Below are positions 1 through 26,238 of a stretch of DNA of 26,238 bases, one piece after another. The DNA is from Candidatus Micrarchaeum sp. GTDB taxonomy: Archaea; SpSt-1190; DYHY01. The notes below the pieces were generated by a model. It made no database searches. It was not told the origin of the DNA and saw only the letters and a list, made by a program, of their open reading frames with translations. Both the position numbers and the translations under genes were made by a program. The DNA lies in NCBI GenBank assembly GCA_020723935.1, contig DYHY01000009.1:21955-48192 (forward strand), read 5' to 3'. The stretch's first letter is position 1. Every line of letters starts with the position of its first letter.

Positions 1-13
1 CCCCTGAACCGGC

Positions 14-1024
14 CTAGAGCTCCCTGTTCACCAGGAAGTCGGCGAGGCCCTTGAGCTCGGCCTTCTCCGGGCACTGCGGGATGATGGGCCCGACCTCGCT
101 CCACGATTCCGAGACGAGCTCCCTTGCGACCTCCCGGGAATATTCGACCGCGCCGCTCTTCCTTATGAGGCCTATCGCCCTGGAGATCTTGCGCGCGCTC
201 CTCGTGTGGGCGGAAAGTATGAGCTTGAGCTCCGCCGCCTCCCTCTTTTGGAGCCTCTTTGCGGCGTAGATCACCATGAGTGTCTTCTTCCCCTCGGTTA
301 TGTCGCCGCCTATCTCCTTGCCGTACTTTTTCACGTCCCCGACGATGTTGAGGAGGTCGTCTTGTATCTGGAAGGCCGTGCCGAGGGATTCTCCGAAGCG
401 CCCCAGCATTTCCTGCTTCTCCCTGGGCAGGTCGCATAGGAGCCCCGCCATCTTGGCCACCATCCGCGCGAGGTTCCCTGTCTTGTAGGCGCACATCTGC
501 AGGTACTGCCCTTCAGTTGGGTACTTGTCCGTCCGATGCCACCAGATGTCAAGGCCCTGGCCATGGCTTATGCGTATCATCTCGTCGACGTATGTCTCGA
601 GGAGCCCGAGGCGCTTGCCTTCAGGGAGGTCCGAGCGCGTCACGAGGTGGAAGGGTATGTAGTATATCGCGTTCCCCGCATTTATCGCGACGTCCGTCCC
701 ATACATCCTGTGGATGCAGGGCTTCCCGCGGCGAAGCTCGGAACCGTCCTCAATGTCGTCGATTATGAGCGTCCCGTTGTGGAGGATCTCGACGATCGCT
801 GCGAGCTTCGAATGCTCCGGGTGGCTGTAGGCGCGGAGGATCAGCTCGAAGAACCTGGGGCGCCACCTCTTGCCCCCGCGCGACAGGAGGTCCCAGACGG
901 GCTCGTTTATGCACTCGTTTATCGACTCCACGTCGTAGGCGAAGCGGGGTCGCCCCAGCAGGCGCTCGAGGCTCGCCTTCGTGTGTCTTTTCGGGAGCGC
1001 CTCCTCCAGGACCGAGTCGTCCAT
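14..1024 (-). CDS. Polyprenyl (geranylgeranyl-type) diphosphate synthase
   Basis: Trans-isoprenyl diphosphate synthase, expected to condense isopentenyl diphosphate onto allylic diphosphates to make the C20 or longer chains of archaeal ether lipids. It has 336 residues, normal for the family. Seen: GGKRWRP near residues 50-56, the first aspartate-rich motif DDIED at 89-93 and the second motif in QIQDDLLN with D222 and D223, so both Mg-diphosphate sites are intact. I chose ATG 1024 over an in-frame TTG at 1033 because a TATA-like CTTTTTATC lies about 28 bp upstream, as for leaderless transcripts. It is divergent from the alkyltransferase-domain gene, with 45 bp between the starts. Chain length cannot be read from the sequence. 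Confidence 0.93.
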   Translation of the reverse strand: MDDSVLEEALPKRHTKASLERLLGRPRFAYDVESINECINEPVWDLLSRGGKRWRPRFFELILRAYSHPEHSKLAAIVEILHNGTLIIDDIEDGSELRRGKPCIHRMYGTDVAINAGNAIYYIPFHLVTRSDLPEGKRLGLLETYVDEMIRISHGQGLDIWWHRTDKYPTEGQYLQMCAYKTGNLARMVAKMAGLLCDLPREKQEMLGRFGESLGTAFQIQDDLLNIVGDVKKYGKEIGGDITEGKKTLMVIYAAKRLQKREAAELKLILSAHTRSARKISRAIGLIRKSGAVEYSREVARELVSESWSEVGPIIPQCPEKAELKGLADFLVNREL

Positions 1025-1033
1025 CCTGCGCAA

Positions 1034-1057
1034 GGCTTATTATGCGGGATAAAAAGC
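1034..1057. promoter_or_regulatory. Interleaved divergent promoters
   Basis: Between the two start codons (1024 minus, 1070 plus) lie two TATA-like boxes. TTATTATG near 1036-1043 is about 30 bp upstream of the plus-strand ATG. CTTTTTATC, read on the minus strand from about 1057 to 1049, is about 28 bp upstream of the minus-strand ATG. Each box therefore lies nearer the other gene, so the promoters cross. Inferred from spacing only. Confidence 0.5.
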
Positions 1058-1069
1058 TTGGCCTCGGAA

Positions 1070-1390
1070 ATGGCGCAAGAAGGGAACGAGTTCGCGAGGA
1101 ATGTCTATTCGCTCCTGAAGAAGGTGCCTAAGGGCAGGGTCACGACGTATGCGGCGCTGGCGAAAGCCGCCGGGCGGCCCGGCGCGGCGAGGGCGGTCGG
1201 CACCCTGATGAGGAAGAACGCGCACCGGGAGGAGATACCCTGCTACCGCGTCGTCCTCTCGGACGGGCGCACTTGGATGTATTCGGGCCCGGGAGGGGCG
1301 GCCGGGAAGATCCGCCGCCTGGAGCGCGACGGGATAGAGATCTCGGGAGGAAGGATCGCCCGGCTTGAGAAGGTCGCTTGGAAATTCTGA
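1070..1390 (+). CDS. O6-alkylguanine-DNA alkyltransferase-domain protein (Ogt/ATL-like)
   Basis: A 106-residue protein equal to the C-terminal DNA-binding and active-site domain of MGMT/Ogt. In that family a cysteine takes the alkyl group from O6-alkylguanine. Seen: the helix-turn-helix segment GRVTTYAALAKAAGRPGAARAVG, the asparagine-hinge region as MRKNAH, and the active-site motif as IPCYRVV, where most members have PCHRV. The acceptor cysteine is present but the histidine that normally activates it is tyrosine. The N-terminal ribonuclease-like domain of full-length Ogt is absent. The ATG at 1070 is about 30 bp from a TATA-like box. A longer open frame runs upstream, but it is antisense to the prenyl synthase gene. 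Function is either suicide repair or ATL-like damage flagging; the cysteine favours repair. Confidence 0.82.
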   Translation: MAQEGNEFARNVYSLLKKVPKGRVTTYAALAKAAGRPGAARAVGTLMRKNAHREEIPCYRVVLSDGRTWMYSGPGGAAGKIRRLERDGIEISGGRIARLEKVAWKF

Positions 1391-2019
1391 CTAGATCCTG
1401 AACGCAGTCCGGACGGCGTGCTTCTGGAGGCCGCCCTTGAGGAGCGTGGGCGTCATCCTGCCGGCCATCACGAAGAGCGCCCCGAGGAGCACGGCGAGCC
1501 TCGCGAGATCAAGCCATCCGGAAGGGGCCGGCAGGTAAATCAGGAACATCCAGAGGGTGAATGCTGCGAACTCGGCCCTGACCGCCGCGTCAACCTCCGG
1601 GAGGTGCCCGAGGTAGCTTGACTGGATGTAGAAGAGGTGGGCTATCCCCACGATCGAGGCGAGGGGGAGGCCGGCCCTGCCGAAGAAGAAGAGGAGGATT
1701 GCCGCGAGGAGCGCGTCCGAAGCTATCGAGAGCACGAATTCGCTCGCCACCCCCTTTTCCTGTCCAGGAGCTTTGCCGTCACGATCGCCGAGCCGCAGAG
1801 GGCGAGGAACACGTGGGTGAAGTCCCTGTATTCGCGGGCCGGCCAGCCGAGGAAGCCCATCGCCCCGTAGGCCCCGAAGGACAGGGCGAAGACCGCCGTC
1901 GCAAGCTTCACGAGGACGTTCTTGTTCCACGTCTTCCTGACGAGTATCTGCTGGAAGCAGACGACGCAGTAGATGATCCCGATCGCGTATGCGAACGACT
2001 GCGCCAGGGACTGCGTCAT
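1391..2019 (-). CDS. Seven-helix membrane protein, copy C (frameshifted as sequenced)
   Basis: Third and last of three tandem paralogues. As sequenced it is in two frames: residues 1-98 from 2019 to a stop at 1723, and a second frame from the break to the stop at 1391. Joining them needs one extra base in the minus-strand run AAAAGGGGG (1750-1758), giving 209 residues, against 215 and 216 for its neighbours. The joined protein has seven hydrophobic segments, three before and four after the break. It keeps the GFLGWPAREYRDFTH segment (GLLDWPGHELREFVH in copy B) and ends AFRI like copy B. A GTG at 1750 preceded by purines could start the second part separately. Function is not recognised. Its stop directly abuts that of the alkyltransferase gene, tail to tail. 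Confidence 0.7.
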
Positions 2020-2028
2020 GCCATCCTC

Positions 2029-2676
2029 CTATATCCTGAACGCCCCGTTCACCACCCGCCGCTGCATCCTAGACACGAAGGCTCCGGGGCGCACGTGCCT
2101 GTAGTAGAGGAATATCGCCGCCAGGTAGAGGAAAGCCCTGAGGAAGTCCAGGACGCCGTGGGGGATTGGGAGGCCCGCGACCTCCGAGTACACCTCCAGC
2201 ATCCACGCCGCGACCGCGACGTTGGCTATTATTGCGGCTTGCGTGAGCTCCAGGGACGCGCCCTTGACGAGGGAGTTGTAGTGCATCAAGAGGGCGAGGC
2301 AGACGAGCATGAAGAACGAGGCGCCGTTGACGCCCAGGATGAACGTGGCCGCCAGGGAGAGGGATCCGGCGAGGAGCAGGACGAACATAAGATCGCGCGA
2401 CGGCCTCCTCCTCAGGAGCGTCCTAGTAACTATGCTCCAGAACAGGAGGAAGCTCGTGATGTGGACGAATTCGCGCAGCTCGTGGCCCGGCCAGTCCAGG
2501 AGCCCGGTTAGCCCGTAGAAGAGGAAGGACGCGGCTATCCCCAGGCCGCAGAAGCTCACAATGCGCATGCCTTTGGAGAACGACCTCCAGCGCAGGACCG
2601 TCTGCAGGAGGACGAAGGCGCCAGTCATGGCTATCAAGGCGCTCCCGGCGGCATCGACCCAGGGATAGTATGCCAT
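2029..2676 (-). CDS. Seven-helix membrane protein, copy B (intact)
   Basis: The only intact member of the three tandem paralogues, 215 residues. Hydrophobic segments are visible near residues 8-29, 38-60, 70-87, 96-116, 120-140, 145-165 and 178-198, so seven helices with very short loops. The segment YGLTGLLDWPGHELREF between helices 2 and 3 and the C-terminal end RVVNGAFRI recur in the copies. There is no signal peptide and no catalytic motif. The short loops suggest a sensory or transport role inside the membrane, but I do not recognise the family. It lies 13 bp downstream of copy A and 9 bp upstream of copy C, so one transcript starting at the winged-helix gene is likely. Confidence 0.85.
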   Translation of the reverse strand: MAYYPWVDAAGSALIAMTGAFVLLQTVLRWRSFSKGMRIVSFCGLGIAASFLFYGLTGLLDWPGHELREFVHITSFLLFWSIVTRTLLRRRPSRDLMFVLLLAGSLSLAATFILGVNGASFFMLVCLALLMHYNSLVKGASLELTQAAIIANVAVAAWMLEVYSEVAGLPIPHGVLDFLRAFLYLAAIFLYYRHVRPGAFVSRMQRRVVNGAFRI

Positions 2677-2689
2677 TTCTCCCTTGCTT

Positions 2690-3339
2690 CTAAAGCCCGA
2701 AGGCCCCCTTCATCGCCTCCTTGTGGGCGGAGCTCTTGAGGAAGCCCGGGCTGAACTGGCGGGTGTAGGAGAAAGCGCAGCCGAGATAGACCGCGCCCCT
2801 CGCGAGGCGCATCATGCCGATTGCCGGGAGGCTCGTCTGGGACGCGTATATCTTCAGGAGCCAGACCCTCGCGCCGAGGTTCGCTATCGTCGCCCAGCGG
2901 CCGACCTCCTCCGACATCCCGTAGTAGAGGGAGTTGAAGTAGAACGAGAGCGAGACGAGCGCGAGAGCGGCGAAGAAGAGCCCCTTCTCCCCGAGGACCG
3001 CCGCCGCGGCCGAGCCGAAGACGGCCGCGCAGATGACCGGATAGAGGAAGGCGGTCACGTTCCTCCCCAGGAAGACCGACTCGGCCATCGCCCAGCTCAC
3101 CAAGAACATCGCCGCCTGGCCAAGGATGACCACGGGTTGTCGCCCAGGCCCATGAATATCGCGATGCCGTAGAGGGCGAACGAGGAGAAGATGCCGAGGC
3201 CGGCGACCGTGAGCGCGAGCGGGGATTTCCCTGCCTTGCGCCTGTGCAGGGCCTTGGCCAGTATCACGCCGCCCGCCGCGAGGAAGAGGACGCCCGCGAT
3301 TATCTCGGTCGGGCGAAGCTGCGCGAGAGCGAGGATCAT
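2690..3339 (-). CDS. Seven-helix membrane protein, copy A (frameshifted as sequenced)
   Basis: First of the three paralogues. The ATG at 3339 follows the stop of the winged-helix gene by 2 bp (TGA GG ATG), indicating translational coupling. The first frame encodes two hydrophobic segments and runs through LYGIAIFMGLGDNP. The remaining five segments lie in the -1 frame, ending at 2690 with KGAFGL. One extra C in the run at about 3129-3131 joins them into 216 residues, matching copy B in length and helix order. An independent start for the second part at GTG 3133 is possible, but would leave two- and five-helix fragments. Function unknown. Confidence 0.7.
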
Positions 3340-3341
3340 CC

Positions 3342-3722
3342 TCAGGCCTTCCCCTCCCGCCCCTTGGTCTCGAAGTCCTCCTTGGCTTTCTCCAGATCCT
3401 CCAGGATCTTGAGGATCTCGGACATCTTGAAACCGTCGACGGTGATCTGGGGCTCGCGCCAGGTGTAGAAGACCTCGCCCTCCTCGACGAGCTTGTTTAT
3501 CATGGATCCCTCGCCGCTCTCCTCTATTATCGCGTTGAGGAAGCGCCAGATGTTGCTCCTGTCCTCTTCCAGCGCGTGGGCTATCTGGATGTTTGTGAAC
3601 TTGCGCCCCTGGTTCTTGGCGAGGTAGATGAGGATCCGCCGCTGGTAGGAGGGCGTTATTTGCTTGATCGCGCTCACGAAGGTGCACGTCGTCCTCTCTG
3701 GGTCCCTTTCCCTAACAGACAC
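3342..3722 (-). CDS. Winged-helix DNA-binding regulator heading the seven-helix operon
   Basis: A 126-residue protein. Residues 16-70 (ITPSYQRRILIYLAKNQG, then TNIQIAHALEEDRSNIWRFLNAI) form a helix-turn-helix, followed by a wing region around GEVFYTWREPQITVD. A charged C-terminal helix (residues 98-126) may dimerise. It resembles ArsR/MarR-type archaeal regulators, but no subfamily is clear and no metal- or ligand-binding motif is visible. The start is GTG 3722, with a TATA-like TTTTAAAG about 26 bp upstream, consistent with a leaderless message. It is the first gene of a four-gene operon with the membrane proteins. The paired palindromes at 3804-3868 are natural candidate operators for it; that link is inference. 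Confidence 0.82.
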   Translation of the reverse strand: MSVRERDPERTTCTFVSAIKQITPSYQRRILIYLAKNQGRKFTNIQIAHALEEDRSNIWRFLNAIIEESGEGSMINKLVEEGEVFYTWREPQITVDGFKMSEILKILEDLEKAKEDFETKGREGKA

Positions 3723-3744
3723 GACTATACGAAGGTTAATACTG

Positions 3745-3752
3745 CTTTAAAA
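3745..3752 (-). promoter_or_regulatory. TATA box of the regulator operon
   Basis: TTTTAAAG on the minus strand, about 26 bp upstream of the GTG at 3722, the spacing for an archaeal leaderless promoter. Confidence 0.5.
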
Positions 3753-3803
3753 GCTTCCCGCCGCCGTAGCTCCTGATTGCGCCCTCCGGAGCCGGAATAG
3801 CCC

Positions 3804-3868
3804 TTTTTGTTGTATAATTCATACAACAAAAACCTTTTATAGTGATCTGTTGTCCTTATCATACAACA
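3804..3868. promoter_or_regulatory. Paired palindromic operators flanking a TATA-like box
   Basis: Two copies of TGTTGT-N9-ACAACA, at 3808-3828 and 3848-3868, with centres exactly 40 bp apart, close to four helical turns. The first has perfect 12-base arms (3804-3815 and 3821-3832). Between them lies CTATAAAAGG on the minus strand (about 3843-3834), which reads as TTTTATAG on the plus strand. Spaced identical dyads around a TATA element suggest cooperative binding of a dimeric regulator, plausibly the winged-helix protein. Extra half sites occur at 3919-3924 (ACAACA) and 3962-3968 (TTGTTGT). The whole 3723-4058 interval otherwise holds no convincing gene. Confidence 0.65.
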
Positions 3869-4023
3869 AGGCCCACAAGTCACAAATCCGAATTTCCCTC
3901 CCCCCGAGAAAACGGTCCACAACATGTTCTGCCGCGGACCACCAAAATTTCCTGTGGGCTCTTGTTGTTCTGCCTGTTCCGTCCGGCCCAGGGCTCGCAC
4001 GGCCCGCCCATTCTCCGGAAGAC

Positions 4024-4031
4024 TTAATTAT
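4024..4031 (+). promoter_or_regulatory. TATA box of the OB-fold/membrane protein gene
   Basis: TTAATTAT centred about 31 bp upstream of the ATG at 4059, in otherwise GC-rich sequence. Confidence 0.5.
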
Positions 4032-4058
4032 GTCCCCGGCCGGAAGCTACCCTGAATA

Positions 4059-4877
4059 ATGGCCGATTCGCCAGCACCGCAGGACGCCTTCGCCGCCCCT
4101 TCCCCCCCTCCGGCAGCAGCGCCAGCGGCGGCCCGTCCCGTCCCGTCCATTTCCGCGAAGGTCGCCCAGGCGCTCCTCCTCCCTGAGGGTGCGATAGCGC
4201 GGGTGAAGGGCGTCGTCGCGGACGCCGGGGGAGGATGGCTCACCCTCACCGACACGACGGACCAGATGTACGCCTGGGGCCCGCCCTTTTCGGGCGACGC
4301 GATACTCACAGGCAAGATCCAGAAGGCTTCGGACGATCGCACCTACCTCCTCGTCCAGAGGATAAAAAAGGTGAAGCGCGAGCTCATCCCGCCGCCCCTC
4401 GTGATCGCGGCGATACTCCTCGCCATCCCCTTCATCCTCTATTTCGGCGCCTACTATTCCATCCCGGACTTCGACATCTCCGACCTCATCGGATCCAGCC
4501 TCCCTCCCGCGGGCCTCTCGGACCTGCAGAAGGACAAGCTGACGGCATACACTGTTGAGCTCATCTGGCACGACGGGCCCAAGATCTGCGCGGAGCTAAG
4601 GAACGTCGGGAAGATAGTCATCGGGAAGGAGGACCTGGAAAAGATCAGCTTCTCGGTGAACAACCTGTCGATAACCTGGAACAGGACCGCCGTCCCCTCG
4701 GCGTTGCGGATAAGGAAGAGGATGACGATGTGCCTGTGCACCGACACCGGCGAGGGCTGCCCGGCCGGCTCGGAGCTCTACAACTACGCCCAGCAGGGCG
4801 GAGGCTACCCGACGATAGCAATCGAGATCAAGCCCTGGTTCGGCGAGATCAAGACCTCGGCGAAAATCAGCAGCTAG
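4059..4877 (+). CDS. Single-pass membrane protein with an OB-fold-like cytoplasmic domain
   Basis: A 272-residue protein of unknown family. Residues 1-30 are rich in Ala and Pro. Residues about 43-106 have the strand pattern of an OB fold (IARVKGVVAD, then GWLTLTDTTDQMYAWG, AILTGKIQKA and YLLVQRIKKV), as in nucleic-acid-binding OB domains. A single hydrophobic segment follows at about 110-133, then a 140-residue domain with beta-like repeats and a Cys pair around MCLCTDTGEGC. No signal peptide is seen, so by the positive-inside rule (RIKKVKR just before the helix) the OB-like part is cytoplasmic and the C-terminal domain external. A TATA box about 31 bp upstream supports the ATG. The role is unknown and the OB assignment is by pattern only. 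Confidence 0.75.
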   Translation: MADSPAPQDAFAAPSPPPAAAPAAARPVPSISAKVAQALLLPEGAIARVKGVVADAGGGWLTLTDTTDQMYAWGPPFSGDAILTGKIQKASDDRTYLLVQRIKKVKRELIPPPLVIAAILLAIPFILYFGAYYSIPDFDISDLIGSSLPPAGLSDLQKDKLTAYTVELIWHDGPKICAELRNVGKIVIGKEDLEKISFSVNNLSITWNRTAVPSALRIRKRMTMCLCTDTGEGCPAGSELYNYAQQGGGYPTIAIEIKPWFGEIKTSAKISS

Positions 4878-4949
4878 GCGCCCCGCGCCGCCCTCCTCCG
4901 GCGCTGCCGTTATATACGAAAACACACTATTTTTGCCCGCAAGCAAGGA

Positions 4950-5276
4950 ATGGCTCCGACAATCTCCCCCCTCTTCTGGATTTCCGTCGCATCCCTCGTC
5001 GCCTACGCCTTCGGCCTCAAGATGCTCACGTCCGTCGTGTTCAGGAAGATAGTCGTCTCGACGACCTATGTGAGCCTGACAAAGAAGGACATCTTCATGA
5101 TACTCATCTATTTCACGCTCTTCTTCAACGGGATGGTCCTCTTCGTCTCCTCAATACCCGAGCAGACGGGATACATCCCCGTGGCCGCCACGGCGCTGCG
5201 GGGGATCGTCGCGCTTTTGGCTGTCATATCGGGATATGCCGCCATGAAATACAACCTCTACGAGGAATTCGCCTGA
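4950..5276 (+). CDS. Small three-helix membrane protein
   Basis: 108 residues with hydrophobic segments near 8-30, 47-68 and 76-96, and a short acidic tail (YNLYEEFA). No family is recognised and no catalytic residues are visible. GTTATATAC at 4910-4918 is about 35 bp upstream of the ATG. CAAGGA just before the start could serve as a weak ribosome site on a leader of about 10-14 bases. It stands between the OB-fold/membrane gene and a 34-residue membrane peptide gene on the same strand, all with their own TATA boxes. Confidence 0.75.
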   Translation: MAPTISPLFWISVASLVAYAFGLKMLTSVVFRKIVVSTTYVSLTKKDIFMILIYFTLFFNGMVLFVSSIPEQTGYIPVAATALRGIVALLAVISGYAAMKYNLYEEFA

Positions 5277-5343
5277 CCGGGCCGGGTCCGCGTCACTTTT
5301 ATCCGGTTAATCGGCCGTCCGAACTCCCAGATTCCTCCGCGCG

Positions 5344-5376
5344 TTGTACCGCCGGTACAAGAACGCCTTTAAACTT
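5344..5376 (+). promoter_or_regulatory. Perfect 17-bp palindrome next to a TATA box
   Basis: TTGTACCG C CGGTACAA at 5344-5360 is a perfect dyad with a single-base centre. Six bases downstream is the TATA-like CTTTAAAC (about 5367-5374), placed about 27 bp before the ATG at 5400. The palindrome sits where archaeal activators or repressors contact the BRE/TATA region. The binding factor is unknown. Confidence 0.6.
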
Positions 5377-5399
5377 GCGGGGAGTATATGCCACGGGGG

Positions 5400-5504
5400 A
5401 TGAATGTGGTGGCGGCAGCTACGGGACTGCTAGTCAGCGCCATAGTGACGCTGGTCGTCGCCAACGCCTTCCTGTTCGACAGGATATTCCCCCTAGAGAA
5501 GTAG
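5400..5504 (+). CDS. 34-residue membrane peptide
   Basis: A short gene encoding MNVVAAATGLLVSAIVTLVV followed by ANAFLFDRIFPLEK: one hydrophobic helix (about residues 2-22) and a short charged tail. An in-frame ATG at 5388 would add four residues, but lies only about 17 bp from the TATA box, so ATG 5400 at about 27 bp is preferred. A dedicated promoter and a perfect palindrome upstream are the main support that this is a real gene. No homologue is recognised. It could be a small membrane regulator or subunit. Confidence 0.5.
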   Translation: MNVVAAATGLLVSAIVTLVVANAFLFDRIFPLEK

Positions 5505-5772
5505 GAGGTGGAACGCGGCGAAGATGGGAGGGGAAAGAGCACAGGAATTGCTATGGAGGCGCGTAGGCACGCCTGTCGGCAAGCCCGCAGGCAGGCACGA
5601 CGGAAAACTGACGCGCTTCTCGAGCAGCAGCAGCCGCAATACAGCCGCCGCAAGCTGAACTCTCTCTCTACGGGAATTCTTCAAACAGGTGGAGGAGGAA
5701 AAACCCCTGAGAAAAGGGGCCCTTGGGGGGGAGGGGGCGGGGGGGACTTCCTCCACCCGCACAGCAAGCCGG
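5505..5772. other. Gene-free, strongly structured convergent region with G-runs
   Basis: Between two convergent genes. An inverted repeat GGTGGAGGA (5689-5697) and TCCTCCACC (5750-5758) encloses a CCCCT/AGGGG hairpin (about 5705-5720) and a tract of three long G-runs on the plus strand (about 5727-5748). Further left, GCGCGT and ACGCGC (about 5561-5615) could pair around an inner GCCTG/CAGGC stem. It may be a two-way terminator or an untranslated structured RNA. The short open frames here look spurious, being low-complexity Arg and Gly. Confidence 0.35.
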
Positions 5773-6099
5773 CTAGCGCGAGCTTCTGCCGGCGGCCCTG
5801 CCGGCGGACGGCGCAGGCCCCGCCCCGAGGCCCCGCTTGAACTTGACAGGGCTTTCCTGCGCCGGCCTCAGGAGCAGGCCCGCGAGGAACATGCAGGCGA
5901 TCGCGTCGGAAAGCCAGAAGAGGAGCGTCCCGACGAAGATGTCCATCCAGCCGGCGAACGAGGCGAGGCGCACGAAGGAGACGAAGACGATTTTGTGGAA
6001 GCCTTCCAGGCCGGGGATGTAGACGGAGACGAGGCTCGCCGAGAACAGGGCAAGGGCGATGCTGGTCCTTATCACGAGGATGTAATCGGCGTCCTTCAT
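5773..6099 (-). CDS. Small membrane protein downstream of FEN-1
   Basis: 108 residues with hydrophobic segments near 8-27, 36-53 and 56-78, then a basic, Ala/Gly/Pro-rich tail (from KFKRGLGAGP) that looks disordered. No family is recognised. The ATG at 6099 follows the FEN-1 stop by 16 bp on the same strand, so cotranscription is likely. Nothing in the sequence links it to DNA repair. Confidence 0.7.
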   Translation of the reverse strand: MKDADYILVIRTSIALALFSASLVSVYIPGLEGFHKIVFVSFVRLASFAGWMDIFVGTLLFWLSDAIACMFLAGLLLRPAQESPVKFKRGLGAGPAPSAGRAAGRSSR

Positions 6100-6115
6100 T
6101 TCCCGCCGGCCCTCC

Positions 6116-7156
6116 TCAGACCCAGCCGGAAAGGTCCTTCTGCCTTCCGGCCTCCTTCCTCCTCTCCTCGAGGGCTTTGAGGGTCCCGCCGATCCTCTCC
6201 CGCGAGAACTGGTGCTTCTCGCACAGGATTTCCATCGCCTTCCCCGGGTCGGGCTCCCCGAACTCCGGGCGCGCCTTCTCGTCGACGGCCGGCTTCCTGA
6301 AGAGCTCCATCAGCTCGCCAGGAGTCGCGCCCGCGGTCCATCTCTCCGAAACGGATTCGAAAGCCTCATTGACCGAGCCCTTCCTCAGCAGGGCGAGGGC
6401 CTTCTTGGGGCCTATCCCCCTTATCCCGCCGGGGTTGTAGTCCGTCCCCACGAGGATTCCGAGGGCGATGAGCTTGTCCTGGGTGATTCCCAGGCCCGAA
6501 AGGACGGCCCGCAGGTCTATGATCTCCGTCGGGACCTCGACGTGCAGGGATTTCCCCGGAATCTTGCGCTTGTTCGTCACCCCCAGGTTCCTCACCAGGG
6601 CCGGCGAGCCGAAGAGGAGGGAATCGTAATCCTGGCTCGCGGCGTAGTCCGCCCTGCCCTCCCTGCACATCCAGGCGGCCTGTGCCTCGCCCTCGGCGGC
6701 GGCGTCAATCGTCGGGATCCCCAAGGAGCGCAGGAGCGCCTTGGCCTCGGCGACCATCTCGGTAGTCAGGCGGCTCGTCGCCTGGGCGTATTTCCTCGCC
6801 GATTCGATGTCCCCTTCCTCGAGGGCTTCCTCATACTTCTCCTCGGCCGCCCGCTTGGTCTCCTCGCGCTTCATTATCGTCTCCTTCTTGCCTGCGGGGG
6901 GCTTGCCGTCGAAGACGTACGCGACGCGGACTCTTGCCTCCAGGAGCCTGCAGTTCCTGGAGAAAATCCCCGACAGATGGCTCGTCACCCTGCCCGCGGA
7001 ATCCATCAGCGGCGTCCCGTCCGCCTGCCTTATTGTCGAGAGGAACTGGTAGATGGCGTTGAAGGCGTCCACCGCGACGATCTTGCCGGCAAACTCGTCT
7101 ATCGAGCACGCGCGCACGGCCTCCTGCGGGATTATCTCGCGCATCTGGACGCCCAT
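6116..7156 (-). CDS. fen: Flap endonuclease FEN-1
   Basis: Structure-specific 5' flap endonuclease used in Okazaki fragment maturation and base excision repair. The 346 residues are normal for archaea. Acidic metal ligands are all present: D30 (AVDAFNAIYQ), D83 (VFDGKPP), E155 and E157 (AEGEAQA), D176 and D178 (SQDYDSLLFG) and D239 (VGTDYNPGG). The helix-two-turn-helix follows as GIRGIGPKKAL. The C-terminus QKDLSGWV fits a PCNA-interacting box (Q-x-x-L-x-x-W), with Val instead of the usual Phe at the end. The ATG at 7156 is about 24-30 bp downstream of CTATAAAA, a box shared with the divergent gene. Start MGVQ matches the family. Confidence 0.96.
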   Translation of the reverse strand: MGVQMREIIPQEAVRACSIDEFAGKIVAVDAFNAIYQFLSTIRQADGTPLMDSAGRVTSHLSGIFSRNCRLLEARVRVAYVFDGKPPAGKKETIMKREETKRAAEEKYEEALEEGDIESARKYAQATSRLTTEMVAEAKALLRSLGIPTIDAAAEGEAQAAWMCREGRADYAASQDYDSLLFGSPALVRNLGVTNKRKIPGKSLHVEVPTEIIDLRAVLSGLGITQDKLIALGILVGTDYNPGGIRGIGPKKALALLRKGSVNEAFESVSERWTAGATPGELMELFRKPAVDEKARPEFGEPDPGKAMEILCEKHQFSRERIGGTLKALEERRKEAGRQKDLSGWV

Positions 7157-7179
7157 AACCCACGCACGCGCGCAAAAGG

Positions 7180-7187
7180 TTTTATAG
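7180..7187. promoter_or_regulatory. One TATA element serving two divergent genes
   Basis: TTTTATAG on the plus strand reads CTATAAAA on the minus strand. The two start codons (7156 minus, 7212 plus) lie symmetrically about its centre near 7184, each about 28 bp away. No second TATA-like box is seen between the genes, so both leaderless transcripts probably use this one element. Confidence 0.6.
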
Positions 7188-7211
7188 CCTTTTTCCGGGT
7201 TGCATGCGCAA

Positions 7212-7490
7212 ATGGCCGAAAACAGCGCGGGCGCGCCGGGACACGCTGAGCAGCCCCAGCCCCGTCACGATTCCCGTCACGAGCACGATCACGGAGCGGG
7301 CCGGAGGAAGCCCGCCTTCTCCAAGAAGGAGCGGCTGCTCCTGGGGATAATCGCGGCGATAGCGATAGTGTGGGTCGCCGTAGGCATATGGAAGTGGGGC
7401 TACGTCTACTGGCCGGCCCTCGCCGGCGCGTTTTCGATCCCGTTCCTCCTCGCTGCCCTCTTCGTCGACAACATCCCGATGGCCGAATAG
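7212..7490 (+). CDS. Small two-helix membrane protein with a His-rich N-terminus
   Basis: 92 residues. Residues 1-40 are hydrophilic, with several His residues (HDSRHEHDHG) that might bind metal. Two hydrophobic segments follow at about 42-64 and 68-87. No family is recognised. ATG 7212 is preferred to an in-frame TTG at 7200 because it sits about 28 bp from the shared TATA element. It is divergent from FEN-1 and lies 35 bp before the beta-CASP nuclease gene. Confidence 0.65.
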   Translation: MAENSAGAPGHAEQPQPRHDSRHEHDHGAGRRKPAFSKKERLLLGIIAAIAIVWVAVGIWKWGYVYWPALAGAFSIPFLLAALFVDNIPMAE

Positions 7491-7525
7491 CCCGGCGCAT
7501 TCAGCCTTTCATTTCACGCTAAAAA

Positions 7526-8521
7526 ATGCTGAAAATCTCCGCGGGAGGCGGCGTCGGCTTCAGGCTTGAGTCCGGCGGCCTCGACTTCCTCCTCGATCCC
7601 CAGCGCGCGTCGGGGCCGTTCGTGCTGTCGCACGCGCACACCGACCACCTGCCCTCAGCCGTGCGATCACCCGCGATCGCATCGAGGGAGACGATCGCCT
7701 TCGCCAAGGCGCGCACGGGCCTCGCGATCCAAAGCGCGCAGGTCCCGGCCCAGGTTTCTCTGCACGACGCCGGCCACATGATAGGCTCCAGGATGGCCGA
7801 GATCCGAACGGATTCCGGCACCGTCCTCTACACAGGTGACTTCAACACGCGCGACCGGCTCTTCCTCTCCGGCGCGAAGCACGTGAAATGCGACGTCCTG
7901 ATACTGGACACAACCTACGCGTCCAGCAGCTACGCCTTCCCGAGGATGGCGGATCTCACGCGCGAGGTGCGCGACTTCGTCTCCGACTCCGGGGGGCGGG
8001 CCATATTCTACGGCTATTCCTACGGCAAGGCGCAGATCCTCACGCGCCTCGCAAGCGACCTGGGGCTCCCCGTCCTCGCGCAGGCGGAGGTCTACGGGGC
8101 GAACGTCCTCGCCTCCTCCTTCGGCCACGACCTCGGGAAGTTCTCCCTCTTCGGCGGGGACGGGACAGGGAGGATCCTCGCGTCGAAGGACCCCGCGATC
8201 GTTGTCGCGCCCGGCTCAGCCTCCCACACGCTCCTCGCGCAGAAGCTTGAGCGCGCGGGCTTCGCGAGCGCCGTCTTCACTGGCTGGGTCGCCTCGGGCG
8301 GCAGGCGCGCCTCCGGGCCGCATCACGTGAAGGGCGAGGGCGCCTTCTGCCTCTCGGACCATTCAGACTTCCAGGGGCTCCTTGACTTCGTCAGGGGGTG
8401 CGACCCGAGGGAGGTGATAATAGCGCACGCGAAGCCGGAAAGCGACCTCCCGGCGGCGCTCAAGTCCATAGGCTTCCCGTCGCACGTTTGCGTACGCGGG
8501 AAGACCTTCACTTTCGTATAG
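7526..8521 (+). CDS. Metallo-beta-lactamase/beta-CASP nuclease
   Basis: 331-residue metal-dependent hydrolase of the beta-CASP group that acts on RNA or DNA ends. Seen: SHAHTDH with H36, H38, D40 and H41; H84 in DAGHMIGS; D105 in YTGDFN; motif A-like D128 in LDTTYA; and late motifs SDHSDF (277-282) and IIAHAKPE (H301). All di-zinc ligands are present. It lacks the KH domains of the long archaeal CPSF homologues. Its length is nearer the SNM1-like or ligase-associated exonucleases, so the substrate (RNA 3'-end processing or DNA end resection) is open. The ATG overlaps an A-run and no clear TATA box is seen, so it may share a transcript with the upstream membrane gene. Confidence 0.85.
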   Translation: MLKISAGGGVGFRLESGGLDFLLDPQRASGPFVLSHAHTDHLPSAVRSPAIASRETIAFAKARTGLAIQSAQVPAQVSLHDAGHMIGSRMAEIRTDSGTVLYTGDFNTRDRLFLSGAKHVKCDVLILDTTYASSSYAFPRMADLTREVRDFVSDSGGRAIFYGYSYGKAQILTRLASDLGLPVLAQAEVYGANVLASSFGHDLGKFSLFGGDGTGRILASKDPAIVVAPGSASHTLLAQKLERAGFASAVFTGWVASGGRRASGPHHVKGEGAFCLSDHSDFQGLLDFVRGCDPREVIIAHAKPESDLPAALKSIGFPSHVCVRGKTFTFV

Positions 8522-8558
8522 TTTTCCAAAAAGCCATCACGTTTTTCATCCTGGAGAG

Positions 8559-9242
8559 ATGCAGGAGCTGATGGCGGTCAAGGCGCAGATGGAGGACAAT
8601 GAGGAGGAGCAGAGGCGGCGCGACGCCGGGCCCTACACTTTCCCGCCCATGAAGAGCAGGGCGATAATGAAGACGACCGTATTCAACGGCGAGGACGCCC
8701 ACGGGGACACGGAGCAGCTGATGTTCGCATACCTCGTCTTCCCGACGGAAGAGGAGGACAAGGCGAAGATAGCGGAGGCGATAATCAATACGGTGGACAA
8801 CTTCCGCTTCTACCACAAGTACACCGTTCCGGGCACGGAGGACCTAGCGCTAGGCCTTGATGAGGTGGTGAACCCCGCCAAGAGCTACTAGGAGATGATG
8901 TTCTACCTCATTCCGCACGACCTGCCCAAGGGGCCGGCGATGCTGGTGGGGACGGACGGCAAGACGTTCCTCGTCGGGAAAAAGATCGGCTGCGCGCGGC
9001 TCGAGCTCGACAAGGGATACGCGATACACGGCACCGACGGGGGCGACACCCGGGGCGTCTGCAACTGCTTGGCGAAGGCCGTCAGGGGGGAGCCCCTCTC
9101 GGTCGAGAACGCCGCTAAGATAGCTGTCACGGCGCTGCAGGAGGGGCTTGCGGGGAACGACACGTTCAATAAGGAGAACCTCCACATTGTCCTCGTCGAC
9201 TCGACGGGAGTGAGGGATTACTCCTTCCCCGGGTTCGCCTGA
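8559..9242 (+). CDS. Proteasome-fold-like protein split by an in-frame TAG
   Basis: Two parts in the same frame, 110 residues (8559-8891) and 115 residues (8895-9242), separated by a TAG at 8889-8891. Read through, they align with the partner protein at 10344-11294. YLVFPTEEEDKAKIAEAI matches IVFIPFGDLDEEKASNLI, and AMLVGTDGK matches ALFVGQDGQ. The second part ends with SVENAAKIAVTALQEG and LHIVLVDSTG, the helix-strand pattern of the C-terminal half of proteasome alpha/beta subunits. The N-terminal strands of that fold, and any catalytic Thr, are missing. GGAG stands just before the first ATG, and a GAG codon separates the TAG from an ATG ATG, so two separate polypeptides are also possible. 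Otherwise it is a nonsense mutation, suppression or a base error. Confidence 0.6.
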
Positions 9243-9268
9243 GGCCCGCCTGAAAGAGGCAAAGGCAG

Positions 9269-9315
9269 GGCCGTGCTCCCGGCGCGGGGCACGGCCACTT
9301 ATTTTTATTTCGGCT
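9269..9315 (+). terminator. Hairpin followed by a T-rich tract
   Basis: GGCCGTGC (9269-9276) pairs perfectly with GCACGGCC (9289-9296), with further GC pairing inside the loop, and is followed by ACTTATTTTTATTT. It lies after the split gene and before the beta-type proteasome promoter, as expected for a transcription terminator. Confidence 0.6.
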
Positions 9316-9398
9316 TTCTTTCCAAAACCGGCCGGAGGTTTTCGTCTCCCTTCGTTGGTGAACTCTGCCGAATTGGCTCCCTTTTGAAATAGTGAAAA

Positions 9399-9406
9399 TT
9401 ATAAAG
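9399..9406 (+). promoter_or_regulatory. TATA box of the proteasome-like pair
   Basis: TTATAAAG preceded by the purine-rich GTGAAAA, a good archaeal BRE/TATA. Transcription would begin near 9430, which argues against the GTG at 9392 as translation start. Confidence 0.55.
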
Positions 9407-9442
9407 GAGCGGCGCACCAGCCTCAACGGGGGACAAAGCAGT

Positions 9443-10342
9443 TTGGCAAGAGCGGTCAACACACTCGATAGTTTGAGCAGACTTCCGGCAAGAGTGGCGG
9501 CTTACGCGGAAATGATAAACAATTTCAGGGGGCCTTCCGAGATATCCCCCGAAGCGATGGAGCTCTTCGAGTGCGAGATCGCGGGCTCCGAGAATGGCAA
9601 CGGCACGCGCCCCAACAACTACATGTACACCCTCAAGAACGGCCGCGCCATCCACACGGGAACGGTCATCGGCGCGATAACCTACGGCGCCGGATCGCTC
9701 GACAGGGGCGTCGTCATCGGCGGCGACAGGCAGACGAGCCTGGGCAACCAGTGGGCGTACAACAACAACACGAAGAAGGTCAAGAGCTACGGGATCTTCG
9801 CGGTCGCGTCGACCGGCCTGTGCTCGGCGATAGAAGTCACACACTTCATAATAGCGGACTCCGCCATGCGCTTCAAGAACGAGTACAACAGGGACGTGTG
9901 CAGAGAGGAGGACAAGTTCCTGATGGACGTGACGCGCGCGGCGGGCCTCCTCTACTCCCTGGGGAACACCGACGTCGGCGCCGAGGCCGGCCACATCGTC
10001 GCGGGCGTGAGCCCCGAGAACATTCCCCTCATCTACGACATCGACGGGCGTTACATTGTGGCCCAGACGAGCCACCTCATGAAAGGCTCGGGATCCGTGT
10101 TCGCCCAGACGGTCCTTGACGAGCACGCGGCGAACACCGGGACGTCGCGCACCAAGGACGACGCGATAGAGAGCCTCATACACGCTCTCTTCGCGGGGGC
10201 GTACCGCGACAACTTCTGCTCGGCCAGGAACGACAACTTCCAGCTAGTTGTCGTCACGCCCAAGGGATGCAAGGAAGTGCCCGAGGACGATGTGATAGCG
10301 ATGGTTGAGCAGTACAGGAAGAAGTTCAGGGGAGTGTCCTGA
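9443..10342 (+). CDS. Proteasome beta-type subunit, catalytic, with long propeptide
   Basis: Ntn-hydrolase of the 20S proteasome beta family. HTG|TVIGAITY supplies the autoprocessing Gly-Thr and catalytic Thr74. The Asp17 equivalent is D95 in IGGDRQTS, the Lys33 equivalent is in NNTKKVKSYG, the SGS loop is KGSGSVFAQ, and the Asp166 equivalent is YRDNFCS, with Cys where Ser169 usually sits. About five extra residues lie between the first two strands. The pre-Thr segment is about 73 residues here, longer than usual for archaea. The start is uncertain: TTG 9443 fits the TATA box at 9399; GTG 9392 overlaps that promoter region; ATG 9512 would leave 50 residues. It is followed after 1 bp by a second proteasome-fold gene. 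Partner alpha subunits are not in the window. Confidence 0.85.
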   Translation: MARAVNTLDSLSRLPARVAAYAEMINNFRGPSEISPEAMELFECEIAGSENGNGTRPNNYMYTLKNGRAIHTGTVIGAITYGAGSLDRGVVIGGDRQTSLGNQWAYNNNTKKVKSYGIFAVASTGLCSAIEVTHFIIADSAMRFKNEYNRDVCREEDKFLMDVTRAAGLLYSLGNTDVGAEAGHIVAGVSPENIPLIYDIDGRYIVAQTSHLMKGSGSVFAQTVLDEHAANTGTSRTKDDAIESLIHALFAGAYRDNFCSARNDNFQLVVVTPKGCKEVPEDDVIAMVEQYRKKFRGVS

Positions 10343-10343
10343 A

Positions 10344-11294
10344 ATGGCGGGCAAAGTGTCCATAAGCCAAGAGGACCTCGGGATGGAGGACGCGGAACCG
10401 AGCGACTACTCCGTGATAGGCGGGGCCATACGGACCGCCGAAGGGGGCGTCCTCGTCTTCTCTTACACGCACCCCGTTTACAGGGAGGCCCTCGAGAAGG
10501 TCGAGGGGAATTTCCTGAACGTGCGCGCGGTGGCGAACCGCCAGATAGGGGAGGAAGAAGATGTGGTGGGTGGGCTCCACCCCTCGGAGGTGAACGCCAT
10601 CAGGACGCAGATAAGCCGCGAGGAGGACAAGCTCGACAGCCTGCGCAGCAACGCGATGTACCCCACGCCGGAGCCCTCGCACATAGACGTGAGGACGATC
10701 TACGACCACGAATACCCGGGCCTCGGCAGGATGGTCAGGAAGCTTGCCATCGTCTTCATACCCTTCGGGGACCTGGACGAGGAGAAGGCTTCCAACCTCA
10801 TTTCCGACACGATAACAGAGATCACCTGGGGCCTGCAGGACGCTGTCCCGCGCACAATGGAGGTCGCGAAATCGTTCGCGGATGCTTCTAGCGAGATGGA
10901 CCCTTACGAAAGGAACATCGGATACGCCCTGGCGAAGAACTCGCCGAAAGCTGACGCGCTGTTCGTCGGCCAGGACGGGCAAATATGCACTGTGAAGCAC
11001 AACAAGCCCTTCCTCCAGCACAGGGGGCCCTACGCGGTCGTCGGGCGGACATTCGAGGTCAAGGCGATCGCGCCCAAACTCAAGAAATACTATCCGGGCG
11101 ACGGCGTGCCCTCGGACAGCAACGCGGCGACGATGGCGATACAGATCCTCAAGGAAACCTTCGGCGACGAGTTCAAGTACGCGAACCTCGGGATGGCTTT
11201 CGTCCACCCTGACAGGATAGAGAGAATACAGAACCTCCAGAAGTACGGCAAGGGGACCAAGGCTGACCCTGCACCGGGAATTCGGGAACGTTGA
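10344..11294 (+). CDS. Divergent, apparently non-catalytic proteasome-fold partner
   Basis: A 316-residue protein whose ATG is 1 bp after the beta-type stop. N-terminal YSVIGGAIRTAEGGVLVFSY (22-41) matches the first two strands of the beta subunit. Ser23 stands at the Thr1 position, Ser or Tyr at the Asp17 position, and the Lys33 region is replaced. A long central insertion with charged helices follows (about 45-185). The C-terminal part (KADALFVGQDGQ, YAVVGRTFEVKAIAPKLKKY, AATMAIQILKETFG, YANLGMAFVHPD) follows the second half of the proteasome fold. It is therefore probably a structural or regulatory subunit rather than a protease. It lacks the usual alpha-subunit N-terminal helix signature. 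It resembles the split gene at 8559-9242. The family assignment is by pattern and needs a profile search. Confidence 0.6.
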   Translation: MAGKVSISQEDLGMEDAEPSDYSVIGGAIRTAEGGVLVFSYTHPVYREALEKVEGNFLNVRAVANRQIGEEEDVVGGLHPSEVNAIRTQISREEDKLDSLRSNAMYPTPEPSHIDVRTIYDHEYPGLGRMVRKLAIVFIPFGDLDEEKASNLISDTITEITWGLQDAVPRTMEVAKSFADASSEMDPYERNIGYALAKNSPKADALFVGQDGQICTVKHNKPFLQHRGPYAVVGRTFEVKAIAPKLKKYYPGDGVPSDSNAATMAIQILKETFGDEFKYANLGMAFVHPDRIERIQNLQKYGKGTKADPAPGIRER

Positions 11295-11364
11295 CCGGCC
11301 CTGACAGCGGCGCCGTCAGCCCCTAGAAACAAATAATAAGGAGGCCCTCCGGCCGGCAGGGGAA

Positions 11365-12594
11365 ATGCCGGCCGAACGCCTCTACCTGGAAGACCCCTAC
11401 CTCAAGGAGTGGCTCGCTACAGTCACGGGCGTGAAGAAGTTCTCGGGCAAGACCCTCGTCACGCTCGACAGGACCGCCTTCCATCCGCAGGGGGGCGGGC
11501 AGCCGGGCGACCGCGGGACGATCGGGGGCCTTGCGATCGTCGACACGTTCGTCCACGACGGGGAGGTGATACACGAGCTCTCCGAGGGGGCCGACCCGCC
11601 CTTCGGCGAGGTCGAATGCGCGATCGACTGGTCCTTCCGCGAGCCGCTCATGCGCCTGCACACGGGCGAGCATCTGCTGTTCTCCTGCCTCAAGGCCCTC
11701 AAGCCGGACCTTGAGGTGGACAAGGTCCTCTTCTCCCTGGAGGGGGGGAAGCTCTTCGTCTCGGGCTCCGACCTCTCCTTCGAGGACGTCTCCTCCGCCG
11801 AGGAGCGCGCTAACTCCCTGATAGCCTCCGGCGTCCCCGTGAGGAGCCATTTCTTCGACGGGGTCGAGGCCGCCAAGGCGGCGCTCCCCCAGGCGCGCCT
11901 CAAGGAGGAGCGCGTCTCGGGCAGGATCAGGATACTTGAGATAGAGGGCACTGACTATTCGGCCTGCTCAGGAACGCACCTCCGCAACACGAAGGAAATC
12001 GGGTTCCTTAAGATCCTCTGGGTGAACAGGAACGGCGGGGCGACGGAGCTCACATTCGGAGCCGGCGAGCAGGCGGTCATGCGCACGAGGGAGCTCGCGA
12101 ACAAGGTGGTTGAGGCGGGCCTCGCGCTCCAGGTGGAGCCCGAGAAGGTGGTCCCGACGATACTCAACGCCCGCGCCGAGAACCTGCGCCTGAGGCAGAC
12201 GGTGCGCGCCCTCTCCAAGGAGGTGCTCAAGGGGGCCAAGGCGTCGGTAGCGCCGGAGAAGCTGGGGGGCGTGCGCGCGTACGTTGCGTCCTTCGACGGG
12301 CTCATCGACAGGCAGGACCTCTCGGAGCTCGCAAACCACTTCGTGAAGAAGGGGACTTGCGTCGCCGTGCTGTTCGGAGGATTGGATCCTGAGTTCTCGT
12401 CCCTCGTCCTTGCGGCTTCCGGGGATTTCCGAGGCGACCTCAACAAGCTCGCCGCGAGAATCCTCCCGCTCGTGGGCGGGCGCGGAGGGGGCAGGCCCCT
12501 CTTCGTCAGCGCCGCCTGCAGGGAGCGGGGGAAGATCCCCGCGGCCCTTTCGGCCGCCCGTGACTGGCTCGCTTCTATTTCTCCTTCATCTTAG
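11365..12594 (+). CDS. alaX: Alanyl-tRNA editing protein AlaX, long form
   Basis: Free-standing editing protein that removes Ser or Gly mischarged on tRNA-Ala. Seen: PQGGGQPGD (41-49), zinc/catalytic motif HTGEH (H99, H103) and the second ligand pair CSGTH (C201, H205), all as in AlaRS editing domains. The C-terminal part (about 290-409) ends with GGRGGGRPLFVSA, the DHHA1 oligomerisation or RNA-binding domain, so this is the long AlaX type. It has 409 residues. AATAATAAGG about 28 bp upstream of the ATG is a TATA-like box. Its 3' end overlaps by 20 bp the convergent gene for a secreted repeat protein. Confidence 0.92.
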   Translation: MPAERLYLEDPYLKEWLATVTGVKKFSGKTLVTLDRTAFHPQGGGQPGDRGTIGGLAIVDTFVHDGEVIHELSEGADPPFGEVECAIDWSFREPLMRLHTGEHLLFSCLKALKPDLEVDKVLFSLEGGKLFVSGSDLSFEDVSSAEERANSLIASGVPVRSHFFDGVEAAKAALPQARLKEERVSGRIRILEIEGTDYSACSGTHLRNTKEIGFLKILWVNRNGGATELTFGAGEQAVMRTRELANKVVEAGLALQVEPEKVVPTILNARAENLRLRQTVRALSKEVLKGAKASVAPEKLGGVRAYVASFDGLIDRQDLSELANHFVKKGTCVAVLFGGLDPEFSSLVLAASGDFRGDLNKLAARILPLVGGRGGGRPLFVSAACRERGKIPAALSAARDWLASISPSS

Positions 12595-14536
12595 ATGAGA
12601 GGAACGTCCACCAGGGCCTCTCCTCGGAAATCGTCTGGCCGGTTGTGGCGTCCACCTTGAACTTGGCTTCGACTTTCACTGGGACAACGAAGAAGAGCTT
12701 CCTCTCCTCCTGCCCCTTGCCGACGTAGACCGCGGCGTTCCCTTCAGCTTTGAGCTTCACTTCCTTGGGATCGAACTTCAGGCGCTGCCTGAGCTGTGCG
12801 GGAAGTATCCGCACCTTCGCGTTCCCGACTTTGACATCGCCAGACTCTATCTCAACAGGCGATTCAGCTTCCGCCCCTATGCCGCTTCCATCGTCGAGGG
12901 AGATTGTGCCCTCGCCCTGCAATATTGTCAGGTTGTTGCCCTCAACGTCCGCGACTATCTCCTTGCCCTCGTCGGAGGATATCACCTCGTCGCCCACTTC
13001 TATCCCGTCGGAATTGACCGTTATCGTCGCGTCGAGATCCGCGATCTCCTCGGCGTTGAGCTTCGCGCGCTTCCTCACAAGCTCCGCTATCATCTTGTCG
13101 ATCTCGCGCCTCATGTCCTTCAAGGCGTAGATCTGGCCGTTTATGTCAGAGGTCGAGCCCATGACAGCCGCGACCTTCTCCTTGTAATAGCCAGAAATCT
13201 CCGTCCCGCTGTCGGGCGCTACTGGCTTTATCACCTGCTTCTCGGCGCAATCCTTGACCGCGTCCGTCTGCTCGGATTCCAGGCGCGCGAGCTCATCCTT
13301 GAGCTTAGCCGCGTCTGAGCCGGAAGCGGTCGCGCGCTCTATCGCCTCTTTCACGACGAATATTTTCGCCTCAAGGGTCTTGGCCCGCACGCACGGAGCG
13401 CTCTCAGCTATCGCCTGCCTAACCACCCCGGCGCCCTTGCAAATCTCGGCGGCCTTGCGCATTTCCGCGTCGATGGAAACTATCGTCTCCTCAACGGAGG
13501 CGCGCACATAGCCCTTCGCCGCGAGCTCCTCGTCGGTCAGGGCGAGCAATTCCTTGTAATAGACCCTCTTCTTGTCCAGGTTCCTCGCCTCGCCGCAGGG
13601 GCCCTCGGACGGCACAGCGCCTCCATCTATTGCTCCTGGCTTCACGGCGACTGCAGTCACTGTCGCTGCCATGACGACGCAGCGGTTGTTTGAAGCCTCC
13701 TGCTTGACGGCGGCCAGCTTCTCCATTATCTGGGCTGCGAGCTCCTTGTCGCCGGAAGCCTCGGCCTCCTCGAGCTGGGACGCCAGCTCCTGATATTCCC
13801 TGAGTATTTCCGGGCCCGGCCGGCACGGCGTTGGATTCGCTAGGACTGGAAGCGGTCCAAGAACCTGGCAATTCTCCGGAGCCTTGGCAAGCATTCCCTC
13901 GTGGGTCTTGAGCTTGGCCTTGATGTCCGCGCGCACATAGCCCTTCGCCGCGAGCTCCTCGTCGGTCAGGGCGAGCAGTTCCTTTATGTAGGAGATCCTC
14001 TTCTTTATTGCGGCCTTCTCCACGCAGGCGATTATCGGCTTGACGACCGGCGCGACCACTTTGTTGCCGCACGCCAGGAAGGCTGCTCGGTATTTCTCAT
14101 GCAGTTCCGCGAGCTCCTTCATCTGCACGTCCGACGCAGCAGGCGTCGCGGAGCTGGCGATCTGCGCCTTCTTCGCCTGGATGAGCGCATTAATCCTCTT
14201 CGCCTCGACGCACGGCCGCGCTATCGGGGGCGCGGGATTGACGGGGTTTGTCGGGGTGGCGCCAGGTTCCGATGTTTCGCCGGAGCTGGGATCTGCCGGC
14301 TCTGGTTCAGGCTGCGCCGTGTTGCCAGTCCCCGTCTCGCCGGGGCAGGGCGAGAACTCGCAGTCTAGGCCCATCCTCCCGACGGCGGTGCCGTCGGGGC
14401 AGATTTTCACGTCGCCGGCGCAGGAGACCCCCGCCGACGAATCGGTCTCGGCCGTCGCGAGGCCCGTCAGGGGCGAGGCGAAGACCAGAATCATAACGAG
14501 TGCCGCAACAAAAGCCCACGCCTTTGAACTTGCCAT
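12575..14536 (-). CDS. Large secreted Cys-containing repeat protein
   Basis: 653 residues with a signal peptide (hydrophobic at 7-29, likely cleavage after LATA). A small disulfide module follows at 38-66 (SCAGDVKICPDG to CEFSPCPG), like the short C-x-x-CPDG modules of many secreted proteins. A Pro/Glu/Thr linker comes next, then alpha-helical coiled-coil repeats with regularly placed single Cys residues. Two repeats share KELLALTDEELAAKGYVRA, and a 49-bp stretch of their DNA is identical. The last 150 residues look beta-rich, with no membrane anchor. An envelope or cell-surface role is likely, but no family is recognised. A TATA-like TTTTTAAG (14565-14558) lies about 25 bp upstream of the ATG. 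Confidence 0.8.
   Translation of the reverse strand: MASSKAWAFVAALVMILVFASPLTGLATAETDSSAGVSCAGDVKICPDGTAVGRMGLDCEFSPCPGETGTGNTAQPEPEPADPSSGETSEPGATPTNPVNPAPPIARPCVEAKRINALIQAKKAQIASSATPAASDVQMKELAELHEKYRAAFLACGNKVVAPVVKPIIACVEKAAIKKRISYIKELLALTDEELAAKGYVRADIKAKLKTHEGMLAKAPENCQVLGPLPVLANPTPCRPGPEILREYQELASQLEEAEASGDKELAAQIMEKLAAVKQEASNNRCVVMAATVTAVAVKPGAIDGGAVPSEGPCGEARNLDKKRVYYKELLALTDEELAAKGYVRASVEETIVSIDAEMRKAAEICKGAGVVRQAIAESAPCVRAKTLEAKIFVVKEAIERATASGSDAAKLKDELARLESEQTDAVKDCAEKQVIKPVAPDSGTEISGYYKEKVAAVMGSTSDINGQIYALKDMRREIDKMIAELVRKRAKLNAEEIADLDATITVNSDGIEVGDEVISSDEGKEIVADVEGNNLTILQGEGTISLDDGSGIGAEAESPVEIESGDVKVGNAKVRILPAQLRQRLKFDPKEVKLKAEGNAAVYVGKGQEERKLFFVVPVKVEAKFKVDATTGQTISEERPWWTFLSSKMKEK
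13500..13548. repeat. 49-bp exact intragenic repeat, copy 1
   Basis: Identical to 13929-13977, 429 bp away (143 codons, so in frame). It encodes ALTDEELAAKGYVRA on the minus strand. Flanking repeat sequence has diverged, so gene conversion or recent duplication of just this patch is likely. Confidence 0.9.
13929..13977. repeat. 49-bp exact intragenic repeat, copy 2
   Basis: Second copy of the 13500-13548 repeat, in the same frame and orientation inside the secreted repeat protein gene. Confidence 0.9.
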
Positions 14537-14589
14537 GCCGCGACCTCCAGCTCCTCACTTAAAAAGGTTTTGAGGTTGTTGGGCTTTCT

Positions 14590-15018
14590 TCAGGCTACGA
14601 AGAAGTCTATGTCAATGTCCCCGTCGCCGAAATCCACGACGACGAACTCCGCCTTGCAGTAGGGGCAGGATATTTTCTCCCCGTCCTGCCTTCCCGTCAC
14701 ATCTATGGGGTCGCCGCAGCCCATGCAGTCGACCTGGGCCTTCTTCGGGGGCTTTGGCTTTTCGGGCGCGGGAGCCGCCGCTGCCGCCGCTGCCACCGGA
14801 GCCACGATCGCGGCAGGCTCTTCCTCCTTTTCTTGCGGCTCCTCCCTGGCCGCCGCACGGGTCTGGGCGCCGGCGGATCCCAGCTTCCCTTCAATCTCCC
14901 CGGCCTCGGCGTCCTCCTCGGCCTCCTCGAAATCCTCCTCCGCCTCTTCCTCTTCAGTCCCCCGGGTGGCTCTTTCCTCGCCGTGATCCTCGGATTTCGC
15001 AGAAGCGGAGGCCCTCAT
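14590..15018 (-). CDS. Acidic protein with a C-terminal zinc ribbon
   Basis: 142 residues. Residues about 15-60 are a Glu-rich stretch (EEEEAEEDFEEAEEDAEAGE) and residues about 65-95 an Ala/Pro linker. The C-terminus carries a four-Cys zinc ribbon, CMGCGDPIDV and CPYCKAEFVVVD. Such ribbons occur in transcription and translation factors, but no family is clear. I prefer ATG 15018 (GAGG about 13 bases upstream, about 45 bp from the TATA box) to GTG 15048, which would lie too close to that box. It is divergent from tRNA-Ser, sharing the palindromic TTTATAAA. Confidence 0.65.
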   Translation of the reverse strand: MRASASAKSEDHGEERATRGTEEEEAEEDFEEAEEDAEAGEIEGKLGSAGAQTRAAAREEPQEKEEEPAAIVAPVAAAAAAAPAPEKPKPPKKAQVDCMGCGDPIDVTGRQDGEKISCPYCKAEFVVVDFGDGDIDIDFFVA

Positions 15019-15059
15019 TTCTCTTTTTTCCTCGCAGAGCCGCCCCACCCTTCCGATTG

Positions 15060-15067
15060 TTTATAAA
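15060..15067. promoter_or_regulatory. Palindromic TATA box shared by tRNA-Ser and the zinc-ribbon gene
   Basis: TTTATAAA is self-complementary. It is about 27 bp upstream of the tRNA-Ser 5' end at 15091 and about 45 bp upstream of the ATG at 15018 on the other strand, and is the only TATA-like box between them. Confidence 0.55.
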
Positions 15068-15090
15068 TTCGCGGAGGGGCCGCTTCCGCT

Positions 15091-15177
15091 GCCGAGATAG
15101 CGAAGCCCGGTCAACGCGCCAGCCTTGAGAGCTGGTTTCCCTTCGGGGATGCATGGGTTCAAATCCCATTCTCGGCG
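15091..15177 (+). tRNA. tRNA-Ser (anticodon TGA)
   Basis: An 87-base tRNA with a long variable arm. The acceptor GCCGAGA (15091-15097) pairs with TCTCGGC (15170-15176), and the discriminator is G. The anticodon stem CCAGC/GCTGG encloses loop CTTGAGA, anticodon TGA at 15126-15128, reading UCA. The variable arm is TCCC TTC GGGGA, and the T arm ATGGG TTCAAAT CCCAT. CCA is not encoded (GCCT follows the stem). A TATA box lies about 27 bp upstream. Confidence 0.96.
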
Positions 15178-15319
15178 CCTCGCCAATCTTATAGCCTCAT
15201 TTCCTGGCTCGGCGCCGAACCTCGCCAAAACAACAGCCACGATTCGGTCCGGCTCAGCTCTGCGCGCGACATTCCCGCCAGCGAACCTCCTATAAACCGG
15301 GCGCCCGGGATTTCGGAGA

Positions 15320-15832
15320 ATGGCCGGCGACCCGTCCCTCCTCGCGCAGATAACCGACGAGAGCCTCGGCATCAGGTCCGAGAAATGCAAGGGCTACGGC
15401 CTCAGGCGCGCGGCGCGGGCCGTCCTCTCCGACTCGAGGGGGCGCATCGCCCTGATGAACGTCTCCAGGTGGAAGTACCACAAGCTCCCCGGCGGAGGGC
15501 TTGAGGAGGGGGAGACGATCGCGGGCGCCCTCAAAAGGGAGATTTTGGAAGAGGCCGGATGCGGCGCGAAGATCGGCGCGAGCATCGGGACGATAGTCGA
15601 GGTCCGGGCGAGGTTCAAGCTCGTCTAGGTGTCCTACTGCTTCCGCGCCCGGGCGGGAAGGCAGGCGCTTGAAAAGGGGGAGCGCCTCGCGGGCTTCGGG
15701 CTGGAATTGGCCCCGCTGCGCGAGGCGATCGGGATCCTTGAGCGGGACTGGCCCGCAAATTACAAGGGGAAGTTCATCGTGGAAAGGGACCTTGCGTTCC
15801 TCAGGAAGGCTGCGCAAGGGAGCCCCCGCTAG
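15320..15832 (+). CDS. Nudix hydrolase interrupted by an in-frame TAG
   Basis: Nudix enzymes hydrolyse nucleoside diphosphates linked to another moiety. The full Nudix box is seen at residues 59-81: G-x5-E-x7-REILEEAGC, with all catalytic Glu residues. The frame stops at a TAG (15626-15628) after RARFKLV, then continues without a break as VSYCFRARAGRQALEKGE to a second stop at 15832. The continuation has the strand-plus-helix pattern expected of the C-terminal half of a Nudix domain, for a total near 170 residues, the usual size. Without it the product would be 102 residues and lack the last strands. A CAG-to-TAG change would explain it. CCTATAAAC about 26 bp upstream of ATG 15320 marks a leaderless start. 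Confidence 0.75.
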
Positions 15833-15882
15833 CCGCAAAACAATCGAAGCATTTTATACCTCGGGCGCGCCATCCCCTGCAT

Positions 15883-16626
15883 ATGGGAGAGCTGCGCGAA
15901 ACAGTCTCGGAACTACTCGATCTTGCCCAGAAGAAGGTCCAGGACGTCCTGCGCGAGGACGCCGCGAGGAAGGAGATCTCGCGCTCGGTCGGCGCGCTCC
16001 TTCGCGACGCCGGGGCGCGCGTCGCCTTCGTCTCGCAGGAGACGGGGAGGATAGACCTGTCGACGGCGCCCGACCTCACCGTCGCCTTCCTGGACATCGA
16101 TTCGGCCGCCGGGTTCCTGCGCGGCCCGCGCGTGATCCCGGCGTGCTCGGCGATCTCCATCCTAGACGGGACGGCGCCGCACTTCTCCGACTGCCTCGCC
16201 TGCGGGATCATAGAGCATTCGAGCGGGCGCACGTGGATGGCCGAGAGGAGGCGGGGCCTCTCGTTCGCGATGGGCATAGCGAGGACCTCGGGCGCGGGGG
16301 AACTGTCCGATGAGTCATTCGCGGTCTCGGATTTCCCGATGCCGCACGCCCTCAACTTCGGCTCGCCCGCCCTGCACCTAGCCGGCGTCTCCAGCGGAAT
16401 CTTCGACGTCTTCGCGGGGAGAAGCGTCCCAGCGGCCGCCCTCTCGGCGGGGTACCTCGCGGTCAGGGAGGCGGGCGGGGCGGTCGTCGAGCCCGAGACC
16501 GGGACAGACATCGGGCCGATAGCCTTCCACTTCGACGAGAGATACCAGGCCGTCGCGGGCGCGACCGCCGGAATCGCGGGCGGGGCCTGCCGCTTCTTCC
16601 GCGCGAAAAAAGAGGAAGAAGAATAG
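15883..16626 (+). CDS. Inositol-monophosphatase-like protein with degenerate metal sites
   Basis: A 247-residue member of the IMPase/FBPase fold by its strand and motif order. SQETG (E53) is in place of the usual GEE-S-G. Residues 70-81, LDIDSAAGFLRG, align with DPLDGTTNFVHG, so the first metal-binding Asp is Leu while the second (D73) remains. The late W-D-x-A-A motif appears as SVPAAALSAGYLAVREAGG (181-199), without its Asp. Loss of two metal ligands suggests it no longer works as a phosphatase, or uses another metal arrangement. TTTATAC about 27 bp before the ATG gives a leaderless start. It is next to tRNA-Ala and follows the Nudix gene by 50 bp. Family by pattern, function unknown. Confidence 0.65.
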   Translation: MGELRETVSELLDLAQKKVQDVLREDAARKEISRSVGALLRDAGARVAFVSQETGRIDLSTAPDLTVAFLDIDSAAGFLRGPRVIPACSAISILDGTAPHFSDCLACGIIEHSSGRTWMAERRRGLSFAMGIARTSGAGELSDESFAVSDFPMPHALNFGSPALHLAGVSSGIFDVFAGRSVPAAALSAGYLAVREAGGAVVEPETGTDIGPIAFHFDERYQAVAGATAGIAGGACRFFRAKKEEEE

Positions 16627-16662
16627 GGCCGACCGGACCTTGGGCGGGGCGGAGCCCCTCGC

Positions 16663-16687
16663 GGTTTGGGTGGACTGGACGGGAGTC
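16663..16687. repeat. Detached copy of the tRNA-Ala 3' end (25 bp)
   Basis: Exactly matches 16775-16799. The repeat covers the 3' half of the T arm and the 3' acceptor strand of tRNA-Ala plus 8 flanking bases. It is the form left by integration at a tRNA gene or by a short tandem duplication. The rest of the tRNA is not present here. Confidence 0.85.
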
Positions 16688-16752
16688 AAATGCTCCTCGG
16701 GGCACCTCCCTCCGTCGGCCCGTGACGGTCCGCTTTCTTTTCCCGTCAAAGG

Positions 16753-16774
16753 CTTTTCTTTCCGGAAAGAAAAG
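16753..16774. terminator. Perfect 22-bp palindrome beyond the tRNA-Ala 3' end
   Basis: CTTTTCTTTCC followed at once by its exact reverse complement. It lies 9 bp beyond the 3' end of tRNA-Ala on the minus strand, directly next to the 25-bp repeat. It could act as a terminator or a protein-binding site. Confidence 0.45.
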
Positions 16775-16782
16775 GGTTTGGG

Positions 16783-16854
16783 TGGACTGGACGGGAGTCG
16801 AACCCGTGACCACCGCGTTGCGAACGCGGCGTTCTACCACTGAACTACCAGCCC
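16783..16854 (-). tRNA. tRNA-Ala (anticodon CGC)
   Basis: A 72-base tRNA. The acceptor GGGCTGG pairs with CCAGTCC with a G3-U70 wobble, the alanine identity element, and the discriminator is A. The anticodon stem CCGCG/CGCGG encloses TTCGCAA, anticodon CGC, reading GCG. The T arm is CGGG TTCGACT CCCG. CCA is not encoded. No clear TATA box is seen 25-30 bp upstream; a TATTAAAG near 16943-16950 on the minus strand would leave a long leader. Confidence 0.96.
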
Positions 16855-16949
16855 CTGGTTTCTTCCGGGTAGGCAGCTCAGCGGCCTCGCGGCAACCACA
16901 ACTACCTGCCAAGTGTGAGTGAAAGGACGGCCTTCCCGACGTCTTTAAT

Positions 16950-18115
16950 ATGTTTCGATGCCCGCGGAACCGGGCAGCCCGCCCCCCGGGAGTAAACCTC
17001 ACCATTATAAAATGGTCGCCGGAAAAAGCCCCGATAAAGCCCGCAAAAGAAGCCGCCGTCACGGTACCGACTCTCGCCCTCGCGTTCTCGCTCGTCCTCT
17101 TCTCCTGCGCGGCGCCGGGGCCCAGGCCGCCTTCCGAACGCACGCCCTCCGCCGCCGACGAGGGGACGAGGTCCGCCGCCGCGGTCCGCAGGCTCACGCA
17201 GATAGGCTACAGCGGGAAGAGCGTCTGCGGCACCTTCGACGACGGAGAGGTCGCCTGCAGCGGCGCGCTCGCCAACTACGCCTCGGGCGAGGGCGCGGCT
17301 TCCGCGATAATGCCCTTCGTCGAGGGGGTACTTGCGGAGGCGGGCATCCCCTGCCGCAGGGCTCCTCGGCGATCGTCTCCTACAATTCCAGCCCCGCAAA
17401 CCCGCTAGGCATCGAGACCGGGGAGGCAGTAGCCGTCGCCGGAGCCGACGGCTTCACGCCCGACTACATCAGGATCTTCGTTAGGCGCGACCTTCCCGTC
17501 ACGCACGCGGTTGAGACAGGTGCGCACGAGGCCGTCCACGAGTTCAGGTACCTCGCGGCGCAGCCCACGAGCGCGATAAGGGACTATTCGGCCGCCGCCT
17601 TTCCGGACCTCAAGTTCGACTGGTTCGACCTCCAGCTGGACTCCATCCAGCTGCCGCAGGAGGTCAAGGACTACATCTGGTTCGTCCTCTTGCTCGAGGA
17701 GGGCCTCGCGAACCTGGGCTCCCGGCGCGCGATGGAGGCGATCGCCGCGCACAGGGATCCCGCCTTCGCCGGCGCCGCATACAACCAGCTGGCATCTTCC
17801 TACGCCAACATGCAAGGCCCTGAGAGGCACGCCGCAGGGGAGCAGGCGGCCTGGGCCCTCGCCTGCTACGACGCGGCGGCCAAGGCGGACCTTTCCGCCC
17901 TCGCGGCGGACCCCTCGAGCTGGGATGCGCACCGGAGCTTCGACGAGCGGGCCTACGCCCTGCTGACCGGGGCGATTGACTCCGCCGCCCAGATAAGGTC
18001 GCCGGCCGGGCTTTACGGCAATTCGGTCTACCTGCTCGTCACTTCCCCTCCGCAGGACCTTGTGGGCTGCATTGACGCGAACGCAAGGAACGCCAGCGTC
18101 CTCCCGGAAAGGTGA
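16950..18115 (+). CDS. Putative lipoprotein zinc metallopeptidase (frameshifted as sequenced)
   Basis: The first frame encodes a hydrophobic signal ending in a lipobox-like LVLFSC (about 17083-17109), then runs to about 17350. The rest lies in the -1 frame to 18115. One extra C in the run at 17348-17351 joins them (…AGIP-LPQGSSAIVSY…). The second part has HEAVH (17525-17539), the HExxH zinc motif, and LLEEGLANLGS about 50 residues later, a possible third ligand, so a membrane-anchored metallopeptidase is likely. The start is unclear. ATG 16950 gives a long basic lead before the signal. A TATA box at about 17004-17011 would put transcription near 17030, where the next in-frame candidate is a non-standard ATA at 17034 that would start an ideal signal peptide. 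Confidence 0.65.
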
Positions 18116-18199
18116 CCTCACCCCGCCTGCACAATTGCGTGCAACCGCCTTCTTGAGGCAGTCTTAAAAATTGGGGCTAGCGCCCTTCCCGCAATCCAC

Positions 18200-21013
18200 A
18201 TGGAAGATACAGGCAGCATCCCGACGGTCCGGATTCCCGCGCAGGCCGCGGAATGGGAGAAGAAGGGTTTGTTCCGGGCGGACGTCCTCCCTGGCAGGCG
18301 CAAGTTCTTCCTTACATTCCCGTTCCCCTACGTGAACGGCGCGATGCACATGGGCCACGGCTTCACCTTCACGCGCCTGGACGTGGCAGCCCGCTACCAC
18401 AGGCTCAGAGGGGAGAACGTCCTCTTCCCGTTCGGCTTCCACGCCACGGGCGAGCCGATCGCGGGCGTCGCCGCGCGCCTCAAGGCGGGCGACCCGAAGC
18501 AGAGGCAGATACTCCTGGACGGCGGGGTCCTGGCAGAGGAGATAGAGAGCTTCAAGGATCCGGTCTTCATAGTCAACTACTGGCGCGCCATATTCAAGGA
18601 CACCGTCACCGCGATCGGCGGGTCCATTGACTGGCGCCGCTCCTTCGTCACGACCACCCTGACGCCCACCTTCTCGCGCTTCATCGAGTGGCAGTACAAC
18701 ACGCTGAGGAAGCTGGGCTACGTCGTGCAAGGGACGCACCCGGTTGTCTACTGCCTCAACGACCAGAGCCCGACGGGGGACCACGACAGGCTCTACGGAG
18801 AGGGGGCGAGCCCTGAGGAATATGTCCTCGTCAAGTTCAGGCTAGAGGGTGCGGGGGAAGTCCTCCCGTGCGGCACGCTGCGCCCAGAGACGATGTTCGG
18901 GGCGACGAACCTGTGGATCAATAATGAGGGAAAATACCTCAGGATCCGCGTCGACGGCAAGGAGGAGTGGATCGTCGGCGAGCCGACGGCGAGGAAGCTG
19001 GAGAACCAGCTCCGCAAAGTTGAGGTCCTCGGCCCGGTGGACCCGAAAGCCCTCATAGGGAAGAATGTGACTAACCCCGTGAACGGGAGGGCGATGCCCG
19101 TCCTCCCCGCCCCGTTCGTGGATCCCGCCCACGCCAGCGGCGTCGTGGTCTCCGTCCAGGCGCACGCGCCCTACGACTACATCGCGCTCCAGGATTACCT
19201 CAAGGCAGCCCCTTTTGCCGGGAAGATAAAACCGATCGTCCTCATAGAGACGGCGGAGTTCAAGGGGACCGTCCCCGCCGAGGAGATCTGCAGGCGCGAG
19301 GGGATAGCGAGCCAGGCCGACGAGGCGAAGCTTGAGAAGGCGACCTCCTCGATATACAAGACGGAGTTCCACACAGGAAGGCTCCTCCCGATCACGGGGA
19401 AGTACGCGGGGATGCCGGTCTCCGAATGCAAGGACAGGCTCGCCGCCGACTTCGTCTCCGCCGGATGGGCCGACAGGATATGGGAGTGCTCCGAGAAGGT
19501 GGTCTGCCGCTGCAACAACCGCTGCATCGTCAAGATCCTGGAGAACCAGTGGTTCCTCAAGTTCTCCGACGAGGAATGGAAGGCGCGCGTGAGGGAATGC
19601 GTCGCGGGGATGGCGTTCTACCCGGACACGATACGCCCGCAGTTCGAGAACACGATCAACTGGCTCAAGGACAAGGCATGCGCGAGGCGCAGCGGCCTTG
19701 GCACCCCCCTCCCCTGGGACAAGGGATGGATAGTTGAGACGCTCTCGGACTCGGTGATCTACATGGCCTACTACACGATCGCACACATAATATCGCGCGA
19801 CGGCGTGAGGGTGGAGGACATGACCGACGATCTCCTCGACTACGTCTTCCGCGACGGGGGGCGGCCGCCGGGAGCGAAGGGCTGGGCCGACGAGATGAGG
19901 GAGAGCTTCCTGTACTGGTACCCGGTGGACCTGCGCGGCAGCGGCAAGGACCTCGTCCAGAACCACTTGACATACTACCTGTTCCACCACGTGGCGCTCT
20001 TCGGGAAGAAGGGCTGGCCCGCCGCGATAACGGTGAACGGCTACGTGAACGTCGAGGGCGAGAAGATGTCCAAATCCAAGGGCAACTTCGTCACCCTGCG
20101 CGAGGCGCTGGAGACGTACGGCGCGGACGCCGTGCGCTTCTCCCTCGTGCACGCTTCCGACGGCTTCGAGGACCCAGACTGGAGGCGCTCGGACGCGGAG
20201 TCCATACTGGCCAAGATCCGCTCCTTCGTCTCGGGCGCTTCCCAGATTCCCGACGGAGGGCAAGACCCGCACCTAGATTCCTGGCTTTCCGCAAGCCTCG
20301 GCCGGCACGTCGCGGACGCCGCCGAAGCGTACTCCCAGATAAGGACCCGCTCCGCGATGCAGGCGGCGTTCTTCGGCGCGGTGGAGGACCTGCGCTGGTA
20401 CCAGAGGCGGGGGGGGTCCAACGGTGAGCTCGTCCGTGAATATTACAGGACGCTCGCGACAATACTGTCGCCCGTGATTCCCTTCGCCGCCGAGGAAATA
20501 TGGAAGGAGCTGGGCGAGAAAGGGTTCGCTTCGCAAGCAGCATGGCCCGAAGCAACTAGCCCTTCCAACTCTTCAATATTCCCTGCGGAAGAGCTTATCG
20601 AGCGCACCCTGTCGGACGCCAAGACCGTCTCGGGCCTCGTGGGGAAGCCTTTCTCGAGGGCGTATGTCTATTCCGCGCCGGAATGGAAGCACACGCTTCT
20701 TTCCGTCGTCCGGGACAACGCAGGCAAGCCCGCGCAGGAGGTGATTGCGGCCGCGATGAGGGTGCCGCGGATAAAGGCGGCCGGAGGGGAAGCGGTCCCG
20801 CTCATACAAAAGCTCCTCAAGAATCCCGCCGGGATCCGGAGCGAGGGGCCGAACGCCGAGGAGGAATACCGCGTGCTCAAGTCTGCCGAAGGCTTCCTCT
20901 CCCGCGAGCTGGGGAAGGAGGTCGCCGTTGAGCGGGCCGATGCTCCGTCGCACGATCCGGCCAAAAAGAGCCGCGTGGCGCTCCCGGGGAAGCCCGCGAT
21001 TTTCCTGGAGTGA
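18200..21013 (+). CDS. leuS: Leucyl-tRNA synthetase, archaeal type
   Basis: Class I synthetase charging tRNA-Leu, 937 residues, the size of archaeal/eukaryotic LeuRS. HMGH (50-53) is the HIGH motif in PFPYVNGAMHMGH. The editing domain carries GTLRPETMFGATN and the aspartate region HAPYDYIALQDY. CRCNNRC lies between the editing and catalytic halves. The KMSKS motif is at residues about 622-626 (EKMSKSKGNFV), followed by GADAVRFSL. The anticodon-binding and C-terminal domains are complete. No frame disruption occurs over 2.8 kb. CTTAAAAAT about 35 bp upstream of the ATG is a probable TATA box. It is probably transcribed independently of the metallopeptidase gene before it. Confidence 0.97.
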   Translation: MEDTGSIPTVRIPAQAAEWEKKGLFRADVLPGRRKFFLTFPFPYVNGAMHMGHGFTFTRLDVAARYHRLRGENVLFPFGFHATGEPIAGVAARLKAGDPKQRQILLDGGVLAEEIESFKDPVFIVNYWRAIFKDTVTAIGGSIDWRRSFVTTTLTPTFSRFIEWQYNTLRKLGYVVQGTHPVVYCLNDQSPTGDHDRLYGEGASPEEYVLVKFRLEGAGEVLPCGTLRPETMFGATNLWINNEGKYLRIRVDGKEEWIVGEPTARKLENQLRKVEVLGPVDPKALIGKNVTNPVNGRAMPVLPAPFVDPAHASGVVVSVQAHAPYDYIALQDYLKAAPFAGKIKPIVLIETAEFKGTVPAEEICRREGIASQADEAKLEKATSSIYKTEFHTGRLLPITGKYAGMPVSECKDRLAADFVSAGWADRIWECSEKVVCRCNNRCIVKILENQWFLKFSDEEWKARVRECVAGMAFYPDTIRPQFENTINWLKDKACARRSGLGTPLPWDKGWIVETLSDSVIYMAYYTIAHIISRDGVRVEDMTDDLLDYVFRDGGRPPGAKGWADEMRESFLYWYPVDLRGSGKDLVQNHLTYYLFHHVALFGKKGWPAAITVNGYVNVEGEKMSKSKGNFVTLREALETYGADAVRFSLVHASDGFEDPDWRRSDAESILAKIRSFVSGASQIPDGGQDPHLDSWLSASLGRHVADAAEAYSQIRTRSAMQAAFFGAVEDLRWYQRRGGSNGELVREYYRTLATILSPVIPFAAEEIWKELGEKGFASQAAWPEATSPSNSSIFPAEELIERTLSDAKTVSGLVGKPFSRAYVYSAPEWKHTLLSVVRDNAGKPAQEVIAAAMRVPRIKAAGGEAVPLIQKLLKNPAGIRSEGPNAEEEYRVLKSAEGFLSRELGKEVAVERADAPSHDPAKKSRVALPGKPAIFLE

Positions 21014-21063
21014 GCCGACGGGGGCGTGGAAAGTATTTATACCACGGAGGCGGAGCCCCGGGC

Positions 21064-21420
21064 ATGGTGACAACCTCGCAGGACCCCTCGGGGAAATTCC
21101 GGCTCAAGCCCCTGAAGGACAAGAGCGACGACGTCATGGAGGTCGGCCTCGCGGGCCAAGACGACGAGAAGAAGTACGTCGTGGAAGTCAAGGTACTGAG
21201 CAAGCTCCAGGACGTGGACTGGTGCATTGAGGCGTACAAGAAGGGCAACCGGATGATAATGATAAACACCCAGCCGATGACGACCGCCAAGAACAAAGAG
21301 GGCGAGCTCAAGCGCGCGGAGGACAGGATAAAGCTCCAGGTGGAAAAGACCGGGCGCATCATGAGGCTGGGCGGGACATGGCTCCTGCTCATACCTAACG
21401 AGATAGAGATCCTCGATTAG
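21064..21420 (+). CDS. SepF-like cell division protein
   Basis: A 118-residue protein with the SepF/DUF552 core: KYVVEVKVLSKLQDVDWCIE, KKGNRMIMINTQPM, a helix (KRAEDRIKLQVEKTG) and GGTWLLLIPNEIEIL. In archaea with FtsZ, SepF anchors FtsZ to the membrane through an N-terminal amphipathic helix. Here the N-terminus (MVTTSQDPSGKFRLKP) is short and not obviously amphipathic, so membrane binding is unproven. TATTTATAC about 26 bp upstream of the ATG supports a leaderless start. No ftsZ gene is in the window. Confidence 0.75.
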   Translation: MVTTSQDPSGKFRLKPLKDKSDDVMEVGLAGQDDEKKYVVEVKVLSKLQDVDWCIEAYKKGNRMIMINTQPMTTAKNKEGELKRAEDRIKLQVEKTGRIMRLGGTWLLLIPNEIEILD

Positions 21421-21444
21421 ACGGGGCAAGATTTCACGCTCTCC

Positions 21445-22161
21445 TTGGGAAAGAAAACGATTGGCTTGGGCCTTGTGTTGCAGCGCCCTCTCAATTACTC
21501 GGCAGTCCCCGTCGAGGAGCTCGCGGTCCTGGTGCTTTCCCTGGAGGACGATGCCCTGGCGTTCGGGGAGCCGGGACGGGTGATCCTCTGGAAGCCGGAC
21601 GCCGTCGTCGCGTATTCCCTTTCCGCGGCAAGGCGGCCGTCGGGCCCTATAGAATATTCGGTCTCGCGCATCCGGTCGCCCGAGCGGACGGTCCGCCCGG
21701 ACATATTCGAAGCCTACCGCAGAGCCTCCCCCTTCTTCGGAAGGGGGCCTTCCGCAGTCGTTTCCTACCGCGGCGCCTCCCCGTACGGGATAGCGATAGG
21801 CTCGCCTTATTCCCCGGCGCCCGCTTCACGCGGAGGATATTCCCAAGACCCTTCTGAAGGGCGGCCTCAGCAGGCGATCTCTCCTTACCTTGGCGCCCTG
21901 GCCGTCAACCCCTTCCGCGTGTCCAGGAAATCCCAGTCCGAGATTGGCTACGGGGTCCTGGGGCGGACCTGGATAGGGACTAGCGAGATAGAGATACTAG
22001 ACACCCTCCAGGGGGCGGCGTTCGAGGAGGTCCTCCTGCACGAGCAGATGCACCAGCTCCATCCGGGGGCAAGCGAGCAGGAGATAAGGAGGCTGACCGC
22101 GACAACCCTCCTTTCCAGCGGCCGCGCCCCGATATTCCACCAGCCGGCCTACCAGGCCTGA
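21445..22161 (+). CDS. Putative minigluzincin-like metallopeptidase
   Basis: 238 residues if begun at TTG 21445. Other in-frame starts are TTG 21466, GTG 21475 and TTG 21478, and no promoter box decides. The middle (about 85-150) is rich in Pro, Ser, Tyr and Gly and looks disordered. The C-terminal domain carries HEQMH (199-203) followed by PGASEQEI. This is an HExxH zinc motif with nearby Glu residues (E211, E213), as in small gluzincins. No signal peptide is seen, so it is probably intracellular. It follows the SepF-like gene by 24 bp and may share its transcript. The substrate is unknown. Confidence 0.65.
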   Translation: MGKKTIGLGLVLQRPLNYSAVPVEELAVLVLSLEDDALAFGEPGRVILWKPDAVVAYSLSAARRPSGPIEYSVSRIRSPERTVRPDIFEAYRRASPFFGRGPSAVVSYRGASPYGIAIGSPYSPAPASRGGYSQDPSEGRPQQAISPYLGALAVNPFRVSRKSQSEIGYGVLGRTWIGTSEIEILDTLQGAAFEEVLLHEQMHQLHPGASEQEIRRLTATTLLSSGRAPIFHQPAYQA

Positions 22162-22213
22162 GAAGGCGGCAAGGGGAAAGCCCGCCCGGCTTCGCGAAGA
22201 AAGTAAGTCTTTT
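22162..22213. terminator. Short convergent intergenic region with a hairpin
   Basis: Between two convergent stops. CTTCGCGAAG (about 22191-22200) is a perfect 10-bp palindrome followed by AAAGTAAGTCTTTTT. A weak two-way terminator is likely. Confidence 0.35.
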
Positions 22214-23128
22214 TCAGCGCTTCTTGTGGTGCTGCAGGCGTTCCGCTTCCTCGTCCTTGTTCTTCCTCATTGAGAGGAAGTAGTAGGCCGCCCCGCCGAC
22301 GACGACCGCCACTATCACGCCGCCGAGTATCAGCCCCGCGGATCCCGAGGATCCCCTGGTCTGCTGGCCGCTAGTGGTTGGCGTGTAGGCGGGCTCCTGG
22401 GGATTCCCGGGCGCGGCGGCCGCCGGAGCCGCGCAGGCCCCCTGCGAGCATTCGAGGCCCGGGCAGCAGCCGGATATCGCCGTGCACGCGGCGCCGCTGC
22501 CGGCGCACTGCGCCGGAGCCCCCGCGGGCGTCGAGTAATAGGTGAACTCGTCGGAGCCCGCCCCGTAGTCCTTCGCCTGGGCCAAGACCGGCGAGCACTG
22601 CGGATAGGCCGGGAAGAGCGCCCAGATGACGTTGTCCGCGGCCGCCTTCATCTGCTTGGCGTTCTGGTTGGGGTTGAACGAGACGGCGGTCTTGAATGAG
22701 AGGGAGCTCCCTGGCTGCATGACGTAGTACCCGCAGGCGCTCGCCCCGGTGGTGTACGCCCTGTCGACCGCCTTGGTCCACTGGCCGATGTCCACCTTCG
22801 CGCCGTCCGAGTACGTGAAGATCGGGACGATGTATCCGTCATTGGACGAGGATATCCCCAGGGGCGACTTGGCCCTGTTGGTGACCTTCACGATGAAATC
22901 GAGCTTGCCGCTCGTCGCATCGGAGTAGGTGTGGGAGAGCGAGATCAAATACGGCGACCCGGCGACGCAGTTGCTGGCGTCGGGATCCGGGTACCTCCCG
23001 GACGGGCAGGCGTCGGCCGAGAAGGCCGGGGCGGCGAGGAACGAGAGCGCGGCGAGGATCGCCGCTAGCGCCACGAAAACCGCTCTGAAACTAGGCCTTT
23101 CTTTCACTGTTACTTCGGACGGTTGCAT
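22214..23128 (-). CDS. Secreted, C-terminally anchored surface protein
   Basis: 304 residues from ATG 23128, which has a TATA-like TTAATAAAA about 25 bp upstream; the frame is open further upstream. A signal peptide covers about residues 15-38 (FVALAAILAALSFLAAPAFSA). The globular region is beta-rich, with paired Cys (CPSGRYPDPDASNC). A small Cys-rich module follows (CAGSGAACTAISGCCPGLEC to GACA), like EGF/knottin-type CC-x-GLxC modules. A Pro/Ala/Thr linker, one membrane helix (GLILGGVIVAVVVGGAAYYFL) and a basic tail end the protein. The outward domain is therefore tethered by the C-terminal helix. No family is recognised. It is the last GC-rich gene before the AT-rich island. Confidence 0.8.
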   Translation of the reverse strand: MQPSEVTVKERPSFRAVFVALAAILAALSFLAAPAFSADACPSGRYPDPDASNCVAGSPYLISLSHTYSDATSGKLDFIVKVTNRAKSPLGISSSNDGYIVPIFTYSDGAKVDIGQWTKAVDRAYTTGASACGYYVMQPGSSLSFKTAVSFNPNQNAKQMKAAADNVIWALFPAYPQCSPVLAQAKDYGAGSDEFTYYSTPAGAPAQCAGSGAACTAISGCCPGLECSQGACAAPAAAAPGNPQEPAYTPTTSGQQTRGSSGSAGLILGGVIVAVVVGGAAYYFLSMRKNKDEEAERLQHHKKR

Positions 23129-23228
23129 CAGGCTCGTTTCGCGGGGGGTTTTATTAATATTTGCAAGGCGCTCTCTGTCGCAATAACGGGTGATGATTCT
23201 CAAGTCGAATGCAGGTGATAAGGCGGTT

Positions 23229-23866
23229 TTATCCAAATTTTAGCTCTTTCCACTTGCAATATTCACAAGTTCCATTAACTTTAGGCAACTTCCCGTTCAA
23301 GACTTCAGAAGCCTTTTTAAGGGCTTCTTAACTCTTTCTGGATTGGTTTTAACTTTGATAATATTTACTTGAACATCCATTCCATTATGTATCTCGCATT
23401 GTTCTGGATGGTAGTAAGCCAAATATCCAAAATTCTCAGTTTTATAACCATTCATAAGCAACAAGAAAGTATAGCAGTCTAATTGTAATTGATAGCTTGG
23501 ATGGGTTTCTTCGGGAGCTTTGCTTTTTGTTTTATGGTCAAAAGGCACTATTGATTTATTTTCTGTTTGTAAATATTCATCTGGAAGCCCCTTTAGTTTT
23601 ACACCATCGTCATTATCTTCATAGTATAATGTCTTTGGCATATCAAGAGGAAGAACTCCCTTGATTTTCCCTTTAATTAATGGCGGTAAAATCCCTTTCT
23701 TTCTATAAACATCAAAATACTTCTTTATGATAGAATCCATCTTTATTGGAATAGAAGACATTGGTCCAGATGGTCTTCTTACCTTCTTGACAACTTGAAG
23801 ATAAAAGCATCTCGGACACTCTTCAAGAAGGTTCAATGATGATGGTGAGAGTGTATATATTGTCAT
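23229..23866 (-). CDS. Cas4/RecB-like PD-(D/E)XK nuclease (frameshifted near its C-terminus)
   Basis: Nuclease of the RecB/Cas4 group. N-terminal SPSSLNLLEECPRCFYLQ has C17 and C20. Catalytic motifs are GLPDEYL (D96), PFDHKTK (D110, K112) and YQLQLDCY. As sequenced it stops at 23297 after 189 residues. In the -1 frame the sequence continues ASEVLNGKLPKVNGTCEYC then KWKELKFG to a stop at 23229. This is the typical C-terminal Cys region of the family. One extra A in the five-base run at 23314-23318 restores 212 residues. Two N-terminal and two C-terminal cysteines could hold an iron-sulfur cluster or zinc. No cas genes or CRISPR array are in the window, so a role in CRISPR adaptation is not supported. 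AT-rich, unlike the chromosome to its left. Confidence 0.75.
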
Positions 23867-23867
23867 T

Positions 23868-24077
23868 CTAATCCTTCCTTATAAACGGATCAATCTTTAA
23901 TCCAATTAATGCGTTAGTAGCCAATTTTGTTCCAACACGCAAATCATAAAGATACCCTTCTTTCAATAATTGATTGAATAGGAAATGCAATACAAACGAC
24001 ATAGCATTTTCATTTAAGTCTCTTCCAAAATCTTGTAGAATAAATCGTATTTTGCTGCTAAGATAACCTAAATACAA
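23868..24077 (-). CDS. Unknown small protein, possibly the C-terminal part of the gene before it
   Basis: 69 residues from a weak TTG start (…RFILQDFGRDLNENAMSF…). It overlaps the end of the gene at 24068-24433 in the -1 frame and stops 1 bp before the nuclease ATG. Adding one base near the GGG or TTT run (about 24078-24084) would fuse it to that gene as a single protein of 188 residues. No family is recognised. Confidence 0.4.
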   Translation of the reverse strand: MYLGYLSSKIRFILQDFGRDLNENAMSFVLHFLFNQLLKEGYLYDLRVGTKLATNALIGLKIDPFIRKD

Positions 24078-24433
24078 ATCCCTTCATAAGTATCTGGCTT
24101 GGGATCCGTTTTTACTTGTTCAAATCTAGGATTGTTTTGATTGTTATGTAGAATATTTTTATTATTGGTTGTATCTTTTACAAATTGCTCAAGATCACTG
24201 AGAAAGACTTCATTTTTCTTCCATAAAAATAGTTTATAATGGTGTGTGTTAAGTGTGTATTTCCTGTAAGATTTGTGTAGCAAAGAAAGAACCATCCATT
24301 TATTTATCATCAATTTTAGAAATTTCTTATCAAAACTTTCTTTTAGTTCTTTTAATCTATTTGGGTCATCAACATAGATATAGGACACTAACCAATTATT
24401 ACCATCCAATTTTGATAAATCATTTACGATCAT
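24068..24433 (-). CDS. Unknown AT-rich island protein
   Basis: 121 residues, mostly alpha-helical by pattern and rich in Lys, Asn and Leu. It starts MIVNDLSKLDGNNWLVSYIY and ends DPKPDTYEGICI. It has no signal, membrane segment or motif that I recognise. It lies 18 bp downstream of the PIN toxin gene and may belong to the same transcript. The end may be false (see the 23868-24077 entry): a one-base correction would extend it to 188 residues. Confidence 0.5.
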   Translation of the reverse strand: MIVNDLSKLDGNNWLVSYIYVDDPNRLKELKESFDKKFLKLMINKWMVLSLLHKSYRKYTLNTHHYKLFLWKKNEVFLSDLEQFVKDTTNNKNILHNNQNNPRFEQVKTDPKPDTYEGICI

Positions 24434-24451
24434 TTCAATTTCCCCGCGATT

Positions 24452-24943
24452 TTAAAATTTCCATCCTTCTATTCTGAACATATCTAAGCTGTTAATTGCC
24501 TCTATGTTGTATTTTTGACAGACTAAAGGTATTCTAACTTTATCCCCTCTTAGTTTTTCTTCTGTAACAACTATTCTTTTAATTGGTGTCAGTGTTTGTT
24601 GTGAGCTTGGTGCCATTTCAATAGCCAACGCAATAACCCACGAATCTGCATCGTGTTTTCTATCTTCCTTTACTAAAGACGGATAATTCTTCAATAAATC
24701 TTTCAAGATCTCTATCTGTTTCTCGCTTGGTTCTCGAAAAAACTTGTTCTGTTTTTTAGCCCACTTAGCCAATTGGTCATCTCCTTCTACTATTTCATAA
24801 AGAACTTCTTTGGGAGCCACTAAAAGCCCTTTGCCAATTAACGATTCCATATTCTTCCATAAACTCGGAAACACATCGATTGGATTATGCCTGTTTAGTT
24901 CAATCAGTGATGATGAATCTATGATATAGTGATTTGAAGTCAT
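24452..24943 (-). CDS. PIN-domain toxin, DUF4411 type
   Basis: 163 residues. PIN-domain acidic residues are visible: D9 in YIIDSSSLIEL, E46/E50 in PKEVLYEIVEG, and D98/D100 in KHDADSWVIALA. The HDADSWVIA signature and length fit DUF4411, small PIN-like proteins found beside ImmA/IrrE antitoxins. The expected activity is a metal-dependent RNase. Its ATG overlaps the antitoxin stop by 4 bp (ATGA), so the two are translationally coupled with the antitoxin gene first. AT-rich, as is the rest of the island. Confidence 0.82.
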   Translation of the reverse strand: MTSNHYIIDSSSLIELNRHNPIDVFPSLWKNMESLIGKGLLVAPKEVLYEIVEGDDQLAKWAKKQNKFFREPSEKQIEILKDLLKNYPSLVKEDRKHDADSWVIALAIEMAPSSQQTLTPIKRIVVTEEKLRGDKVRIPLVCQKYNIEAINSLDMFRIEGWKF

Positions 24944-26091
24944 TTTTTCGCCTTCGCTAGAACCTTCTCGAAGTTCTTTGATTTAATTGACAAATAGCTC
25001 AAAGCATCTGTATAAGTTATTAAATTCTTGTCAAAATTATTCGCAACAAGAGAAATGAATTTGTTACCCATTTCAGAAAGACATTTCTTATCAGAAGCTA
25101 CAATTATTCCTTTCTTTTCACGTTCAATTTTCTTCTTTGTTTCTTTTGGAATATACCGCTTGACAACATTCTCGAATTCTTGTCTTGAAATATAATTAAG
25201 ATTCGACATCTTGACTAGAAGCGCAGCCTTGCTCACTTTATACCTCTTTGATAAGGTGTTCAGTGTTTCTGTATCAACCAAAGTGGCTCGTCTTTCTTCA
25301 AACAACTCTTTTGCTTTTTCTGTTGGAAGTAAAAATGATGACGAAAATGCATTGCACCATCTTTCAATATTATCTCTGACTGTTAGAGATGCTTCTGGAA
25401 TGTCTATTACCGTTTCTCCAAGAAGTACGTGTCCAAATTCATGCATAAGGGAGAATATCCTTGCTTCTATACTGTCTTTTGAATTGATAACAATAATTGC
25501 TGGGGATTCATCAGCTAATGCAAAGCCTCTTGCATCTTCGATAGGCATAGAGAATTGAAAAACCAAAACATTCGTATCTTCAAGAATATCCCTTAGATAA
25601 TTAAAGAGCTTGTAAGCATCTCTGAATTTTCTTTGTTTTTCCCATTCAAGATTAAACAATTTCCTATACTTTTCTGCAATTAAATCAGGATTTTGAGACA
25701 GGTTAACTTTCTCTACTTTTGTTTTGGTTTCATACCTTACATTTAATGAAAGCTCTTTGCCTATGTTTTGCAGGCTTCTTGACCTTCTTATTGCCAGAAT
25801 GGTTTTTTTATCAAATATTCCTGTCTTATTCGGAAGGAATCTGTAGTCTTTTGGTAAGGGTTTTTCTTCTTTCGGTTTTGACAAAAAGAATGATGCTAAT
25901 GGACGCTTAAATAATACAGATAAAATCTTTAATTGTTTTAATGAAGGTGACTTCTTTCCGGATTCAAAATCTGTTATAGTTTCAACATTAGTATCCAATT
26001 TCTTGCTTACTTCTTCTATCTTCCATCCAGAACTTTCCCTAAACCATTTTAGTACTTCTGGATTTATCTCGACAGTTATTAATTTGACCAT
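24940..26091 (-). CDS. XRE-family ImmA/IrrE metallopeptidase antitoxin
   Basis: 383 residues. An N-terminal XRE helix-turn-helix (about 12-65, SSGWKIEEVSKKLDTNVETI, then ESGKKSPSLKQLKILSVL) is joined to an M78-type zinc peptidase with HEFGH at 217-221 and a probable third ligand E243. Such proteins repress their own operon and control a partner toxin, here the DUF4411 PIN protein coupled by a 4-bp overlap. The C-terminal 120 residues include a helical segment common in this subfamily. The ATG at 26091 lies only about 34 bp from the end of an IS3-like element, which may have replaced or created its promoter. Confidence 0.88.
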   Translation of the reverse strand: MVKLITVEINPEVLKWFRESSGWKIEEVSKKLDTNVETITDFESGKKSPSLKQLKILSVLFKRPLASFFLSKPKEEKPLPKDYRFLPNKTGIFDKKTILAIRRSRSLQNIGKELSLNVRYETKTKVEKVNLSQNPDLIAEKYRKLFNLEWEKQRKFRDAYKLFNYLRDILEDTNVLVFQFSMPIEDARGFALADESPAIIVINSKDSIEARIFSLMHEFGHVLLGETVIDIPEASLTVRDNIERWCNAFSSSFLLPTEKAKELFEERRATLVDTETLNTLSKRYKVSKAALLVKMSNLNYISRQEFENVVKRYIPKETKKKIEREKKGIIVASDKKCLSEMGNKFISLVANNFDKNLITYTDALSYLSIKSKNFEKVLAKAKK

Positions 26092-26095
26092 TATA

Positions 26096-26238
26096 TCAGA
26101 CTCTCTTCAATGATGGAAATTTTCTGGACTGCACCCCTGTTTTTGGACTACAAGTTAGCGAATATTTAATGCCTCCGTTTCCATAGCGAATATTTAATGC
26201 CTCCGTTTCCATTTCATTTGGGGTTTTGTACCTGATGG
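26096..26238 (-). CDS. Partial transposase C-terminus, altered by a tandem duplication
   Basis: Only the last codons are in view. The frame starts beyond 26238 and encodes IRYKTPNEMETEALNIR. Without the second 28-bp unit it would stop at the TAA at 26155-26157. With the duplication (28 is not a multiple of 3) the frame shifts and runs on to a TGA at 26096-26098, outside the element and just before the antitoxin gene. Catalytic residues are beyond the window. Confidence 0.5.
   Translation of the reverse strand, partial: IRYKTPNEMETEALNIRYGNGGIKYSLTCSPKTGVQSRKFPSLKRV
26125..26238 (-). mobile_element. End of an IS3-like insertion sequence, cut by the window edge
   Basis: The terminal sequence TGGACTGCACCCC at 26125-26137 resembles IS3-family inverted-repeat ends. 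Reading in from the window edge on the minus strand gives RYKTPNEMETEALNIR, the usual C-terminus of an IS3-type DDE transposase (…TPNE…). The other end and the target-site repeats are outside the window. Confidence 0.6.
26157..26212. repeat. Two perfect 28-bp tandem units
   Basis: 26157-26184 and 26185-26212 are identical and adjacent. Each begins AGCGAATATTTAATG and ends CCGTTTCCAT. They lie inside the transposase C-terminal region. A slipped-strand duplication or an assembly artefact would both give this. Confidence 0.9.

Follow-up and report, generated by a model that had tools for sequence, protein, structure and literature searches.

A gene cluster in a draft genome of Candidatus Micrarchaeum sp. 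encodes a protein with the features of a proteasome beta-type subunit, together with two proteins that match no family. Does this cluster encode the ordinary proteasome of the organism, a spare subunit for it, or a separate proteasome-like machine? We analyzed the 26,238-nucleotide stretch of contig DYHY01000009.1 that contains the cluster (the window). Three open reading frames lie on the forward strand in the order P0001, P0002, P0003. See Table 1 for the coordinates of all cluster features. An earlier note, made from the letters of this DNA, had described a beta-type subunit, a 316-residue protein starting 1 bp after it and a shorter upstream relative split by a TAG, and had proposed either a specialized particle or a divergent alpha/beta pair. 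The gene layout was as described, including the 1-bp gap between the stop of P0002 and the start of P0003.

Table 1. Features of the proteasome-like cluster, in window positions
Feature	Position	Strand	Description
P0001	8559..9242	+	Non-catalytic relative of P0003, interrupted by TAG; probably of the proteasome fold, lacking the S1-S2 hairpin
In-frame TAG	8889..8891	+	Breaks the P0001 frame after the predicted H2 helix and before the S5 strand
Terminator-like hairpin	9269..9296	+	Stem of 11 pairs, then a T-rich tract, in the gap from P0001 to P0002; identified by consensus match and fold only
P0002	9512..10342	+	Hyper-divergent proteasome beta-type subunit, 276 aa
P0002 predicted propeptide	9512..9661	+	50 residues ending in IHTG, with Thr1 next; from sequence and alignment, cleavage inferred
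P0003	10344..11294	+	Non-catalytic partner, 316 aa; C-terminal half probably proteasome-fold, N-terminal part helix-rich

The longest frame of P0002 begins at position 9392. However, the coding signal, as judged by codon bias and GC3, is absent from 9392–9511 and strong from about the ATG at 9512, which rules out the upstream start, and the ATG was taken instead. P0002 matches the Pfam Proteasome family (PF00227) at 35.8 bits, above the cut-off of 22.4, and at 37 bits in our genome search. Among curated models it comes closest to the archaeal beta subunit (TIGR03634), at 35.2 bits, far below the equivalog cut-off of 224 bits. Using profiles built from relatives, P0002 scored 49 bits to the archaeal beta profile versus 2.3 bits to the alpha profile, and a search of the PHROGs gave a weak match to an HslV-type PHROG. 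The catalytic set is complete, with Thr1 preceded by Gly, Asp17, Lys33, Gly47, Ser129 and Asp166, and the SGS and RD motifs are kept, which bears out the Thr, Asp, Lys and SGS features recognized in the earlier note. The catalytic positions are among the near-invariant beta columns that P0002 keeps (17/23). When aligned to other beta subunits, P0002 has insertions within the S1-S2 hairpin and near H1-H2; a T. acidophilum beta sequence served as a yardstick in this alignment, and no conclusion depends on it. Counting from the coding-supported start, 50 residues precede Thr1, in the form TG/T. By family and catalytic residues, P0002 is a genuine Ntn peptidase of the proteasome beta type. That it keeps every catalytic residue despite such divergence points to an enzyme that is active and processes itself.

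Next, we searched the genome, a 1.14 Mb draft in 47 contigs that is 91% complete, for the standard proteasome genes. Both were found at full strength on other contigs, the alpha gene on C36 and the beta gene on C1, which rules out P0002 as the sole standard psmB. The P0002 cluster is therefore an additional system. Ordinary alpha and beta genes are present in 10/10 genomes analyzed from the phylum, and among these the divergent third gene occurs in this genome only. No ortholog of P0002 was found in 394 archaeal genomes, where the best matches are ordinary beta subunits at ~26–29% identity. With respect to ATPases, the strong AAA matches in this genome are two domains of a single 794-residue Cdc48-type protein (C6:3979-5568; L076 and L077), and no PAN scored above the cut-off. 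With the double AAA ATPase present and PAN not found, the ordinary proteasome of this organism probably works with Cdc48. Separately, a second proteasome fragment, alpha-like and 185 residues long, is encoded by one relative in the phylum (G006; L057, C46:2759-3250).

In the main rival to a second particle, P0002 would be incorporated as an alternative beta into the ordinary 20S, next to the standard alpha ring, as has been proposed for alternative archaeal betas, and P0003 would serve in assembly or regulation. In archaea it is common for a genome to have two or three alpha or beta subunits, and mixed particles can be made (PMC13022661). P0002 also has a propeptide, a feature reported only for psm-beta and HslV (PMC8665760), and in our tree it groups with the betas and not with the alphas. 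However, P0002 is identical to the organism's own PsmB at just 48 of 206 positions (23%), has the insertions described above, and sits on a branch of 4.68 changes per site versus a median end branch of 0.21. It also falls outside the beta clade of the phylum (support 100/99), a placement that is uncertain because the branch is so long. We consider this rival doubtful, although it deserves to be taken seriously.

We then asked what the neighbors of P0002 are. P0001, read through its TAG, is homologous to P0003 (E = 3.9e-6 in the genome search; 2e-8 by BLASTP), with a match of 26.6 bits that was equaled in none of 3000 shuffles. The homology is present on both sides of the TAG. P0001 read in this way has no detectable homology to P0002. 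Searches of Pfam, NCBIfam, PHROGs and PADLOC returned no match for either protein, and neither hits any Pfam family at E<1, PF00227 included; a single-sequence PDB search with P0003 was likewise empty. Orthologs of P0003 and P0001 were absent from the 394 archaea sampled across families and from two more phyla (156 and 87 genomes), as well as from plasmids, phages, viral contigs and exact-peptide scans of GTDB contigs. We considered a phage or defense link and dropped it, as neither protein matches a PHROG or PADLOC entry. A threonyl-tRNA editing-domain-like protein of one archaeal family gave weak matches (E 4.5e-4 per genome), which we discounted because this is chance level over 394 genomes and no such Pfam match was seen.

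The TAG in P0001 is unlikely to be decoded as pyrrolysine, since TAG is a common stop in the window, ending 10 of the 21 likely genes. GC3 is 0.87 and 0.90 in the two halves of P0001, and coding bias is strong on both sides of the TAG. The break is therefore either recent, or an error of the assembly, or a genuine split in which translation restarts at the ATG at 8895/8898. The terminator-like hairpin that follows P0001 suggests that P0001 and the P0002–P0003 pair are probably separate transcription units. P0003 has the coding bias typical of the genome.

We examined whether P0001 and P0003 share the proteasome fold using four approaches that are individually weak, share input sequences and are not fully independent. 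First, the C-terminal 44 residues of P0001 score 9.3–10.1 bits to beta profiles, a level reached in 0/4000 shuffles. Second, a profile of P0001 and P0003 aligned to the proteasome in register using hhalign with a score of 28.9, compared to a maximum of 21.2 in 60 shuffles, although a reversed-sequence control came close at 25.3 and the outcome depended on settings: the first alignment settings gave nothing and others a modest score. Third, the same profile searched against 177,635 PDB sequences gave a proteasome alpha subunit as its best match, at E 0.15. Fourth, a Foldseek search with the AlphaFold model of P0001, a poor model (pLDDT 37) built from the P0001 and P0003 sequences only, listed proteasome subunits as 50 of the top 50 matches, none with E below 0.026. 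A VIA-align comparison of this model gave Z up to 4.9 over residues 150–227. The AlphaFold model of P0003 is likewise poor (pLDDT 37), to the point of being unusable, and finds no proteasome. Scored by itself against proteasome profiles, P0003 does not rise above its shuffles.

The earlier note held that P0003 keeps the first strands and the C-terminal half of the fold. The first strands did not hold up, as the N-terminal part of P0003 matches S1-S2 no better than shuffles do. The C-terminal half fared better, in that a resemblance is seen there through P0001 and the joint profile, though not from P0003 alone. Taken together, we think it probable, from sequence and predicted structure, that both partners have the proteasome fold, with P0003 placed through its homology to P0001. 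The alternative is that P0003 and P0001 form a small orphan family without this fold that flanks a divergent beta subunit by chance. The empty family searches, the shuffle-level scores of P0003 and the poor models of both proteins would all suit an orphan family; however, the four tests above point to the proteasome in the same register, and we consider this explanation improbable.

If the partners do have the fold, they look beta-like rather than alpha-like. P0001 scores 9.3 bits to the beta profile versus 1.1 to the alpha profile of the phylum, and P0003 scores -0.2 bits to the latter. The alpha N-terminal element (GYDR..SPDGRLFQV..YA) was not found on reading P0001, P0002 or P0003. The alpha/beta pair proposed in the earlier note is thus not favored. 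Its proposals as a whole nonetheless point in the right direction, toward an additional system with a catalytically intact P0002 and two partners that are related to each other and probably share the fold.

Gene order in relatives was informative to a limited degree. The P0002–P0003 cluster is known from one genome, and there is no conserved gene order to back the pairing. The cluster is flanked by an MBL-fold nuclease gene (7526–8521) on one side and an AlaX-like editing gene (11365–12594) on the other. In the sister genome G001, from the same family, divergently oriented FEN1 and MBL-nuclease genes (window 6116–8521) are found in the same order, and this synteny runs out within the MBL gene, where the contig ends and the cluster would come next. 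The absence of the cluster from G001 is not conclusive because the contig ends at that very point. The AlaX-like protein directly 3' of the cluster has a tRNA_SAD match and a weak DHHA1 match, with a full-length homolog in just one further genome of the phylum (G003). Further along the window, GC content drops from ~66% to ~33% near 23.2 kb and stays low through the contig end. This stretch (23200–26238) encodes a PD-(D/E)XK nuclease, a DUF4411 protein, and an HTH plus M78 (IrrE-like) peptidase, and is either the chimeric end of a contig or a horizontally acquired island that possibly holds a toxin-antitoxin pair.

Our preferred reading, on which we are evenly divided, is that the cluster encodes a second, lineage-specific proteasome-like peptidase in which P0002 is the catalytic beta subunit and P0003 an inactive partner, with P0001 a second copy of the partner broken by a stop. 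P0002 would be synthesized with its 50-residue propeptide and cleave itself between Gly and Thr, and the freed Thr1, with Asp17 and Lys33, would cut peptide bonds. P0003 would be translated from the same message, beside P0002. On the model of alpha subunits or of non-catalytic betas, it may act as a dead proteasome-fold subunit that builds or caps an oligomer with P0002, replacing or adding to the standard alpha subunits. P0001 would be a shorter second copy of this inactive partner, transcribed separately and since interrupted by the stop. Autoprocessing, the existence of a complex, its separateness from the 20S particle and what it would cut are all inferred.

A third possibility is that P0002, rather than being a degradative protease, is a specific processing enzyme or ligase of the connectase kind, acting alone or with P0003 as a substrate or specificity partner; connectase, a monomeric ligase, does belong to the proteasome-like proteins (PMC8665760) and one dedicated neighbor could fit a dedicated partner or substrate, but connectase has neither H1-H2 nor a propeptide (PMC8665760) while the P0002 alignment contains the H1-H2 region and lacks the S3-S4 two-helix insertion, making this very unlikely.

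If the second-peptidase reading is true, this cluster would bear on how ringed proteases came to divide catalytic and inactive roles between subunits. It would be an independent case of a division into active and inactive subunits, a natural divergent pair or trio alongside a full ordinary proteasome, in a genome of 1.1 Mb where little room for spare parts is expected. It could also provide a new specific protease or ligase. A stronger form of this reading, which we put forward tentatively, is that the cluster represents an undescribed proteasome-like machine, in which a catalytic beta-type subunit works with dedicated dead proteasome-fold subunits that are neither alpha subunits nor members of any described family, alongside the ordinary 20S in an archaeon with a reduced genome.

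Compared to known systems, P0002 most resembles archaeal PsmB (TIGR03634/PF00227), sharing the Ntn fold, Thr1-Asp17-Lys33, Gly47, SGS, Asp166 and a propeptide with a Gly-Thr junction. Unlike PsmB, it reaches just 35 of 224 bits and 23% identity, has a 50-residue propeptide and insertions at S1-S2 and H1-H2, and is paired with a non-alpha partner. A further 22 proteasome-like families, bacterial and archaeal, were reported by Fuchs et al. 2021, with no informative genomic context (PMC8665760). The proteasome-like families of that study (Anbu, BPH, WPH, PHI, ACC, PMI and connectase) are, like P0002, divergent extras found beside a normal proteasome, often lineage-restricted and with no dedicated AAA+ neighbor. 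They are, however, described as lacking propeptides, whereas P0002 has one and lies next to a relative that is probably inactive; neither feature that marks connectase, the S3-S4 two-helix insertion or the absence of H1-H2, is seen in the P0002 alignment. The beta ring of the eukaryotic 20S brings catalytic and non-catalytic beta subunits together in a single particle (PMC13022661), a precedent for the combination proposed here. Unlike the eukaryotic particle, the present case involves a set of two or three divergent genes carried by an archaeal genome of 1.1 Mb, and common ancestry with the eukaryotic non-catalytic subunits is unsupported. Extra divergent homologs beside a proteasome are thus already known, and P0002, with its propeptide and its adjacent, probably dead relative, is a new variant among them.
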